A DNA stretch of 64,000 bases from Saccharopolyspora rosea (GTDB taxonomy: Bacteria; Actinomycetota; Actinomycetes; Mycobacteriales; Pseudonocardiaceae): contig NZ_CP102826.1 in assembly GCF_025643595.1 (NCBI RefSeq), positions 6,448,001-6,512,000 of the forward strand. The letters run 5' to 3'. The notes below the pieces were generated by a model. The model saw nothing but the letters and a program-made list of their open reading frames with translations. It had not been told where the DNA came from and did not search any database. The position numbers were made by a program, and so were the translations under genes. Below, in pieces: positions 1-64,000 of this stretch; position 1 is the stretch's first letter; each line of letters begins with the position of its first letter.

Positions 1-480
1 ACCCGGCCCTTCGGCGGCCCACTGCTGTGGAGTCCGCACCGCCGCCGCGATGCCACCCGCGGCGACGACGCGGTCCTCCACCTCGCGCGACGGGGTGCGC
101 CCGAGCACCGATTCCACTGCGGACTCGTCGGCGTCCAGCGCGCGCAGCAGCGCTTCGCGGTGCCAGGGGTAGTTGCCGTGGGTGCGGACCCAACCGTCCG
201 CCGCTCGCCAGAAGCGCGACAGCGGTGCGAACGTCGACCCGGCGACCTCCCCGCCGACCCGCAGGTGCGCCTCGCTGCGCATCGCGGCGGCGAGGTGCCC
301 GGTGTCGAGCCGGACCCGGCGGCCGGTCGCGAGCAGCGCCGCGCCGACGCACGCGATCGCGAGGTCCTCGACCGGCAACCGGGCCGGCAGGTGCCCCGGC
401 TCGCCCACCACGTCCAGCTCGTCCGGATCCCGTTCGATCCCGATCGCCTCGCACGCCTCCGAGACCAACCGCCGCCACAT
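1..480 (-). CDS. CaiB/BaiF-type (family III) CoA-transferase, C-terminal part missing at the window edge
   Basis: ATG at 480 reads leftwards without a stop to base 1, giving the first 160 residues. The segment LDTGHLAAAMRSEAHLR followed by a short stretch ending FWRAADGWVRTHGNYPWH is typical of family III CoA-transferases, in which a recruited acyl or carboxylic acid is moved between CoA esters. The catalytic Asp lies in the missing part, so activity cannot be judged. The gene is divergent from the MFS gene at 642, and the 160 bp between them holds two small palindromes that could serve both promoters. The family call rests on the N-terminal third only. Confidence 0.72.
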   Translation of the reverse strand, partial: MWRRLVSEACEAIGIERDPDELDVVGEPGHLPARLPVEDLAIACVGAALLATGRRVRLDTGHLAAAMRSEAHLRVGGEVAGSTFAPLSRFWRAADGWVRTHGNYPWHREALLRALDADESAVESVLGRTPSREVEDRVVAAGGIAAAVRTPQQWAAEGPG

Positions 481-535
481 CACGCGCCGATTCTGCCGCG
501 GTCGGCCCCCGCTGTGGCCGCACTCGCGCGGATTG

Positions 536-623
536 AAACGTTTTGCCCGGTGAGCTGGCTCATGCCGGGTTGGGCGGACCGGGCAAACAAGTTAGCATTG
601 CAAACGAACTTGTCCGATTCGTT
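536..623. promoter_or_regulatory. Divergent promoter region with two palindromes
   Basis: The gap between the CoA-transferase and the MFS gene holds the octamer palindrome AAACGTTT (536-543) and an inverted repeat AACGAA-N9-TTCGTT (603-623), 18 bp ahead of the MFS start. Spaced arms of this kind suit TetR- or MarR-type dimeric repressors, which often control drug exporters. No such regulator is encoded in the visible neighbourhood, so the binder is unknown. Confidence 0.4.
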
Positions 624-641
624 ACGAGGGGTGGCGGGCCG

Positions 642-1874
642 ATGAGCGGCTCCGGGCACGACGTGCGGTTGTTCGACGTGTTCAAGGGACAGCCCAAGGC
701 CGTGTGGATCACCGCGTTCGCGGCCGTGATCGCGTTCATGGGAATCGGCCTGGTGGACCCGATCCTGCTGTCCATCGCCGAGGCGTTGAAGGCCGGTCCC
801 GAGCAGGTCACGTTGCTGTTCTCGTCGTACCTCGGCGTGCAGGTCGTGGCGATGCTCATCACCGGTGCGTTCAGCGCGCGGTTCGGCCCCAAGCGGACGG
901 TGGTCACCGGGTTGGTGCTGATCGTGGTGGCGACCCTGCTGTGCGCGCTGGCCGGGTCGATCGGGCAGCTGGTGGCGCTGCGCGCGGTGTGGGGACTCGG
1001 CAACGCGTTCTTCATCGCCACCGCGCTGTCGGTGATCGTCGGTGCCGCCAGCGGCGGCCAGCAGGCGGCGGTGCTGCTCTACGAGGCCGCGCTGGGCATC
1101 GGGCTGTCGACCGGACCGCTGCTCGGTGCGCTGCTGGGCAACATCTCCTGGCGCGGGCCGTTCGCCGGAACCGCCGTGCTGATGGCCATCGCGCTGATCC
1201 TGTCCGCCGGGTTCCTGCCCAAGGACGGCGACCGCGCCCAGCGGCAGAAGATCCGCCTCGCCGATCCGCTGCGGGCGCTGCGGCACGGCGGCCTGCTGCG
1301 AGTGTCGGTCGGTTCCGCCTTCTACACCGCCTCGTTCTTCATCGTGCTGGCGTGGGCGCCGTTCGTGCTGGAGTTCGGCGCGATCGCGGTCGGCCTGGTG
1401 TTCTTCGGCTGGGGTCTGTGCGTGGCCTTCGCCGGCGTGACGCTCGCGCCGAAGCTCGCCGCCCGGTTCGGCGAGATCGGCGGGACCGTGCTCGCCGTGG
1501 TGATCTACGCGGTGCTGCTGGCGCTCATGGCCGTGGGCTCCAAGCCGGTCGTGGTCGTCGCGGTGGTCCTCAGCGGACTGGCGTCCGGCCTGCTCAACAC
1601 CCTGTTCACCGGGTCGGCGATGAGCATCAGCGGTGCGCCCCGGCCAGTGGCCAGCGCCGGCTACAACTTCTGCCGCTGGCTGGGCGGCGCGGTGGCCGCG
1701 ACGCTGGTCGGCCACGTCGCCTCGTGGCTCGGCTTCAAGCAGTCGCCGTTCGCCGTCGGGGCCGTGCTCTGCCTCGTCGCCGCCCTGCTGCTGGCGCTGG
1801 AGATGCGCAGCAGCAAGAACGCGAACGAGCGCGAACTGCCCACCGAGGCCGCCCTGGTCGGCGAGGAGTTCTGA
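642..1874 (+). CDS. MFS transporter, drug-efflux (DHA1-like) type
   Basis: 410 residues, almost wholly hydrophobic, with about 12 predicted membrane segments. The loop after the second segment reads GAFSARFGPKRTVVTG, the MFS motif A (G-x-x-x-D/R-x-G-R/K). It probably exports small hydrophobic compounds by proton antiport across the cytoplasmic membrane. ATG at 642 is preferred over an in-frame start at 543 because membrane segment one then begins about 30 residues in, the usual spacing, and the inverted repeat at 603-623 would then lie in the promoter. A strong hairpin follows the stop. The substrate cannot be read from the sequence. Its position beside an Erm-type methyltransferase makes an antibiotic plausible, but this is inference. 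Confidence 0.8.
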   Translation: MSGSGHDVRLFDVFKGQPKAVWITAFAAVIAFMGIGLVDPILLSIAEALKAGPEQVTLLFSSYLGVQVVAMLITGAFSARFGPKRTVVTGLVLIVVATLLCALAGSIGQLVALRAVWGLGNAFFIATALSVIVGAASGGQQAAVLLYEAALGIGLSTGPLLGALLGNISWRGPFAGTAVLMAIALILSAGFLPKDGDRAQRQKIRLADPLRALRHGGLLRVSVGSAFYTASFFIVLAWAPFVLEFGAIAVGLVFFGWGLCVAFAGVTLAPKLAARFGEIGGTVLAVVIYAVLLALMAVGSKPVVVVAVVLSGLASGLLNTLFTGSAMSISGAPRPVASAGYNFCRWLGGAVAATLVGHVASWLGFKQSPFAVGAVLCLVAALLLALEMRSSKNANERELPTEAALVGEEF

Positions 1875-1888
1875 GCGCTCCCGGCGAC

Positions 1889-1923
1889 GCGGCGGGCCCC
1901 TCCGGCTCGGAGGTGCCCGCCGC
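1889..1923. terminator. Bidirectional hairpin between converging MFS and erm genes
   Basis: Perfect 9-bp arms GCGGCGGGC (1889-1897) and GCCCGCCGC (1915-1923), with a further CTCCG/CGGAG stem inside the loop. There is no T-run, as is common for actinobacterial terminators. It lies between two convergent stop codons. Confidence 0.65.
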
Positions 1924-1927
1924 TTCG

Positions 1928-2674
1928 TCAGAGCGATCCGACGTACAACCGTGCCCAGTCCTCCGGGCGCAGGTCGCGCGGCAGTGCGCCGCGGGGCACG
2001 TCCCGCGGACGCCTGCCGGTCAGATTGCCGACGATCTCGGCGATCCCGCGCCCGCGTCCGGTGAACACCGCGGCGACGAACCGCTGGTAGCGGTCCACCT
2101 CCCGGTGCGGCAGCAGCGGACGCGGCCGTCGGCGGATGTGCAGCAGCCCGCCGTCCACCGCCGGGACCGGGCGGAACGACTCGGCGGAAACCCTGCCGTG
2201 CAGCCGGAAGTCGAACCACGGCGCCCACTGGGCGCCGAGCATCGTGCCGCCCTGCGCCCGCTTGCGCGCCACCTCCCACTGGAGCAGCAGCGCCGCCTCC
2301 GACCAACCGGAGGTGGCGAGCAGCCGCCTGGTCATCGTCGCGGTGATGGCGAAGGGCAGGTTCCCGGCGATGACGTGCCGGGCGGCCGGGAAGCGGAACC
2401 GGCGCATGTCGCACCGGACCACGTGCACGTCGGGGAAGGTGCGCCGGAGCCGTTCCGCCCAGTGCGGATCCAGCTCGACGGCGGTCACCGGGCGTCCGGT
2501 CGCGACGAGGTGCCGGGTGAGCGCGCCGGTTCCGGCGCCCAGTTCGACGACGGGCGCGTCCTCCGCCGGGTCGAGCACGGCGGCCACGCGCTGGGCGATG
2601 TCGTTGCGGACGAGGAAGTTCTGGCCGAGTTCGCGGCGCGCGCGATCGCGCGCCGTCGTACGGCGTTGCGGCAT
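1928..2674 (-). CDS. erm: Erm-type 23S rRNA (adenine-N6) methyltransferase
   Basis: 248 residues of the KsgA/Erm fold. The N-terminus RRELGQNFL is the family signature. ELGAGTGALT (about residues 44-53) is the SAM-binding motif I, and AGNLPFAIT (about 103-111) carries the N-L-P-F target-adenine motif. Erm enzymes methylate A2058 of 23S rRNA and give macrolide, lincosamide and streptogramin B resistance; close relatives of this type are intrinsic in actinomycetes. KsgA is less likely because the protein has the Erm-like short C-terminal domain and NLPF rather than KsgA's NLPY. ATG at 2674 is chosen for its Shine-Dalgarno GGGAG 6 nt upstream. That site adjoins a 9-base segment complementary to the end of an upstream leader ORF, so expression is probably inducible. 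It is flanked by a drug-type MFS gene. Confidence 0.86.
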   Translation of the reverse strand: MPQRRTTARDRARRELGQNFLVRNDIAQRVAAVLDPAEDAPVVELGAGTGALTRHLVATGRPVTAVELDPHWAERLRRTFPDVHVVRCDMRRFRFPAARHVIAGNLPFAITATMTRRLLATSGWSEAALLLQWEVARKRAQGGTMLGAQWAPWFDFRLHGRVSAESFRPVPAVDGGLLHIRRRPRPLLPHREVDRYQRFVAAVFTGRGRGIAEIVGNLTGRRPRDVPRGALPRDLRPEDWARLYVGSL

Positions 2675-2683
2675 TGGGTGCTC

Positions 2684-2810
2684 CCGCGTAGGTGGGCCGA
2701 TCGGAACCGGACCCGCGGCAGCGGCGCGCCATCGGTAGCGGACGCCACTCGACTCGCGCCGCGGAACGGGATCCGGGCGCGGACGGCAGCGCGAAGCGCT
2801 GCCTACGCGG
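2684..2810 (-). promoter_or_regulatory. Candidate translational attenuator of erm
   Basis: In the transcript, CCGCGUAGG (2810-2802), covering the leader stop codon, is perfectly complementary to CCUACGCGG (2692-2684), which overlaps the erm Shine-Dalgarno. A second, mutually exclusive hairpin GGCAGCGC-UUC-GCGCUGCC uses bases 2785-2803, and an 8-bp stem (2721-2728 with 2755-2762) lies in the spacer. A ribosome stalled in the leader would cover the first arm and free the Shine-Dalgarno. The pairings are seen directly; the induction mechanism is inferred from other erm genes. Confidence 0.62.
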
Positions 2811-2850
2811 AACGGGGCCGCACGAACACGGCGAAATGAGCACCCGACAT
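2803..2850 (-). CDS. ermL: Leader peptide of erm (15 aa)
   Basis: A short frame from ATG at 2850 to TAG at 2803 encodes MSGAHFAVFVRPRSA. It starts 8 nt downstream of a TAGCGT -10-like hexamer, so translation may begin at or next to the transcript 5' end. The hydrophobic FAVFV core resembles the stalling segments of known Erm leaders (IFVI in ErmCL, IAVV in ErmAL), where a macrolide-bound ribosome arrests. The last codons form one arm of the structure that would occlude the erm ribosome-binding site 110 nt downstream. No homologue of this exact peptide is recalled, so the call rests on position, length and RNA pairing. Confidence 0.55.
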   Translation of the reverse strand: MSGAHFAVFVRPRSA

Positions 2851-2858
2851 GGCAACGA

Positions 2859-2895
2859 ACGCTAGCGACCCGGCCAGTCGCGCGAAAGCGATTTT
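2859..2895 (-). promoter_or_regulatory. Promoter of the erm leader, possibly WhiB7-type
   Basis: On the minus strand TTTCGC (2887-2882), 17 bp, then TAGCGT (2864-2859). An A/T block AAAAT (2895-2891) lies 3 bp upstream of the -35 in otherwise GC-rich DNA. WhiB7-activated resistance genes of actinobacteria carry such an A/T patch beside the -35. The -35 itself is a poor match, so the WhiB7 link is only suggestive. Confidence 0.35.
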
Positions 2896-2919
2896 CCGGG
2901 CGTCCGAATTTTGCTGTTG

Positions 2920-2941
2920 GTTCACTTTCGTGTCGCCTGAT
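2920..2941 (+). promoter_or_regulatory. PHO-box-like direct repeat upstream of the PhoX-like gene
   Basis: Two adjacent 11-mers, GTTCACTTTCG and TGTCGCCTGAT, resemble the GTTCACC-N4 units bound by PhoP in Streptomyces. The first matches the conserved heptamer at six of seven places, the second at about five. A TAGCGT hexamer follows at 2947 as a possible -10. Phosphate control would suit the downstream phosphatase. Confidence 0.35.
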
Positions 2942-2981
2942 CGGATTAGCGTGCCGGTGTTCCCGAGCACTGGAGGTCCGC

Positions 2982-5021
2982 TTGTCCCCCCGACGCGTCC
3001 CGCTTCCGCTCGTGCCGCACCACACCGCGAGCCGGTCCGCCACGACCTGCCGGTACCGGTGCGGAAACGCCTGCGCCCACGAAGCGCCGAACACCTCCGA
3101 CAACGAGTACTTCGGCGACGTCGTCCGCCGGGCGATGAGCCGGCGCGGCGTGCTCCGCGCCGGCGGCGTGCTCGCCCTGTCCGTCGGCGGCGCGGCGGCG
3201 CTGAGCGGTCCGGCCGCTGCCGGTCCGGGAGCCGCGCCGGCAGCGCGCGGACGGGCGGTGCCGGGCACCGACTTCGCCCCGGTGGCGCCGAACACCCGGG
3301 ACGGCGTGGTCGTTCCCGAGGGCTACGACCAGGCCGTGGTGATCCGCTGGGGCGACCCCGTCGTGGCCGGTGCCCCGCCGTTCGACTTCCACCACCAGAC
3401 CGCCGCGGCGCAGCAGGCGCAGTTCGGCTACAACAACGACTTCGCCGGGCTCCTCCCGCTGGACCCGAGCGGCACCGAGAACCTCCTGGTGGTCAACCAC
3501 GAGTACACCACCGAGACGCACATGTTCCCGGACTACGACGAGAACAACCCCACCGAGGAGCAGGTGCGCACCGCGTGGGCCGCGCACGGCATGTCCGTGG
3601 TGTTCGTGCGGCGCGGGCCGCGGGGCCTCACCCCCGAACCCAGCAGGTACAACCGGCGGATCACGCTCGACACCGAGTTCGAGGTGCGCGGGCCCGCCGC
3701 GGGCAGCCGGTACCTGCGGACCTCCACCGATCCCACCGGCACCCGGGTGCGCGGCACGCAGAACAACTGCTCCGGCGGCGTCACCCCGTGGGGCACCGTG
3801 CTGTCCGGCGAGGAGAACTTCCACCAGACCTTCGCGCACGCCGACAAGGTCACCGACCCGGTCGCCAAGCAGCGCCTCGACCGCTACGGCGTCAAGGGCG
3901 GCGAGAGCGAGCGCAAGTGGGAGCGCTTCGACCGGCGCTGGGACGTCACCGCCGAACCCAACGAGCCCAACCGGTTCGGCTGGATCGTCGAGATCGACCC
4001 GCACGACCCGTCCGCCCGGCCCGTCAAGCACACCGCGCTCGGGCGCTTCAAGCACGAGAGCGCGACCGTCAAGGTCGCCGAGGACGGGCGCGTGGTCGTC
4101 TACATGGGCGACGACGAGCGCTTCGACTACATCTACAAGTTCGTCTCCCGCGGCCGGATCAAGCCCGGCGCCGGTGCGCACACCCGGCGGCACAACTCGG
4201 CCCTGCTCGACGACGGCACCCTCTACGTCGCGAAGTTCACCGGCAACAGCCCCGCCGCGGAGATCGACGGCAGCGGCCGGCTGCCCGCCGACGGCGCCTT
4301 CGACGGCACCGGCGAGTGGCTGCCGCTGGCCGACGGCACGACGTCGTTCGTGCCGGGCTTCACCGCCGAGGAGGTCTACGTGTTCACCCGGCTGGCCGCC
4401 GACCGGGCGGGCGCGACCAAGATGGACCGGCCGGAGGACATCGAACCGAACCCGGTCAACGGCCGGATCTACTGCGCGCTGACCAACAACTCCAACCGGG
4501 GCTCCACCGGCAACGCCGGTCCCGACGAGGTCAACCCGCGCTCGGGCAACAAGCACGGCCACGTGCTGGAGGTGGACGACGACACCACCGGAACCCGGTT
4601 CACCTGGAACCTGCTGCTGGTGTGCGGCGACCCGAACGACCCGGGCACCTACTTCGGCGGGTTCGACAAGTCGCAGGTCAGCCCGATCTCCTGCCCGGAC
4701 AACGTGGCCTTCGACCGGCACGGCAACCTGTGGATCGCCACCGACGGCAACGCCCTCGGGTCCAACGACGGCCTGTTCGCCGTCCCGGTCGACGGTCCGG
4801 AACGCGGCCGGGCCAAGCAGTTCCTCACCGTTCCGGTCGGCGCCGAGACCTGCGGCCCGGTGATCACCGACACCCTCGTCACGGTGTGCGTGCAGCACCC
4901 CGGCGAGAACGCGCCGGACGCCCAGCACCCCACCTCGCACTGGCCGGACGGCGGGAACTCCCAGCCGCGCCCGTCGGTCGTGGCGGTCTGGCGCCGCGGC
5001 GGCGGCGAGATCGGCCGCTGA
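2982..5021 (+). CDS. PhoX-family (DUF839) secreted phosphatase, Tat substrate
   Basis: 679 residues. An SRRGVLRAGG twin-arginine motif around residues 52-61, followed by a hydrophobic stretch and AAAGPGAAPA, marks a Tat signal with an unusually long n-region. The mature part keeps the PhoX-type blocks NHEYTTETHMF, GGVTPWGTVLSGEEN, GRFKHESATV and PEDIEPNPVNGRIY, which carry the acidic and Arg residues that bind iron and calcium in PhoX. The likely role is release of phosphate from organic phosphoesters outside the cell. The TTG start at 2982 is chosen because GGAGG lies 5 nt ahead. A later start near the twin-arginine motif is possible. A PHO-like box lies upstream and a bidirectional hairpin follows. 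Confidence 0.85.
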   Translation: MSPRRVPLPLVPHHTASRSATTCRYRCGNACAHEAPNTSDNEYFGDVVRRAMSRRGVLRAGGVLALSVGGAAALSGPAAAGPGAAPAARGRAVPGTDFAPVAPNTRDGVVVPEGYDQAVVIRWGDPVVAGAPPFDFHHQTAAAQQAQFGYNNDFAGLLPLDPSGTENLLVVNHEYTTETHMFPDYDENNPTEEQVRTAWAAHGMSVVFVRRGPRGLTPEPSRYNRRITLDTEFEVRGPAAGSRYLRTSTDPTGTRVRGTQNNCSGGVTPWGTVLSGEENFHQTFAHADKVTDPVAKQRLDRYGVKGGESERKWERFDRRWDVTAEPNEPNRFGWIVEIDPHDPSARPVKHTALGRFKHESATVKVAEDGRVVVYMGDDERFDYIYKFVSRGRIKPGAGAHTRRHNSALLDDGTLYVAKFTGNSPAAEIDGSGRLPADGAFDGTGEWLPLADGTTSFVPGFTAEEVYVFTRLAADRAGATKMDRPEDIEPNPVNGRIYCALTNNSNRGSTGNAGPDEVNPRSGNKHGHVLEVDDDTTGTRFTWNLLLVCGDPNDPGTYFGGFDKSQVSPISCPDNVAFDRHGNLWIATDGNALGSNDGLFAVPVDGPERGRAKQFLTVPVGAETCGPVITDTLVTVCVQHPGENAPDAQHPTSHWPDGGNSQPRPSVVAVWRRGGGEIGR

Positions 5022-5033
5022 GCCATCCCGCGA

Positions 5034-5064
5034 GCGAGGGGCCCGGCGGTGCCGGGTCCCTCGC
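5034..5064. terminator. Bidirectional hairpin terminator
   Basis: 14-base arms (5034-5047 and 5051-5064) with one G-T wobble and a 3-nt loop, between the converging PhoX and MBL genes. No T-run follows. Confidence 0.7.
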
Positions 5065-5067
5065 GTC

Positions 5068-5811
5068 TCAGCCGAGGTCGATCGTCAGCCCCGGGGTCGC
5101 GACGTCGAGATCGCCGTCGAACTCCTCGCGGGCCGCCCGCAGGGCATCGGCCGGATCGGTGCCCGGCCACAGGTGCGTCAGCACCAGGTGCCGGACACCG
5201 GCCCGGGACGCGGACTCGGCGGCCTGGCGGGCGGTGGACAGCAACGGCGCGTCCTCCGGCGGCAACACGTGTTCGGGGAACGTCGCTTCGGCCAGCAGGA
5301 CGTCCGCGTCGGCGGCCAGTGCCGCGATGTCGGGGCTCGGACCGGTGTCGCCGGTGTAGCCGAGGACCCGGCCGCCCGCCGTGAGCCGGAACCCGGCGTC
5401 GGGCACGAAGTGCGGCAGCGCCCAGGTGTCCGCGGTGAACGGTCCGATGTGGAACGAGGAGCCGGGGCGGAACTCCCGCAGCAGGTAGGAGTCGGCCAGC
5501 ATCCGGCCGTCCAGCGCGAGCACGGCGTCCAGCGCGCCCGGCGGTGCGTGCACGGGCAGCGGCGCGGGCGGTTCGGCGCCGAGCGCCCGCGCCCGCAGCA
5601 GCGGGTTCAGGTCGGCGCAGTGGTCCGGGTGACCGTGGCTGACCAGCACCGCGTCGACCCGCTCGGCCGGAACCCGCGCCAGCAGCCGGGGCAGCACGGC
5701 GTAACCCGGGTCCAGCAGGACGCGGAACCCGGCGTGCTCCAGGAGGTAGCCGCTGCACGCCTGGTCGGGTGTCGGCCAGGCACCGCAGCCGCCCAGGACT
5801 TCCAACCGCAC
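5068..5811 (-). CDS. Metallo-beta-lactamase-fold hydrolase (RNase Z/AtsA-like)
   Basis: 247 residues. SHGHPDHCADL carries the HxHxDH zinc motif, GYTGDTGPS and LLAEATF supply further metal ligands, and LTHLWPG near the C-terminus holds the last His. The layout matches cyclic-phosphodiesterase or arylsulfatase-like MBL proteins more than true RNase Z. GTG at 5811 is used: it lies 4 nt after the stop of the upstream MFS gene, so the two are probably translationally coupled. A longer frame reaching 5943 overlaps the MFS gene and is rejected. The substrate is unknown. Co-transcription with an organic-anion carrier suggests it acts on the imported compound. Confidence 0.78.
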   Translation of the reverse strand: MRLEVLGGCGAWPTPDQACSGYLLEHAGFRVLLDPGYAVLPRLLARVPAERVDAVLVSHGHPDHCADLNPLLRARALGAEPPAPLPVHAPPGALDAVLALDGRMLADSYLLREFRPGSSFHIGPFTADTWALPHFVPDAGFRLTAGGRVLGYTGDTGPSPDIAALAADADVLLAEATFPEHVLPPEDAPLLSTARQAAESASRAGVRHLVLTHLWPGTDPADALRAAREEFDGDLDVATPGLTIDLG

Positions 5812-5815
5812 CGGC

Positions 5816-7141
5816 TCAGCCCTCCGCCCGGTCCGGGTCCGGTGCCGCGCGCAGCGCGACCACCACGAACGCCGCGGCGACCATGACCACGCCGACGACC
5901 CACAGACCCGCGCGTTGCGAGCCGGTGAGATCGCGCAGCGCACCGGTGACGTACGGGGCGGCGAAACCGCTGATGTTGCCCAGCGAGTTGATCAGCGCGA
6001 TGCCGCCGGCCGCCGCGGCGCCGCTGAGGAAGTTGCTGGGCAGCGCCCAGAAGGTGGGCAGCGCCGAGCACACGCCCACCGCGCACACCGACACCGCGAC
6101 CATGGCGCTGAACGGATCGCCCAGGTAGAGCGCGACCGGGATGGCCACCCCACCGAGCAGCATCGGCAGGGCGACGTGCCACACCCGCTCCCGGGTCCGA
6201 TCGCCGTGCGACGCCCAGAGCACCATCGCCGCGGCGCCCACCACGTAGGGGATCGCGGTCACCAACCCCGACTCCACAGTGGACAGATGGGTGCCGTACT
6301 GCTGCTCGAAGCCGGACACGATGGTCGGCAGGAAGAAGCCCAGCGCGTACAGGCCGTAGGCGATGCCGAAGTACACGAACGCCAGCGCCAGGATCCGCGG
6401 GTGCGTCAGCGCCCGGCGCAGCGGCCAGTGGTGCGCCGCCTCGGTCTCCCGCTGCTCCGCCGCCAACCGGGCGGCCAGCCAGTCCCGCTCCGCGGGCGCC
6501 AGCCACCGCGCCTGCGACGGCCGGTCGGTGAGGTAGAACCAGGTCGCGACCGCCAGCAGCATCGCGGGCACGCCCTCCACGACGAACATGAAGCGCCAGC
6601 CGGACAGGCCGAACACGCCGTGCCCGGAGCTGATCAGCACGCTGGACACGGTCGCGCCGATGGCGCTGGACACCGGCACGGCCGCCATGAACAGCGCGAC
6701 CGCCTTCGCCCGCTGCTCGGCCGGGAACCAGTACGTCAGGTACAGGATGATGCCCGGGAAGAACCCGGCTTCGGCGACGCCGAGCACGAACCGCAGCACG
6801 ACCAGCGCGATCCCGTTCGGCACGAACGCCAGGACCGTCGCCACCACGCCCCACGTGATCATGATGCGCGCCAGCCACCGGCGGGCGCCGAACCGGTGCA
6901 GCGCCAGGTTGCTCGGCACCTCCAGCACCAGGTAGCCGAGGAAGAAGATCCCCGAGGCCAGACCGAACACGGTCGCGCTGAGCCCCAGCTCGCGGTTCAT
7001 CCCGTTCGGCCCGGCGAACCCGATGTTCACGCGGTCCAGGTAGTTGACGAAGTAGAGCAGGCACAGGAAGGGCATCAACCGGAACGCGACCTTGCGCGGC
7101 ACGCGTCTGCGCAGTTCCGGATCGGCGGCTTCGACGGTCAC
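5816..7141 (-). CDS. MFS anion:cation symporter (ACS family)
   Basis: 441 residues and 12 membrane segments. The first helix ends in LYFVNYLDRVNIGFA, the diagnostic signature of the ACS family, whose members import organic acids such as phthalate, tartrate or galactonate with protons. It starts with GTG at 7141. The gene is first in a two-gene operon with the MBL hydrolase and is divergent from the SDR gene, so the three may form one small catabolic unit. An AAACCCGGTTT palindrome lies 11 bp upstream. The substrate is not predictable. Confidence 0.85.
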   Translation of the reverse strand: MTVEAADPELRRRVPRKVAFRLMPFLCLLYFVNYLDRVNIGFAGPNGMNRELGLSATVFGLASGIFFLGYLVLEVPSNLALHRFGARRWLARIMITWGVVATVLAFVPNGIALVVLRFVLGVAEAGFFPGIILYLTYWFPAEQRAKAVALFMAAVPVSSAIGATVSSVLISSGHGVFGLSGWRFMFVVEGVPAMLLAVATWFYLTDRPSQARWLAPAERDWLAARLAAEQRETEAAHHWPLRRALTHPRILALAFVYFGIAYGLYALGFFLPTIVSGFEQQYGTHLSTVESGLVTAIPYVVGAAAMVLWASHGDRTRERVWHVALPMLLGGVAIPVALYLGDPFSAMVAVSVCAVGVCSALPTFWALPSNFLSGAAAAGGIALINSLGNISGFAAPYVTGALRDLTGSQRAGLWVVGVVMVAAAFVVVALRAAPDPDRAEG

Positions 7142-7152
7142 CCGGATGACCT

Positions 7153-7176
7153 AAACCCGGTTTGTCCGACCGGTCA
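7153..7176. promoter_or_regulatory. Operator-like palindrome between ACS transporter and SDR
   Basis: AAACCCGGTTT (7153-7163) is a perfect odd palindrome, and the adjoining TTGTCCGACC fits the loose GntR/FadR half-site pattern TnGTnnnAC. It lies in the 90-bp divergent gap and could control both directions. No GntR gene is visible nearby. Confidence 0.35.
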
Positions 7177-7219
7177 AGATCCGCCCGAACCCGTTCCCGG
7201 TCGGCGAGACGCCCGCAGC

Positions 7220-7225
7220 TACCGT
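7220..7225 (+). promoter_or_regulatory. -10 hexamer of a probable leaderless SDR transcript
   Basis: TACCGT (TAnnnT) ends 7 nt before ATG at 7233, which leaves no room for a Shine-Dalgarno. Transcription would start at or within a base of the start codon. Confidence 0.4.
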
Positions 7226-7232
7226 GGCAACC

Positions 7233-7916
7233 ATGCCCGAACGACCGATTGCCCTGGTCACCGGTGCCTCACGAGGCATCGGTGCCGCCGTCGCCCGCTC
7301 CCTGTCCGACACGCACGACCTGCTGTTGGGCGGACGCGACGAGCAAGCCCTGCGCCCCCTCGTCGACGAACTGCCCGGCGCGCGCCCCTGGCCGGTGGAG
7401 CTCACCGACCACGACGCCGTCGCGGCCGCCGTCGCCGACATCTCCCGGCTGGACGTGCTGGTGCACAGCGCCGGGCTCGTCGAACTCGGCACCGTGGCCG
7501 AGGCGTCCCCCGAGTCGTGGCGGCGCACCTTCGAGGTGAACCTGTTCGCGGTCACCGAACTGACCCGGCTGCTGCTGCCCGCGCTGCGCGCGTCGCGGGG
7601 GCACGTGGTGCTGGTCAACTCCGGCGCCGGGCTGTCCGCCAAGCCGAACTGGGGTTCCTACGCGGCCAGCAAGTTCGCGCTGCGCGCGTTCGCCGACGTG
7701 CTGCGCGCCGAGGAGTCGGCCAACGGCGTGCGCGTGACCTCGGTGTTCCCCGGCCGCACCGCCACCGACATGCAGCGCGACGTCCGCGAGCAGGAGGGCG
7801 GTTCCTTCGACGCGGACCGCTACCTGCGGCCCGAGTCGGTGGCCGGACCGATCGTCTCGGCCGTGCGCGCCGGTGCCGACGCGCACCTGACCGAGATCGT
7901 CATCCGCCCCTCCTGA
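7233..7916 (+). CDS. Short-chain dehydrogenase/reductase
   Basis: 227 residues, a classical SDR. TGASRGIG near the N-terminus is the Rossmann cofactor loop; the catalytic Ser lies in LVNSGAG and the Tyr-Lys pair in SYAASKFA. The Arg after TGAS and the short length suggest NADP(H). ATG at 7233 is preferred over GTG at 7224 because a -10-like hexamer occupies 7220-7225. The stop codon directly abuts the stop of the converging amidohydrolase (TGATCA at 7914-7919). The substrate is unknown. Its divergent arrangement with an organic-acid transporter suggests a role in using the imported compound. Confidence 0.83.
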   Translation: MPERPIALVTGASRGIGAAVARSLSDTHDLLLGGRDEQALRPLVDELPGARPWPVELTDHDAVAAAVADISRLDVLVHSAGLVELGTVAEASPESWRRTFEVNLFAVTELTRLLLPALRASRGHVVLVNSGAGLSAKPNWGSYAASKFALRAFADVLRAEESANGVRVTSVFPGRTATDMQRDVREQEGGSFDADRYLRPESVAGPIVSAVRAGADAHLTEIVIRPS

Positions 7917-9257
7917 TCAGCCCCGGACGTGCCGGGCGGCGGTGCGCGCCGCCGCCTGCACGTCCCGCCGGTCCACCCGGGTGGGTTCGCGGTCGCGCAG
8001 CACCTGCTCGCCCGCGACCCACACGTCCCGCACGCAGCGCGAACCGGCCGCCCACACCACGTTGGCCAGCACCTGGTCGTCCGGGGCCTCCAGGCCGGTC
8101 GCGAACGCCGGGTTGTCGACGCTGAGGTGCACGACGTCCGCCCAGCGACCCGGTTCGAGCGCCCCGATGTCGTCGCGGTGCAGCGCGTCGGCGCCGCCGC
8201 GGGTGGCGGCCAGCAGCGCCGCGGACGCGCTGAGCGCGGTGGCGTCCCCGGTGCTCAGGCGGGCGAGCAGGCCCGCCAGCTGGACCTCCTCCCACAGGTC
8301 CAGGTCGTCGTTGCTGGACGGCCCGTCGGTGCCGAGCCCGACCGGGACGCCCGCGGCGAGCAGGTCCACCAGCCGCGCCGTGCCGGACGCGAGCTTGGCG
8401 TTGGAACCCGGGCAGTGCGCGACGCCCACCCGGTGGCGCGCGAACAGTTCGATGTCCTCGTCGGACAGGTGCACGCCGTGCGCGGCGAGCACCCGGCCGT
8501 CCAGCACGCCGAGCTTCTCCAGCAGCGCGGGCACCGATCCGAACTGCTCGCGCTGCTCGGCGTCCTCGGTCGCGGTCTCGGCGACGTGCGTGTGCACCAG
8601 GGCGCCGCGCTGCTGCGCGGCGTCGCCGATCGCCGCCAGCGCCTCCGGCGGCAGCGTGTACGCCGAGTGCGGCCCGTAGGCCAGCTCGACCCGTTCCGCC
8701 GGACCGAACCGCAGGCCGTCGGCGTCGATCCACCGGTTGATCCCGTCGACCATGCCCTGCCAGCCGCCCAGACCGCTCAGGGCCGGGGTGTCGATCACCG
8801 CCGACGCCAGCACCACCCGCGAGCCGACCGCCAGGGCGCCCTCCACGACCGACCCGCCGGTGAAGTACATCTCGGCGCTGGTCGTCACCCCGGCCCGCAG
8901 CATCTCGACGCACCCCAGCTCCATCCCGGCGCGCACGTCCCCGGGGCGCAGCCGGGACTCGGCGGGCCAGATGACCTCGCGCAACCAGCGCAACAGCGGC
9001 AGGTCGCCGCCCATGCCCCGCAGCAACGTCATGGGGCTGTGCGCGTGCGCGTTGACCAGCCCGGGGAGCAGGATGCCGCTGCACTCGCGCACGGTCGCGT
9101 CCCGCGGCCGCTCAGGTGCCCCGGCGCGCGGCCCGCAGTAGACGACGCGCCCCGCCTCGTCGACGTCCAGCACGGCGTCGCGGACCACCGAGCAGGACGG
9201 GTCGCAGGGCAGGGCCATCGGCGCGTGCAGGCGAAGTGCGATCGGCATGCCCCGCAT
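7917..9257 (-). CDS. Amidohydrolase, MTA/SAH deaminase-like (TatD/atrazine chlorohydrolase family)
   Basis: 446 residues of the metal-dependent amidohydrolase superfamily. NAHAHSPMTLLRG carries the HxH metal pair, HTHVAET and LAAHGVHLS supply the next two His, and LGTDGPSSNDDLD the conserved Asp. This set and the ring-substituent hydrolase pattern match 5'-methylthioadenosine/S-adenosylhomocysteine deaminases and related purine-nucleoside deaminases. Nucleoside salvage in the cytoplasm is the likely role. ATG at 9257 is used; an in-frame ATG at 9248 is equally possible because neither has a clear Shine-Dalgarno. The function within the superfamily is uncertain, since guanine deaminase and chlorohydrolase relatives share these motifs. 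Confidence 0.8.
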   Translation of the reverse strand: MRGMPIALRLHAPMALPCDPSCSVVRDAVLDVDEAGRVVYCGPRAGAPERPRDATVRECSGILLPGLVNAHAHSPMTLLRGMGGDLPLLRWLREVIWPAESRLRPGDVRAGMELGCVEMLRAGVTTSAEMYFTGGSVVEGALAVGSRVVLASAVIDTPALSGLGGWQGMVDGINRWIDADGLRFGPAERVELAYGPHSAYTLPPEALAAIGDAAQQRGALVHTHVAETATEDAEQREQFGSVPALLEKLGVLDGRVLAAHGVHLSDEDIELFARHRVGVAHCPGSNAKLASGTARLVDLLAAGVPVGLGTDGPSSNDDLDLWEEVQLAGLLARLSTGDATALSASAALLAATRGGADALHRDDIGALEPGRWADVVHLSVDNPAFATGLEAPDDQVLANVVWAAGSRCVRDVWVAGEQVLRDREPTRVDRRDVQAAARTAARHVRG

Positions 9258-9312
9258 TGTGCCGCACCGCCAAAGCCCGTCTCCGGGCTCTTTCCGCGCA
9301 GCGCCGGGAGGG

Positions 9313-9420
9313 TCAGGCGGAGCCCCACGCGCTCGCGGCCTGGAACATGATCGCGCCTGCGACGACCGCGAGGCCGAGCAGCACGACGAGGAGGACGAGG
9401 TCCTGCGTTCGCTGAGCCAT
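9313..9420 (-). CDS. Small single-span membrane protein (35 aa)
   Basis: ATG at 9420 to TGA at 9313 encodes a 35-residue peptide beginning MAQRTQDLVLLVVLLGLAVV. Charged residues come first, then one hydrophobic helix and a short tail. Coding is supported by the membrane-helix pattern and by its position in a gap otherwise free of genes. The Shine-Dalgarno (GGTGG) is weak. No family recognised. Confidence 0.4.
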   Translation of the reverse strand: MAQRTQDLVLLVVLLGLAVVAGAIMFQAASAWGSA

Positions 9421-9493
9421 GCCACCAGCATCACGCCGCGGGAGCCGCCGCGCCTCGGCTGGAAGGCCCGCGGACCTCGGTCGATCGGTCGGT

Positions 9494-10156
9494 TCAGCTG
9501 CCGTCCATCAGGCCGCTGCGCCACGCCCACGCCGCGGTCTCGACCCGGTTCCGCGCGCCGATCTTGGACTGCGCGGACGCCAGGTGCGTCTTGACCGTGG
9601 ACAGCGACATGTACAGCTCCTGACCGATCTCGCCGTTGGTCAGGCCGCGCGCGGTCGCGCGGACGACGTCGAGCTCGCGTTCGGTCAGCCCCTGCGAGAC
9701 GGGGTGCGGCGCGCGCCGCGGCGCCTGCTGCGGCTGCGAGAAGTGCTGGAGGAGCCGGACGGTGATCTGCGGCGAGACCATCGCGTCGCCGCGCACCGCG
9801 GCGTGCACGGCCTCGATCAGCAGCGCCGGTCCGGCGTCCTTGAGCAGGAAGCCGCTCGCCCCGCTGCGCAGCGCCCGCTCCACGTACTCGTCCAGGTCGA
9901 ACGTGGTGACCACGACGACCTTGATCGGGTCGGCGACACCGGGACCGGCCAGCTGCTCGGTCGCCTCCAGGCCGTCCAACCCGGGCATGCGGATGTCCAT
10001 CAGGCACACATCAGGGCGCTTCTCGCGGGCGACCCGGACGGCGTCCACGCCGTTGGCGACGTCGGCGACGACCTCGATGTCGTCCTGCGACTCCAGGATC
10101 ATCCGGAATCCGGCACGCACCATGTCCTGGTCGTCGGCGATCAGCACCCGGATCAT
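9494..10156 (-). CDS. NarL/FixJ-family response regulator
   Basis: 220 residues. The receiver domain starts IRVLIADDQDMVRAG with the acidic pair, the phospho-acceptor Asp is in CLMDIRMPG, and the switch Thr and Lys follow in VVVTTFD and FLLKDAG. The C-terminal LuxR-type HTH begins LTERELDVVRATARGL. ATG at 10156 has GAGGAG 5 nt upstream. The gene is 22 nt downstream of its cognate kinase. The divergent MacB/FtsX-type ABC exporter 2 kb away is its likely target, by analogy with similar clusters; that is inference. Confidence 0.92.
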   Translation of the reverse strand: MIRVLIADDQDMVRAGFRMILESQDDIEVVADVANGVDAVRVAREKRPDVCLMDIRMPGLDGLEATEQLAGPGVADPIKVVVVTTFDLDEYVERALRSGASGFLLKDAGPALLIEAVHAAVRGDAMVSPQITVRLLQHFSQPQQAPRRAPHPVSQGLTERELDVVRATARGLTNGEIGQELYMSLSTVKTHLASAQSKIGARNRVETAAWAWRSGLMDGS

Positions 10157-10178
10157 CGCGGCTCCTCGGTCTCGGGGA

Positions 10179-11957
10179 TCAGGGGCGGTCGGGGGTGTCA
10201 GCACCCGAGGGGCGGTCCAGCGGCAGTTCCGCCTCGACGCGCCAGCCGATGTGCTCGCCCGGACCGGCGTGGAGCCGGCCGCCGAGCAGCTCCACCCGCT
10301 CCCGCATGCCGACCAGACCGTATCCTCCCGACCCGCCCACGGGTTGGGCGCGGACCCCGGTGCCGTCGTCGGAGACCGAGATCCGCAGCCAGGAGTCCGC
10401 GGACCGCACGTCCACCTGGACCCGGGTGGCGTCCAGGGCGTGCTTCTCCGCGTTGGTCAGCGACTCCTGCACCAGGCGCAGGACCGACCGGGCCACCTCC
10501 GGCGGCACCGGGTGGTCGATCGCCGCGTCCAGCTCCACCCGCGGCCGGTCGTCGTGACCGGCCGCGTCGACCAGCGCCCGCAGGTCGGAGGTCAGGTCCG
10601 TGGTGGCCTGCTCGGTGGCCTCCGACGCCCCGGCCGGTTCGCTGCCGCGCATGCTGGCGACCAGTCGGCGCATCGCGGTCAGCGCCTCGGTGCCGCTGTC
10701 GGCGATGCGCGCCAACGAGTCCGAGGCCGCCTGCGGGTTGCGCTCCGCGACCAGCTGGGCGGCCTGGGCCTGCACCACGATCCCCGTGACGTGGTGGGCC
10801 ACCACGTCGTGCAGTTCCCGGGCGAGCGCCATCCGCTCGGCCTGCTGGGCCTGGTCCACGGCGACCTGCACGGTCCTGGCCCGCTCCCGGTCCCGGGCGC
10901 GGAAGTACACCCCCGTGCCCACCGAGATGACCAGCAACAGCGCGCCCACGAACAGGCTCTCGGCGAGCTGCTTGGCGGGGGAGTGCCCGGGGGTCAGGAC
11001 CATCACGAACACGGCCGCCGCGCCGAGCGCACCGACCGCCGCGCCCGCGCCCCGCGGCGGGGCGAAGCGGGACGCGTACGCCACGAGCACCATGGCCGCC
11101 GTGATGCAGCTGGCCGGGATCCCGCCCAGCAGCGCCGCGGACGCGCCGAACCCCAGCAGCCGCATCACCGGAGCGGCGAGCGCCAGCGCCAGCGCGGCCA
11201 GCATCGACGTCTCGACCGGCCGCCGCGGCGCGAACACCGCCATCGTCGACATCACCAGACCGCACAGCAGGACGATGCCGACCGCGGCGACGTTCGGCCT
11301 GCCCGACACGGCGTCGAGGAACAGCAGCATGCTCTGCGCCGCGATCACCGGCCACTGGCGGCGGACCAACGCGCGCAGCGGCGAGTCCGGCGCCGGAGCC
11401 AGCACCGGGCCCTGGCGCATGTACAGGCCGGAGCCGATGGCGAGCACCAGTTGCAGGAAGCCGAAGCCGAGGCTGGTCTCCTCGGACACGGAGGTCGAGA
11501 TCGTCGACCGGATCGCCATCGTGCCCAGGCAGACGGCCACCAGCAGCGCGGTGACCGGTACCGCGCGGCGCGGCGAGCGCGCCCGGAACAGGTAGGCGAC
11601 CAGCAGCAGGCCGGCCAGGTTCTCGGTCGGCAGCACGGCCACCAGGCCGACCGAGTACACCCGGGTGTGCGCCCACTTCGTCAGGACCGCGCTGCCGGCG
11701 AGGACGACCGCGGCTGCCAGCCCGGCCCGGACCGGGTGCCGCCTGCCGAGCAGTGCCAGCACGGCGAGCAGCACCGCGCCGGGGAACGCGAACACCCCGT
11801 GCGGCAGATCCGTCAGCATCAGCCCGTCGAAAGCCAGGGCCACGCCGAGGAGCAGGGCGAACATCCACTGCTCGGACAGCAGCGAACCGGCCCGCCGCCA
11901 CCACCGGGCGCGCTCGGAAAGGCTCGTCGGCGCGGTGATCTCCGCCGTATCGGACAC
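10179..11957 (-). CDS. Sensor histidine kinase, HisKA_3 (NarL-partner) type
   Basis: 592 residues. Up to 10 hydrophobic segments fill the first two thirds with no large extracellular loop, so the signal may be sensed in the membrane. ALARELHDVVAHHVTGIVV is the HisKA_3 phospho-acceptor box. The HATPase domain follows, with ESLTNAEKHA (N box) and SDDGTGV plus GGYGLVGMRERV (G boxes). GTG at 11957 is preceded at 7 nt by TACCGT, so the transcript may be leaderless. It forms an operon with the response regulator and is divergent from the ABC exporter. Confidence 0.9.
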   Translation of the reverse strand: MSDTAEITAPTSLSERARWWRRAGSLLSEQWMFALLLGVALAFDGLMLTDLPHGVFAFPGAVLLAVLALLGRRHPVRAGLAAAVVLAGSAVLTKWAHTRVYSVGLVAVLPTENLAGLLLVAYLFRARSPRRAVPVTALLVAVCLGTMAIRSTISTSVSEETSLGFGFLQLVLAIGSGLYMRQGPVLAPAPDSPLRALVRRQWPVIAAQSMLLFLDAVSGRPNVAAVGIVLLCGLVMSTMAVFAPRRPVETSMLAALALALAAPVMRLLGFGASAALLGGIPASCITAAMVLVAYASRFAPPRGAGAAVGALGAAAVFVMVLTPGHSPAKQLAESLFVGALLLVISVGTGVYFRARDRERARTVQVAVDQAQQAERMALARELHDVVAHHVTGIVVQAQAAQLVAERNPQAASDSLARIADSGTEALTAMRRLVASMRGSEPAGASEATEQATTDLTSDLRALVDAAGHDDRPRVELDAAIDHPVPPEVARSVLRLVQESLTNAEKHALDATRVQVDVRSADSWLRISVSDDGTGVRAQPVGGSGGYGLVGMRERVELLGGRLHAGPGEHIGWRVEAELPLDRPSGADTPDRP

Positions 11958-12129
11958 CTCGACGACGGTAGTGCGTGCCCGCGGCCACCCGCCCTTGGCC
12001 GAACGGTCGGAATCGGCTGGCCGATCGGACGACCCGCTGATCTCGACCGACGACCCGCGGGCCGATCCGCGTCGGCACCCCGCCGAGAAGGCTCGAACCC
12101 GACCTTTCGAACGAACAGGAGGATCGGCA

Positions 12130-12840
12130 GTGTCGTTTCCCCACGCGGGCCACCCGAGACCCCGCGGTCCCTTCCTCGTCGGCCGGGGCCTGGTCCGGAA
12201 CTACGGCCGGCACCGCGCGCTGGCCGGGGTGGACGTGACCATCCACGCTGGCGAGGTGGTGGCCATCGCCGGGCCGTCCGGCTCCGGCAAGACCACGCTG
12301 CTGCACGTGCTCGCGGGCATCCTGCGGCCGGACGGCGGCGAGGTGGTGCTGGACGGGCACCGCATCGACCGCCTCGGCGAGGCCAAGCGCAGCGAGCTCC
12401 GCCGCCGCGAGTTCGGGTTCGTCTTCCAGCACGGCATGCTCGTCGGCGAGCTGACCGCGGTCGAGAACACCGCGCTCCCGCTGCTGCTCGCCGGAGCCGA
12501 CCGCGCGCGGGCGACCGCCGAGGCGCGCCAGTGGCTGGACCGGCTGGGCCTGGCGGGCCTGGAGAAGCGCCTGCCCGGCGAGCTGTCCGGCGGCCAGGCG
12601 CAGCGCGTCGCCATCGCCCGCGCACTCGCGCACCGGCCGAAGGTGATCTTCGCCGACGAGCCGACGGGCGCGCTGGACACCCGCACCGGGCAGGCGACCA
12701 CCGACGCGTTGCTCCAGGCCGCCGCCGCGACCGGAGCCGCCGTGGTCATCGTGACCCACGACCGCGACCTGGCCGCCCGCGCCGGGCGGATCGTGGAGAT
12801 CCGCGACGGGCAGGTCAGCGACCGGGCGGTGGTGGGATGA
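12130..12840 (+). CDS. ABC transporter ATPase, MacB/LolD type
   Basis: 236 residues. Walker A GPSGSGKTT, signature LSGGQAQR, Walker B KVIFADEPTGALD and the H-loop VTHDRD are all intact. The P-T-G-A-L-D block is typical of MacB/LolD/FtsE ATPases that work with FtsX-type permeases. GTG at 12130 is chosen for the Shine-Dalgarno AGGAGG 8 nt upstream. It overlaps the permease start by 4 nt (ATGA), so the two subunits are coupled. Exporters of this class extrude peptides or lipoproteins or confer antimicrobial-peptide resistance. The divergent two-component system is the likely controller. Confidence 0.92.
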   Translation: MSFPHAGHPRPRGPFLVGRGLVRNYGRHRALAGVDVTIHAGEVVAIAGPSGSGKTTLLHVLAGILRPDGGEVVLDGHRIDRLGEAKRSELRRREFGFVFQHGMLVGELTAVENTALPLLLAGADRARATAEARQWLDRLGLAGLEKRLPGELSGGQAQRVAIARALAHRPKVIFADEPTGALDTRTGQATTDALLQAAAATGAAVVIVTHDRDLAARAGRIVEIRDGQVSDRAVVG

Positions 12841-15044
12841 ACCCCGTCCGCCTCGCCCTGCGGGCCCTGCGGGTCGACCCGCGGACCCGGTACTCGGCGC
12901 TGCTCACCGCGACCGGCGTCGCGGTCGCCACCGCCCTGGTGCTGTTCCTGGCCGCCCTGCCGCACGCCACGCAGGCGCGGCTGGACCGGGCGGGCTGGCA
13001 GCGCACCGCCGGGACCTCGGCCACCGACTTCGTGGTCGCCACCGAGGACGACGTCGACGACCGGCAGATCGTGCGGCTGGACGTCTCCGGGCACCCGACC
13101 CCGCCACCGGGCGGCCCGCAACGGCTGCCCGCGCCGGGGCAGGTGCTGCTGTCCCCGCAGCTGGCGGACCTGGTCCGGGACAGGCCGGACGACCAGCTGG
13201 CGGACCGGTTCCCCGGCTCGGTCGTCGGTGTGCTGGAACCCGGTTCGCTGAAGTACCCGGAGCAGCTGGTCGCGGTCGTCGGGCACGCGCCGGGCACCCT
13301 CCAGCGGTCGGCGGACAGCGGCGGCAGCCCGGCGGTGGGCAGCTCGGACCAGATGCTCGACCTGCTGGCGGGCGTGGGCATCGTGCTGCTGTCGGTGCCG
13401 AGCCTGGTGCTGGTCGCCTCGGCCTCCCGGCTGACCGCCGCCCGCCGGGAACGCCGCCTGGCCGCGCTGCGGTTGGCGGGTGCGACGCCCGCCCAGGTGG
13501 TGTGGGCGGTCGCGGCGGAGACCGCGGTGGCCGCGGTGTCCGGAACCCTGGCCGGGCTGCTGCTGAGCTGGCCGCTGCGCTACCTCGGCACGAACGTGCC
13601 GTGGGGCGGCGGAACCTGGCTGCCGTCGGACTTCGCGCCCCCGGTCGGGACCGTCCTCACGACCGCGGTCGGCGTTCCGCTGCTGGTGGTCGGCGCGGCG
13701 GTGCTCGCGCTGCGCCGCGTGGTGCGGACCCCGGTCGGGGCGGCCATGCAGCACACCCGGAAGAAGCCCACCGCGTGGCGGCTGCTGGCGCTGGCCGTCG
13801 TCGCGCTGTTCTTCGCGTTCGGCCTGGCGCAGGCCGAGAAGTCCGGCGGCACCGAAGTGCTGTTGGCGGGGCTGGCCGCGATCGTGCTCGCGGCGTCCGT
13901 GGTGGGCCCGTGGGTGACCGGAGCGCTGGGCCGGTTGTTCACCCGGCTGTGGCGCCGACCGGCGCTGCTGCTGGCGGGACGGCGGCTGTGCAGCGACCCC
14001 AAGGCCGCGTACCGCTCGGTGTCCGGGGTGGTGCTCGCGGTCTTCGCCGGGACGCTGGCGCTGACGCTGCTGCCGAGCTTCGAGTCGATGACCGGCGGCG
14101 GCCGGTCCTACGTCGACTCCGCGATGTACGTGGACGTCGAGGCGGCGCAGGCCGACTCCGCGAAGCAGCGGATCGCCGACGAACTCGCCCGCGTCGGCGT
14201 TCCCGCCCCGGTCGTCCGGATCGACGACGTGCGGTTGAGCACCCCGGACGGCGCGGACGTGCCCGCGATGGCGATCAGCTGCCGGGACGCGGCCGCGGTG
14301 ACCCGGCTGGCGGTCGGGTCGTGCGCCGGGCCGCCCGGCGTGCTCGTCGACCCCGGCGAGGACGTGCCGACGTCGGGTCTGGCCGTGCAGAGCTCCTTCG
14401 GACGGGAGGCGAAGGCGACCCCGCTGCCCCCGGGAGTCCCGGTGCGCCGCCTGCCGCCGCAGCCGGCCGGCGTGCGGGACCGCGTGCTGATCGACCCCGC
14501 GCTGGTGCCGCGGGTCGACGGGGACGCGACGACGACGCTGGTGGTGGCCCCGAGCGGCGCCGACCGGGAGCAGGTGCGCACCGCGTTGGTGCGGGCGGTT
14601 CCCGGCTCCGAGGTCCGAAGCCGGGAGATCATGCTCCACGAGCAGCGGACGACCCTGTCCGACCTGCGGCGGATCACCGCGATCGGGCTGTCCCTGGCGA
14701 CGCTGCTCGCCGGTTGCAGCGCCGCGATCACGGCGGCGTCCTCGGTCATCGACCGGCGCCGCACCTTCAGCGCGCTGATCGCGGCCGGAACGCCCCTGCC
14801 GGTGCTCGGACGCGCCCTGCGCACCGAGGCGGCGCTGCCCGCGCTGGTGGCGACCCTCGGCGCCGGAGCGGGCGGGATCGCCGTCGGGCTGGGCCTGCTG
14901 ACGCTGTTCGACGGCGCGCCGCAGGTGTTCACCCCGTGGCTGCTGACGCCGGTCGTGGTCGGCGTCGTGGTCTCGGTGCTGGCGGCGTCGTCGTCCGGGC
15001 CGATGCTGCGCCGGGTCAGCGCCGAACCGGTCTCCGACGAATGA
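12837..15044 (+). CDS. FtsX-like ABC transporter permease
   Basis: 735 residues. One N-terminal membrane helix (about 20-40), an extracytoplasmic region, then two FtsX-type three-helix blocks, the first starting LLSVPSLVLVASASRL and the last near the C-terminus. A long extracytoplasmic domain lies between them. The duplicated layout resembles the permeases of MacB/BceB-type exporters with two FtsX domains fused in one chain, so a homodimer is not required. ATG at 12837 overlaps the ATPase stop. A perfect 14-bp hairpin follows the stop at 15044. The cargo is unknown. Confidence 0.88.
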   Translation: MNPVRLALRALRVDPRTRYSALLTATGVAVATALVLFLAALPHATQARLDRAGWQRTAGTSATDFVVATEDDVDDRQIVRLDVSGHPTPPPGGPQRLPAPGQVLLSPQLADLVRDRPDDQLADRFPGSVVGVLEPGSLKYPEQLVAVVGHAPGTLQRSADSGGSPAVGSSDQMLDLLAGVGIVLLSVPSLVLVASASRLTAARRERRLAALRLAGATPAQVVWAVAAETAVAAVSGTLAGLLLSWPLRYLGTNVPWGGGTWLPSDFAPPVGTVLTTAVGVPLLVVGAAVLALRRVVRTPVGAAMQHTRKKPTAWRLLALAVVALFFAFGLAQAEKSGGTEVLLAGLAAIVLAASVVGPWVTGALGRLFTRLWRRPALLLAGRRLCSDPKAAYRSVSGVVLAVFAGTLALTLLPSFESMTGGGRSYVDSAMYVDVEAAQADSAKQRIADELARVGVPAPVVRIDDVRLSTPDGADVPAMAISCRDAAAVTRLAVGSCAGPPGVLVDPGEDVPTSGLAVQSSFGREAKATPLPPGVPVRRLPPQPAGVRDRVLIDPALVPRVDGDATTTLVVAPSGADREQVRTALVRAVPGSEVRSREIMLHEQRTTLSDLRRITAIGLSLATLLAGCSAAITAASSVIDRRRTFSALIAAGTPLPVLGRALRTEAALPALVATLGAGAGGIAVGLGLLTLFDGAPQVFTPWLLTPVVVGVVVSVLAASSSGPMLRRVSAEPVSDE

Positions 15045-15048
15045 ACCC

Positions 15049-15090
15049 GGGTGGCCGTCCGGTCCGCGGAAACCATCCGGACGGCCACCC
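15049..15090 (+). terminator. Hairpin terminator of the ABC exporter operon
   Basis: Perfect 14-bp arms GGGTGGCCGTCCGG (15049-15062) and CCGGACGGCCACCC (15077-15090) with a 14-nt loop. It lies 4 nt after the permease stop and lacks a T-run. Confidence 0.75.
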
Positions 15091-15181
15091 GCCGATGACC
15101 ACTTGGCCGATCCGCGGACGACGTGCCGCGGGCGACGCTGTGGAGCAAGACGAGGAAACGTACCGGGGGAGGTACTCACCG

Positions 15182-15352
15182 ATGTTCGTAGGAACGCTCA
15201 CCACCGCGGGAACCGTCCTGGCGATGATCGTGCTCTGCATGATGGCGGTCAGCTCGATTCTGCCGGACCTCGTGGACGACGCGTCCACCCGCCACCGGGC
15301 CAGCGGCGACCGGGCAACGTTCCCAAAGCGCGTCGCGTGGCGCAGCCGGTAG
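15182..15352 (+). CDS. Small single-span membrane protein (56 aa)
   Basis: ATG at 15182 has a strong Shine-Dalgarno GGGGGAGG at 9 nt. The 56-residue product begins MFVGTLTTAGTVLAMIVLCM: one hydrophobic helix followed by a basic tail (KRVAWRSR). It lies between the ABC exporter terminator and the converging trmB gene. It could be an accessory of the exporter, but nothing in the sequence shows it. No family recognised. Confidence 0.6.
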   Translation: MFVGTLTTAGTVLAMIVLCMMAVSSILPDLVDDASTRHRASGDRATFPKRVAWRSR

Positions 15353-15368
15353 GGGCCGAGGCCCCGGA

Positions 15369-16082
15369 TCAGACGCGCTCGAAGATGAGGTCGTGCACCA
15401 CCCGGCCCTCGTCGTGGGCCCGGTTCTCGAACTTGGTGACCGGCCGCCACTCGGGACGCGGCGCCCAGCCGCCCGGCGCGTCGGCGAACCGGTTGCGCAG
15501 CGCCGGTTCGGCCGTGCAGACCTCCATCATCTGCTCGGCGTAGTTCTCCCAGTCGGTCGCCAGGTGCAGCACACCGCCCGGCCGGAGCCGGGAGGCGATC
15601 AGTTCCACCGAGGCCGTCTGCACCAACCGGCGCTTGTGGTGGCGCTTCTTCGGCCACGGGTCGGGGAAGTAGATCCGCACCTCGGACAGCGAAGCCGACT
15701 CGACGTGCTCGCGCAGCAGCACGATCGCGTCGCCGCGCAGCAGCCGCAGGTTCGTCACGCCGAGGTGCTCCGCGCGGAGCATCAGCTGGGCCAGGCCCGG
15801 CTTGTAGACCTCGACGGCCAGGTAGTTGACGTCGGGCTGGGCCGCCGCCAGCTGCGCGGTCGTCTCGCCCATCCCGGACCCGATTTCGAGCACCACAGGC
15901 GCGGTCCGGCCGAACCAGCTCGTCGTGTCGAGCGGCCCCTCGGGCAGCTCGGTCACCTCGGATCCGAGTTCCGACCAGTGCCGGTCCCACGCCTTCTGCT
16001 GGCCCACTGTCATGCGCTCGCCGCGCTGGACGTAGCTGACGACCGTACGGCGGAACGGAACCTGCTGGTCAGGAGCACTCAC
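15369..16082 (-). CDS. trmB: tRNA (guanine-N7)-methyltransferase
   Basis: 237 residues. VVLEIGSGMGETT is the SAM-binding motif I, and YFPDPWPKKRHHKRR is the diagnostic TrmB block containing the catalytic Asp and tRNA-binding basic residues. TDWENYAEQM and the C-terminal TKFENRAHDEGRVV complete the family pattern. The enzyme makes m7G46 in the variable loop of tRNAs. GTG at 16082 is used: a GATACT hexamer 8 nt upstream suggests a leaderless message. An in-frame ATG at 16100 is the alternative. Confidence 0.94.
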   Translation of the reverse strand: MSAPDQQVPFRRTVVSYVQRGERMTVGQQKAWDRHWSELGSEVTELPEGPLDTTSWFGRTAPVVLEIGSGMGETTAQLAAAQPDVNYLAVEVYKPGLAQLMLRAEHLGVTNLRLLRGDAIVLLREHVESASLSEVRIYFPDPWPKKRHHKRRLVQTASVELIASRLRPGGVLHLATDWENYAEQMMEVCTAEPALRNRFADAPGGWAPRPEWRPVTKFENRAHDEGRVVHDLIFERV

Positions 16083-16134
16083 GGGAACCCAGTATCGCAA
16101 ACCCGGCGGGGCAGCCGACCCGCCGGGAGCCGGG

Positions 16135-16707
16135 TCACCAGGATTCGATCTGCGGCAGCGCCGAGACCAGCCCCGGCACTCGCCCGATCGGCACCGGCAG
16201 CGGCGGTTCGTCGCGGTGCGCGGGGATCACGTTCAGCCAGCCGGTGTGCGCGTCGGTGAGCACGACGGTGGTCGGCATCTTCATCGGTTCCCGATCGGAC
16301 GGGGCGTACTCCCAGTAGCCCGCCTCGCCGGCTGCGGCCCACGGCACGAACACCCAGCCGGGGCGGCCGGTGAGCAGCGAGTGGACCTCGTCCTCGATCC
16401 GGAAGCCGCTGGACCGCGACGGCAGTTCGCCCCGGTCCAGCGCGCGCAGCCACCAGGGCGCGGGCAGCCGCCGGGCGGAGCCGTGCAGCTCGCGGTACAG
16501 GTCGAGCACCTGCTGCTCGGGTGCGGTGTGGATCCAGCTGCGGCGCAGCGAAGCGGGAGTGGCGGCTTCGTGCGCGGGAGGGTGGGACTCGGTCGCCAGT
16601 GACCACTCCAGCCGTGGCACGGGTTCCAGCTGGACGTCGTGCGGACGACGAACACGTCCACCGGACTGACGCGCCCACATGACCGGCAATTCCGACGAAT
16701 ACGCCAT
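16135..16707 (-). CDS. Conserved hypothetical protein (190 aa)
   Basis: 190 residues, soluble, rich in Trp, Pro and Arg, with no membrane segment or signal. Recognisable blocks are APWWLRALDRGELPSRS and GWVFVPWAAAGEAGYWEY. ATG at 16707 has GGGGTGGG as Shine-Dalgarno; a longer frame to 16782 is possible. No domain is recognised. It lies 50 bp from trmB in the same direction, may share its transcript, and is divergent from the universal stress protein. Confidence 0.6.
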   Translation of the reverse strand: MAYSSELPVMWARQSGGRVRRPHDVQLEPVPRLEWSLATESHPPAHEAATPASLRRSWIHTAPEQQVLDLYRELHGSARRLPAPWWLRALDRGELPSRSSGFRIEDEVHSLLTGRPGWVFVPWAAAGEAGYWEYAPSDREPMKMPTTVVLTDAHTGWLNVIPAHRDEPPLPVPIGRVPGLVSALPQIESW

Positions 16708-16935
16708 TGGCCCACCCCATCTGCTGTTGAGAAGTCGCGAGCCCTCGAAACCGGGCCGCCCTCGGTCAGCGCACGCCCCCAAACATCGCTGGCCGGAGAC
16801 TGGTTCTCCTTATGCCTTACCACAGGCCCCCAGAACAATGACGCAGTGTGGTCAACGTCACACTTGTCGGTGGTTCTGCACGCCCGGGCGCCCCTCGGGT
16901 CGACAACGTCGTGCCGGGCGGTTCCAGTGGGGGGT

Positions 16936-17403
16936 GTGGTGGACCGGACCATCGAGCGCGTGCACGTCGACGGCGGGGTCGTCGTCGGCGTCGACAGCTC
17001 CGCCTCCGCCGCGCGGGCCCTCGAATTCGCGGCCGAGGAGGCGCGCAGGCGCCAGGCGGTGCTGCACGTGGTGCGCGCCTGGAGCATCCGCACCGCTCCG
17101 CGACCGGCGGACGTCCCGGCGAGCGTGGTGCCGAGCATGGAGCAGTTCCAGGAAGCCGTGCGGGCCGACACCGAGCGGATCGTGGCGGAGCACGTCCCCG
17201 ACCGCGTCACCCTGGACCTGCGGATCCACATCGTGCACTCGCCGTCGCCGCAGGCGCTGCTGTCCGCGTCCCGGGGCGCGGATCTGCTCGTCGTCGGCCA
17301 CCGCGGTCGCGGCGGGTTCGCCGGGCTGATGCTGGGGTCCGTCGCGGAGCAGTGCGTGCGGCACGCCGCCTGCCCGGTGCTGGTCGTCCGACCGGCCGTC
17401 TGA
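16936..17403 (+). CDS. Universal stress protein (UspA family)
   Basis: 155 residues, a single Usp domain. VVVGVDSSASAARALEFA opens the fold, and GHRGRGGFAGLMLGSV fits the ATP-binding pattern G-2x-G-9x-G-(S/T), so this is an ATP-binding member. HAACPVLVVRP is the usual last strand. GTG at 16936 has a G-rich stretch just upstream; GTG at 16939 is equivalent. The 230-bp divergent gap to the hypothetical gene is more A/T-rich than average, but no clear operator was found. A role in survival under stress or dormancy is inferred from the family. Confidence 0.86.
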   Translation: MVDRTIERVHVDGGVVVGVDSSASAARALEFAAEEARRRQAVLHVVRAWSIRTAPRPADVPASVVPSMEQFQEAVRADTERIVAEHVPDRVTLDLRIHIVHSPSPQALLSASRGADLLVVGHRGRGGFAGLMLGSVAEQCVRHAACPVLVVRPAV

Positions 17404-17457
17404 CGGGGTTCCGACCGCCGTGCACGAGGAGTTCAACGACGGGCCCCTGAACGGCAC

Positions 17458-17495
17458 AGGGCCCGGGCCATCCCCCGAATGACAGCCCGGGCCCT
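17458..17495 (+). terminator. Terminator of the universal stress protein gene
   Basis: Perfect 11-bp arms AGGGCCCGGGC (17458-17468) and GCCCGGGCCCT (17485-17495), loop 16 nt, 55 nt after the stop. The rest of the gap to 17753 shows no gene or other structure. Confidence 0.72.
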
Positions 17496-17753
17496 CCCCC
17501 GTCCCGACCGCCGGCGCCCCCGAGCGCTGGTGCAGTCGGTCGATTGTGCGTGCCGGTCCGCGGTGGACGGTGCGCACGACCGTCCACTCCGGACGTCCAG
17601 GTCGGACCGGTCCCGGCAGGACGTCCTCACCGTTCGCGGCTCGATCTTGCCCGCGATCCTATCGGTCGACGTGACCAGCCTCTCGGCCGCCCCGGGTAAC
17701 GTTTTGCCATCCCGGGCGCCAGCAGGACCAACGCTCAGTTGATCATGGAAGGT

Positions 17754-18488
17754 TCACGCATCGCGGCGGTTCGCCACCGCCACCGCGATCGCCAGCAGCA
17801 CCACTGCGACGCCGGCGAAGTAACCCAGCGAGCCCCACGGCCCCAGCGGCACGTCCCGCGGGAACGCGGAGTCGGCGCCCAGGAAGTTGTCCGCCATGGT
17901 GAACGGCATCCACTGGTGCAGGTCGCCGCCGATCCTCGGGATCAGCTGCACCAGGTTCTCCACCAGCAGCGACCAGAGCAGCAGCAGCGTCACCGCGCCC
18001 GCGGTCTGCCGCAGCAGCGTGCCGACCGCCACGGCCAGCACCGCGGTGAGCGCGAACACCAGGCCCACCCCGGCCACGTGGCGCCACGCGTCGGCGGAGT
18101 CCAGCGCCAGGTTCGACTGCGGCGCCAGGACCGCCGCCGCACCGAGCGAGCCGAACGCGCAGGCCTCGCCGATCAGCAGCGCCACCACGGCCACGACGAC
18201 CGTCTTGGCCAGCAGTGCGGCCGTCCGGTTCGGGACCGCCTGGAACGTGGCGCGGATGGTGCCGAAGCGGTACTCGGTGGTGACCGACAGCGCGGCCAGC
18301 ACCATGACCACCATCAGCCCGAACTGGTGGCCCGCCTGGGTCGCCCCCACGGGCACCGCTTCGGTGTTCAGCGCGAGGGCCGAGGTGAACCCGATCGTCA
18401 GCACCAGGGCGGTGGCGATGCACCACCACGGCGAGCGGGTGGAGAAGAGCTTGATCCTTTCGGCCGCGAGCAGCGTCACCGGGTTCAC
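17754..18488 (-). CDS. ABC-2-type transporter permease
   Basis: 244 residues, about six membrane segments. The N-terminus AAERIKLFSTRSPWWC and SVTTEYRFGTIRATF are typical of actinobacterial ABC-2 permeases paired with ABCA/DrrA-type ATPases. GTG at 18488 forms a GTGA overlap with the ATPase stop. GTG at 18479 has a better-spaced Shine-Dalgarno (GGGGAGG) and may be the true start, giving 241 residues. With its ATPase it probably exports a lipid, peptide or drug. Confidence 0.82.
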   Translation of the reverse strand: MNPVTLLAAERIKLFSTRSPWWCIATALVLTIGFTSALALNTEAVPVGATQAGHQFGLMVVMVLAALSVTTEYRFGTIRATFQAVPNRTAALLAKTVVVAVVALLIGEACAFGSLGAAAVLAPQSNLALDSADAWRHVAGVGLVFALTAVLAVAVGTLLRQTAGAVTLLLLWSLLVENLVQLIPRIGGDLHQWMPFTMADNFLGADSAFPRDVPLGPWGSLGYFAGVAVVLLAIAVAVANRRDA

Positions 18489-19426
18489 CTCCCCACCGAA
18501 GTCGGTTCGGCCGCGCCGTTGCCGAGCGCGGTGTGGTATTCGACTGCCTGACTGGTCAGCTGCATGAAGGCGTCTTCCAACGAGCCCCGTTGCGGGGTGA
18601 GTTCGTGCAGGACGACGCCGTTCTGGGCGGCGAGTTCGCCGACCTGGTCGGTCGTGGCGTCGTCGATGACAAGGGTGTTCGGTTCGGATTCCTGGGCGCG
18701 CAACCCGCGCTGCGCGAGGAGCTGCCGCAACTGCTGCGCCTGCGGGGAGCGGACCAGCACGGACCGGCTGCCCGCCCCGTTGACGAACTCCTCGGTGCTG
18801 CACTGCGCGATCAGCTGACCGCGGCCGATCACCACGAGTTCCTCGGCGGTCAGCGACATCTCGGACAGCAGGTGGCTGGAGACGAAGACGGTCCGGCCCT
18901 CGGCCGCCAGGCCCTGCATGAACCGGCGGATCCAGTGGATGCCCTCCGGGTCGAGCCCGTTCACCGGCTCGTCGAACAGCAGGATCTGCGGATCTCCCAG
19001 CAGTGCCGCGGCGATCCCGAGCCGCTGCGACATGCCGAGCGAGAAGCCACCCGCCCTGCGCCCGGCGACGTCGGACAGCCCGACCATCCCGAGCACCTGG
19101 TCCACCCGGCTCGCGGCGATGCCGTTGGACTTGGCCAGCCAGCGCAGGTGGGAACGCGCGGAACGGTTGGGGTGCACCCACTTCGCGTCGAGCAGGGCGC
19201 CCACGGTCCGCAGCGGGTGCTTGAGCTCGTGGTACGGCTTGCCGTCGATGAGCACCTGCCCGGACGTCGGCCGGTCCAGGCCGAGCATCATCCGCATGGT
19301 GGTCGACTTGCCCGCGCCGTTCGGTCCGAGGAATCCGGTGACGTGGCCGGGTTTCACGGTGAACGACAGGTCGTTCACCGCCACCTTAGGCCCGTAGCGT
19401 TTGGTGAGGCCGTGCGCCTCGATCAT
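18485..19426 (-). CDS. ABC transporter ATPase, DrrA/CcmA type
   Basis: 313 residues. Walker A GPNGAGKST, signature FSLGMSQR, Walker B ILLFDEPVNGLDPEG and H-loop VSSHLL are present, with a C-terminal regulatory extension of about 100 residues. The signature FSLGMSQR replaces the canonical LSGGQ, a common variant in this subgroup. ATG at 19426 has AGGAG at 5 nt, so it is preferred over GTG at 19432. It is first in a two-gene export operon. Confidence 0.9.
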   Translation of the reverse strand: MIEAHGLTKRYGPKVAVNDLSFTVKPGHVTGFLGPNGAGKSTTMRMMLGLDRPTSGQVLIDGKPYHELKHPLRTVGALLDAKWVHPNRSARSHLRWLAKSNGIAASRVDQVLGMVGLSDVAGRRAGGFSLGMSQRLGIAAALLGDPQILLFDEPVNGLDPEGIHWIRRFMQGLAAEGRTVFVSSHLLSEMSLTAEELVVIGRGQLIAQCSTEEFVNGAGSRSVLVRSPQAQQLRQLLAQRGLRAQESEPNTLVIDDATTDQVGELAAQNGVVLHELTPQRGSLEDAFMQLTSQAVEYHTALGNGAAEPTSVGR

Positions 19427-19586
19427 GATCACTCCTGTGCCGCGAAGACCTCTCGCCGACCCGGACCGGGCCGACGGATCCAGGCTGCCCGCGCGCGGCG
19501 TGCTCCGGCATCGGACCGCGGTCTGGACTTCGGGTCAGACCCAGGTATGACGGTGCCCCGACGGCCCTCCGGGAAGCCCCGGGGCC

Positions 19587-20387
19587 TCAGCGGAACCAGC
19601 GGTCCAGCGCGGTGGCCAGGCCGTCCTCGGCGACGGGACCGGTGACCTCGTCGGCGGCGGCGCGCACGATCTCGGGCGCCTGCCCCATGGCGACGCCGTG
19701 CGCCGCCCACCGCAACATCTGGACGTCGTTGTCGCCGTCCCCCGCGGCGAAGGTGTCCTCGGCGGGAATCCCCTGCTCAGCGCGGATCTTCTCCAGCACG
19801 GCACCCTTGGTGACGCCGCGCGGCACCACGGTCACCCACGGCTCGTAGTGGTCGATGGTGAAGGTGCAACCGGGCAGTGCCGCGCCGTCCAGCACGGCCA
19901 GGACCTCCGCCGGGTCGTGCTCGTCCCAGCTGGCGATCAGCCGCGGCACCGGCTCGGCGGCCAGTTCGTCGAGGCTGGCCAGCTGCTGCGGTCCGTGCAG
20001 CTGGTGTTCGCGGAACTTGCTGGTGACGAGACTTCCGGTGCCGATCTGCTCGACGGCGAAACTCGCGCCGGGCAGCCGGGTGGTGAGCTCGGCCACCACC
20101 GGCGCCGGGTCGAAGGTCTGCACCGACAGCACCTCGCGGGTGGCCGCGTCGGCCACCACCGCACCGTTGGAGCACAGCGCGACACCGCTGGTCAGCCCGA
20201 GTTCGTCCAGGATCGGGGCGGTGCCGAGCACGCTGCGCCCGGTGGCGACGACCACCTGCGCGCCGGCGTCGACGGCGCGCCGCACGGCGGATCGGACCAC
20301 ATCGGACACGGTCTGGGTGGCGGGGTCGAGCAGCGTCCCGTCGACGTCCAGCGCCACCAGTCGGGGCTTCCACGCGGTGTCGGACAC
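19587..20387 (-). CDS. HAD-superfamily (Cof/YbiV-like) phosphatase
   Basis: 266 residues. LVALDVDGTLLDP is HAD motif I (DxDGT), VVVATGRS is motif II, a Lys in GVTKGAVLEKI serves motif III, and FAAGDGDNDVQML is motif IV. A type IIB cap lies between motifs II and III, so this is a Cof-type hydrolase acting on sugar phosphates, nucleotides or cofactors such as FMN. GTG at 20387 is preceded at 6 nt by TACCCT, consistent with a leaderless transcript. The gap to the next gene upstream is only 51 bp. The substrate is unknown. Confidence 0.87.
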   Translation of the reverse strand: MSDTAWKPRLVALDVDGTLLDPATQTVSDVVRSAVRRAVDAGAQVVVATGRSVLGTAPILDELGLTSGVALCSNGAVVADAATREVLSVQTFDPAPVVAELTTRLPGASFAVEQIGTGSLVTSKFREHQLHGPQQLASLDELAAEPVPRLIASWDEHDPAEVLAVLDGAALPGCTFTIDHYEPWVTVVPRGVTKGAVLEKIRAEQGIPAEDTFAAGDGDNDVQMLRWAAHGVAMGQAPEIVRAAADEVTGPVAEDGLATALDRWFR

Positions 20388-20438
20388 CTTCGCAGGGTAG
20401 GCGCGTCGGAGCGGGTTGTGGCGGGCGCGAGGCGCAGC

Positions 20439-21095
20439 TCACGCCTCACCGGGCTTGACGAGCCCGGTCTCGTAGGCGAGCACGACCGCCTGGACCCGGT
20501 CCCGCAGGTCCAGTTTGGACAGGATGCGCCCCAGATGGGTCTTCACCGTCGCCTCGGACAGGAACAGCCGCTCCGCGATCTCGGAGTTGGACAGGCCCTT
20601 GGCCACCAGCACCAGGACCTCCCGCTCCCGCCCGGTGAGCACGTCGAGCACCGACGGGTCGCGCAGCTGGCCGCCGGAGCCGCCGAGGAAGCGGTCGAGC
20701 AGCCGCTTGGTCACGCTGGGCGAGACGACCGCGTCGCCGCTGGCCACCGCCCGCACCGCGGAGACCAGGTCCTCCGGCGGGGTGTCCTTGAGCAGGAAGC
20801 CGCTGGCCCCGCCGCGCAGCGCCGCCAGCGCGTACTCGTCGAGGTCGAACGTGGTCATGACCAGCACTTTCGCACTCTGCGCCGCGGCGATGCGGCGGGT
20901 CGCCTCGACGCCGTCGAGCACGGGCATCCGGATGTCCATCAGCACCACGTCCGGGCGCAGGCTCGCGGTGAGCTCGACGGCCTCGGCACCGTTGCCCGCC
21001 TCGCCGACGACGTCCAGGTCGTCCTGCGCATCGAGCACCATGCGGAACCCCATGCGCATGAGTTCCTGGTCGTCCACCAGCAGCACGGAAACCAT
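20439..21095 (-). CDS. NarL/FixJ-family response regulator
   Basis: 218 residues. The receiver starts VSVLLVDDQELMRMG; the phospho-acceptor Asp is in VLMDIRMPVLDG, the switch Thr in LVMTTFD and the Lys in FLLKDTP. The LuxR HTH begins LTGREREVLVLVAKGLSN. ATG at 21095 is used; an upstream TTG at 21104 is possible. It lies 36 nt after its kinase gene. The target is unknown; no transporter is divergent from it, unlike the system at 9.5 kb. Confidence 0.91.
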   Translation of the reverse strand: MVSVLLVDDQELMRMGFRMVLDAQDDLDVVGEAGNGAEAVELTASLRPDVVLMDIRMPVLDGVEATRRIAAAQSAKVLVMTTFDLDEYALAALRGGASGFLLKDTPPEDLVSAVRAVASGDAVVSPSVTKRLLDRFLGGSGGQLRDPSVLDVLTGREREVLVLVAKGLSNSEIAERLFLSEATVKTHLGRILSKLDLRDRVQAVVLAYETGLVKPGEA

Positions 21096-21131
21096 GGCCG
21101 ACAAGTCTGGCAGAGCGGTGCGCCGAGTCCG

Positions 21132-22382
21132 CTACCGCGCGCGTGTGCGCTCCCTCGCAACGCCGGATTCCCCGTGGTCGGCCGCGGTGTCGACCGCCCG
21201 GTCGAGGGGTAGCTCGGCGTGTACGCACCACCCGCCGCCTTCGCGCGGCCCGGCGCGCAGGTCGCCGCCGTAGATGGCGGCGCGTTCCCGCATGCCGATC
21301 AGCCCGTTGCCGCCCGAGGCCAGCTCGGGCGTTCGCGCGGTGCCACCGTCGTCGACGACGTCCAGCACGACGCGCCGACCGTCGTGCACGGCGCGCACCG
21401 AGGCGGCGGTGCCGGGCCCGCCGTGCTTGAGGCTGTTGGTCAGCGACTCCTGGACGATGCGGTAGACGCTGAGCCCGATCCCGGTGGGCAGCGCGGCGAA
21501 GTCGCCGGTGACCTCCAGCGCCACGTCCAGCCCCAGGCTGCGGACCCGGTCCACCAGGTCCACCAGTCCGGTCGCGGTCGGCTGCGGCGCCCGCACGTCG
21601 TCCTCGCCCGGGTTGCGCAGCACCGAGAGCAGGCCGCGGAGCTCGTTGAGCGCGTCGCGCCCGGTGGAGCCGATCGCACCGAGCGCCCGCTCGGCGAGTT
21701 CGGGTTTGCGGTGCAGCGCGTACCGCGCCCCGTCCGCCTGCGTGACCATGACGCTGATCGAGTGCGCCAGCACGTCGTGGATCTCCCGGGCGATGCGGTT
21801 GCGCTCCTCGGCGACCGCGATCCGCGCCTGCTGGTCGCGCTCGAACTCCAGGCTGCGCAGGCGTTGCTCGACGGCGGAGTGGTACGCCCGGCGGGCGCCC
21901 ACGAACTCGCCCAGCACCCAGCAGAAACCGGCCACCACCACGTAGAAGGCCAGCAGGAACCCGAGCACCACCGGCAATTCCTCGAACGGCCGCCCGCTGC
22001 CGAACACCCGGGACGCGAAGAGCAGCCCGACCAGCGCGGAGTAGAGCAGGGCGGCCCGCCGCCCGACGTCGGCGACCAGCGTGTAGATCATGAAGCACGG
22101 CGCGAGCAGCGCGAGCGAGGAATCGACGTCCGGGTGCACCAACGACAGCGCCAACCCGGCCAGCGCCACGTAGGCCGACCAGACCGGCCAGCGCCGCCGC
22201 ACGGCCAGCGGCCCGGCCAGCAGCAGGCCGACGACCACCGACGTGACCACCGACCACCACCCCGGGTCCGGGCGGTGGGTCTCCCCGGTGGCCTGCCCGA
22301 GGTGCGACAGCAGCACGAACGCGGCGATCGCGCTGTCCCCGACCAGCGGGTGGGCGCGCAACCAGAGGCTGAAACTCCGCAC
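21132..22382 (-). CDS. Sensor histidine kinase, HisKA_3 type
   Basis: 416 residues. An N-terminal block of about five membrane helices is followed by a coiled segment, then IAREIHDVLAHSISVMV (HisKA_3 with the phospho-His) and an HATPase domain with QESLTNSLKHG and VVDDGGTA plus GGNGLIGMRERA. GTG at 22382 lies 6 nt behind TAACCT and has no Shine-Dalgarno, so the message is probably leaderless. It is the partner of the downstream response regulator. The 150-bp region to the dynamin gene would hold both divergent promoters. Confidence 0.9.
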   Translation of the reverse strand: MRSFSLWLRAHPLVGDSAIAAFVLLSHLGQATGETHRPDPGWWSVVTSVVVGLLLAGPLAVRRRWPVWSAYVALAGLALSLVHPDVDSSLALLAPCFMIYTLVADVGRRAALLYSALVGLLFASRVFGSGRPFEELPVVLGFLLAFYVVVAGFCWVLGEFVGARRAYHSAVEQRLRSLEFERDQQARIAVAEERNRIAREIHDVLAHSISVMVTQADGARYALHRKPELAERALGAIGSTGRDALNELRGLLSVLRNPGEDDVRAPQPTATGLVDLVDRVRSLGLDVALEVTGDFAALPTGIGLSVYRIVQESLTNSLKHGGPGTAASVRAVHDGRRVVLDVVDDGGTARTPELASGGNGLIGMRERAAIYGGDLRAGPREGGGWCVHAELPLDRAVDTAADHGESGVARERTRAR

Positions 22383-22535
22383 TCCAAGAGGTTAGGGACG
22401 GGACCGCACCGGCCGCGTCATTCCACGGGCGGGATTCCGCGTCAGACCCGGGTCGTACGTCGCGGGCCCGAGCGGACCGGACGGCGTGGCAGGATGGACG
22501 CGCCCAGCAGGTCCGAGGAGTTCGAAAGGGCGGCG

Positions 22536-24068
22536 GTGAGCGCTGCGACGGAGCACCAGCACTGGCCGGGACCGCTGTCCGCCGCCGTCGCCCGGCTGTG
22601 CACCGGGCTGCGACCGCAGGTCTGCGAGCGCACCGCCGCCGGCTTCGACGAGGTGCTGCGGAGGTTGTCGGCACCGCTGCAGGTCGCGGTGGCCGGACGG
22701 ATCAAGTCCGGGAAGTCCACACTGGTCAACGCGCTGATCGGGCGGCGGGTCGCACCGACCGACGTGGGCGAGTGCACCCGGCTGGTCACGCGCTTCCAGT
22801 ACGGCACCGTGGACCGGGTCGAGGTGGTCTTCGACGACGGCGGCAGGCAGGCGCTGCCATTCGACGCCGACGGGGCCATCCCGGCCGACCTGGGCGTGGA
22901 CGTGGACAAGGTCTCGCACCTGGAGGCGTACCTGACCAACGCCGTGCTGCGCGACCTCACGGTCATCGACACCCCGGGCCTGGGTTCGCTGGACGCCGCG
23001 TCGGTGGCCCGCACCGAGGAACTGCTCGGGATGGACGACGACGGGGAGCTGGACCCGGTCTCGCGCAGCGCGGTGGCGGGCGCCGAGGCGGTGCTCTACG
23101 TGGTCACCCAGGGTGTGCGCGCCGACGACGAGCAGGCGCTCGCGGCGTTCACCGCCGCGACGGCCGGACGCGAGGCGGGCCCGGTGAACGCGATCGCGGT
23201 GCTGAACAAGGCGGACACGATCGAACCCGACTCGGTGGCGGGCGCCGACGGCGACGTGTGGCGGGCCGCGTCCGCGCTGGCCGAGAAGCAGGCCGGGCTG
23301 CTGCGACCGCGGGTGGCCGACGTGCTCCCGGTGATCGGGCTGCTCGCCGAGACCGCCGAGACCGGCGGGTTCACCTCGGCGGACGCCGAGGCGCTGCGCG
23401 CGCTGGCGCGGTTGGACGCGACCACCCGGGAGACGCTGCTGCTGTCCGCCGACCTGTTCACCGGGTGGGAGTGCGAGGTCCCGGTCGGGACGCGGAACCG
23501 GTTGCTGGAGCGGATGGACCTGTTCGGCGTCCGGTGCGCGCTGGAGGCGATCGACGGCGAACCGGAGATCACCGCGGGCGAGTTGCGCCGCAGGTTGCTC
23601 GACGCGTCGGGGCTGGCCGCGGTGCTGAACCGGCTCGAAGGGGTGTTCCGGGCGCGGGCGGACGGCATCAAGGCCGCCGCCGCGCTCGCCTCGGTCACCG
23701 CGCTCGCGCACGCCTCCGGCGATCACGGCGAGCGGCAGCGGGTGCACGACGCGATCGAGGTGCTGCTGGCCCGCCCGGAGGCGCACCAGATGCGCGTGCT
23801 GGAGGCGTTGACGCTGGTGGCCTCGGGCGCGGTGGTGCTGCCGGACGACCTGGCCGAGGAGGTCGTGCGGGTCGGCGGTGGCACGGACGTCGCCGAGCAG
23901 CTGGGCCTGCCGGGACGCCCGCGGACCGAGCTCGCCGACTACGCGCTGGAACGCGCGAGCTGGTGGCGGTCGTTCTCGTCGTTCGGCGCGACCCCGGCGC
24001 AGAGCCGCATCGCGCACGTGGTGCACCGGGCCTACTTCCTGATCTGGCAGCAGCTGCGGTCGGGGTGA
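22536..24068 (+). CDS. Dynamin-like GTPase (first of two)
   Basis: 510 residues. The G domain has P-loop AGRIKSGKST (G1), a conserved Thr in TRLVTRF (G2), DTPGLGS (G3) and LNKADT (G4). No membrane hairpin is evident, as in the mycobacterial IniA/IniC pair, where one partner carries the lipid-binding paddle. GTG at 22536 has AAGGG upstream; ATG at 22494 is an alternative adding 14 residues. It leads an operon with a GrpE-like gene 7 nt downstream and a second dynamin-like gene. A role in membrane remodelling or repair under envelope stress is inferred from bacterial dynamins. Confidence 0.85.
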   Translation: MSAATEHQHWPGPLSAAVARLCTGLRPQVCERTAAGFDEVLRRLSAPLQVAVAGRIKSGKSTLVNALIGRRVAPTDVGECTRLVTRFQYGTVDRVEVVFDDGGRQALPFDADGAIPADLGVDVDKVSHLEAYLTNAVLRDLTVIDTPGLGSLDAASVARTEELLGMDDDGELDPVSRSAVAGAEAVLYVVTQGVRADDEQALAAFTAATAGREAGPVNAIAVLNKADTIEPDSVAGADGDVWRAASALAEKQAGLLRPRVADVLPVIGLLAETAETGGFTSADAEALRALARLDATTRETLLLSADLFTGWECEVPVGTRNRLLERMDLFGVRCALEAIDGEPEITAGELRRRLLDASGLAAVLNRLEGVFRARADGIKAAAALASVTALAHASGDHGERQRVHDAIEVLLARPEAHQMRVLEALTLVASGAVVLPDDLAEEVVRVGGGTDVAEQLGLPGRPRTELADYALERASWWRSFSSFGATPAQSRIAHVVHRAYFLIWQQLRSG

Positions 24069-24075
24069 TGACGCG

Positions 24076-24549
24076 GTGTGGCGGAAGCGCGCGAAGATTT
24101 CACCCGAAGGTGGAACCGAGGCGCCGTCGGGGACGTCCGAGCGGTCAGCGGGGCCGGACGCGGACCCGGACACCGACGCCGAGCAGGGGACAGACATGAC
24201 CGCCGTGACGAGTGACCCCCGCACCGATCCGCTCAGCCGCGCGCTCGCCGAACGGGCGGAGCTGATCCGGCTGTGCCTGTACGCGCTGGACCGCGCCCGC
24301 AGCTCGGGCGTGGTGGAACGGCTGGTCGAGGGGCTCGACGGCGTCGGGGTCGCCGCGCTGCGCCCGGACGGGGAGCGGTTCGACCCGGCGCACCACGAGG
24401 CGGGCGGCACCGTGCCCACCGACGACCCGCAGCTGGACGGTGTGATCGCCGAGACCGAGGTGGTCGGCTTCGCCGACCGCGACCGGCTGCTGCGCGCGCC
24501 GATCGTCACGGTGTACCAGTCGCGTCCCGAGCCGCCCCGGCCGAGATGA
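24076..24549 (+). CDS. GrpE-like protein (short nucleotide-exchange-factor homologue)
   Basis: 157 residues. The acidic, low-complexity N-terminus (about 40 residues) lacks the long coiled coil of true GrpE. The C-terminal part, with RFDPAHHEAGGTVPTDDPQLDG, VIAETEVVGFADRDRLLRAP and IVTVYQ, follows the GrpE beta-domain that contacts Hsp70. GTG at 24076 follows the dynamin stop by 7 nt. ATG at 24196 with AGGGGACA upstream could give a 117-residue form. It sits between two dynamin genes. In related actinobacteria such genes accompany a divergent Hsp70; none is in this window, so its partner must be encoded elsewhere. Confidence 0.75.
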   Translation: MWRKRAKISPEGGTEAPSGTSERSAGPDADPDTDAEQGTDMTAVTSDPRTDPLSRALAERAELIRLCLYALDRARSSGVVERLVEGLDGVGVAALRPDGERFDPAHHEAGGTVPTDDPQLDGVIAETEVVGFADRDRLLRAPIVTVYQSRPEPPRPR

Positions 24550-24562
24550 GGGAGGAGCGTCG

Positions 24563-26422
24563 ATGACCACTCCGGCGTCCGGAATCGCGGTGGCCGCGGG
24601 CCTGCCGCAACAGGTGAAGCAGACCCGGGACAAGCTGCTCGCGCTGCTCCGCGAAGCCGATTCCGCCGCCGCCGAGTGGGTCGACCAGGTGCGCCGCAGC
24701 CGCCCGAAGACCCCCGGCGTCGTGGTGGTCGGCGAGACGAACCGGGGCAAGAGCTCCCTGGTCAACGCCCTGCTGGGCCAGCCCGGACTGTCCCCTGTGG
24801 ACGCCGATGTGGCGACCGCGACGTACCTGCGGTTCGAGCGCGGTTCGGAGTGGGCGGCCTACGCGTGCTACCCGGGCAAGCAGGACCCGGTGCGCTTCGA
24901 CCTCGCCGAGCTGCCCGACTGGACCAAGGCCGGCGGGCAGCTGCCGGAAGGCGCGCTGCCACCGCGCTACGTCCGCGTCGAGGCACCGCTCGACGAGCTC
25001 TCCCGGGTGACCGTTGTGGACACTCCGGGCGTCGGCGGACTGCGGACCGTGCACGGCGAGCTGGCGCTGGAGGCGGCGGCAGCGGCGACCGCGCTGCTGT
25101 TCGTCGTCGACGCCTCGGCCCCGTTCACCCGCGGCGAGCTGGACTTCCTGCACAAAGCCGCGGAACGGGTGGAGACCGTGGTGTTCGCGCTGGCCAAGAC
25201 CGACCAGCACCGCGGCTGGCGGCAGGTCCTGGAGGAGGACCGCAGGCTGCTCGCGGCGCACGCGCCGCGCTTCGCCGACGCGCCGATCCACCCGGTGTCG
25301 GCCCGCATGCAGGACCTCGCGGCCACCGCGCCGAGCGAGCAGGCCGCCGAGCTGCTCCGGCAGAAGTCCGGGATCGCCGAGCTGCGCGCCGAGCTGGAAC
25401 GGCTGATCGGCGGCCGGTCGGCGATGCTCGGCGAGGCCAACACGATGCGCGCGCTGTCCACAGTGCTCGGTGAGCTGACCGCGAAGCTGGAGTCCGAGAA
25501 GCGGGCGCTGACCGTCGGCGAGGACGAGGCGGAGGCGCTGCGCCGCCGCCGCGACGAACTGCACGCGGCGCGCCGGTCGTCGACCCGCGGCTGGCAGGTC
25601 CGGTTGCGCGGCGAGATCCAGCGCACCCGCGTCGAGTCCAGCCACGAGGTCACCCGCCAGGTGCGCGAGGTGCAGAACTGGTTCCGCCGCGAGATCGACA
25701 CCGCCGACCGGCACCGCCTGCCCGAACTGCCGCAGCAGGTCGACATCGCGCTGCAGATGGCGTCGTCGCGGGTCTCGGCGATGCTGTCGGCGCGGCTGGC
25801 GGCGGTGGCCGAGCAGTCGTTGGCGGAGCTGTTCTCCGCCGAGGAGCTGGACGTGATCCGCTCGCAGTTCGCGCGCGGCGTGCAGGCACCGGTCGCGCTG
25901 CGCCCGCCGGACCGCCGGCCGCCGACCGCGGAGGACAAGCTGCTGGTGTTCATGGGCGTTTCCGGTGGTCTCGGCGTGGGACGCGCGGCGGCGATGCCGC
26001 TGGCCGGGCTGGGGATCGCCGCGCTGAACCCGGTCGTGCTCCCGGTGACGATCGTGCTCGGGCTCGGAGCCGGCTGGTGGATGGCGCGGATCCGCAAGCA
26101 CGCCGCGGACAAGCAGCACATGAAGCAGTGGCTCACCGAGGCCATCGCGGACGCCCGGTCGACCCTCGACCAGCTGGTCTCGGAACAGCTCATCGAGGCC
26201 GAACAGCAGCTGTCGCTGGCCCTCGACGACGCCCTGACCCGGCGCATCGAGGCGATCGAGGGCGAACTCCGGGAGGTCGACAAGGCCCTGAAGATGGACG
26301 CCGCCGAACGCAGCCGCCAGCTCCAGGAGGTCAACCGCCACCTCGCCGAGGCCACGTCCGGCCGCGAACGGGCCGAACACCTGCTCGGCGCCATCCGCGG
26401 CCTCCGCGACGGCACCGACTGA
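24563..26422 (+). CDS. Dynamin-like GTPase with membrane hairpin (second of two)
   Basis: 619 residues. The G domain has VVGETNRGKSSLVNALLG (G1), DTPGVGG (G3) and ALAKTD (G4, with K-T-D in place of N-K-x-D). A helical middle domain follows. Two close hydrophobic stretches around residues 470-515 (MPLAGLGIAALNPVV and TIVLGLGAGWWM) form a hairpin like the membrane-inserting paddle of bacterial dynamins, and a C-terminal coiled coil follows. ATG at 24563 has GAGGGAGGAG upstream. The gene is 13 nt from the GrpE-like gene. It is likely to assemble with the first GTPase at the membrane. Confidence 0.86.
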   Translation: MTTPASGIAVAAGLPQQVKQTRDKLLALLREADSAAAEWVDQVRRSRPKTPGVVVVGETNRGKSSLVNALLGQPGLSPVDADVATATYLRFERGSEWAAYACYPGKQDPVRFDLAELPDWTKAGGQLPEGALPPRYVRVEAPLDELSRVTVVDTPGVGGLRTVHGELALEAAAAATALLFVVDASAPFTRGELDFLHKAAERVETVVFALAKTDQHRGWRQVLEEDRRLLAAHAPRFADAPIHPVSARMQDLAATAPSEQAAELLRQKSGIAELRAELERLIGGRSAMLGEANTMRALSTVLGELTAKLESEKRALTVGEDEAEALRRRRDELHAARRSSTRGWQVRLRGEIQRTRVESSHEVTRQVREVQNWFRREIDTADRHRLPELPQQVDIALQMASSRVSAMLSARLAAVAEQSLAELFSAEELDVIRSQFARGVQAPVALRPPDRRPPTAEDKLLVFMGVSGGLGVGRAAAMPLAGLGIAALNPVVLPVTIVLGLGAGWWMARIRKHAADKQHMKQWLTEAIADARSTLDQLVSEQLIEAEQQLSLALDDALTRRIEAIEGELREVDKALKMDAAERSRQLQEVNRHLAEATSGRERAEHLLGAIRGLRDGTD

Positions 26423-26522
26423 CGCGCGGCAACACCAACGGCCCTGCAAACCGGGAACCGGTGACCTCTACCCTGCGTCCTAGTTACGGACCGGAGCTGA
26501 CCGGCGGCTGAGGGGTGGCGAC

Positions 26523-27254
26523 GTGTACATCGAGGACCAGGGTGCGGGCGACGGCGACATCAAGATCACCGTCGAGGGCGAGGAGTACACCGCCGAGGCC
26601 AACTACGACCTGGACCACGACGGTGTGGACGACACGGTCGCGGTGATGACCGACGACGGCTTCGTCGCCTACATCGACGAGAACCACGACGGTGTCGCGG
26701 ACGTGACGCAGACCGTGAACGGCGACGGAGAAGTGGTCAGCCAGGCGCGGTTCGACCCCGCCACCGGGCAGTGGCACGGCGAGCAGCCCGAGCAGCACCC
26801 GCAGGCCGGTCCGCCGGACGACCACGGCGGGCAGCAGATGGTCATCGACGCGCCGGACGGGCAGCACCCGGTCGGCCCGGCCACCGAGGACACCGACGGC
26901 GACGGCCGCCCGGACACCGCGGTCGTGCCGACCGACCACGGAACCATGCTGGTCACCGACTTCGATGGCGACGGCTCGGCGGACCAGGTCGTGGAAGTCA
27001 CCGATACCGGTGATGTCACGGTCCGGCACCACGCCCCGGACGGGCAGTGGGAGGTCGTGCAGCAGGGCAAGGTCGGCCAGGACGGGAACTTCCAGCCCAA
27101 TCCGCCGGCCGGGCCGTCCGGGGCCGCCGACGACAAGGTCTGGACCGATGACCGCGCGTGGTCGTTCGACCGGCCCGCGCCGCACGACCCGGCGCCGGCG
27201 CAGCAGGCCGCCGACACCCGGCCGCGACCGGATTCGGACGTGCTCTGGAGCTGA
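26523..27254 (+). CDS. DUF6802-like acidic protein with Ca-binding-type repeats
   Basis: 243 residues, strongly acidic, no signal or membrane segment. At least four D-x-D-x-D-G-type loops (DLDHDGVDD, DENHDGVAD, DTDGDGRPD, DFDGDGSAD) alternate with short strands, like dockerin or EF-hand-type calcium loops. The C-terminal third is Pro/Gln-rich. GTG at 26523 has GAGGGG upstream. It follows the second dynamin gene by 100 bp and ends at a clear terminator, so it is probably the last gene of that operon. The function is unknown; calcium-dependent folding is inferred. Confidence 0.72.
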   Translation: MYIEDQGAGDGDIKITVEGEEYTAEANYDLDHDGVDDTVAVMTDDGFVAYIDENHDGVADVTQTVNGDGEVVSQARFDPATGQWHGEQPEQHPQAGPPDDHGGQQMVIDAPDGQHPVGPATEDTDGDGRPDTAVVPTDHGTMLVTDFDGDGSADQVVEVTDTGDVTVRHHAPDGQWEVVQQGKVGQDGNFQPNPPAGPSGAADDKVWTDDRAWSFDRPAPHDPAPAQQAADTRPRPDSDVLWS

Positions 27255-27266
27255 CGCAACCCGCGG

Positions 27267-27304
27267 AACCCGCCCGGGCGAACGACTTCGCCGGGCGGGT
27301 TTTT
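27267..27304 (+). terminator. Rho-independent terminator of the dynamin operon
   Basis: AACCCGCCCGG (27267-27277) pairs with CCGGGCGGGTT (27291-27301); the stem extends inward by CGAA/TTCG with one bulge and is followed by a run of five T (27300-27304). This is one of the few classical intrinsic terminators in the window. Confidence 0.85.
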
Positions 27305-27362
27305 CGTCGCCCGGACGCGGTGCGCCGCGCGATGTCGTTCGCGCGAGCGGTCCGGTTCGCCG

Positions 27363-27440
27363 GAAAATCTGGGACCAGACGTTCGGAACGCGGCGAGATT
27401 TTCGTCCAGACCATTGAAAAGATCCGTACTGAATCGATTC
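27363..27440. promoter_or_regulatory. Nested palindromes upstream of pckG
   Basis: GAAAATCT (27363-27370) and AGATTTTC (27396-27403) form an 8-bp inverted repeat. Centred within it is CGTTCGGAACG (27380-27390), itself a perfect odd palindrome. GAATCGATTC (27431-27440) is a third. The segment is A/T-rich for this genome and precedes pckG by 200 bp, so it is a candidate for operators controlling gluconeogenesis. The binder is not identifiable. The remaining leader to 27633 shows only a possible -10 (TAGCCT, 27502-27507). Confidence 0.4.
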
Positions 27441-27633
27441 CCTTATCGTTCTTGTGAGAGAACCGACAACCCTGATCTCCATTGGGCGCGGTCAACGCCG
27501 TTAGCCTCGTTGCATCCCTTTCCAATCCACTCGGCCTCCGGGCCGGGCGGAGCATTCCCTTGAAACGCCGACGGCGGCGTCGCCGTCGGTGAACGAATCC
27601 GGGCTGTGGCGCCCAGTCAGGAGACACGACGCG

Positions 27634-29451
27634 ATGACCGCACTGACCATCCCCGGTCTCGACCAGGCACCGACCACGCACGAACGGCTGCTCGCGTGGG
27701 TCCGCGAGGTAGCCGAGCTCACCACCCCTGACCAGGTCGTATGGTGCGATGGTTCGCAGGAGGAATGGACGCGGCTGACTGATCGCCTGGTCGAGGCGGG
27801 CACCTTCACCCGGCTGACCGACAAGCCCAACTCCTTCCACGCGGCCTCGGACCCGAGCGACGTGGCACGGGTCGAGGAGCGGACCTTCATCTGCTCGCGG
27901 GAGAAGAAAGACGCCGGGGTCACCAACAACTGGATGGACCCCGCCGAGATGAAGGCGACCATGACGGAGCTCTACCGGGGCTGCATGCGTGGTCGCACGA
28001 TGTACGTCATTCCGTTCTGCATGGGCCCGCTGGACGCCGATCCGCCGAAGCTCGGCGTGGAGATCACCGACTCCGAGTACGTCGTGGTGTCGATGCACAT
28101 CATGACGCGGATGGGCCCCCGGGTCCTGGAGCGGTTGGGCGAGGACGGCGACTTCGTGCCCGCGCTGCACTCCGTCGGTGCTCCGCTGGAACCGGGCCAG
28201 CAGGACGTCCCGTGGCCGTGCAACGACATCAAGTACATCACCCACTTCCCCGAGGAGCGGATGATCTGGAGCTTCGGCTCCGGCTACGGCGGCAACGCGC
28301 TGCTGGGCAAGAAGTGCTACTCGCTGCGGATCGCCTCGGCGATGGCCCGCGACGAGGGCTGGCTCGCCGAGCACATGCTGATCCTCAAGCTGATCTCCCC
28401 GGAGAACCAGGTCTACTACGTCGCCGCGGCGTTCCCGTCGGCGTGCGGCAAGACGAACCTGGCGATGCTGCAGCCGACCATCCCGGGCTGGAAGGTCGAG
28501 ACGCTGGGTGACGACATCGCGTGGATGCGGTTCGGCGAGGACGGCCGGCTGTACGCGGTGAACCCGGAGGCCGGGTTCTTCGGCGTCGCGCCGGGCACCA
28601 ACTGGAAGACCAACCCGAACGCGATGCGCACCATCGAGCAGGGCAACTCCATCTTCACCAACGTCGCGCTCACCGACGACGGCGACGTCTGGTGGGAAGG
28701 CATGGAGGGCGAGCCCGAGCACCTGACCGACTGGAAGGGCAACGACTGGACGCCCGCGTCGGACGTCCCCTCCGCGCACCCGAACTCGCGCTACTGCACG
28801 CCGATGTCGCAGTGCCCGATCCTGGCGCCGGAGTGGGACGACCCGAAGGGCGTGCCGATCTCGGCGATCCTGTTCGGCGGCCGCCGCAAGACCACGGTCC
28901 CGCTGGTGAACGAGGCTTTCGACTGGCAGCACGGCGTGTTCATGGGCGCCACGCTGTCGTCGGAGAAGACCGCCGCCGCGGCGGGCAAGGTCGGCGAGGT
29001 GCGCCGCGACCCGATGGCCATGCTGCCGTTCATCGGCTACAACGTCGGCGACTACTTCCAGCACTGGGTCAACGTGGGCAAGGAGGCCGACGCCTCGAAG
29101 CTGCCGCGGATCTTCTACGTCAACTGGTTCCGCCGCGACGACGCCGGCGAGAAGATCGTGTGGCCGGGCTTCGGCGAGAACTCCCGGGTGCTGAAGTGGA
29201 TCATCGAGCGGATCGAGGGCCGGGCCGCGGCCGCCGAGACGGCGATCGGCCGGGTGCCCACCGCGGACGACATCGACCTGTCCGGTCTCGACACCCCGCA
29301 CCAGGACGTCGAGCAGGCCCTCAAGGTCGACGTCGAGGAGTGGAAGGCCGAGATCCCGCTGATCGAGGAGTGGTTCGACACGATCGGTGAGGCGCTGCCG
29401 AGCTCGATGAAGGACGAGCTCGCGGCCCTCAAGCAGCGACTCGGTTACTGA
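27634..29451 (+). CDS. pckG: Phosphoenolpyruvate carboxykinase (GTP)
   Basis: 605 residues, full length for the GTP-dependent family. [12 protein letters not shown] is the P-loop with the catalytic Cys, [13 protein letters not shown] binds PEP/Mn, and NPNAMRTI and the C-terminal NWFRRD are conserved. The enzyme converts oxaloacetate plus GTP to PEP and CO2, the entry step of gluconeogenesis. ATG at 27634 has AGGAG upstream and gives the usual N-terminus. The gene stands alone, with palindromes in its promoter region and two tandem hairpins after its stop, so it is a single-gene transcript likely under carbon-source control. Confidence 0.97.
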
Positions 29452-29460
29452 ACCGAGTGA

Positions 29461-29523
29461 CACTCGGACGGGTGGAGTTCCAGGCGCGCCGTGGGAAGCC
29501 CCGGATTCCACCCGTCCCGAGTG
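29461..29523 (+). terminator. First hairpin downstream of pckG
   Basis: CACTCGGACGGGTGGA (29461-29476) pairs with TCCACCCGTCCCGAGTG (29507-29523) with one bulged base. No T-run follows. Confidence 0.65.
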
Positions 29524-29550
29524 GATCAGCGCTAAACGTGCGCATTCGTG

Positions 29551-29598
29551 CGGTGTTTCCCCAGAAGACGCGAAGCTCTTTCGGGGAAACACCGTTTT
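29551..29598 (+). terminator. Second, intrinsic terminator downstream of pckG
   Basis: Perfect 12-bp arms CGGTGTTTCCCC (29551-29562) and GGGGAAACACCG (29583-29594), followed by TTTT. The two hairpins in tandem would insulate pckG from the genes to its right. Confidence 0.78.
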
Positions 29599-29741
29599 GT
29601 CGATCTGGACATGAGCAGTCACCCCCGCGCCGGGATGTCCGGAAAAGAATTCGCCGACGACGCGCAACCCGGCGGACACTGGCCGCGTCCCACCGGTAAC
29701 GCCGAAACCCGGCGGGTACCGGTCAGCCGAGGAGGTGCGTC

Positions 29742-29924
29742 ATGGCTGATCTGGCGATGCTGGCCCTGTCCCTCGTGGCGGTCGTCGCGGTGTTCGTCGC
29801 GCTGCGCAACGAGGACGACGGGAGCGGGGAGAAGAACTCCGACAAGGGGGAGTCGGGCAGAGCCCGGTCATCGCAGCGAGACTCAGGCGTTCTGGGGGTG
29901 AGCGGGAGGCCGCAGCTGCGCTGA
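29742..29924 (+). CDS. Small membrane protein (60 aa)
   Basis: ATG at 29742 follows GAGGAGG at 7 nt, a strong Shine-Dalgarno. The 60-residue product begins MADLAMLALSLVAVVAVFVA, one hydrophobic helix, followed by an acidic and Ser/Arg-rich tail. It is preceded by the pckG terminators and followed by the ROK gene's promoter region. No family recognised. Confidence 0.6.
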   Translation: MADLAMLALSLVAVVAVFVALRNEDDGSGEKNSDKGESGRARSSQRDSGVLGVSGRPQLR

Positions 29925-30098
29925 ACGACCAAGAACCACCTGGCACGGGCGGTGCGGGGTCCTCCCCGCACCGCCCGTTCTCCGTTTCCCGCCCTGGTCC
30001 ACAGAGGACGCCGCTGCACTCGGCTCCCGCCGGCTCCCCGAGCGGAGCCTTGCGCCGGACCTGAGACCCGCATAACACTCTTGGGCGCGTTTCGTTCC

Positions 30099-30119
30099 AT
30101 TCGATGGATGAAGTCGAAT
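30099..30119. promoter_or_regulatory. Inverted repeat upstream of the ROK regulator
   Basis: ATTCGA (30099-30104) and TCGAAT (30114-30119) form a spaced inverted repeat 33 bp ahead of the ROK start, a plausible autoregulatory operator. The gap from 29925 holds nothing else recognisable. Confidence 0.3.
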
Positions 30120-30152
30120 CGTCGCGCTTCTCGCGCGGCACGAGGAGCGCCG

Positions 30153-31388
30153 ATGGCGAGGGAGTCCTGGCAGGGCACCAATCTGCCGCGGGTGGGTGGG
30201 TTCAACAGGGCGGTCGTGCTGGACACGATCCGGCAGCACGGCGAGGTCAGCAGGGTCGAACTCGCGCGCCGGACCGGGCTGACCGCGCAGACCATGTCCA
30301 ACATCGTCCGCGCGCTGATGGCCGACGGGCTGGTCACCGAGAACGGCCACGCGCCCTCCAACGGCGGCAAGCGCCGCGTGCTGCTCAAGGTCGTTCCCGA
30401 CGCGTACTCGTCGGTCGGCCTGCACCTCGACCCCGAGCGGATCACCGGCGTCCTGCTGGACCTGGCAGGCGGGGTGCGGCTGCGCAGCCACCGCCGGGTG
30501 CCCGCCGGTGCCACGCCGTCCGCGGTGGTCGGCGGCCTGACCCGCACCTTCCACCAGCTCGTCCGGCGCTCCGGCGTGGACACCGCGCGGGTCCTGGGCG
30601 TCGGGCTCGCGGTGCCCGGTCCGCTCGACGCGGCGCACCGCGCCGTCCTGGAGCCGCCGAACCTCGACGGCTGGCCGGACGTCGCGCTCGCCGACGTCCT
30701 GGAGGAGCGCGCCGGGATCCCGGTCGTCATGGACAACGACGCGACCGCCGCGGCCATCGGTGAGCGCTGGGCGGGCGGCGCCGAGCGGGCCGGGTCGTTC
30801 GTCTACGTCTACCTCGGGTCCGGGGTCGGCATCGGCGTCGTGCTGGGCGACCAGGTGCATCGCGGTGTCAGCAACAACGCGGGCGAGATCGGGCACGTGC
30901 ACAGCGGTGGCGGCCGCGCGTGCCACTGCGGTCGCCGCGCGTGCCACTGCGGTCGCCGCGGGTGCCTGGAGGCGTACTGCTCGACGCGCGCGATCGTCGC
31001 CGCGTGGCGCGACGCCGGGGCGACGCCGAAGGGCGAGTCGGTCGCCGACGCCTACGACGAGCTGTGCCGCCGCGCCGCCGACGGCGACACCGCGGCGGTG
31101 CGCGTGCTGCGCCAGGCCGCGACGCGCCTCGGCCAGTCACTCGCGTCGGTGGTCAGCGTGCTGGACGTGGACCGCGTGGTGCTCGGCGGCCCGGCGCTGC
31201 GCCACGTCGCCGAACTCGTCCGGGACCGGGTCGCGAAGGTGGTCCGGGACCAGGTGTGGGCGTCCCGCGTCCGGCCCGTCCACGTCCAGACCGCGCTCAT
31301 CGGCGAGGACGCGGGTGCCGTCGGCGCGGCATCGCTGGTCCTGGACCACACCTACTCCCCACGCCTCACCACGTTGCTGGGGCCGTAG
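30153..31388 (+). CDS. ROK-family transcriptional regulator
   Basis: 411 residues. An N-terminal winged HTH (VLDTIRQHGEVSRVELARRT, residues about 20-40) is followed by a sugar-kinase-like ROK domain with DNDATAAAIGERW and the glycine-rich GSGVGIGVVL. The zinc motif, normally one CxCGxxGCxE, reads ACHCGRRACHCGRRGCLE here because a 21-bp unit is exactly duplicated, inserting seven residues. The product may still fold, since the last copy restores the motif. ATG at 30153 has GAGGAG at 5 nt. Such regulators usually repress sugar-uptake genes, but none is adjacent; the following lipase gene converges on it. Confidence 0.88.
   Translation: MARESWQGTNLPRVGGFNRAVVLDTIRQHGEVSRVELARRTGLTAQTMSNIVRALMADGLVTENGHAPSNGGKRRVLLKVVPDAYSSVGLHLDPERITGVLLDLAGGVRLRSHRRVPAGATPSAVVGGLTRTFHQLVRRSGVDTARVLGVGLAVPGPLDAAHRAVLEPPNLDGWPDVALADVLEERAGIPVVMDNDATAAAIGERWAGGAERAGSFVYVYLGSGVGIGVVLGDQVHRGVSNNAGEIGHVHSGGGRACHCGRRACHCGRRGCLEAYCSTRAIVAAWRDAGATPKGESVADAYDELCRRAADGDTAAVRVLRQAATRLGQSLASVVSVLDVDRVVLGGPALRHVAELVRDRVAKVVRDQVWASRVRPVHVQTALIGEDAGAVGAASLVLDHTYSPRLTTLLGP
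30915..30960 (+). repeat. Exact 21-bp tandem duplication inside the ROK gene
   Basis: Bases 30915-30935 and 30936-30956 are identical 21-mers (starting CGCGCGTGCCAC), with four further bases of a third copy. Being a multiple of three, the duplication keeps frame and doubles the ACHCGRR segment. It looks like a recent slippage event. Confidence 0.9.
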
Positions 31389-31423
31389 GAGCTGTTCCAC
31401 GACGTGCTCCGCGCGACCGGTCG

Positions 31424-32275
31424 TCACGACTTCGAGGAGCCGACGGCGGTGGCCACGGCGCGGCCGAAGGCGTCCATGCCCGCGGCGTTCGGGTGCAGCG
31501 GCGCGGTGAAGCGGGACGGCACGACGCCCTCGATGTAGCGCTGGTGCGGTGGAGCGCACGCGTCGTGGCCGCGGCTGACCGGCGCGAGGTCGAGGAACTC
31601 GCCGCCGTGCGCGGTGGCCTCGCGCGAGAGCAGCGCGCTCAACCGGTCCACATTGGACTGGATGTAGGTCGCGTCGCGGGCCCACATCGGCTGGGTCGGG
31701 TAGCAACCGCTCGGGCGGATGTAGGTCGCGTACCCGACGACCAGGAGGCGGGCGTGCGGGGCGCGGCGCCGGATCTCGGCGAACGCCCGGCCCACCTGCG
31801 GACCGATCGCGTCGATGCGCTCGGCGAGCTGGTCGTGGCCGCCCGCGGTGAACCGGTCCCGGCACGACCGGCCCACCGGCTCGGGGAAGGCGTTGAGGCA
31901 GGACACCGCCGCGCCGACCAGGTCGACGTCGTTGCCGCCGATGGTGACGGTGACCAGGTCGGTGCGCTCCGACAGCGCGTTGAACTGCGGCGCCAGGAAG
32001 CCCCACTGGTGCCCGGCGAACGCCGCCAGCTTGGCGCCCGAGCAGGTCACGTCGGTGAGCCGGGCGCCGAGGAGTTGGGCCGCCACCCGCGGGTAGTTGG
32101 TGTTCGAGCGCAGGCAGACGATGTTCGGGTTCTGGCTGCCCACCAGCGGTCCGGCCGCCGCCGAGTCGCCCAGCGCCACGTACTCGGGAGCACCGGCGGC
32201 CTGTGCGGTCGGGGACAGCGCGGTGGCCGCGGCGAGTGCGGCGCCGAGCAGGGCGAAACGTCGACGGATTCCCAC
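31424..32275 (-). CDS. Secreted SGNH-hydrolase (lipase/esterase)
   Basis: 283 residues with a Sec signal ending ALSPTAQA-AG near residue 27. ALGDSAAAGP is block I with the nucleophile Ser (GDS), IGGNDVD is block III with Asn, and PLHPNAAGM is block V with the catalytic Asp/His region. Six Cys are spaced as in the disulfide-bonded Streptomyces lipases of this family. It probably cleaves lipids or esters outside the cell. GTG at 32275 has GGAGG at 5 nt. It converges on the ROK gene with 35 bp between. Confidence 0.88.
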   Translation of the reverse strand: MGIRRRFALLGAALAAATALSPTAQAAGAPEYVALGDSAAAGPLVGSQNPNIVCLRSNTNYPRVAAQLLGARLTDVTCSGAKLAAFAGHQWGFLAPQFNALSERTDLVTVTIGGNDVDLVGAAVSCLNAFPEPVGRSCRDRFTAGGHDQLAERIDAIGPQVGRAFAEIRRRAPHARLLVVGYATYIRPSGCYPTQPMWARDATYIQSNVDRLSALLSREATAHGGEFLDLAPVSRGHDACAPPHQRYIEGVVPSRFTAPLHPNAAGMDAFGRAVATAVGSSKS

Positions 32276-32367
32276 GCGGACCTCCTGCCAGGAGCGGATG
32301 TTCGGCCAACCCGATCTAGCACGGCCGAAACCACGTGGCCCGCGAATTCACTCCACCGTCCCGGCTT

Positions 32368-34632
32368 TTACGCCTCGCGGCGTAGCGCTCGGCTGACACC
32401 CGCGGCGACGGTGGTGGCCAGCACCCAGCCCGCCGCGATGAGCACCACGGTGATCCACTGCGAAACGCCTCGTGCCTGCCACATGTTGTCGTTGCCGAGG
32501 TTGATGATCGGCAGCAGTTGGTCCACTGTGTACAGAAGTGGGTTCCACACCGGGTGGTCGTCGGCGTTGATCGGCGTCAGCTCGTGGAAGCTGAACCACG
32601 AGGTGCCCGCCGCCGTCAGCACCACCAGCCAGATCAGCGCGCGCAGCGGCCGGTAGCCGTAGCTGACCGTGACCAGTTGCAGCAGGCTCCACAGCCGCAC
32701 CGGCCAGCGCAGCGCCGGACGGCTCGCCGCGGCGATCGCCTGGTAGCGGCGGCGCTGCTTCTCGATGAGCACGGTCACGGCGAGTTCCTCGTTGCCGTTG
32801 CCGCGGAACACCCGCGCCAACTGGTCGTAGGGGCCCGGTTGGTAGCGCCCGCCCGCCGTGCTGCGCAGCCACTCCAGGCGTTCCAGGACGCGCGCCTGGT
32901 CGGTCGGCTCGACGGGGTCGGAGAAGCTGTCGTAGGTGAAGTCCTCGACGTCGACGCCACCGGAGGCGTCCCACAGCTCGGCGTTGTCGGCGAGCAGTTC
33001 GCACTGCGCTCGGCGCAGCACGACGCGTCCCAGCGGTGGCGTCCCGGGCAGCAGCGTGAGTTCCTGGGTCACCAGGCCGAACGCGTTGATGGCGTTGCGC
33101 GCGCTGCCGTCCCCGAGCTCGCAGCCCCAGAAGTTGGCCTGCCGCCCGATCTCCGCGCGGCGCAACTGCACCTCGCCTTCGGCGCGGAAGGTGCGGGCGC
33201 CGGACGCGCAGACGAGGTCGCGGGCGATGTTGCTCGCCCGCAGGTCCAACGAGGACTTGTAGGCCATGCGGTGCCGGTGCCAGGCGGGTTTGAGCAGCTG
33301 CGCGGACCGCAGGTCGATGCTGGCGCCGATCTGGGCGCCCTGCAGTTGCAGCGTTCCGCGCACGTCGGCTTCCCGGCAGTCCAGGTTGCTGCCCACCCGG
33401 ATGCGACCGGCCTGCACGACGTCGGTGCGCGGCCCGAACAACGTGGCCCTGGTGAGCTGGAAGCTGCCGTGCACGTGGACGTCGGCCATGCGCAGCTGGC
33501 CGCGCAGCACCACCTGGGACGCCTCCAGGTTGCCGAGGATCTCGGTGCCGTCGAGGTGCAGCGCGCGCAGCGGCTGCTCGACCGAGGCGGCGAGCGAACG
33601 CGACCAGCTCAGGTCGACCCGGGCTCCGGACATCCGCAGGTCACCGCCGATCTTCGCGCTCACCATGCGGATCGTGCCGCCGCTGCGGAAGTCCTGGTCG
33701 AGCTGCACGTCGCCGCGGATCTCGCAGCGGTCGGCGATGAGCGCGCTGACCGGGTCGTCGTGCCTGGACTCGCCGCGGCGCGGCGGAGCCATGCCCGGTT
33801 CCAGCACGGCGTCGCGCAGCCGCAGATCGCCGGAGATGTGCGCGCTGGGCAGGTAGAGCATCCCGGCGACGCTGCACGGGCCACCGCTGGCCGGGTCGAC
33901 GTCCAGGCGCAGGCTGCCACCGATCTGGATCCCGGTGGCGTTCACCGCGTTGCGGCCGCGGTTGCGCAGCGATCCGCCGGAGAGGTTCAGGTTGCCGCCG
34001 ATCTTCGCGCCCGGGATGCGGATCTCCCCGGACGTCCGCAACCGCAGGCCCAGCAGCGCGCCGGAGACCGACAGCCGGTCCGCGTAGATCGCGCGGTGGC
34101 CGGGGTTGCGCAGCTCGCTGTCGTTGAGCAGCAGCGATCCGCCGAGTTCGGCGTCGGCCAGATCGACGATGCCGCCCTCGCTGGTGCAGTGCCGCAACAC
34201 CGTGTCGTTGCTGGTGCTGAGGTTCCGCGCGTCGAGACCGGGGAAGCGGCAGTGCCACAGCGCGAGCCCGGCGAGCCTGGCCTGGCGCAGGTCGGGCGCC
34301 TGCTCGAACCGGCAGCGCACGAACTCCAGCAGGTACGGCACTTCCGCCGCGCGCAGGTCGAGACGTCCGGTGATGACGGCGTCCTCGATGGCGATCACCA
34401 GCTGTTGGACACCGCGCCGGGAGAACGGCTGTCCGCCGCCCTCGTGCGGCGCGTCGGCCAGGCGACGGCTGAGGTACTCGCCGCGGATCACCCGGTCCGG
34501 GCCCGCCTGGTCGTCGTCGACGTCGAGCGGGGGCACCGGCGGTGCGCCGCGGTGCCCCTGCCTGAGCTGGTCCTCGAAGCGCTGCTCGGCAGCGGTCAGC
34601 GGCCCGTTGCTGTCCCACGGCATGCCCGGCAC
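32368..34632 (-). CDS. Beta-solenoid repeat protein with C-terminal two-span membrane anchor
   Basis: 754 residues. Residues about 70-560 form many imperfect repeats of the type G-x-L-x-L-x-G-A-x-I-G-G (for example IGGNLNLSGGSLRN, IGGDLRMSGARVD, IGASIDLRSAQL), suggesting a right-handed beta-helix related to pentapeptide-repeat folds. A helical linker (LERLEWLRSTAGGRYQPGPY) leads to two membrane helices around 650-745, separated by LLYTVDQLLPIINLGNDNMW, which resembles a channel re-entrant loop. Homologues in Streptomyces are often labelled membrane-associated oxidoreductase, but no cofactor motif is visible. The function is unknown. GTG at 34632 has GGGGGA upstream; ATG at 34623 is an alternative. 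Confidence 0.65.
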   Translation of the reverse strand: MPGMPWDSNGPLTAAEQRFEDQLRQGHRGAPPVPPLDVDDDQAGPDRVIRGEYLSRRLADAPHEGGGQPFSRRGVQQLVIAIEDAVITGRLDLRAAEVPYLLEFVRCRFEQAPDLRQARLAGLALWHCRFPGLDARNLSTSNDTVLRHCTSEGGIVDLADAELGGSLLLNDSELRNPGHRAIYADRLSVSGALLGLRLRTSGEIRIPGAKIGGNLNLSGGSLRNRGRNAVNATGIQIGGSLRLDVDPASGGPCSVAGMLYLPSAHISGDLRLRDAVLEPGMAPPRRGESRHDDPVSALIADRCEIRGDVQLDQDFRSGGTIRMVSAKIGGDLRMSGARVDLSWSRSLAASVEQPLRALHLDGTEILGNLEASQVVLRGQLRMADVHVHGSFQLTRATLFGPRTDVVQAGRIRVGSNLDCREADVRGTLQLQGAQIGASIDLRSAQLLKPAWHRHRMAYKSSLDLRASNIARDLVCASGARTFRAEGEVQLRRAEIGRQANFWGCELGDGSARNAINAFGLVTQELTLLPGTPPLGRVVLRRAQCELLADNAELWDASGGVDVEDFTYDSFSDPVEPTDQARVLERLEWLRSTAGGRYQPGPYDQLARVFRGNGNEELAVTVLIEKQRRRYQAIAAASRPALRWPVRLWSLLQLVTVSYGYRPLRALIWLVVLTAAGTSWFSFHELTPINADDHPVWNPLLYTVDQLLPIINLGNDNMWQARGVSQWITVVLIAAGWVLATTVAAGVSRALRREA

Positions 34633-34753
34633 GGCGTCCCCCGACTCGTTGATGACACGCGGGGAGCGGCACTCCCACTCCTGTCACTCCGACGTGTGAT
34701 CGTCGCGGCCGGTTGCGCTCACCCGCCCGATGCACCGGGACGGCCCAACGCCG

Positions 34754-34767
34754 GTTCCACGTGAAAC
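34754..34767. other. parS-like ParB-binding site
   Basis: GTTCCACGTGAAAC matches the actinobacterial parS core GTTTCACGTGAAAC at 13 of 14 positions, the one change breaking symmetry. It lies in a 146-bp gap between genes rather than in a coding region, on a segment close to the origin-proximal dnaB/ponA block. ParB sites cluster there in related genomes. Confidence 0.5.
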
Positions 34768-34778
34768 CCGGCGGCCGG

Positions 34779-35537
34779 TCACTCCGGGACGGTGTGGGTG
34801 GGATCGAGGACGCGGGCGAGGAACGTGCGGGTGCGCGGCTCCTTCGGCGCCGCGATCACCTCGGACGGTGCGCCCTGTTCGACGACGCGGCCGTCGTCGA
34901 CGAACAGCACCCGGTCGGCGACCTCCCGGGCGAACTGCATCTCGTGCGTGACGACCAGCATCGTCATGCCCTCGTCGGCGAGACCGCGCATCACGCCGAG
35001 CACGTCGCCCACCAGCTCCGGGTCCAGTGCGGACGTCGGTTCGTCGAACAGCATCACGCGCGGGTCCATGGACAGCGCCCGGGCGATCGCGACCCGCTGC
35101 TGCTGGCCGCCGGACAGCTGGGCGGGCATGGCGTCCGCCTTCTCCGCGAGCCCCACCCGGTCCAGGTTCCGCCGGGCGACCGCCTCGGCCTCCGCCCGGT
35201 CCCGGCGGAGCACCTTGCGCTGGGCCACCGTCAGGTTGTCCAGCACCCGCAGGTGGGTGAACAGGTTGAACTGCTGGAACACCATGCCGATGTGCCGCCG
35301 GGCGGCGTCGAGGTCCACCTCGGGGTCGGTGAGTTCGGCGCCGTCGACCACCACGCGGCCCGCCGTGGGCTCCTCCAGCAGGTTCACGCAGCGCAGCAGC
35401 GTCGACTTCCCGGACCCCGACGGCCCGATCACGCACACCACCTCGCCGCGCGCCACCCGCAGGTCGATGCCGCGCAGCACCTCCTGCTGCCCGAAGGACT
35501 TGCGCAGCCCGGAGATCTCCACGACCGCGTCGCTCAC
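34779..35537 (-). CDS. Polar amino-acid ABC transporter ATPase
   Basis: 252 residues. Walker [11 protein letters not shown]-loop VFQQFNLF, signature LSGGQQQR, Walker [15 protein letters not shown] and H-loop [10 protein letters not shown] match the GlnQ/HisP class very closely. GTG at 35537 overlaps the permease stop by 4 nt (GTGA). With the permease and lipoprotein it forms a complete importer operon, transcribed from 37.15 kb leftwards. Confidence 0.94.
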
Positions 35538-36355
35538 GCCGCCCCCTTGGTCCGCACCCCGCCGTAGCGGCGTTCCAGCAGGTCGGAGACGCGCGACAGC
35601 GGGATCGTGATGAGCAAGTAGCACAGTCCCGCCACCAGCACCGGCGTCAGCGACTGGTACTGGTTCAGCGCGCCGCGGCCGAACTTCGCCAGTTCGTACT
35701 GGTCGGCCGACAACCCGAGCAGGTAGATCAGCGAGGAGTCCTTGGTGAGCAGGATCAGCTCGTTGGTCAGCGGCGGCAGGATGATCCGGAACGCCTGCGG
35801 CATCACCACGGTGACCGTGGTGCGCGCCCGGGACATGCCCAGCGAGCGGGCCGCCTCCACCTGGCCGCGCGGAACCGCCTGGATACCGGCGCGGATCGTC
35901 TCGGCGATGTAGGCCGCGCCGACCAGGCCGAGGCTGAGCATCACCGTCGAGTAGATGTCGAACCGCAGTTGGAAGGCGATCGGCACGCCGAACCCGAACG
36001 CGATGAACACCAGCAGCGCGGGCAGCCCGCGGAACAGTTCGATGTAGCCGGTCGCGATCCACCGGTACGGGGCGACCGAGGACATCTTCAGCAACGCCAG
36101 CACGATTCCCAGGCCGAGGCCGAAACCGAACCCGAGCGCGGTGTAGACGATCGTGTTCACCAGGGCGGTCGTGATCACCTCGGGGAACTGCGCGGCCGCG
36201 ACGTCGACGTCGAGGAACGCGCGGGCGATCCGGCCCCAGTCGGCGAACAGGACCACCAGCACCAGCACCACGACCAGCACGGCGTACTGCACCCCGCGGC
36301 CGATCCGTTCGCGCCGCCGGCGACCCGTGCGGGCGGGACGTTCGAGCGTGGTCAT
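35534..36355 (-). CDS. Polar amino-acid ABC transporter permease (HisM/GlnP type)
   Basis: 273 residues with a basic N-terminus, one extra N-terminal helix and about five core helices. The EAA loop reads [22 protein letters not shown], as in HisMQ/GlnP permeases that import polar amino acids as homodimers. ATG at 36355 is 4 nt after the binding-protein stop. Only one permease gene is present, as is usual for homodimeric members. Confidence 0.92.
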
Positions 36356-36359
36356 GGCG

Positions 36360-37151
36360 TCACCGCGGCTTCCTGCCGAACCACTTCTCGTAGATCCGGT
36401 CGTACTCGCCGGACCGGTGGGCCTCGCCCAGCACGTCGTCGACCTTGCGCAGCAGCGCGGCGTTGCCCTTGCGGATGCCGATGCCGTAGCGGTCGCCGGT
36501 CGGGAACTCCGCGGTCACCTCGGTGTCCGGGTGCTGCCGGGCGAAGTGGTAGAGGACGCCGTTGTCGTTGATGGCCGCGTCGACCTGGCCGGTCTGCACC
36601 GCGGTCTCCTGGAGCGCGAGGTCCTCGAACTGCACGATCTGGTAGCCGAACGCGGCCGCGTTCTTCTTCGCGTACTCCTCGCCGGTGGTGCCGAGCTGGA
36701 CCCCGAGCCGCTTGCCGCGCAGCGCGGCGAGGTCCCGGTGGCCGGCGCCCCGGCGGATCAGCAACGCCTGTTCGGCGTCGAAGTACGGGTCGGAGAAGTC
36801 CATGTTCCGCTTGCGCACGTCGTTGATCGTCATGGCCGCGGCGGCGACGTCGCACAGGCCGCTGTTGAGCGACTCGCCGGACTGGATGCCCTCGAACGGC
36901 GTGTCGACGATGTTCTGCCGCACGCCGAGGTTCCGCGCGACCAGGTCCACCAGGTCCACGTCGAAACCGACGATGTGGCCGCCCTGCGGGAACTGGAAGG
37001 GCTCGTAGGGCAGGTGCGTGCAGGTGGTGAGCTCGCCGGGGCGCACCAGCTGGACGGGGCCGCCGGCCTCGGTCGTGGTGGGTTGCGCGCACGCCGCCGC
37101 CAGCAGGGCCGTGACCGGCAACATGACCAGGGACGATCTTCGACGGGCCAC
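36360..37151 (-). CDS. Amino-acid-binding lipoprotein of the ABC importer
   Basis: 263 residues. The signal peptide ends in the lipobox TALLAAAC at residue about 21, so the protein is lipid-anchored outside the membrane. The family 3 solute-binding fold shows GFDVDLVDLVARNLG, FEGIQSGLNSG-like ligand residues and DFSDPYFDAEQALL. GTG at 37151 has GAGGAGG upstream. It is the first gene of the importer operon; a 15-bp palindrome lies in its upstream region. Glutamate/glutamine-type or aromatic substrates are both possible. Confidence 0.92.
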   Translation of the reverse strand: MARRRSSLVMLPVTALLAAACAQPTTTEAGGPVQLVRPGELTTCTHLPYEPFQFPQGGHIVGFDVDLVDLVARNLGVRQNIVDTPFEGIQSGESLNSGLCDVAAAAMTINDVRKRNMDFSDPYFDAEQALLIRRGAGHRDLAALRGKRLGVQLGTTGEEYAKKNAAAFGYQIVQFEDLALQETAVQTGQVDAAINDNGVLYHFARQHPDTEVTAEFPTGDRYGIGIRKGNAALLRKVDDVLGEAHRSGEYDRIYEKWFGRKPR

Positions 37152-37220
37152 GGCGTCCTCCTCGCGGTTCGCGGCCGGGTGGTCGAATCGTGCCATTCGT
37201 CGTTGCCGATGCACAGACTT

Positions 37221-37235
37221 CGTTCGTTTCGAACG
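37221..37235. promoter_or_regulatory. Operator-like palindrome upstream of the amino-acid importer
   Basis: CGTTCGTTTCGAACG, with 6-bp perfect arms and a TTT centre, lies 70 bp ahead of the binding-protein start in the divergent gap shared with the EEP gene. A dimeric repressor site is likely; the regulator is unknown. Confidence 0.4.
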
Positions 37236-37363
37236 CATTTCATCGGTATTCGGTCGGTTGTCGAGAACTGGCCACTAGACCATCCGGCGGTCGAACACGG
37301 TCACCACCGCTGACGACACTGCGCACGTGCCGCATCCGCGGCGACATCCCCGAGGAGGTCGTC

Positions 37364-38128
37364 ATGGAACGTGCCGTCCGATCACGACGGCGTTCGGCCG
37401 GGCGAGCGCTCGCTGCGCTGGTCGCGCTGGCCGGGCTGCTGATCCCGGCCGCGCCCGCGCAGGCTGCCGGACCGTTCGACGTGCTCCAGCTCAACCTGTG
37501 CGACGGCGGGTTCGCGCCCTGCTACTCGGCGGGGCGGTCGGTGGACTCCGCCATCGCCGCGATCCACCGGCGCAAACCCGCGGTGGTGACGCTCGACGAG
37601 GTCTGCGCCCCCGACATCACGCGCATGACCCGGGAAACCGGATACCTGTGGGCGTTCGCGCCCTCCCGCGACCGGGCGACCGGTGGTCCGCTCGGGTGCC
37701 GGGACAACCGCGGCGACTACGGCGTCGGCATCCTCACCGACCCCGACCTGGGGGCTGCCGGCCGGTCGGTCATCAAGCCGTACACCGCGCAGGACGGCGC
37801 CAACGAACAGCGCGTGGTGCTGTGCGTGCCGTACTCGAAGGCCGCCGCGTGCACGACCCAGCTCTCCCCCGACGCCGCGGTCGCCGCGCGGCAGTGCCGG
37901 GAGCTGGCGGGAACCGCGCGGGGCCTCGGTCCGTCGGCCGTGTCCGGCGGCGATCTCGGCCTGACCGGGCCCGCCGCGAACCCCTGCGCACCGGAAGGCT
38001 GGTCGCACGCCGACGACGGCGGGGTGCAGCACGTGTTCGGCGCGCACGGCTACCGCCTGCAACGCAGCGAGACGATCCCGATCGACGGTGCCGCGCACCC
38101 GGGCCTGCTCGCCGAGTTCGCCCGCTAG
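37364..38128 (+). CDS. Secreted endonuclease/exonuclease/phosphatase-like protein
   Basis: 254 residues. A Sec signal ends AAPAQA-AG near residue 36. The mature protein opens FDVLQLNLCDGGF, with VTLDEVC a little later, the N and E positions of the EEP (DNase I-like) fold. Its middle part is Cys-rich. The usual GDxN block is replaced by SGGDLGLTG and the final His lies in SHADDGG or VQHVFG, so catalysis by the standard mechanism is doubtful. ATG at 37364 has GAGGAGG at 5 nt. It probably acts outside the cell; the role is unknown. Confidence 0.65.
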   Translation: MERAVRSRRRSAGRALAALVALAGLLIPAAPAQAAGPFDVLQLNLCDGGFAPCYSAGRSVDSAIAAIHRRKPAVVTLDEVCAPDITRMTRETGYLWAFAPSRDRATGGPLGCRDNRGDYGVGILTDPDLGAAGRSVIKPYTAQDGANEQRVVLCVPYSKAAACTTQLSPDAAVAARQCRELAGTARGLGPSAVSGGDLGLTGPAANPCAPEGWSHADDGGVQHVFGAHGYRLQRSETIPIDGAAHPGLLAEFAR

Positions 38129-38140
38129 CGCGTGTTCTAT

Positions 38141-38159
38141 AAGCGGCGTGAGCCGCCTT
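38141..38159 (+). terminator. Short hairpin after the EEP gene
   Basis: AAGCGGC and GCCGCCTT with a GTGA loop, followed by CTCTTTC, 13 nt after the stop codon. Confidence 0.5.
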
Positions 38160-38160
38160 C

Positions 38161-38409
38161 TCTTTCGGTGAGTGGTCTCGCAACCGGCACCGCCGCGGGT
38201 TCTCAGCGGTCGGCTCGCGAGGACAGCCCCGACGCCGTGTATTGGGCATACATCAGGAGGGGCTTCCGGAGCCGGTGTGGCTGTGGCGCGCAGCGCCTCG
38301 TTGGGGGGTGGTGGTCGGGTGACGGGCGGGCCGCTGAGGTTCCGCTACCGGCACCGCCACGCAAAGCACTTCCGAAACACTCCCCAGGGAGCGCGCTGCG
38401 CCGGTCGGA
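38161..38409. repeat. Gene-free 250-bp segment with internal repeats
   Basis: Between converging EEP and VanW genes. ACCGGCACCGCC occurs twice (38183-38194, 38347-38358), and CTCAGCGG (38202-38209) is the inverse of CCGCTGAG (38331-38338). GTAT-N5-ATAC lies at 38238-38250. Codon pattern and start signals do not support a gene. It has the look of an interspersed extragenic element, but only one copy is in this window. Confidence 0.35.
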
Positions 38410-40362
38410 TCAGGGCGGCGGCGGTCCGCAGTGGATGATCGGCTGCGGGTTGTACACCGTCTTCTTGCGTTCGGTGTTGACCTGACCGTTCGTGATGTCC
38501 CGGATCGTGCGGGTGTCGTAGACGGTGAAGCCCGCGTTCCCCTTGCTCGCGCTGCACGGTTCGCCCGGCGGCACCACCTTCTCCTGCGGCGGCTTGACGT
38601 CGCTGCGCTCGCTGGTCTGCGAGGTCACGTCGAACTGCTTGGTGCCCCACAGCGTCACGGTGATCGAGGACGGCGTCCACCGGGTGGTGATGAGGATGCC
38701 GCTGCGCGCGACGTTGCGGAACTTGACGTCGATGACGCTGCTGCCGTCCGGGTTCTGGAAGACCGTCGCCTCCCGGCCCGCCGGGTACCGGCTGATGTAG
38801 TAGCTGTGCGCCTTGTGCTCGACGTCCTTCATGCCCGCGAAGTAGGAGGCGTTGTAGAGCGTGGTGGCGAACTGCGAGATGCCGCCGCCGACGGCGCGGG
38901 CCGGGCGGCCGTTCTCGATCACGCCCGACTCCACGTACCCCTGGGCGACGCCGCGCGGCCCGGTGTGCCCGTTGAGGCTGAACGTCTCGCCCGGCTTGAT
39001 CAGCGCGCCGTTGACCTGCTCGGCGACGCGCCGGATGTTCGCCCCGGACGCGGGTTCGAAGCCGCCGGTGGTGAACTCGCCGACGACCTCGCGCACGCCG
39101 AGCTGGTCGGCCTGCTCGGTGGTCAGCTTCGGCGGCTGGTCCACGTACACCGCCTGCACGCTGCGGTCCTGCGGTTTCTTCAGGACCTCCGACAGCGGTT
39201 CGAAGCTCTTGTCCCAGTCGATGCCGCGGCCGTTCTCCGACGGGTGCACGACCGGCGCGGCCCCCTCCAGCACGATCTCGGCGTCCTTGCCGGGCCGGGT
39301 GGTGTCCCGCAGCTGCGGTTCCACCGCACCGACCACGGCCGGGAAGTCCACGTGCGATTTCAGACCGCCCCGGCCGTCCGGCTCGAACCGCAGCGCGGCG
39401 GCGATCGCCTCGGGCGCGAGGACCGCGTCCTTGCCCTCGCCGCGCACCGAGACCGGCGCCGACACGGCGGGCTCGGCCACCTCGTGCAGCGCCCGGCGCA
39501 CGCCGTCGGACGTGGTGGTCACCGGCTGTTCGGCGATCGGCAGGCGGACCGGGCCGTCCTTGGCCCAGTCGTTGAGCACCACGTCGGTGGCCGCCTCGAC
39601 GTCGACGTGCTGCCCGGTCACCGGGTCCACCGGGATCGGCTTGGCGCCCTCGAAGCGGATCGTGCCCTCGGCGGCCTCCCGGTCCAGCCGCGGCGTGAGG
39701 TCGCGCAGCGCGCGCACCAGCTGCTCCCGGTCGCCGTGGCTGACCGGGGCGACCTCGCGGACGGTGAACAGCGAGGCGACGCGGGTGAACGGGTTGAGCG
39801 GCTGGCTCCCGGCCTGCGCCACGGTCGCGGCCCAGTCCATCCGGAGCCCGGCCCGGTCCGGCGGCAGCGCGGCGACCTGGTCACCGGCTCGCAGTTCGAC
39901 GGGTTCGTGCAACCCGGGGCCGAGCCGCTGGCGCAGTTCCCGCTCGGCGGCGGTCTTGTCGAGACCGCCGATCGGCACGCCCGCCACCACCGTGCCGCGG
40001 GGCACCGTGCCGCTGCTGAACGCGAGGTCGGCGACGTAGAGCAGGGCGAGCGCCCCGGCGACCGCACCCGCGGTGATGCCCGCGCGGACCAGCCCGCGCC
40101 GTCGGCGCCGGGGCGGCTCGGACGGCAGGTTCCCGGTCCAGCCCGCGTCGGACCGGACGACCGGGATCGACTGCGTCTCGCCCAGCGGGAAGTCCGCGAA
40201 GTCCGCGGGCACCGCGGACAACTGCTCGGTGCGTTCGGCGTCGGATTCGTCCGGCACGCGCGGGATCCGGGTGGTGCTCTCGGTGTCCTGCGGGTCCGAC
40301 GCGGTGCGGGTCCGTTCGGTCGGCCGGTCCGCACCGTCGGGGCGATCGTGGTTGTCCGGCAC
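38410..40362 (-). CDS. VanW-family protein with peptidoglycan-binding-like domains
   Basis: 650 residues. An acidic cytoplasmic N-terminus of about 95 residues precedes one membrane helix (LVRAGITAGAVAGALALLY). Two putative peptidoglycan-binding_4 domains follow, each with GxxV-type strands, then the VanW domain (FTTGGFEPASGANIRRVAEQ to RYPAGREATVF) containing GGGISQFATTLYNASYFAG. The protein would be anchored in the membrane with its bulk in the wall. VanW proteins are linked to glycopeptide-resistance clusters but their activity is unproven. GTG at 40362 has AAGGGG upstream. No other van gene is present. Confidence 0.86.
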   Translation of the reverse strand: MPDNHDRPDGADRPTERTRTASDPQDTESTTRIPRVPDESDAERTEQLSAVPADFADFPLGETQSIPVVRSDAGWTGNLPSEPPRRRRRGLVRAGITAGAVAGALALLYVADLAFSSGTVPRGTVVAGVPIGGLDKTAAERELRQRLGPGLHEPVELRAGDQVAALPPDRAGLRMDWAATVAQAGSQPLNPFTRVASLFTVREVAPVSHGDREQLVRALRDLTPRLDREAAEGTIRFEGAKPIPVDPVTGQHVDVEAATDVVLNDWAKDGPVRLPIAEQPVTTTSDGVRRALHEVAEPAVSAPVSVRGEGKDAVLAPEAIAAALRFEPDGRGGLKSHVDFPAVVGAVEPQLRDTTRPGKDAEIVLEGAAPVVHPSENGRGIDWDKSFEPLSEVLKKPQDRSVQAVYVDQPPKLTTEQADQLGVREVVGEFTTGGFEPASGANIRRVAEQVNGALIKPGETFSLNGHTGPRGVAQGYVESGVIENGRPARAVGGGISQFATTLYNASYFAGMKDVEHKAHSYYISRYPAGREATVFQNPDGSSVIDVKFRNVARSGILITTRWTPSSITVTLWGTKQFDVTSQTSERSDVKPPQEKVVPPGEPCSASKGNAGFTVYDTRTIRDITNGQVNTERKKTVYNPQPIIHCGPPPP

Positions 40363-40418
40363 CGCTTCCCCTTCTCGTATCGGTACTGCGGCGGGGGTGA
40401 AGATACGAAAGGTGCGGC

Positions 40419-40739
40419 CTACAGGTACAGGCCGGTGCCCTGCTCGGTCGCCTCGCTGGCCACCGCGTGCAGGTCGCGTTCGCGCATGACCAGGTACGCC
40501 TGGCCCTGCACCTCGACCTCGTACTGGTCCTCGGGGTTGAACAGCACCTGGTCGCCGACCTTGACGGTGCGCACGTGGCTGCCGACCCCGAAGACCTCGC
40601 CCCACACCAGCCGCTTGGCCATCTGGGCGGTCGCCGGGATCACGATGCCGCCGGTGCTGCGGCGCTCCCCGGACTCCTGGGAGATCCGCACCATGACGCG
40701 GTCATGCAGCATCTGGATCTCTAGCTTGGCATCGGTCAC
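40419..40739 (-). CDS. GroES-like (Cpn10-fold) protein, stand-alone
   Basis: 106 residues. LHDRVMVRISQESGERRSTGGIVIP is the mobile-loop region with the family's RTxGGIVLP-like motif, shown here in its divergent form, and VKVGDQVLFNPEDQYEVEVQG matches the second half. True GroES sits beside groEL; this gene does not, and such lone paralogues occur in actinobacteria with unknown roles. GTG at 40739 lies 6 nt behind TAAACT and has no Shine-Dalgarno, so the message is probably leaderless. Confidence 0.8.
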   Translation of the reverse strand: MTDAKLEIQMLHDRVMVRISQESGERRSTGGIVIPATAQMAKRLVWGEVFGVGSHVRTVKVGDQVLFNPEDQYEVEVQGQAYLVMRERDLHAVASEATEQGTGLYL

Positions 40740-40785
40740 CCGAAAAGTTTACTTGCCGTTGCCTCGTCGATGGTCGGCGAGGGCG

Positions 40786-42648
40786 TCACAGATCGGTGTC
40801 CAGACCGCCCATCACCAGCGGCAGCCGAGCCGGCCCGGACTCGGTGACCCGGACCGGGACGCCCCAGTCCTGCCTGGTGAGCCGGCACGCGGGGTGTTCG
40901 ACCTCCGGGTCGTCGTCGCAGCTGGCGGCCTGGGCGACCACGTGCAGCACGCCGTGCTCGACGCCGTCGGCCAGCACCAGGCGGCGGGTCAGGTCGGTGC
41001 CCACGCCCGCTCCCTCGACGAGCAGGTGCTCGGGCGAGGCGCTGACCTCCAGGCGCGTCGACGGCCCGTAGCGGTCGTCGAGCTTGGTGCCGGGCGGCGG
41101 GGTGAACACCACGGCGAGCTCCACCTCGCCCCGCCCGATCTCCGTGTCGGGCCGCTTGACCTGCTGCGACGCGCCTTCCACCAGCCGCGCGGCGACACCG
41201 GGCGGCACCGGCCGCTCCAGCCGGTGCGCGGCCGAGGCCACCACGACGAGCTCGCCGTCGAGCACCGCCGCTCCGGACGGCTCGGCGACGTCGGTGGCCA
41301 GCGTGGACACCTCGTCGGTCGCCGGTTCGTAGCGGCGGATCGCGCCGTTGTAGGTGTCGCACACCGCGACCGAACCGTCCGGCAGCACGGCCACGCCCAA
41401 CGGGTGCTGGAACAGCGCCCGGTCGGCGGGCCCGTCGGCGTGCCCGAAGTCGAACAGCCCCTTCCCGACGGCCGTGCGCACGGCGAAGCCGCCCGCGTCG
41501 GTGGCCGCCACCCAGCGCAGCGCGGACGTCTCGGCGTCGACCAGCCACAACCGCTCGCCGTCGGCGGCGAGTCCGGACGTCTGCGCGAAGAACGCCTCCT
41601 CGGCGTCGCCGTCCCGCAGGCCCTCGACGGTCGTCCCGGCGAACCGCCGCACCCGTCGGGCGACCGGGTCGAACAGGCCGAGCGTGTGGTTGCCCGCCAT
41701 GGCGATCACGACGCCCCCGGCCGGCTCCCACCAGGCGACGTCCCACGGGCTGGTGAGCGGGACGTCGAGCGCGGGACCGGAGTCCGCGCCGTCGCGCCAC
41801 TGCTCACCGGTCCCGGCCAGCGTGCTGACCCGCCCGTCGGAGAGCCGCACCCCGCGCAGCAGGTGGTTCACGGTGTCGGCGACCACGACGTCGTACCCGA
41901 CCCGCGAGGCGACGTGCTCCGGCAGCACCGCGAGGCCACCGGGCTCGGCGAACGAGGCGCCCTCCGGCGCCCCGTCGGCCCGCCCGCGCGCGCCGGAACC
42001 GATCCGCCGGACCACCGTCTCGCCGTCTGCGGCGAACTCGACCAACGAGTGGTTCGCCGAGTCCGACACCAGCAGGTTCCCGTCCGCGAGCGGGACGACC
42101 TCGCCCGGGAAGCGCAGCGTGGTGTCCGGTTCCTCCGGCGGCACGTACGGGCCGTCACCGCGGTGCAGCGTCCCCTTCGCGTCGTGCTCGGCGACCACCT
42201 CGGCGAGGACGCTGCGCAACGCCTCGACGTGCCCCTCACCGGCGGCGACGTGCACGACGTAGCCCTCGGGGTCGACGACGACCAGGGTCGGCCACGCCTT
42301 GACGGCGTAGTTCTGCCACGTCGTCAGCTCCGGGTCGTCGAGCACCGGGTGGTGCACCGAGTACCGCTCGACGGCCGCGGCCACGGCCGCCGGATCGGCC
42401 TCGTGCTCGAACTTCGGCGAGTGCACCCCGACGACCACCACCTCGTCGGCGAACTCCTCCTCCAACGGGCGCAGCTCGTCGAGCACGTGCAGGCAGTTGA
42501 TGCAGCAAAACGTCCAAAAGTCCAAAATTAGACACTTGCCCCGGAAGTCCTTGAGTCGGAGCTCCCGGCCGCCGGTGTTCAACCACCGACGACCGACCAG
42601 CTCGGGGGCACGGACACGGGCACGTCGCTGCTGCTGCTCGACACTCAC
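40786..42648 (-). CDS. NHL-repeat protein with N-terminal thioredoxin-like domain (NHLRC2-like)
   Basis: 620 residues. The N-terminal domain has LILDFWTFCCINCLHVLDEL, a thioredoxin/TlpA-like fold with a CCxxC active site, then a six-bladed NHL propeller (GNLLVSDSANHSLVEF, VVADTVNHLLRGV, VAVCDTYNGAIRRY) and a C-terminal beta domain. No signal peptide is present, so it acts in the cytoplasm. The fusion matches animal NHLRC2 and bacterial homologues of unknown substrate. GTG at 42648 is preferred; GTG at 42666 adds six residues. It follows no obvious partner gene. Confidence 0.84.
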   Translation of the reverse strand: MSVEQQQRRARVRAPELVGRRWLNTGGRELRLKDFRGKCLILDFWTFCCINCLHVLDELRPLEEEFADEVVVVGVHSPKFEHEADPAAVAAAVERYSVHHPVLDDPELTTWQNYAVKAWPTLVVVDPEGYVVHVAAGEGHVEALRSVLAEVVAEHDAKGTLHRGDGPYVPPEEPDTTLRFPGEVVPLADGNLLVSDSANHSLVEFAADGETVVRRIGSGARGRADGAPEGASFAEPGGLAVLPEHVASRVGYDVVVADTVNHLLRGVRLSDGRVSTLAGTGEQWRDGADSGPALDVPLTSPWDVAWWEPAGGVVIAMAGNHTLGLFDPVARRVRRFAGTTVEGLRDGDAEEAFFAQTSGLAADGERLWLVDAETSALRWVAATDAGGFAVRTAVGKGLFDFGHADGPADRALFQHPLGVAVLPDGSVAVCDTYNGAIRRYEPATDEVSTLATDVAEPSGAAVLDGELVVVASAAHRLERPVPPGVAARLVEGASQQVKRPDTEIGRGEVELAVVFTPPPGTKLDDRYGPSTRLEVSASPEHLLVEGAGVGTDLTRRLVLADGVEHGVLHVVAQAASCDDDPEVEHPACRLTRQDWGVPVRVTESGPARLPLVMGGLDTDL

Positions 42649-42730
42649 GCCCGGAGTCAACAACACCGGTCCGAGGGGTGTTCCGACGGGTGCGGCCGCC
42701 CGAGTCGATCCTCACTCGTCAGGTCGATAG

Positions 42731-42925
42731 CGGCCGTCGCGGAGCAGTTGCGATGCCTACGACGATCACGGCCTGCGCAGCCTCGACGCGGTCCACCTCG
42801 CCACCGCTCACGTCCTCGGTGGCACCAGTGGCGAGGAGCTCACCTTCGTCACCTACGACCGGCGCCTGCTCGCATCGGCCGAACGCCTCGGCTTCAGCAC
42901 CGCGAGCCCCGGTCAGGGTTCGTGA
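42731..42925 (+). pseudogene. C-terminal remnant of a VapC-like PIN-domain toxin
   Basis: Frame 42731-42925 reads [12 protein letters not shown], then [19 protein letters not shown], the C-terminal half of PIN-domain RNases with two of the acidic residues. An in-frame TAG at 42728 and the lack of a start codon show that the N-terminal half is missing, and no antitoxin gene precedes it. It is a decayed toxin-antitoxin locus. Confidence 0.7.
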
Positions 42926-43096
42926 GCCGTCAGTTCGGCCTGGACAGGATTTCGTCGCGGAAGCTCCCGGAGGCCGCGCCGAGCGGCTGCCGGGCGCTGC
43001 GCCCGCCGCTGCCGTCGGCGCTCGTCGCGGCGGACCGCAGGTTCCGGTCCGGCGGCGCGTCACGGGGGCGCCACCGGACGCCGACGGGTCGTCCGG

Positions 43097-43201
43097 TCAG
43101 TCGCGGCGGTGGTGTCTCGCCGCGCGGCGGTCGCCGACGTAGAAAGCGGTGGCGGCCATCGTCGGCACCAGGGTGCCGATCAGGACGATCACGGCTTCCA
43201 T
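43097..43201 (-). CDS. Small membrane protein (34 aa)
   Basis: ATG at 43201 follows GAGGAGGGAG at 3-4 nt, an excellent Shine-Dalgarno. The 34-residue product starts MEAVIVLIGTLVPTMAATAF and ends in an Arg/His-rich tail, a single membrane helix with a basic end. No family recognised. The upstream region to 43545 holds a hairpin and a palindrome but no other gene. Confidence 0.55.
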   Translation of the reverse strand: MEAVIVLIGTLVPTMAATAFYVGDRRAARHHRRD

Positions 43202-43332
43202 CGGCTCCCTCCTCAATGCGTGTCGGGCTTCACGGGGCATGGCGGAACGACCCCGCGGACGGGGGCGTTGATCCGTTCGGAGATCTGGTGGGCCGAGCGG
43301 CCCGGGATCCGGGGACGTCCGGAATTGGAAAG

Positions 43333-43375
43333 CCCCGCGATGCTGCCAGGTCGGGGGTCCGACAGCACCGCGGGG
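43333..43375 (-). terminator. Hairpin downstream of the 578-aa gene
   Basis: CCCCGCG-A-TGCTG (43333-43345) pairs with CAGCA-C-CGCGGGG (43363-43375), one mismatch. It lies 170 nt beyond the stop of the gene ending at 43546. Confidence 0.55.
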
Positions 43376-43414
43376 TCATCCTCAATATCGACGCACCACC
43401 GGCTGTCGTTACAC

Positions 43415-43430
43415 ACACACCAAGGTGTGT
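43415..43430. promoter_or_regulatory. Palindrome ACACACC-AA-GGTGTGT
   Basis: Perfect 7-bp arms with a 2-bp centre, in a gene-free gap 215 bp upstream of the 34-aa gene. It cannot form a hairpin because the loop is too short, so a protein-binding site is more likely. Confidence 0.35.
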
Positions 43431-43545
43431 CCTACGTCACTGAAGACTGCTGGAACGGTCTGATGTTTCCGCAGGTCACGGTAGGGCATCCGGGCACCGG
43501 TACGCCACCGCTGGCGTCAGCCGCACGGGTAATGCCGAGTTGCAA

Positions 43546-45282
43546 TCAGCACCCCACGCGCTCCAGGCAGCGCCGGGCCGCGGCCGCGATCTCCGCGTCG
43601 GGGTGGTGGCGGGCGATGGTGTCCAGGACCTCGGGGGCCTGGGCGTGGCCCGCGGTCGGGACGCGTTCGAGCAGGTCGAGCTGTTCGGCCGCGGAGTGGC
43701 GGCGGAGTTCCGCGAGCAGCAGGTGCGGGGCGTCCGAGGCCGCCAGGCCGTCCAGCGCGACCCACACCTCGTCCTCGGGGCGGGCCACGTCGTCGGACGC
43801 GCCGCGGGCCTGCAACCACACGCGGGCGGCCGGACCCACCACCGGGTCGTCCGCCAGGCCGCGCACCGCGGCCACCCCGTCGTCGCCGGTGCGTTCCAGC
43901 AGCCACAGCGCGGTCAGGCGCAGCGACGGGTCGTCCACGCGGCGCAGCAGCGCCGCCAGTTCCGCGGCGGCGTCCGGCGCGCCCCGGTGCGCGATCCACG
44001 CCGGGACCAGCTCGGCCAGCACGTCCGGGGAGCACTCCGGGACCAGCAGGGCCAGCAGCTCCGCCGGTCGCGGAACCAGGTCGGCGACCTCGGGGACCAG
44101 GAAGCCGAAGGCGCGCAGCGAACCGCGGGCCGCCCAGACCCCCGCGGACAGCAGTTCGACCATGGTGGGGTCCGGGTCGGCCGGGACCAGCTCGGCGATC
44201 TCCGCGAGCACGTCCGGCGCCGTCGTCTCGTAGCGGCGGAGCGCGCCCATCGACTCCCACTGGTCGACGATCCGGGTCACCGCGCGGTGCACCGCCTGCC
44301 GGGACGTCCCGTCCAGCACCCGGCACGCCAGGTCGGTCACCAGTTCCAGCGGGACCGCGTCCGCGTGCGGGTACAGGGCGCACAGCACCGCCTGCACCAC
44401 CTCGACGAAGTCCTCGGAGTCGAGCTCCCCGTCGTCGGTGAAGCCGTCCAGCAGCACGAAGCTCTGCCACAGCCTGCTCCACAGCAGGTCCGGCTCGGCC
44501 GACAGCGGACGCGCCAGCAGCGTCGGCACCAGGCGGTCGTGGACCCGGCGCAGCAGGTGCGCCTCGCGCGCCCACTCGACCAGCAGCCCGGCCGTGAACC
44601 GGTCCACCGACAGCCGCGCCGCCAGTCCGTCCACATCGGACTCCCGGGGCACCGGGCGGCCTTCGCCCACCCAGTCCAGGACCGCGCGGATCCGGTGCAG
44701 CAGCGGGCAGTCGGCCGCGGTCGCGGCGTGCGGTTCCTCCTCGGCGACGGCGACCGGCGGCAGCCACACCGCCGGAGCGTCGTCCGCCTGCTCGGCGGCG
44801 CCCTCCTCGTCGACCTCCACCGCCCCCTCGTCGACCGCGGCGAGGAACTCCGCCACCCGCGCGTCGTCGGCGGGGTCGACGCCGCACTCGCGCATCGCCG
44901 CGGACCAGGACTTCTCCGGGCCCCAGCTCGCCGGGTCGGCCATCGCCGCGAGGAAACCGGGCACCGCCCGGTCGATCGCCCGGTGCAGCGCGCCGACCGG
45001 GCTCGGCGACGACAGCAGGCCCTCGCCCGCCAGGAAGTCCACCCACGAGTGCAGGAACTCCGGTACCGCCGACCAGTCCGCGACGACCAGCCGCCGCGGG
45101 GCGACCTCCAGCAGGAAGCGCTCCAGGTCCTCCTCGGTCCACCAGGCGAGCAGGCCGTCCCGGGCGAACCGGTCCTCCAGCAGGCAGTCCAGCGGTTCCG
45201 CCGCGCCGCCGAACCGCTCCGCCAGCTCGGCGCGGGCGGCCTCGAAAGCGTCCACATCCCCGTGCGGGAAGACCGTGCGCAT
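43546..45282 (-). CDS. Hypothetical protein with C-terminal HEAT-like helical repeats (578 aa)
   Basis: 578 residues, soluble, acidic, very rich in Ala, Leu, Glu and Asp. The C-terminal 180 residues form paired helices of the type ELAALLRRVDDPSLRLTALWLLER and ARVWLQARGASDDVARPEDE, resembling HEAT repeats. The N-terminal half has no recognised domain; a low-complexity acidic stretch (VEVDEEGAAEQADD) lies near residue 160. ATG at 45282 follows GAGGAGGAG at 3 nt. It is transcribed alone. A scaffold or binding role is guessed from the repeats only. Confidence 0.65.
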   Translation of the reverse strand: MRTVFPHGDVDAFEAARAELAERFGGAAEPLDCLLEDRFARDGLLAWWTEEDLERFLLEVAPRRLVVADWSAVPEFLHSWVDFLAGEGLLSSPSPVGALHRAIDRAVPGFLAAMADPASWGPEKSWSAAMRECGVDPADDARVAEFLAAVDEGAVEVDEEGAAEQADDAPAVWLPPVAVAEEEPHAATAADCPLLHRIRAVLDWVGEGRPVPRESDVDGLAARLSVDRFTAGLLVEWAREAHLLRRVHDRLVPTLLARPLSAEPDLLWSRLWQSFVLLDGFTDDGELDSEDFVEVVQAVLCALYPHADAVPLELVTDLACRVLDGTSRQAVHRAVTRIVDQWESMGALRRYETTAPDVLAEIAELVPADPDPTMVELLSAGVWAARGSLRAFGFLVPEVADLVPRPAELLALLVPECSPDVLAELVPAWIAHRGAPDAAAELAALLRRVDDPSLRLTALWLLERTGDDGVAAVRGLADDPVVGPAARVWLQARGASDDVARPEDEVWVALDGLAASDAPHLLLAELRRHSAAEQLDLLERVPTAGHAQAPEVLDTIARHHPDAEIAAAARRCLERVGC

Positions 45283-45509
45283 GACTCCTCCTCGAACTCG
45301 ATCACCGGGGAGCTCCGAGGTTAGGGATCGCCGTCCGCTCGCCCGCGCAGCCCGCCCGGGGTTCGGACCCCGTGTCGGCTCACTCGGAAGAGTGATACGG
45401 ACGCGGACTTCGGTACGCGCATCGGTACATGTCCCGCCCCGGACACCAGGGTCTTAGGTCCACACTTCGGACGTTCGGTCACGAAGCACCGGACCCCCGA
45501 AGGGAAACG

Positions 45510-45737
45510 GTGGGCCCGCGAAGCCCGCGGCAGGCCCACCCGGCCGACCCACTCACCTGGGCTCGCGCCGACCACCGACGTCCCCACAACGGCATGTGGA
45601 AAGAGGGAGGAGGTATCCACCGGGCCGAGCGGCGGCCACGTGCCCCAGACGCCGCCAGCTCGGCACTCCCCTCAGCGGAGCGGGTGCCACCCGTCCGACG
45701 AGGCGGCGCCAGGAAGCCGCCGCACCCGCTCCGCTGA
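45510..45737 (+). promoter_or_regulatory. Gene-free leader with three strong hairpins
   Basis: The 490-bp gap between divergent genes carries GTGGGCC/GGCCCAC (45510-45516, 45533-45539), a compound stem with GCCGAGC/GCTCGGC and GGCGG/CCGCC (45625-45665), and a perfect 16-bp stem (45672-45687 with 45722-45737) enclosing GGCGGC/GCCGCC. The last ends 36 bp before the 134-aa gene. It may be a structured 5' leader or attenuator. No known riboswitch consensus was recognised. Confidence 0.5.
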
Positions 45738-45773
45738 CACATGCCGACACCCGCAACGCTCTCCCCAAGGACG

Positions 45774-46178
45774 ATGGACCACAGCACGCAGTACCGCTCC
45801 TACGGCTGGTGGGTGGAACCCGACCACCGCACCGGAAATCCGACCCTCATCGTCGGCGGGCGCGTCAGCGCCGTGCTCGTGCCCGCCGACTGGGCGCACG
45901 ACGTCCAGCACGTGCTGACCGTGCACCTGCTCGCCGGACCCGCGCTGGTGGTGGGCGACCACTGGCTGCTGCTCACCCAGCCCGACGGCGACCGGGTGGT
46001 GCCGGACGACCTCACCTCGGCCGGCGTCACGGGCGTGCGCGCGGGGCGCCGCCTCGCGCTGCCGCCGCCGGACGACACCCGGTGGGTGCGCGGCCCGCAC
46101 CACGCCGCCCCGCCGTGGCAGGCCGTCGTCTCGGCGGCCCGCCGCGCCCGGGCACGTCCGCTCGGCCTGACCGCCTGA
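45774..46178 (+). CDS. Conserved hypothetical protein (134 aa)
   Basis: 134 residues, soluble. Blocks YGWWVEPDHRTGNPTLIVGG and VVGDHWLLLTQPDGDRV suggest a small alpha/beta fold seen in Pseudonocardiaceae proteins of unknown function. ATG at 45774 has AAGGA close upstream; ATG at 45741 is possible but has no Shine-Dalgarno. Its TGA abuts the stop of the converging LuxR gene (TGATCA, 46176-46181). A structured leader precedes it. Confidence 0.55.
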   Translation: MDHSTQYRSYGWWVEPDHRTGNPTLIVGGRVSAVLVPADWAHDVQHVLTVHLLAGPALVVGDHWLLLTQPDGDRVVPDDLTSAGVTGVRAGRRLALPPPDDTRWVRGPHHAAPPWQAVVSAARRARARPLGLTA

Positions 46179-48485
46179 TCACTCCGCCGACTGCTCGGCC
46201 ACCCACGCGGAGATCTGGGCTCGGGACGTGAACCCGAGCTTGGCCAGGATGTGCTCGATGTGGCTGTCCGACGTCCGCTTGGCGATCACCAGCTGCTCGG
46301 CGATCTGCCGGTTCGACAGGCCCTGGGCGACCAGCCGCGCCACCTGCCGCTCCCGCGGGGTCAGCGCAACCGGCGCCCGCGCGTCCGAATACGCCTCCTG
46401 CTGCTCACCGAGCGCGTGGCGGACCGCGTCGTCCAGGCCGAACGCCGCTCCCCGCAGCCGCGCCGAGCGCAGCTCCGCGGCGGACAACCGCTGCCTCGCC
46501 CGCGCCTCGGCGTCGGCGTGCCAGGACAGGTACGGCTCGACCCCGAACAGGTGCGCGCCGAGCGGCTGCCACAGCTTCTCCACCGCGGTGAGCAACCGGA
46601 CCGCGGACGCCGCCCGCCCGCGCGACGCCTCCACCCACGCCACCACCTCGACGGCGGTCACGATCCCCATGACATCGCCGAACAGCCGCTTCACCCGCAA
46701 CGCCGCGTGCAGCAGCGCCACCGCCCCCGCCACGTCGCCCTGGCGCCAGCGGACGAGACCGAGCACCGTCTCGGCCCACGACCGGGCCGACAGCTCGCCG
46801 TGCTCCTCGCAGATCTCCCGGCACCGCTCGCACAGCTCCACCGCCCGCTCGAAGTCCCCGGCGAACACCGCCAGCAGCGCCCGGTTCGGCAGGCTCAGCA
46901 CCGCCATGCCGTCGTGCCGCAGCAGCTCCTCGCCGCGCAGCGCTTCGTCCAGCTGTTCCACGGCGGCCCGTTGGTCGTTGCCGAGCAGCTCGACCGTCCC
47001 GGCGGTGTGCGCGAGCGAGGCCAGCACGTCGCGGGCCTCGGTGTCCTCGGCCGTCGCCCGCGCCTCCGCGAGCAGCGCCCGCGCCGTCCGCGTGTCCCCC
47101 TGCAACCCGCTGACCAGCCCGCCCACCGCCAGCGCGCGGGCCCGCTCGCGCGTCGGCTCGGGTGCGACGCGCGCCGCGCCGTCCAGCCAGCGGCGGCCGT
47201 CGCGCAGCGAGCCGTCCGCGACCCACAGGAACCGCAGCGCGGCCGCCATCCGCAGCCCCTCCTGGCCCTCACCGGGCTCGGTGAGGCAGAAGTCCAGCGC
47301 GGCGGCCAGGTTCTCCCGCTCGTGGCGCAACCGCGTCAGCCACTCCACCTGGTTCGGCCCGAGCCACTCCGCGTCCACGTGCTCGGCCAGCATCAGGTAG
47401 TGGTCGCGGTGCCGACGCCGCAGCGCGAGTTCCCTCCCGCCACCGCCGAGCCGCTCCCGGCCGTACTCGCGGATCGTCTTCAGCAACCGGTACCTGGCGC
47501 GGGCGTCGTTGCGGTCCTCCCTGGTCAGCACGGATTTGTCGACCAGCCCGGCGATCCCGCCGAACACCTCCTCCGCAGCCACCCCGTCGCCGACGCACAC
47601 GTCCTCGGCCGCGTCCATCTCGAAGCCACCGGAGAACACCGACAGCCGCGCCCACAGCGCCCGCTCGACCGGCGAGCACAGGTCGAAGCTCCACTCGACG
47701 GCCGCCCGCAGCGTCCGGTGGTGGGGTGCCGCACTGCGGTCGCCGGTGGTCAGCAGCCGGTACCGGTCGGCGAGGCGGTCCAGGATCTCCTCCACCGACA
47801 GGGAACGCATCCACACCGCGGCCAGCTCGATCGCCAGCGGCAACCCGTCGAGCTGCTGGCACAACCGGACCACCAGCGCCTCGTTGCCGGGACCGACCGC
47901 GAAGCCGGGCAGCATCGCCGCCGCGCGGTCGGCGAACAGCTCCAGCGACTCGGCCCCGACGGTCCGCTGCACCACGTTGCCCTGCCGGTCCAGGCGCGGC
48001 ACCGACATCGGCGGCACCGGCCACATCTGCTCCCCGGCGATGCCCAGCGGCGACCGGCTGGTCACCAGGACCCGCAGCTCCGGCGCCGCGTCCAGCAGCT
48101 GCCGCACCAGCGGCCCGCAGCCGTCCAGCAGGTGCTCGCAGCCGTCCAGCAACAGCAACGTCCGTCGTCCGGCGAGGTGCGCGGTGAGCGCGTCCTCCGG
48201 CCCGGACGACTGCTCGCGCAGCCCCAGGCTCGCCGCCAGCACGCCCGCGATCTGCTCGGACTCGGTGACCTTGGCCAGTTCCACCAGCCACACGCCGCCC
48301 GGGAACGCCCGGCGCAGATCCCGCGCGACCCGGCAGGCCAGCCGGGACTTGCCGACCCCGGCCACGCCGGTCAGGGTCACCAGCCGGGACTCCGACAGAA
48401 GCCGTTTGACCTGCGCTATCGCGTCGCGGCGGCCCACGAAGCTCGTGAGGTCGTCGGGAAGCCAGCCCACCCGTCGGGTTGTCAT
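46179..48485 (-). CDS. NB-ARC/TPR/LuxR-type large transcriptional regulator
   Basis: 768 residues. Residues about 15-320 form a STAND ATPase: P-loop TLTGVAGVGKSRLA, Walker B TLLLLDGCEHLL and GLPLAIELAA. A helical, TPR-like region follows (about 330-660), and a C-terminal LuxR HTH starts LTPRERQVARLVAQGLSN. Such regulators sense ligands through the repeats and often sit in or near secondary-metabolite clusters. ATG at 48485 has GGGTGG upstream; GTG at 48500 is an alternative. No adjacent metabolic cluster is visible, so its target is unknown. Confidence 0.88.
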   Translation of the reverse strand: MTTRRVGWLPDDLTSFVGRRDAIAQVKRLLSESRLVTLTGVAGVGKSRLACRVARDLRRAFPGGVWLVELAKVTESEQIAGVLAASLGLREQSSGPEDALTAHLAGRRTLLLLDGCEHLLDGCGPLVRQLLDAAPELRVLVTSRSPLGIAGEQMWPVPPMSVPRLDRQGNVVQRTVGAESLELFADRAAAMLPGFAVGPGNEALVVRLCQQLDGLPLAIELAAVWMRSLSVEEILDRLADRYRLLTTGDRSAAPHHRTLRAAVEWSFDLCSPVERALWARLSVFSGGFEMDAAEDVCVGDGVAAEEVFGGIAGLVDKSVLTREDRNDARARYRLLKTIREYGRERLGGGGRELALRRRHRDHYLMLAEHVDAEWLGPNQVEWLTRLRHERENLAAALDFCLTEPGEGQEGLRMAAALRFLWVADGSLRDGRRWLDGAARVAPEPTRERARALAVGGLVSGLQGDTRTARALLAEARATAEDTEARDVLASLAHTAGTVELLGNDQRAAVEQLDEALRGEELLRHDGMAVLSLPNRALLAVFAGDFERAVELCERCREICEEHGELSARSWAETVLGLVRWRQGDVAGAVALLHAALRVKRLFGDVMGIVTAVEVVAWVEASRGRAASAVRLLTAVEKLWQPLGAHLFGVEPYLSWHADAEARARQRLSAAELRSARLRGAAFGLDDAVRHALGEQQEAYSDARAPVALTPRERQVARLVAQGLSNRQIAEQLVIAKRTSDSHIEHILAKLGFTSRAQISAWVAEQSAE

Positions 48486-48514
48486 GGTGACCACCCGCAC
48501 TCACCGAACACCAC

Positions 48515-48813
48515 TCACCTCGGAGTGTAGGCCCCGTCACACCCGGGCAGCGGCACTCCGCGCCACCGGTCGCGCAGCGCGGCCACCCGGAACGTGCGGC
48601 GGTTGGCCAGCGGCGACACGCCGATCGCGGCGTGCAGGTGCTGCCGCAACGACGCGGCGGTGCGGAAACCGACCCGGGATCGCGATCTGGTCCGGACTCC
48701 AGGAGGTGCCTCGCCAGCGCCACGGCTGCTGGATCAGCCACCTCCCCGGGCTCGTCCCGGAACCGGCGGGCGAACGTCCGCACGCCCATCCGCGCGTGCT
48801 CGGCGAGTCTGGC
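48515..48813 (-). pseudogene. Decayed AraC/GlxA-type regulator, C-terminal HTH remnant
   Basis: Reading leftwards from 48813: ARLAEHARMGVRTFARRFRD is the first HTH of AraC-family proteins. After frame changes come WLIQQ, VALARHLLES, DQIAI and VGFRTAASLRQHLHAAIGV with SPLANRRTFR, the second HTH. At least three frameshifts and a TAG just upstream of 48813 break it. Its head points at the NADP-dependent oxidoreductase gene at 48869, which it may once have regulated. Confidence 0.78.
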
Positions 48814-48868
48814 CTACGTCAACGGCAGGTGCTTTTCGACCCCTCGCGCCCCGGGGCAACCTGGAGCC

Positions 48869-49813
48869 ATGAGCACAACGATGCGAGCGATCAGCCAGGA
48901 CGTCCTCGGCGGACCCGAGGTCCTCAGGGAAGTGGAGCTGCCCCGACCCGAACCGGGCATCAGCGAACTGCTGGTGCGGGTCCGCGCCGCGGGCGTCAAC
49001 CCGACCGACTGGAAGCACCGCGCCTCGGGCATGTTCCTCGGGCAGCCGCCCTTCGTCCTCGGCTGGGACGTCTCCGGAGTGGTCGAGGAGATCGGCCGCG
49101 GGGTGACCCTGTTCAAACCAGGTGACGAAGTCATGGGCATGCTGCCGTACCCGCACGGGGTCGGTTCGCACGCCGAGTACGTCACCGCTCCCGCGCGCGC
49201 CTTCGCCCCCAAACCGTCCGATGTGGACCACGTGCGCGCCGGCGCCGTCCCGCTCGCCGCGCTGACCGCCTGGCAGGCCCTGGTGGACACCGCCCGGCTC
49301 GAACCCGGCCAGCGGGTGCTCGTGCACGCCGCCGCCGGGGGCGTGGGCCACTTCGCCGTCCAGATCGCCAAGGCGCGCGGCGCGCACGTGATCGGCACCG
49401 CCAGCGCCGCCAAGCACGACTTCCTGCGCGGCCTCGGCGCCGACGAACTCGTCGACTACCGCGAGACCGACTTCGCCGAGGCCGTCCGCGACGTCGACGT
49501 CGTGCTGGACACGATCGGCGGCGAGACCCGCACGCGCTCGCTGCGCACGCTGCGCAGCGGCGGAACGCTGGTGTCGATCCTGCCCACCGGCCGCCGGGAA
49601 CTCGTGGCCGCCGCCGAAGCCCGCGGCGTGCGCGGCGAGGAACTCGTCGTCGAGGCCGACCACGCGGGCATGACCGCGATCGCCGACATGGTCGCCGACG
49701 GCACGCTCGTCCCGACCATCGCCGCCACCTTCCCGCTCGCCGAAGCCGCCAAGGCCCACGAACTCGGCGAGACCGGCCGCACCACCGGCAAGATCGTCCT
49801 CGTCGTGGACTGA
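48869..49813 (+). CDS. NADP-dependent quinone oxidoreductase-like protein (zinc-free MDR)
   Basis: 314 residues of the zinc-independent medium-chain reductase family. GVNPTDWKHRASG and FVLGWDVSGVVEEIG form the catalytic domain; VLVHAAAGGVGHFAVQIAKARGA is the Rossmann AAxGGVG motif for NADPH; DTIGGETRTRSL and GKIVLVVD end the fold. It probably reduces quinones or enals. ATG at 48869 has TGGAG at 3 nt. It lies directly beside the AraC remnant, whose loss may have left it constitutive. Confidence 0.88.
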   Translation: MSTTMRAISQDVLGGPEVLREVELPRPEPGISELLVRVRAAGVNPTDWKHRASGMFLGQPPFVLGWDVSGVVEEIGRGVTLFKPGDEVMGMLPYPHGVGSHAEYVTAPARAFAPKPSDVDHVRAGAVPLAALTAWQALVDTARLEPGQRVLVHAAAGGVGHFAVQIAKARGAHVIGTASAAKHDFLRGLGADELVDYRETDFAEAVRDVDVVLDTIGGETRTRSLRTLRSGGTLVSILPTGRRELVAAAEARGVRGEELVVEADHAGMTAIADMVADGTLVPTIAATFPLAEAAKAHELGETGRTTGKIVLVVD

Positions 49814-49881
49814 CCGGTCGCCGCGCGGGCCGGGCGCGGCCGAGGTCCGAGAACCACCGCTGGCGCCCCGGCGCTGAACGC

Positions 49882-50640
49882 TCACCGCCCGAGACCGTCG
49901 AGCACCGCCCGGGCCACCGGCATCGGCGGGTCCGCCCGCAGGTCCAGCGGTTCCACCGGGACCAGCGGCGGCTGCGCCATGAACTTCGGCGCGGTGCCCC
50001 GGTGGGGTTGGGCGGCGTGCACCAGGAACGGGTGGCACAGGTACACGTCACCGGGCGCACCCGTGGCCAGCGCCAGCGGGCGGTGCTCGGACACCGCGAC
50101 CGCGTCCCGGCACAGCGACATCCACTCGCGCCCGTCCTCGCCCGCCGCCGCCAGCAGCGGTGGCACGTCGAGGTGCGAGCCGACGCGGATGCGCGTCGGC
50201 GCGTCGTCCGGCCCGACCTCGGAGAACAGGAAGAGCATCAGCAGCGCCCGCCCGCGCGAGCGGAGGTTGACCCGGGACTCGCCCCGCGGTCCCGGGTAAC
50301 TGGCTTCGACGTGCCACCCGTCGTCGCCGGGTGCGCCGCCGCCGGGGAAGCGGACCGGGAACGTGCCCAACGCCCGCGGCGGCACCCACCGCCCCTGCCC
50401 GACGAGCGCGTCGAACGCCTCGTGCAGCACCGGCGTGTTCGCCGCCGCGAGGAACGGAGGCGTGGCGAAGCCGCCCAACCGGATCACCGGTCGCGCCCAC
50501 GTCGCCGGATCGTCCCGGGAGCACCCGGTCGCCTCCCACAGCTCGGCGAGGCAGCGTTCGGCCACGTCGACCGGAAAAGCCCCGTCCAGCTTGACGAAAC
50601 CGTCCGCGACGAACCGGTCGACCTGGTCAGGCCCGAGCAC
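49882..50640 (-). CDS. Phytanoyl-CoA dioxygenase (PhyH)-family protein
   Basis: 252 residues of the Fe(II)/2-oxoglutarate oxygenase fold. The metal facial triad would be GWHVEASYP (H-x-E) and HPFLVHAAQPHRG (distal His and the 2OG-binding Arg). Most PhyH proteins have H-x-D; the Glu here is unusual but known in some 2OG enzymes. GTG at 50640 has GGGGGGAG upstream and overlaps the end of the esterase gene by 14 nt, so the two are coupled. It may hydroxylate a lipid or a secondary metabolite; the substrate is unknown. Confidence 0.8.
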   Translation of the reverse strand: MLGPDQVDRFVADGFVKLDGAFPVDVAERCLAELWEATGCSRDDPATWARPVIRLGGFATPPFLAAANTPVLHEAFDALVGQGRWVPPRALGTFPVRFPGGGAPGDDGWHVEASYPGPRGESRVNLRSRGRALLMLFLFSEVGPDDAPTRIRVGSHLDVPPLLAAAGEDGREWMSLCRDAVAVSEHRPLALATGAPGDVYLCHPFLVHAAQPHRGTAPKFMAQPPLVPVEPLDLRADPPMPVARAVLDGLGR

Positions 50641-51865
50641 CGTCGGCTCCCCCCTCGGCGACCGCGAACGAGCTCGGGCTCATCGTCGGCAGGCAGATCA
50701 GCCCGTCGAAAGCGGCCGGGACGTCCACCGGGACGTGCGTGGCCGCGTGTCGGATCATGGCGGGCCCGGCGAGCCCGCGAGCGGGCCGCAGGTCCAGCAG
50801 CACCGGCTCGTCATCCGCTGCGGCGGCGTGCTCCACGCTGTCCTCGGCGAGCGGGCCGAGCGGCCGGGAGATCACCTCGAAGCCCTGCCTGGCCCGGTCG
50901 TCCAGACGCACGTCGGTGGTGCTGCCGCTGCCCGCGGTGACGCCGAGGACGACGTAGTCGTTCCCGAGCTCGGCGGCCAGGCAACTGCCCGCGGACCGGA
51001 TCCGGACGCCCGGGAGCAGCTGCACGGGCACGCGCTGGGCGTGGCCGTTGTGCATCATCAGCACGATCCGTTCGTCGGTGCGCTCCCGGAGCCACCGCAC
51101 GGTGTCGGCCTGGTGGACGTCCCGCGAGGACGGCATCAGCACGGGCGCCTGTGGATCGACCAGCTCGGCGATCTCGCGCAGTTCGGCGATCTCACGCATG
51201 TGCTCGTCGAGACGCAGCGCGCCGAGCGCGAGGTGCCTTGCCGTCGCGGACTCCTCGGACCGGATCGCGTCGAGCCGGAGCAGCAGCCGGGACAACGCGG
51301 CGGTGGCCACGTCCCGTTCCGCGCCGCTCAGCGCCGCGTACCGCGCGGCTGCGGCGGAGTTGTTGGCGGCGGCGTAGCTCCGGGTGGCCTCGATCGCGGC
51401 GTCCACGAAGGACACCTGATCCGGGGCGTGCGCGGCGAGGTGTTCGCGCACCAGCCGCAGAGCGGGCAGCGCGCAGCCACCCGAGCCGGGCACGTCCAAC
51501 CCCGCGAACCGGACCCGGCCGCCACCCGTGTTGTGCTCCCGCAGCCAGCGGAGCAGGTCCCGCACCTCGACCGCGTCGCCGAAGCGGAAGGTGAACCCGT
51601 CCCGCGCCACCGCCGCGACATCGCCCGGGCCGCCGCGGATCCAGGCGTCGACCAGGTGCCCCTCCGCGAAGCCGGACTCGTACGCGAGCACGCCGAAACC
51701 GAGTTCGGTCACCAGGAACCGCAGCAGGCGCTCGCGCAGCAGCCCGAACTCGCGGATGTGGTGGTTGTTCTCGCCGATCGCCACGACCCGCGCGTCGCCG
51801 ACCACTTCGGCGAGGTGCGACAGGTCGTCCAGCGGCAGTCGGCGAACCGGTTCCGGCAACGTCAT
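50627..51865 (-). CDS. Erythromycin-esterase-family hydrolase
   Basis: 412 residues. IGENNHHIREFGLLRERLLR near residue 31 gives the conserved G-E-x-x-H motif, LAYESGFAEG the second Glu, and VLMMHNGHAQR the paired His corresponding to the catalytic His of EreB. Family members hydrolyse the macrolactone of erythromycin, but many actinobacterial homologues have no tested activity. ATG at 51865 has GGAG at 5 nt. It forms an operon with the PhyH gene and is divergent from the SRPBCC gene. With the Erm gene at 1.9 kb it gives the window two macrolide-resistance-type functions. Confidence 0.84.
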   Translation of the reverse strand: MTLPEPVRRLPLDDLSHLAEVVGDARVVAIGENNHHIREFGLLRERLLRFLVTELGFGVLAYESGFAEGHLVDAWIRGGPGDVAAVARDGFTFRFGDAVEVRDLLRWLREHNTGGGRVRFAGLDVPGSGGCALPALRLVREHLAAHAPDQVSFVDAAIEATRSYAAANNSAAAARYAALSGAERDVATAALSRLLLRLDAIRSEESATARHLALGALRLDEHMREIAELREIAELVDPQAPVLMPSSRDVHQADTVRWLRERTDERIVLMMHNGHAQRVPVQLLPGVRIRSAGSCLAAELGNDYVVLGVTAGSGSTTDVRLDDRARQGFEVISRPLGPLAEDSVEHAAAADDEPVLLDLRPARGLAGPAMIRHAATHVPVDVPAAFDGLICLPTMSPSSFAVAEGGADGARA

Positions 51866-52021
51866 GGCGGCTCCAGCCCGGGACGTCGGTGGCACCGCAG
51901 AACATGCCGTGCGCCCCGACCTCCCGGCAACCGGTTTTCCGCCGCTCGCCGGGGCCCCACAACGCGCTGCGGCGGACGCGATCGGGTTCCTGCCCGCGGC
52001 CTCAGGTGCTTCAATCAGGAC

Positions 52022-52477
52022 GTGACCGACGACGCGCGGACTCCCACCATCGTGACCAGCCACCGCGAGATCGCCGCCAGTGCCGAGCGGATCTTCGAGC
52101 TGATCGCCGATCCGGCGCAACAGCCGCGCTGGGACGGCAACGACAACCTCGGCGAAGCCGCCGAAGGTCAGCGAGTGCGCGCCACCGGCGAGGTGTTCAC
52201 GGTGACGCTCACCTACGGCAGCGTCCGGGAGAACCGCGTGGTGGAGTTCGAGGAGGCACGTCGCATCGCCTGGCTCCCGTCGGAACCGGGCAAGCAACCG
52301 CCCGGCCACCTCTGGCGGTGGGAACTCGAACCGCTCGACGAGGGACGCACCCGGGTCACGCACACCTACGACTGGTCCCGCCTGACCGACGAGAACCGCC
52401 TGGCCCGCGCCCGCAGCACCACCGCGGACCGGCTCCGGGCCTCCCTCGACAGGCTCGCCGAACTCGCCGAGTCGTAG
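52022..52477 (+). CDS. SRPBCC (polyketide cyclase/START-like) family protein
   Basis: 151 residues, one helix-grip domain. The usual start TSHREIAASAERIFELIADPAQQPRWDG, centre and final helix (DRLRASLDRLAEL) are all present; hydrophobic pocket residues are those expected. It binds a hydrophobic ligand; function not predictable. GTG at 52022 is used, with a close AGGA. It is divergent from the erythromycin-esterase gene (156-bp gap) and followed by a VOC remnant. Confidence 0.8.
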   Translation: MTDDARTPTIVTSHREIAASAERIFELIADPAQQPRWDGNDNLGEAAEGQRVRATGEVFTVTLTYGSVRENRVVEFEEARRIAWLPSEPGKQPPGHLWRWELEPLDEGRTRVTHTYDWSRLTDENRLARARSTTADRLRASLDRLAELAES

Positions 52478-52574
52478 CGCATCGCCGCCGCGGGCCGCTG
52501 AGCGTTGTCACTGTGATCAGCCTCAGCCTGGTGGCATTTCCCAGCGTCGATCGCCCGGCCGCTGACAGGGCCGG

Positions 52575-52696
52575 TCAGCGGGCGAGCCTTGCGCGGGCCT
52601 CGTCGGTGCGCGGGGTGAAGAAGTTGACCAGGTTGCCGTCGGGGTCGCGGAACAGCAGGGAGCGGTTTCCCCACCGCATCGTGGGCGGCTGCTGCA
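52575..52696 (-). pseudogene. C-terminal fragment of a VOC (glyoxalase-fold) protein
   Basis: The last about 40 codons of a VOC protein remain: PPTMRWGNRSLLFRD, then DPDGNLVNFFTP. This is the C-terminal metal-site region of small glyoxalase-like proteins. Reading upstream, the similarity ends abruptly at about 52696, where a WYL-regulator fragment begins on the opposite strand. Confidence 0.72.
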
Positions 52697-53008
52697 CGAT
52701 TCGACCCGGCCCAGCGGGTGCTGACCGCGATCGCCGAGACGCCGTACCAGCACGAGGTATCCGTGCGGATTCGATCGACGCCCGAACAGATCCGCTCCGT
52801 CTTCCCACCGTCCGTCGCCACACTGGAGGAGATCGATCCCGCCTGGGTGCGGGCCCGGATACGGGCACAACGGCTCGAATGGATACCACCCCTGCTCGCC
52901 GCGCTCGATCGGCCGTTCGTCGTCGAACAACCCGACGCCCTCCGCGACCTGGTGCGAGCACTGTCCAGCCGGCTCGCCCGCCACGCCGACGCGCGACGGG
53001 GAGACTGA
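52697..53008 (+). pseudogene. C-terminal fragment of a YafY-type WYL-domain regulator
   Basis: The frame 52697-53008 reads RFDPAQRVLTAIAETPYQHE, VSVRIRSTPEQIRSVFPP, LEWIPPLLAALDRPFVVE and LRDLVRALSSRLARHA, the C-terminal WCX extension of HTH-WYL regulators. The HTH and WYL domains are missing. The join with the VOC fragment is exact, so one deletion removed the 5' ends of both genes. Confidence 0.75.
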
Positions 53009-53128
53009 TCGCGCGCTGGGAAACGCGCACTGGCACCTGCGCAAGCGTGCGGCCCGACGGCGCGTCTCACGAATAGCCGCACAAGTGCAGTTCAGGTGCA
53101 GCTATTCCAGACCCCGCAGCTCGCCCGG

Positions 53129-54511
53129 TTATTCCTGCGCCATGTCGACGAAGCGGCTGTAGTGCAGCTGGTGCGCCACGGTGATCGTCGACGTCGGACC
53201 GGCGCGGTGCTTGGCCAGTATCAGGTCGGCCTCGCCCATCCTCGGGTCGTCGCGCTCGAACGCGTCCGGGCGGTGGATCAGGATCACCATGTCCGCGTCC
53301 TGCTCCAGGGAGCCCGACTCGCGGAGGTCGGACAGCTGCGGCTTCTTGTCCGTGCGCTGCTCGGGTCCTCGGTTGAGCTGGGAGATCGCCACGACGGGAA
53401 CTTCGAGTTCCTTGGCGAGCAGCTTGAGGTTCCGGGAGAACTCGGAGACTTCCTGCTGGCGGGACTCGACGCGCTTGCCGGAGGTCATCAGCTGCATGTA
53501 GTCGACGACGATCAGCTGGATGTCGTGGCGCTGCTTGAGCCTCCGGGCCTTCGCCCGGATCTCCATCATCGTCAGGTTCGGCGAGTCGTCGACGAACAGC
53601 GGCGCCTCGCTGATCTCGCTCATCCGCCGGGCCAACCGGGTCCAGTCGTCGTCGCTCATCCGACCACCGCGCATGTCCGCCAGCCGGATCCGCGCCTCGG
53701 CGGACAACATCCGCATGACGATCTCGGTCTTGCCCATCTCCAGCGAGAAGATGACGCTGCCCAGCCCGTGCTTCACCGACGCCGCCCTGGCGAAATCCAG
53801 TCCCAGCGTGGACTTGCCCACGCCGGGACGCGCCGCGACGATGATCATCTGGCCGGGGTGCAGACCGTTGGTGACGGCGTCGAGGTCCGCGAAGCCGGTG
53901 GGGATGCCCTGGGACTCGCCGCCGCGGGAGGCGATGGCGTCGATCTCGTCCATCGTCGGCTGGAGGAGTTCCTCCAGGGCCGCGTAGTCCTCGCTGGTGC
54001 GGCGTTCCGTGACGTCGTAGATCGCGGCCTGGGCCCGGTCGACGACCTCCTCGATCGCCGCTCCCTCGGAGCCGTGGTAGCCGAGCTGGACGATGCGCGT
54101 GCCCGCCTCGACCAGGCGCCGCAGCACCGCCTTCTCGGCGACGATCTCGGCGTAGTAGCCCGCGTTGGCCGCGGTCGGGACGGTCGCGATGAGGGTGTGC
54201 AGGTACGGGGCGCCGCCGACCTTGAGCAGCTCCTGGCGGCGTTCGAGCTCGGCGGACACCGTGATGGCGTCCGCGGGTTCACCGCGCCCGTAGAGGTCGA
54301 GGACGCAGTCGTAGATCGCCTGGTGCGCGGGCCGGTAGAAGTCGTTGGGCCGCAGCACCTCGACGACGTCGGCGATCGCGTCCTTGCTGAGCATCATGCC
54401 GCCGAGCACCGACTGCTCGGCCGCCAGGTCCTGCGGAGGCTGCCGTTCGAAGGTGCCGTCCGCGGGCCCCTCCTCGGCGTAGTGGTCCTCCCGTTCGTCA
54501 GGCAGCGCCAC
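53129..54511 (-). CDS. dnaB: Replicative DNA helicase
   Basis: 460 residues, a full-length DnaB. The N-terminal domain (QDLAAEQSVLGGMMLS to about residue 135) mediates hexamer and primase contacts. The RecA-like motor has Walker A AARPGVGKSTLG, Walker B QLIVVDYMQL and the Arg-finger motif ISQLNRGPEQRTDKKP. No intein interrupts it, unlike some mycobacterial and actinobacterial dnaB genes. GTG at 54511 has GGAGGAGG upstream. The gene follows rplI in the same direction after a 419-bp gap with DnaA-box-like repeats. Confidence 0.97.
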   Translation of the reverse strand: MALPDEREDHYAEEGPADGTFERQPPQDLAAEQSVLGGMMLSKDAIADVVEVLRPNDFYRPAHQAIYDCVLDLYGRGEPADAITVSAELERRQELLKVGGAPYLHTLIATVPTAANAGYYAEIVAEKAVLRRLVEAGTRIVQLGYHGSEGAAIEEVVDRAQAAIYDVTERRTSEDYAALEELLQPTMDEIDAIASRGGESQGIPTGFADLDAVTNGLHPGQMIIVAARPGVGKSTLGLDFARAASVKHGLGSVIFSLEMGKTEIVMRMLSAEARIRLADMRGGRMSDDDWTRLARRMSEISEAPLFVDDSPNLTMMEIRAKARRLKQRHDIQLIVVDYMQLMTSGKRVESRQQEVSEFSRNLKLLAKELEVPVVAISQLNRGPEQRTDKKPQLSDLRESGSLEQDADMVILIHRPDAFERDDPRMGEADLILAKHRAGPTSTITVAHQLHYSRFVDMAQE

Positions 54512-54618
54512 CGGGACCTGTCACCTCCTCCAGCGCCGCGCGGTCAGCGATCACCCGCCGTGGGGCACACGCGTGCGCGGCGAAGCTAGATCACCCGCGT
54601 GGAGCAGGCAAGTCGAGC

Positions 54619-54714
54619 TGTGGATAGACCTCGGGACAACCTGTGGACAGGTTGAGGCCACTTGGGGACAACTGTGCACAACCTCCCGCACAGCTGGGGA
54701 CAACCTGGGGACAA
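54619..54714. promoter_or_regulatory. Cluster of DnaA-box-like nonamers between rplI and dnaB
   Basis: Seven same-orientation nonamers near the DnaA box TGTGGACAA or TGTGGATAA: TGTGGATAG (54619), TCGGGACAA (54631), TGTGGACAG (54642), TGGGGACAA (54663, 54695, 54706) and TGTGCACAA (54673). Five of the seven differ from the actinobacterial consensus by one base. They lie about 100-190 bp upstream of dnaB in the rplI-dnaB gap and could let DnaA control dnaB or titrate DnaA. Confidence 0.58.
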
Positions 54715-54863
54715 GTCCCGTGGATGCACGAGAAAGCCCAGGTCAGACGCTGCGCGTAGGCTGTGGAAGAAATCCGTGGAAAACTACGGCGCGTCGGGTG
54801 ATGCAGACGGGCCGCGAGCGGCCGCCGTTCGGACGCGGGCCGCGTGGTGTTGCGGACAGCGAG

Positions 54864-54908
54864 CGGCGTCGTCCACCCGTCACCCAGGTGTCCGAGTGGA
54901 CGACGCCG
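54864..54908 (-). terminator. Hairpin terminator of the rpsF-ssb-rpsR-rplI operon
   Basis: Perfect 13-bp arms CGGCGTCGTCCAC (54864-54876) and GTGGACGACGCCG (54896-54908), 22 nt beyond the rplI stop. No T-run. Confidence 0.75.
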
Positions 54909-54930
54909 TTGTTCTCGCGTGCTCAGCCGG

Positions 54931-55383
54931 TCACTGATCGCCGGTGACCTGGAGGTTGACCGTGGCCTTGACGTCCGGGTGCAGGTCGACGTCGACGACG
55001 TGCTTGCCCAGCGCCTTGATGTGGCCCCGCAGCGCGACCGAGCGCTTGTCCAGGTTCGGGCCACCGGCCTTGCGCACCGCGGCGACGACGTCGCCGGAGG
55101 TGATCGAACCGAACAGCTTGCCCTGCGGGGAGACCTTGGCGGTCAGGGTGACCGCGCCCAGGTCCTGCAGCTGCTGCCTCAGCTCGTGCGCGTGCTCCAG
55201 GTTGCGGACCCGGCGGGCCTCCTGGGCGCGCCGGATCGTCTCGATCTGCTTCTGCGCGCCCTTGGTCGCGACGATGGCGAAGTTGCGCGGGAGCAGGTAG
55301 TTGCGGGCGTAGCCGTCCTTGACCTCGACGATGTCACCCGACTCGCCGAGACCGGCCACGTCAGCAGTGAGGATGATCTTCAC
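54931..55383 (-). CDS. rplI: 50S ribosomal protein L9
   Basis: 150 residues, the usual two-domain L9: the N-terminal [19 protein letters not shown] with [10 protein letters not shown] binding 23S rRNA, a long connecting helix (about residues 40-75) and a C-terminal domain ending [15 protein letters not shown] at 55383 has AAGGAG at 8 nt; a longer frame to 55428 overlaps the gap and is rejected. It is the last gene of the rpsF-ssb-rpsR-rplI operon. Confidence 0.97.
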
Positions 55384-55453
55384 GACGTGTCTCCTTGTAG
55401 AAGTCTCCGGTTCTCCCGCGCGCGGCACGGCGCGGGCGACGATCGGTACCGGA

Positions 55454-55690
55454 TCAGCGGGCGGTCGAGGTGTAGGGCAGCAGCGCCATCTCGCGGGCGT
55501 TCTTCACCGCGATGGCGACGTCGCGCTGGTGCTGGCTGCAGTTGCCGGTCACCCGACGGGCGCGGATCTTGCCGCGGTCGGAGATGTACTTGCGCAGCAG
55601 CGTGGTGTCCTTGTAGTCGATCAGCGCGGCCTTCTCCTTGCAGAACGCGCAGACCTTCTTCTTCGGCTTGCGCACGGGCGCCTTGGCCAT
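55454..55690 (-). CDS. rpsR: 30S ribosomal protein S18
   Basis: 78 residues. [20 protein letters not shown] and [20 protein letters not shown] are the S18 core; the CxxC plus the later Cys indicate a zinc-binding (C+) form, the type many actinobacteria replace under zinc limitation with a Cys-free copy. ATG at 55690 has AGGAGGAAG upstream. It lies between ssb and rplI in the conserved order. Confidence 0.97.
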
Positions 55691-55738
55691 CGGTCTTCCT
55701 CCTGAAGCGAAATACTCAAGCTGCCTGGATAGCGCCGA

Positions 55739-56218
55739 CTAGAACGGCGGCTCGTCGCTGAACCCGCCGGAACCGGCAGGCGGAGCGGAGCCCCACGGGT
55801 CGTCGGCCGGGCTGCCACCGCCGGACGGTCCTCCGCTGAATCCGCTGCCTCCGCGGCTCACCTTGTTGACCTTCGCGGTGGCGTAGCGCAGCGAGGGGCC
55901 GATCTCGTCGACCTCCAGCTCCACGACGGTGCGCTTCTCGCCCTCCTTCGTCTCGAAGGAGCGCTGGCGCAGCCGACCCTGCACGACCACGCGCATCCCG
56001 CGGGTGAGCGTCTCGGCCACGTTCTCCGCGGCCTGCCGCCAGATGTTGCAGCGCAGGAAGAGGGCTTCGCCGTCCTTCCACTCGCCGGTGTTGCGGTCGA
56101 ACATCCGCGGCGTGGAGGCCACCGTGAAGTTGGCGACCGCGGCGCCGGACGGGGTGAAGCGCAGTTCCGGGTCGGCGGTGAGGTTGCCGACCACCGTGAT
56201 TACGGTTTCACCAGCCAT
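55739..56218 (-). CDS. ssb: Single-stranded DNA-binding protein
   Basis: 159 residues. The OB fold runs from [20 protein letters not shown] to about residue 115, followed by a Gly/Ser/Pro-rich linker and the acidic tail FSDEPPF, which recruits partner proteins. ATG at 56218. It lies between rpsF and rpsR, 50 bp from each, as in other actinobacteria. Confidence 0.97.
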
Positions 56219-56271
56219 GACCTGGGAACTCCAGTCTGCTCGATACGGGTTCGGCTACCTCTTGCGGCGTC

Positions 56272-56604
56272 TCAGGCGGACGCCTTCGCGCGGGCCTTCG
56301 CGGAGCGGGCCTTGCGCGGCTCGACCTTGCGCAGCACCTTGGTCCGCAGGATCGACTCGTTGAGGTTCAGCTGGCGGTCCAGCTCCTTGACGGAGGCCGG
56401 CTCGCTGTTGAGGTCGAGAACGACGTAGATGCCCTCGGTGTGCTTGTCGATCTCGTAGGACAGCCGGCGGCGGCCCCACACGTCGACCTTCTCGACGGCG
56501 CCGCCGTCGTTGCGGATGACGTTGAGGAACTTCTCCAGCGACGGAGCGACGGTGCGCTCGTCCAGGCTCGGGTCGAGGATGACCATGAGCTCGTAATGAC
56601 GCAT
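56272..56604 (-). CDS. rpsF: 30S ribosomal protein S6
   Basis: 110 residues. [17 protein letters not shown] and [20 protein letters not shown] are diagnostic, with a basic C-terminal tail [17 protein letters not shown] at 56604 matches the family start. The Shine-Dalgarno AGGAGG is 12 nt away and can pair with an upstream CCTCCT, so the leader may be regulated. An in-frame GTG at 56613 is closer to the Shine-Dalgarno but would change the conserved N-terminus. Confidence 0.96.
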
Positions 56605-56616
56605 GAAGACCACTCA

Positions 56617-56658
56617 CCTCCTGTGGACTCGCGGCCACGGACTTTCCGTGGCAGGAGG
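56617..56658 (-). promoter_or_regulatory. Structured rpsF leader, candidate S6:S18 binding motif
   Basis: In the transcript CCUCCU (56658-56653) pairs with AGGAGG (56622-56617), the Shine-Dalgarno. The enclosed hairpin GCCACGG-AAAGU-CCGUGGC (56652-56634) is followed by a single-stranded stretch beginning CG after GGC, giving a CCG triplet at the junction. This resembles the known S6:S18 autoregulatory motif, in which a bulged CCG is recognised. The pairing is seen; the function is inferred. Confidence 0.5.
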
Positions 56659-56743
56659 GTCGTCGCGTCGACGAACTGGTCAAGGCTAGCAACCCGCACT
56701 GACACCCCCTCCATCCGGGGCGCTCGCGGGGAGGCGGGTCAGC

Positions 56744-57667
56744 TCACTGGCGGCGGAGGATCCAGGTGCGGATGAGCGCCGCGGTCAGCGCGGCGATCGA
56801 GACCGCGGCCAGGAGCACCGGCAGCGCGACGCGGCGGTTGACGTCCGCGGGCAGCGCCTCGGCCTGGCCGGCCGCGCGGACCTCCTCCTGCTGCCGCTGC
56901 CGTTCGGCGCGCTCGCGGGCTTGTTTCTGCAGGTCACCGATGTCCGGCTGGAATCCGGGGACCTCCCCGTAGCGGGCATCGGCCCACGGCGGGAGGGAGC
57001 CGGGCAGCGAGGCGACCCGCGGCGGCAGGAAGCTCACCGCACCCGGTGCCCCGGCGCTCGACTCCGGAACCGCGACCACCGGTGGAGCGGGCGGTTCGGC
57101 GGCGGGCGGGTCGCTCGGCGCCGGCGGCGGCGTGGACCGGCTGCCGGGCGCGGGTGTCGGCTCGGGCGCGGGATGCGACGGCGGCGGGGTCGGCGCGGCC
57201 CGCTCGGCGTGCACCGTCAGGGCGTTGCCCAGGCTGACGAGGTTGGTGAAGTGCCAGGTCACGGCATCGACCTTGTTAGCGGGAAGGCCGATCTGCGCCA
57301 GCCGCGACCTGGCGGCCTCGGCGATGTCGTGCCCGGAGTAGAAGGTGCGGCCGTCCTCGGCGGTGCCGATCGGGATCGGGGGCAGCTCGGCGAACCGCTC
57401 GGCGGCGTCCTTGGCCGGGCCGAAGGCGAGCGGCATGGCGAGCAGGACCGCCTCGCGCACCTTGAAGTCGAGGGTTCCGGGCGACACCGCGATCTGCTGC
57501 CCGGGTGCGGCGTCCACGACGGCGAGCGGGTTGTCGACGACGAGGGTGTCGGCGTGGGCGACTCCGGCGCCGAACAGCGCCGCGGCGGCGAGGGCGAGAC
57601 CGGCGGCCCCGGTGGACACCGCACGGCGGGCCAGGGGGTTGGGACGCGTACGCCTGCTGTCACCCAT
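56744..57667 (-). CDS. Secreted proline-rich protein with C-terminal membrane anchor
   Basis: 307 residues. A signal peptide ends FGAGVAHA near residue 38. A folded part of about 110 residues (VAVSPGTLDFKVREAVLLAM to SLGNALTVHAER) is followed by a Pro/Ser/Ala-rich linker, a helical Arg/Gln/Glu segment (QKQARERAERQRQQ) and a membrane helix ending TWILRRQ. The outline suits a surface protein spanning the wall. ATG at 57667 has GGGAGG upstream, and a TTGACC-17-AGCATT promoter precedes it. It lies upstream of rpsF in the same direction, where mycobacteria carry other genes. The function is unknown. Confidence 0.7.
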   Translation of the reverse strand: MGDSRRTRPNPLARRAVSTGAAGLALAAAALFGAGVAHADTLVVDNPLAVVDAAPGQQIAVSPGTLDFKVREAVLLAMPLAFGPAKDAAERFAELPPIPIGTAEDGRTFYSGHDIAEAARSRLAQIGLPANKVDAVTWHFTNLVSLGNALTVHAERAAPTPPPSHPAPEPTPAPGSRSTPPPAPSDPPAAEPPAPPVVAVPESSAGAPGAVSFLPPRVASLPGSLPPWADARYGEVPGFQPDIGDLQKQARERAERQRQQEEVRAAGQAEALPADVNRRVALPVLLAAVSIAALTAALIRTWILRRQ

Positions 57668-57688
57668 CGTTGCCTCCCGACACCCGTG

Positions 57689-57717
57689 AATGCTGTTCAC
57701 CTTCTCAGGGTGGTCAA
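57689..57717 (-). promoter_or_regulatory. Housekeeping-type promoter of the secreted protein gene
   Basis: TTGACC (57717-57712), 17 bp, then AGCATT (57694-57689) on the minus strand, 22 nt before the ATG at 57667. This is the clearest sigma-70-like promoter in the window. The rest of the divergent gap to 57998 shows only the nfo -10. Confidence 0.5.
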
Positions 57718-57998
57718 CGCGACAACACCGCCGTTGGTGACGCGCAGCCGGTTGCGAAATTCCATCACGATCTCCGCCACCGGAAGACCGCGTTCCACTG
57801 AGTGGTCACGCCCCGGCACCCCGCGGCCCCGGCCGCCGCGCACGACGACCGCCGAGAGGCGCTCTCAAGCGCCCGTCTCCGGACCTGGTTCCGGCGGGGC
57901 GCGGCGAGCGGTGGAGCCGCCTTCCCTCCCGGTGAGCACGCGAGCAACCGCCACCGCTGCCCGGAACGAGGTCAACGACGGGCTCTTAGACTGCGGGC

Positions 57999-58775
57999 AT
58001 GCGCATCGGTGCCCACGTCCGGGACGACGATCCGCTCACCGCCGCGGCGGAGCGGGACGCGGAGATCGTGCAGTTCTTCCTGTCCGACCCGCAGGGGTGG
58101 AAGACGCCGAAACCGCATCCGCAGGCGGAGCAGCTGCGCGACGGCGAGGTGGCGGTGTTCATCCACGCGCCGTACGTGATCAACGTGGCGTCGCTGAACA
58201 ACCGGATCCGCATCCCGTCCCGCAAGGCGGTCGGCCAGCACGCGAAGGCCGCGGCGTCGGTCGGCGCGCAGGGCCTGATCGTGCACGGCGGGCACGTCAC
58301 CAAGGACGACGACCCGGCCGAGGGCGTGGCGAACTGGCGCAAGCTGTTCGAGCGGCAGGCGGCCGAGGGCGGCTTCGAGGTGCCGATCCTCATCGAGAAC
58401 ACCGCGGGCGGCGCGAACGCGATGGCCCGGCGGTTCGACGCGCTCGCCAGGCTGTGGGACGCCGTGGGCGAGTTCGACGTCGGGTTCTGCCTGGACACCT
58501 GCCACGCCCACTCGGCCGGCGAGGACCTGCTGGACGTCGTGGACCGGGTCCGGGCGATCACCGGGCGGATCGACCTGGTGCACCTCAACGACTCGCGGGA
58601 CGGGTTCGGCTCCTCGCGGGACCGCCACGCCAACATCGGCAGCGGCACCATCGACCCGGACCTGCTGGTGGCGGTGTGCTCGAACGCGGCGGCGCCGGTG
58701 GTCGTGGAGACACCGGCCGAGGGCCAGGCCGCGGACATCGCGTTCCTCCGGGAACGGTGCAGCGCCGCGTCGTGA
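57999..58775 (+). CDS. nfo: Endonuclease IV (AP endonuclease)
   Basis: 258 residues, a TIM-barrel AP endonuclease 2-type protein. Metal-binding blocks are IVHGGHVT, ILIENTAGG, FCLDTCHAHSAGE, VHLNDSRDGFGSSRDRHANI and a final VVVETPAEGQ, in the order of the Nfo zinc ligands. It cuts 5' to abasic sites in base-excision repair. ATG at 57999 lies 6 nt behind TAGACT without a Shine-Dalgarno, so the message is probably leaderless. Its stop overlaps the start of the next gene (GTGA). Confidence 0.93.
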   Translation: MRIGAHVRDDDPLTAAAERDAEIVQFFLSDPQGWKTPKPHPQAEQLRDGEVAVFIHAPYVINVASLNNRIRIPSRKAVGQHAKAAASVGAQGLIVHGGHVTKDDDPAEGVANWRKLFERQAAEGGFEVPILIENTAGGANAMARRFDALARLWDAVGEFDVGFCLDTCHAHSAGEDLLDVVDRVRAITGRIDLVHLNDSRDGFGSSRDRHANIGSGTIDPDLLVAVCSNAAAPVVVETPAEGQAADIAFLRERCSAAS

Positions 58776-60142
58776 GGGCGGCGCAGCAGGGGGAGGGGGA
58801 CGCCATCGGGGCTCCGGTCGCGACCGGCTGGACGACGCGACGCGCCCTGACGCTGTCCGCGCTGGTCGCGTTGTGCCTGTTCACCGCGTTCACCCTGGCG
58901 CTGGGGTACGCGAACAAGGCGCGTTGCACCGGACCGGACTTCGACGAGTGGGGCCGCTCCCAGCCCGCCTACCAGGAACGCGCGTACGGCGACGCGTGCT
59001 ACTCGGACATCCAGAACCTGTGGATCGGCCGGGACATCGACCGGCACGTGTTCCCGTACGTGCACGGCGGGATCGACCAGGACGGTTCGCTGCACGGCGG
59101 CGTCGTCGAATACCCGGTCCTGACCGGCGTTCTGATGTGGCTGGGCGCCGCCTTCGCGCACACCGACGCCGGGTTCCTGGCGGCCTCGGCGCTGCTGATG
59201 GCGCCGTTCGGGATCGCGGTCGCGTGGTGGTTGGGCCGGTTGAGCGGATGGCGCGCGCTGCTGTGGGCGATCGGCCCGCCGCTGGTGCTCTACGCCTTCC
59301 ACAACTGGGACCTGCCGGTGGTGGCGTGCGCGACGGCGGCGGTCTTCGTGGTGCACCGCTGCACGTCGATGTCGTTGCGCCGGCGCGCGACGCTGGCCGC
59401 CGTGCTACTGGGGCTCGGCGTGGCGCTCAAGCTGTACCCGGGGATCTTCGTGCCGCCGCTGGCGCTGTACGTGCTCACGGGCGGCTCCGACGGGCCGCCG
59501 CGCCGGTGGGACGTGCGCGGGGCGTTGCAGGTCGTCGGCGCGGCGCTGGCCACGGTCGTCGTGGTGAACCTCCCGTTCGCGATCGCCGGGTTCGGCGGCT
59601 GGCTGGCGTCGTTCGAGTTCCAGTCCCGCCGCCAGGTGGACATCAGCACGAACTCCGTGTGGTACTGGGGTTTCCGGCACTGGGCCGGCACCGACGAGTT
59701 CCAGTCGGTGGTGGGCGTGGTCTCGCCGCTGCTGGTCCTGCTGTCGTTCGCGGTGGCGTGCTGGATCGGCTGGCGCCGCTTCCGCCGGACCGGCACGTAC
59801 CCGTGGATCCAGGTGTGCGCCGCGATGCTGTGCGGATTCCTGCTGCTGCACAAGGTGCACTCGCCGCAGTACACGCTCTGGCTGCTGCCGTTCTTCGTGC
59901 TGGTCTCGGTGCGCTGGGGCTGGATCGCCGCGTACCTGCTGGCGGACCTGGCGATGGGCATCAGCATCTTCGGCTGGCTGTACCTGAACATGACCGGGCA
60001 GCCCAGCGGGATCCACGACGGCTTCACCGCGCAGGCCCTCATGATCGGAATCTGGGGCCGGGCCGCGCTGCTCGTCGGCCTCTTCCCGGCGTTCCTCGCG
60101 GCGCGCAGCTCGGTCGAGGACCGCCCGCACCGCCGCGCGTGA
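58772..60142 (+). CDS. GT87/DUF2029-type integral membrane glycosyltransferase
   Basis: 456 residues, about 11 membrane helices. The first extracytoplasmic loop contains FPYVHGGIDQDGSLHGGVVEYP, where acidic residues of GT-C-fold glycosyltransferases usually lie, and GVALKLYPGIF is the conserved K-L-Y-P motif. Such enzymes use polyprenyl-phosphate sugars to build mannosides or arabinans of the envelope. GTG at 58772 overlaps the nfo stop by 4 nt. It converges on a second GT87 gene with a 4-bp gap, so the two are neighbours of the same family in opposite directions. Confidence 0.84.
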   Translation: MRAAQQGEGDAIGAPVATGWTTRRALTLSALVALCLFTAFTLALGYANKARCTGPDFDEWGRSQPAYQERAYGDACYSDIQNLWIGRDIDRHVFPYVHGGIDQDGSLHGGVVEYPVLTGVLMWLGAAFAHTDAGFLAASALLMAPFGIAVAWWLGRLSGWRALLWAIGPPLVLYAFHNWDLPVVACATAAVFVVHRCTSMSLRRRATLAAVLLGLGVALKLYPGIFVPPLALYVLTGGSDGPPRRWDVRGALQVVGAALATVVVVNLPFAIAGFGGWLASFEFQSRRQVDISTNSVWYWGFRHWAGTDEFQSVVGVVSPLLVLLSFAVACWIGWRRFRRTGTYPWIQVCAAMLCGFLLLHKVHSPQYTLWLLPFFVLVSVRWGWIAAYLLADLAMGISIFGWLYLNMTGQPSGIHDGFTAQALMIGIWGRAALLVGLFPAFLAARSSVEDRPHRRA

Positions 60143-60146
60143 AGTC

Positions 60147-61772
60147 CTATGTGGACATCCGCCGGGACACCGCGGCGCGCACGCGGGAGAACGCGGCCGG
60201 TCCGGGGAGCGCAACCCGGTCCGGGGCGCCGTCGAGCGGCCCGCCCAGCGGGTCGTCCACCGGTTCGGCGAACCGCGGGCTGGGCAGCGCGAGAGCGAGG
60301 CGGACCTTGTCCTCCGCCGGGTGCAGGACCTCCCGGACGACCACCACGCACACCGCCACGACCATGATGTCGCGGATGACCACGGCGCCCAGGAACCAGC
60401 CCTCCGGGAGCCCCTTGTTGCCGGTGCCCAGGTAGTAGTACATGCGCGGGGCCCACACCGCGGCGTCGACGGCCATCCAGCCGAGCAGCAGCCGCCAGCG
60501 GGGCACCGCGAGCACGGCCAGCGGCACCAGCCACAGCGAGTACTGCGGACTCCAGACCTTGTTCGTCAGCAGGAACGCGGCCACCACCAGGAAGCACAGC
60601 TGCGCGAGCCGCGGCCGCTTCGGGGCGGCCAGGCCGAGCCAGCCGATCCCCGCGCACAGCAGCAGGAACAGCCCCAGGCTGACCGCGTTCAGCACCACCG
60701 GGACCTGGTTGGCGCCCAGCGGTCCGTCGAAGCCCGACCAGCCGGTGAAGTACATCAGCGCGTTGTACAGCGAGTCCGGGTCGGCGGGCCGCTGGTTGTT
60801 CAGCCGGAAGAACTCGCTCCAGCCGGCCGGGAACAGCACCAGGATCGGCACGTTGACCACGAGCCACGTCATCGCGGTCGCCAGCAGCGTGCGCACGCCG
60901 TCGTGCCATCGGCCGGAACGCAGGCACAGCACGAGCAGCGGTCCGAGGAAGAACAGCGGGTACAGCTTCGCCGCGCCGCCCAGTCCGATCAGCACGCCCG
61001 CGAGCACCGGTCGTCGACGTGCCCAGGCGAGCAGCCCGGTGGTGGCGAAAGCCGTTGCCAGCGCGTCGAAATTGGTGAAGGCGTGGACGAAGACCAGCGG
61101 CGACACCGCCGCCAGCGCCGCGTCCCAGACGCGGCGGCGGCACAGCATCACCAGTGCCCAGACCGTGGTCAGCCACGCGGCGGCGAGCCAGAACGTGGTG
61201 ATGTTGAAGTACAGCACGGTGGTGTTCCCGCTCGGCAGCCAACCGAACGCGGCCAACGTCCGCCACCCGTCGGCGACGCGCGCGTCGACCCACTGGAACA
61301 GGCCGGTGACCACCGGGTACTCCATGTACCGGACGTGCTGCGCGGGCGTGCCCGCGTTCTCCACCCAGGACGTCTTGTACGGGAACGCGTTGTCCGGCGC
61401 CAGATCCCCCATGCCGTAGCGGGGGATGATGTCGGTGTAGCACATCGCCGTGTACTGCTTGTTGCCGCTCCAGTCCAGCTGCGGACCGCTGCCGGTGTCC
61501 CGGGTGACCTGGCAGGGCGCCTTGAACAGCCAGGCCGCGGCGAGCACCAGGACCGCCAGCAGCAGGACCACCCGCAGCGGCGTCCAGAACCACTGACGCC
61601 CCACCTGGGCGTGCCGTCCCAGCCTGCCGCCGAACGGGCGGCTGATCCGCCGCGCGACCGGCTCGGTCCACGTCGGCGCGATCCGGTCCGCCGGGCCGAG
61701 GCCGTCGCCGTCGACGGCGGAGCTGGGACGCGGTTTCGGCTCAGGACCGGGTTGCTCGGGCGACGTGGACAC
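60147..61772 (-). CDS. GT87/DUF2029-type integral membrane glycosyltransferase
   Basis: 541 residues. A cytoplasmic N-terminus of about 65 residues precedes roughly 11 helices. Conserved points are YMEYPVVTGLFQW in the first loop, GGAAKLYPLFFLGP (the K-L-Y-P motif) and NKVWSPQYSLWLVPL. It is the counterpart of the Rv0051-type membrane protein beside ponA1 in mycobacteria. GTG at 61772 lies 6 nt behind TAGCAT, suggesting a leaderless transcript. It is downstream of, and in the same direction as, the PBP gene, separated by a hairpin. Confidence 0.85.
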   Translation of the reverse strand: MSTSPEQPGPEPKPRPSSAVDGDGLGPADRIAPTWTEPVARRISRPFGGRLGRHAQVGRQWFWTPLRVVLLLAVLVLAAAWLFKAPCQVTRDTGSGPQLDWSGNKQYTAMCYTDIIPRYGMGDLAPDNAFPYKTSWVENAGTPAQHVRYMEYPVVTGLFQWVDARVADGWRTLAAFGWLPSGNTTVLYFNITTFWLAAAWLTTVWALVMLCRRRVWDAALAAVSPLVFVHAFTNFDALATAFATTGLLAWARRRPVLAGVLIGLGGAAKLYPLFFLGPLLVLCLRSGRWHDGVRTLLATAMTWLVVNVPILVLFPAGWSEFFRLNNQRPADPDSLYNALMYFTGWSGFDGPLGANQVPVVLNAVSLGLFLLLCAGIGWLGLAAPKRPRLAQLCFLVVAAFLLTNKVWSPQYSLWLVPLAVLAVPRWRLLLGWMAVDAAVWAPRMYYYLGTGNKGLPEGWFLGAVVIRDIMVVAVCVVVVREVLHPAEDKVRLALALPSPRFAEPVDDPLGGPLDGAPDRVALPGPAAFSRVRAAVSRRMST

Positions 61773-61800
61773 GTCCGGATGCTACTTGGGCCGCAACGAC

Positions 61801-61838
61801 GACGGGGGCACCCGCACCGTGGTGCGGATGCCCCCGTC
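61801..61838 (-). terminator. Hairpin between the PBP and GT87 genes
   Basis: GACGGGGGCA (61801-61810) and TGCCCCCGTC (61829-61838), 10 bp, with an inner CCGCACC/GGTGCGG stem. It would end the PBP transcript just before the GT87 promoter. Confidence 0.7.
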
Positions 61839-61858
61839 CGGTTCGTCGCCGAAACGGC

Positions 61859-64000
61859 TCAGCCGTAACTGTTGTCCCTGGTCTGCGTCGGCCCGACGGC
61901 GTTCTGCCCGTCGCCGGTGTCGGTCCCGTCACCGCCGCCGGTGCCGTCGCCACCGGTGCAGCCGAACAGACCGCAGTGCTCACCGCTGCCCGGACGGGTC
62001 CGGGTCGGCGAGGTCTCCGACTCCGACGGGTCGGTCGACTCGCTCGGCGGCAGCGAGGACGACGGCGGCTCCGAGGACGACGGCGGCGGCTCCGAGGACG
62101 TGGGCGGCGGGGGCAGCGGGATGTCCTGGAACTGGCCGATCGGGGTCGGCTTCGGGAACTGCTCGATCGGCAGGTTCTTGTGGTACAGGTTCATGAATTC
62201 CTGCCACACGTGGCCGGGCAGCCCCGCACCGTAGACGATCTTGCCGGTGTGGTCGGTCAGCGGCGCGGGCTTGCCGTCCTTCTCCGCCAGCATCGCGACC
62301 GCCGAGGACAGCTGCCGCGTGGACCCGACCATCCAGGCGTTCTGGTTGTCCGAGGTGCTGCCGTACTGGTTGGTACCGGTCTTGGAGGCGACCGGCCGGT
62401 TGTTGTCCAGCCCGATGTGCGAGTGGTCGGCCACGTCGAACATCGTGTCCACCAGGTTGGCCACCAGGTTCTTGCTCTCCGACGCCGTGCTGGCGAAGGC
62501 GGGCTGGTTGACCGGCTTGTCGAAGGGGATCGTCTTCTCCGAGTTGGAGATCTTCGACACCAGGTGCGGCTGGATCTTCATGCCGTCGTTGGCGAACGTC
62601 GCGTACGCGCCCGCCATGTCGAGCGGCCGCACGCCGTACATGCCCAGCGCGATACCCGCGTCCACGCCGCCGTTCGGGCTGTGCAGCGACTCCTTGCCGC
62701 CGTACTGCTTCGGAATCCCGGCCTGGTAGGCGGTGTTGGCCACGTTCTGCGGGCCGAACTGGACGGCCATGTTCACGAAGACGGTGTTGACCGACTTGGT
62801 CATCGCCTCGCGGACACCGCAGTGGTTCGGCACGTCGCAGGCCACACCCGCGGAGTTGCGGAACGTGGTGCCCGCGATCTCCTGCGGCGAACTGCCGTCG
62901 TAGAACAGGCCGACGCCCTTGTTCTGCTCCAGACCGGTCAGCGCGACGAACGGCTTGAACGACGAGCCCGGCGGCTGCGCCGCGTTGGCGTAGTCGAACC
63001 CGCCGACCTTCTGGCCACCGCCGTAGTACGCCTTGACCTGCCCCGTCTTCGGGTCCACCGCCACCAGCGAGGTCCGGATGTCGTCCGGTTCCCCGTTGGT
63101 GACGTCGTTGACGGCCTGCTCGGCGTACTGCTGCGCCTTCGGGTCGATCGTCGTGGTGATCGTGAAGCCGCCGCGGGCCAGCGCGTCCTGCGAGTAGCCC
63201 TCCTGCTCCAGCTCGCGCAGCGCGGCCTCGCGGATGTGGTACTGCGTGCCGGTGATCGCCTCACCCCGCCAGTCGTCGCGGCCGCGGGTCTGCGGCAGCT
63301 GCGCGGCCTGGCGCTCGGCCGGCGAGATGAAGTGGTTCTTGACCATCTGGTCCATGACGTAGTTCCAACGCCAGGTGGCCTGCTTGAGGTTGGCCGCCGG
63401 GTCGTTGTCGTACGGCCGCTGGACCATGCCGGCCAGGACCGCGGCCTCCTCCGGGTTGAGGTCCTTGGGCTTCTTGCCGAAGTAGTTCTCCGCGGCGGAG
63501 TTGATGCCGTACGCGCCCCGCCCGTAGAAGGCGGTGTTCAGGTACGCCATCAGGATCTGGTCCTTGGACTGCTGCTGGGTCATCTTGAACGCCAGCACGA
63601 CCTCCCGGAACTTCCGGGTGTAGGTGTGCTGGTCGGCGTTGAGCTCCAGCTTGATGTACTGCTGCGTCAGCGTCGAACCACCACCGGTGCCGGCCAGCGC
63701 CGACCGGACGATGCCCATGACGTCGAAGCCTGGGTTGCTGTAGAACGACGCGTCCTCGGCCGCCATGGTCGCGTTGCGCATCGCCGGGGACACCTCGTCG
63801 AGGCTGTGGATCATCGTCCGCGGCTTGCCCTCCTGGGGCTGGATGCGCGTCATCTCCTGGCCGTTGGAGTAGTTGACGGTGATCGTCTGCTGCGTCTGCT
63901 TCGCGATCTCCTCCGGGTTGGGCACCGGCCAGGCGAAGTACCCGTAGACCGCGATCGCCATCGGCACCAGGATCCCGGCGGCGACGGCGATGTAGCAGCT
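61859..64000 (-). CDS. ponA: Class A penicillin-binding protein (PonA type), N-terminus beyond window
   Basis: 713 residues are visible; the frame stays open to the right edge, so the 5' end is missing. A membrane helix (YIAVAAGILVPMAIAVYGY) leads into the glycosyltransferase domain with MAAEDASFYSNPGFD (catalytic Glu) and STLTQQYIK. The transpeptidase domain has SSFKPF (SxxK), KSVNTVF (SxN) and SKTGTNQ (KTG). A Ser/Pro-rich tail with a short CGLFGC loop ends the protein. It polymerises and cross-links peptidoglycan. Gene order next to the GT87 gene matches mycobacterial ponA1. Confidence 0.95.
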   Translation of the reverse strand, partial: SCYIAVAAGILVPMAIAVYGYFAWPVPNPEEIAKQTQQTITVNYSNGQEMTRIQPQEGKPRTMIHSLDEVSPAMRNATMAAEDASFYSNPGFDVMGIVRSALAGTGGGSTLTQQYIKLELNADQHTYTRKFREVVLAFKMTQQQSKDQILMAYLNTAFYGRGAYGINSAAENYFGKKPKDLNPEEAAVLAGMVQRPYDNDPAANLKQATWRWNYVMDQMVKNHFISPAERQAAQLPQTRGRDDWRGEAITGTQYHIREAALRELEQEGYSQDALARGGFTITTTIDPKAQQYAEQAVNDVTNGEPDDIRTSLVAVDPKTGQVKAYYGGGQKVGGFDYANAAQPPGSSFKPFVALTGLEQNKGVGLFYDGSSPQEIAGTTFRNSAGVACDVPNHCGVREAMTKSVNTVFVNMAVQFGPQNVANTAYQAGIPKQYGGKESLHSPNGGVDAGIALGMYGVRPLDMAGAYATFANDGMKIQPHLVSKISNSEKTIPFDKPVNQPAFASTASESKNLVANLVDTMFDVADHSHIGLDNNRPVASKTGTNQYGSTSDNQNAWMVGSTRQLSSAVAMLAEKDGKPAPLTDHTGKIVYGAGLPGHVWQEFMNLYHKNLPIEQFPKPTPIGQFQDIPLPPPPTSSEPPPSSSEPPSSSLPPSESTDPSESETSPTRTRPGSGEHCGLFGCTGGDGTGGGDGTDTGDGQNAVGPTQTRDNSYG

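Follow-up and report, generated by a model that had tools for sequence, protein, structure and literature searches.

In E. coli, the datA site is a cluster of DnaA boxes outside oriC that is not known to be tied to a replication-gene promoter, and in Streptomyces coelicolor clusters of TTGTCCACA-type boxes outside oriC, near the origin, reportedly restrain initiation (a 2006 study). The locus analyzed here resembles datA in being a box cluster outside oriC and differs from it in its link to the promoter of a replication gene; with the S. coelicolor clusters, which are described as restraining initiation, it has in common the box type and a position near an actinomycete origin. DnaA sites have also been described upstream of dnaB, which encodes the replicative helicase. 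In Mycobacterium tuberculosis, Rv0057, which lies upstream of dnaB, is bound by DnaA in vitro and belongs to a set of five regions with strong DnaA enrichment, and the homologous region of M. smegmatis is bound by DnaA in vivo (PMC7738170). An M. tuberculosis I282T mutant showed weaker binding there together with under-expression of dnaB, which is a correlation (PMC7738170). Predicted DnaA boxes also lie upstream of dnaB in Caulobacter crescentus, where dnaB belongs to the DnaA regulon (PMC8203912); Caulobacter belongs to a phylum unrelated to that of Saccharopolyspora. DnaA at dnaB is therefore already known in mycobacteria and described for Caulobacter, and we here add a probable instance in another genus. 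Like the mycobacterial site, which is bound both in vitro and in vivo, our locus is DNA upstream of dnaB, but the published description, in its available part, contains neither a phased same-orientation array nor a link to a -35 element (PMC7738170). That study was the sole report of DnaA upstream of dnaB in actinomycetes that we found in the open-licence literature, in the parts available, and we found no description there of a promoter-phased architecture or of its spread. What we add is a promoter-phased box architecture in many actinomycetes.

The window (the 64,000-nucleotide stretch of Saccharopolyspora rosea DNA that was analyzed) contains rplI and dnaB, both on the minus strand and separated by a gap of 419 bp (Table 1). 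Within this gap, at 54619-54714 and on the dnaB strand, lie six nonamers with at most one mismatch to TTGTCCACA or TTATCCACA and a seventh with two; none of the seven is a perfect TTGTCCACA. A sequence-only reading of this DNA had reported seven same-orientation nonamers between the two genes, and we found all of them, on the minus strand. Its statement that five are one mismatch from consensus is true when the consensus is TTGTCCACA, which is tabulated for M. tuberculosis and S. coelicolor as the box bound with high affinity (PMC4285127); measured against the E. coli form TTATCCACA alone, a single nonamer has no more than one mismatch. The array had also been placed about 100-190 bp upstream of dnaB; it is indeed upstream, but the measured distance from the GTG start is 108-203 bp.

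Table 1 Features of the rplI-dnaB region, in window coordinates.
Feature	Position	Strand	Basis or remark
dnaB, replicative DNA helicase	53129-54511	-	ORF with GTG start at 54511; TIGR00665, E 3.4e-160; PF00772 and PF03796
Predicted -10 element of the dnaB promoter, TAGCTT	54583-54588	-	Conserved in 22-genome alignment; TAGCGT/TAGCTT-like in related families
Predicted -35 element, TTGCCT	54606-54611	-	17 bp from the -10; from alignment
DnaA box 1, CTATCCACA	54619-54627	-	One mismatch to TTATCCACA; 7 bp between its end and the -35
DnaA box 2, TTGTCCCGA	54631-54639	-	Two mismatches; retained in most of the genus alignment
DnaA box 3, CTGTCCACA	54642-54650	-	One mismatch to TTGTCCACA; genus alignment
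DnaA box 4, TTGTCCCCA	54663-54671	-	One mismatch to TTGTCCACA; genus alignment
DnaA box 5, TTGTGCACA	54673-54681	-	One mismatch to TTGTCCACA; not retained in most of the genus
DnaA box 6, TTGTCCCCA	54695-54703	-	One mismatch to TTGTCCACA; genus alignment
DnaA box 7, TTGTCCCCA	54706-54714	-	11 bp from box 6; nonamer invariant in 22-genome alignment
Two weaker box-like nonamers, TTTTCCACG and TCTTCCACA	54762-54783	-	Each with two mismatches; the surrounding block, upstream of the array, is conserved
Main stem of strong hairpin after rplI	54864-54908	-	Fold of 54850-54935: -47.1 kcal/mol, z -4.6
rplI, ribosomal protein L9	54931-55383	-	TIGR00158, E 1.1e-38

The genome is a single contig of 6.56 Mb, on which the cluster occupies positions 6,502,619-6,502,714 of 6,562,638 and dnaA (TIGR00362) positions 1-1785, so that the two are about 62 kb apart if the contig is circular. 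A DnaA-box cluster in an intergenic gap could in principle mark a second replication origin or the relic of one. We consider this scarcely credible, because an AT-rich unwinding stretch is not apparent by composition and reading (G+C is 67% in the gap and 72% in the window, a measure of composition only), because the dnaA-dnaN context (dnaA and the genes next to it) lies at the contig start with boxes of its own and is absent from the cluster, and because the gap has a conserved predicted promoter instead. The strong hairpin that follows rplI may be the end of the rplI transcript, which points to dnaB relying on a separate promoter; the hairpin region (54850-54935) has no T-run and did not match the terminator pattern. 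A scan of 54400-55000 for consensus promoters and terminators returned no matches.

The cluster far exceeds what base composition would yield. We counted six boxes in the 419-bp gap, where 20,000 dinucleotide shuffles gave a maximum of three, and a 400-kb genomic sample, made up of 20 stretches of 20 kb each, likewise held at most three in any span of the cluster's length. That sample contained 60 boxes versus 57 matches to the reversed motif, which is background density. Under a Poisson model, about 5e-8 spans of this kind with six boxes are expected per genome. The shuffles and the 400-kb sample rule out chance clustering, and the excess over chance on which the sequence-only reading depended is borne out for the cluster. 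Counted over the whole genome (6.56 Mb), the nonamers gave a divided answer: perfect TTGTCCACA is over-represented (51 copies versus 14 of the reversed word), but TTGTCCCCA is not (8 versus 7), although three of its eight copies fall in the cluster.

We compared the gap among relatives by collecting loci through RplI, which matched in all 22 genus members, in 118 of 120 genomes from the family and in 195 of 197 from the class, as well as at 80 loci in named genomes; up to 30 loci were fetched per search, 156 in total. The dnaB start lay outside the fetched stretch in 31 of these, and the other 125, less three with gaps longer than 900 bp (L064, L137 and L159) and less identical copies, left 103 distinct rplI-dnaB gaps. 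All 22 Saccharopolyspora genomes carry three to six same-strand boxes upstream of dnaB, and at least three boxes were present in 87 of the 103 gaps, many of which come from close relatives, so that the counts are not independent. Together the 103 gaps hold 436 boxes that share the strand of dnaB and 49 that are oppositely oriented, against 20 matches to the reversed motif and 14.8 in shuffles. The array is thus conserved among related genomes. In the alignment of the 22 genus members, the conserved blocks are the pair formed by boxes 6 and 7 and the promoter-proximal trio.

Conservation of the boxes with dnaB weakens in distant families. Sixteen of the 103 gaps contain two boxes at most (L068 lacks them altogether), and six named mycobacterial relatives have just one to three (L129, L143, L148, L155, L160 and L163); the dnaB upstream region of Corynebacterium lowii (L187) has none. 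Twenty further stretches came from other families; 11 of them reach dnaB, six of these with at least three same-strand boxes upstream of it, and the other nine, with dnaB out of reach, lack boxes throughout the 700 bp that follow rplI. One contig, L102, whose gap DNA is the same as that of L048, bears the title Candidatus Melainabacteria but has a Pseudonocardiaceae-like rplI-dnaB gap with the box array; its genome is filed under the window's own family in the other genome set, and the record title looks wrong.

Genomes in which dnaB and rplI lie apart show which gene the boxes accompany. We sought a separated dnaB in 23 genomes, corresponding to 21 of the 31 loci above and the long-gap loci L137 and L159. 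Sixteen of them, including Amycolatopsis, Prauserella, Saccharomonospora and Thermocrispum, belong to the Pseudonocardiaceae (the named genomes by our own family assignment), and all 16 have three to six same-strand boxes upstream of dnaB (L167-L182); in the 15 of these that were checked, the 700 bp after rplI contain no box or one. The remaining seven, more distant genomes (L183-L189) have 2, 1, 2, 4, 0, 1 and 1 same-strand boxes, so that one of seven reaches three. When the 700 bp after rplI (542 bp for L156) were examined at all 31 loci with dnaB out of reach, 26 loci had no box, four had one, and L082, from one of the seven distant genomes, had four. Two DnaB paralogues (L190 and L191) have no boxes upstream. 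These results demonstrate that the boxes belong to dnaB rather than to rplI; conservation merely from adjacency of the two genes is ruled out by the genomes with other DNA between them. By contig coordinates, some 4-5 kb separate the two genes in 12 of the 16 genomes, and 1.8 kb in the Thermocrispum genome; the other three appear to have them on separate contigs or at long distance (at least 110 kb in Saccharomonospora saliphila). Because the separation is mostly about 4 kb, these cases carry little information on chromosome position.

The boxes are spaced by whole helical turns. In 129 distinct upstream regions, every one of the 645 same-strand box distances between 9 and 70 bp falls in the classes 10-13, 21-24, 31-34, 42-45, 52-56 and 64-68 bp, which are centered around 11, 22, 33, 44, 54 and 66, cover 42% of the range and were set after the data had been seen. 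The 645 distances share ancestry and are not independent events; the same classes recur in groups with different box sets. In the window itself, the box offsets 0, 12, 23, 44, 54, 76 and 87 fit a period of 10.9, and 25 of 5678 random seven-box placements were equally phased. With phased distances of this kind, all boxes of the array face the same side of the helix, which is what a DnaA oligomer bound to repeated sites would lead one to expect.

The phasing extends to the predicted promoter. From the alignment, we infer that TTGCCT-N17-TAGCTT is a working dnaB promoter. We searched the 126 upstream regions that have at least two same-strand boxes for TTGNNN-N16-19-TANNNT, allowing up to 60 bp between a box and the pattern downstream of it; the pattern occurs in 102 and is absent in 24. 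The distance from the nearest box end to the -35 was 7-8 bp in 43 of the 102, 18-20 bp in 49, 30-31 bp in seven and 40-41 bp in three, and shuffling the inter-box DNA produced the pattern at those distances in 4.8 of 126, a control for composition, not for ancestry, of a pattern that was framed after the sequences had been viewed. Three loci from other families (L197-L199) have the same layout at 19-20 bp. The boxes therefore keep a fixed relation to the predicted promoter, in four distance classes about one turn apart.

This relation bears on the idea that the cluster is a DnaA-titration or DnaA-inactivation site like datA, about 62 kb from oriC and beside dnaB by coincidence, whether as its sole role or as a side effect. 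Dense boxes near the origin (if the contig is circular) would suit such a site, and box clusters outside oriC that restrain initiation are known from Streptomyces. Titration does not require boxes in register with a predicted promoter, and we did not find them placed regardless of the neighboring promoter; they also stay with dnaB in 16 of 16 separated cases, an argument weakened by the separation of only about 4-5 kb in 12 of them. We therefore regard titration, which the sequence-only reading had offered alongside DnaA-dependent control of dnaB, as improbable.

Position relative to the promoter also distinguishes activation from repression. If DnaA bound the array to repress or restrain dnaB, as it does at dnaA promoters, the anatomy would be the same, and the last box does lie near the -35. 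Repressor sites, however, usually overlap or follow the -35 and -10 elements, and in the 22 genus genomes no box with at most one mismatch overlaps or lies downstream of either; the register with the -35 also shifts in one-turn steps. An array upstream of the -35 whose rotation is kept in steps of about one turn is an activator-like layout and less like that of a repressor. Autoregulation of dnaA by DnaA, described for several bacteria including Streptomyces lividans and slow-growing mycobacteria (PMC8203912), lends repression a precedent, but in M. tuberculosis I282T reduced binding goes together with reduced, not raised, dnaB expression (PMC7738170). We rank DnaA-dependent activation first and repression second, the latter being unlikely.

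We thus favor DnaA-dependent control of dnaB: the boxes keep register with the predicted promoter, they stay with dnaB when rplI is apart, and DnaA binding at the mycobacterial counterpart is published (PMC7738170). The cluster is probably the upstream regulatory region of the dnaB promoter, which DnaA binds and through which it activates dnaB. That DnaA would occupy the array is suggested by the mycobacterial data and the match to the box, and that it would activate by the geometry and one mutant correlation. About seven boxes, in one orientation and on one helix face, stop 7 bp short of the predicted -35; an oligomer of DnaA most likely occupies them side by side and would contact RNA polymerase at the -35 and raise dnaB transcription, such that the supply of replicative helicase would track the amount or state of the initiator. 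Initiator and helicase need to be produced in step. More broadly, and with confidence evenly poised for and against, we propose that across Actinomycetes a phased DnaA oligomer, docked at a fixed rotation to the -35, directly activates the helicase gene, that readiness for initiation would thereby also set helicase supply, and that the four distances, 11-12 bp apart, represent one docking geometry. The conserved promoter-phased array in many actinomycetes supplies an exact geometry, open to testing, by which DnaA might govern the supply of helicase, and it lets DnaA be studied cleanly as a transcription factor, away from oriC.

Elsewhere in the genome, direct pairs of perfect TTGTCCACA occur 19 or 21 bp apart at six places. 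One 19-bp pair (contig positions 1162684-1162711; L006/L237) lies upstream of a ComEA-like ORF, a name we assigned (the searched piece has an SLBB domain), and another (286194-286221; L007/L267) upstream of an Ssd/CpaE-type gene (TIGR03815); the rest are at 632293-632320 (L008), 6349988-6350017 (L005), 6403821-6403850 (L003) and 6540112-6540141 (L004). The L008 pair precedes an ORF that resembles CpaB by eye and matches no NCBIfam family. The pair upstream of the Ssd gene recurs, at 19 bp, in 18 of 21 genomes of the genus. Upstream of comEA-like genes, at 30 family loci fetched and scanned out of 59 genomes with a match, we found a 19-bp pair in seven, an 18-bp pair in eight, a 17-bp pair in one, wider pairs in three and none in 11 (16 of 30 with 17-19 bp). 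A competence screen in Micrococcus luteus recovered mutations in an HTH_17 gene and the adjoining cpaB (PMC8467076). It is possible that competence and Tad pili are under shared control by DnaA or another regulator.

Such pairs may belong to another protein, and two of them precede the ComEA-like ORF and the Ssd/CpaE gene; a regulator other than DnaA that recognizes a TTGTCCACA-like word might by the same token occupy the array upstream of dnaB. The pairs differ from the array in spacing and, in this genome, in being perfect TTGTCCACA, and in both M. smegmatis and M. tuberculosis DnaA itself binds upstream of dnaB (PMC7738170), which makes this explanation very unlikely.

Two other groups of boxes lie closer to dnaA or on the far side of oriC. 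About 65 kb on oriC's other side, at contig positions 67426-67536 (L010), seven box-like nonamers of mixed orientation lie near an ORF that we named transporter-like, a layout different from that of the same-orientation dnaB array. Finally, boxes TTGTCCACA and GTGTCCACA, 12 bp apart, are found at 6562491-6562511 (L001, 4492-4512); on a circular contig they would precede the start of dnaA by about 130 bp, which is the usual kind of place for dnaA autoregulation.
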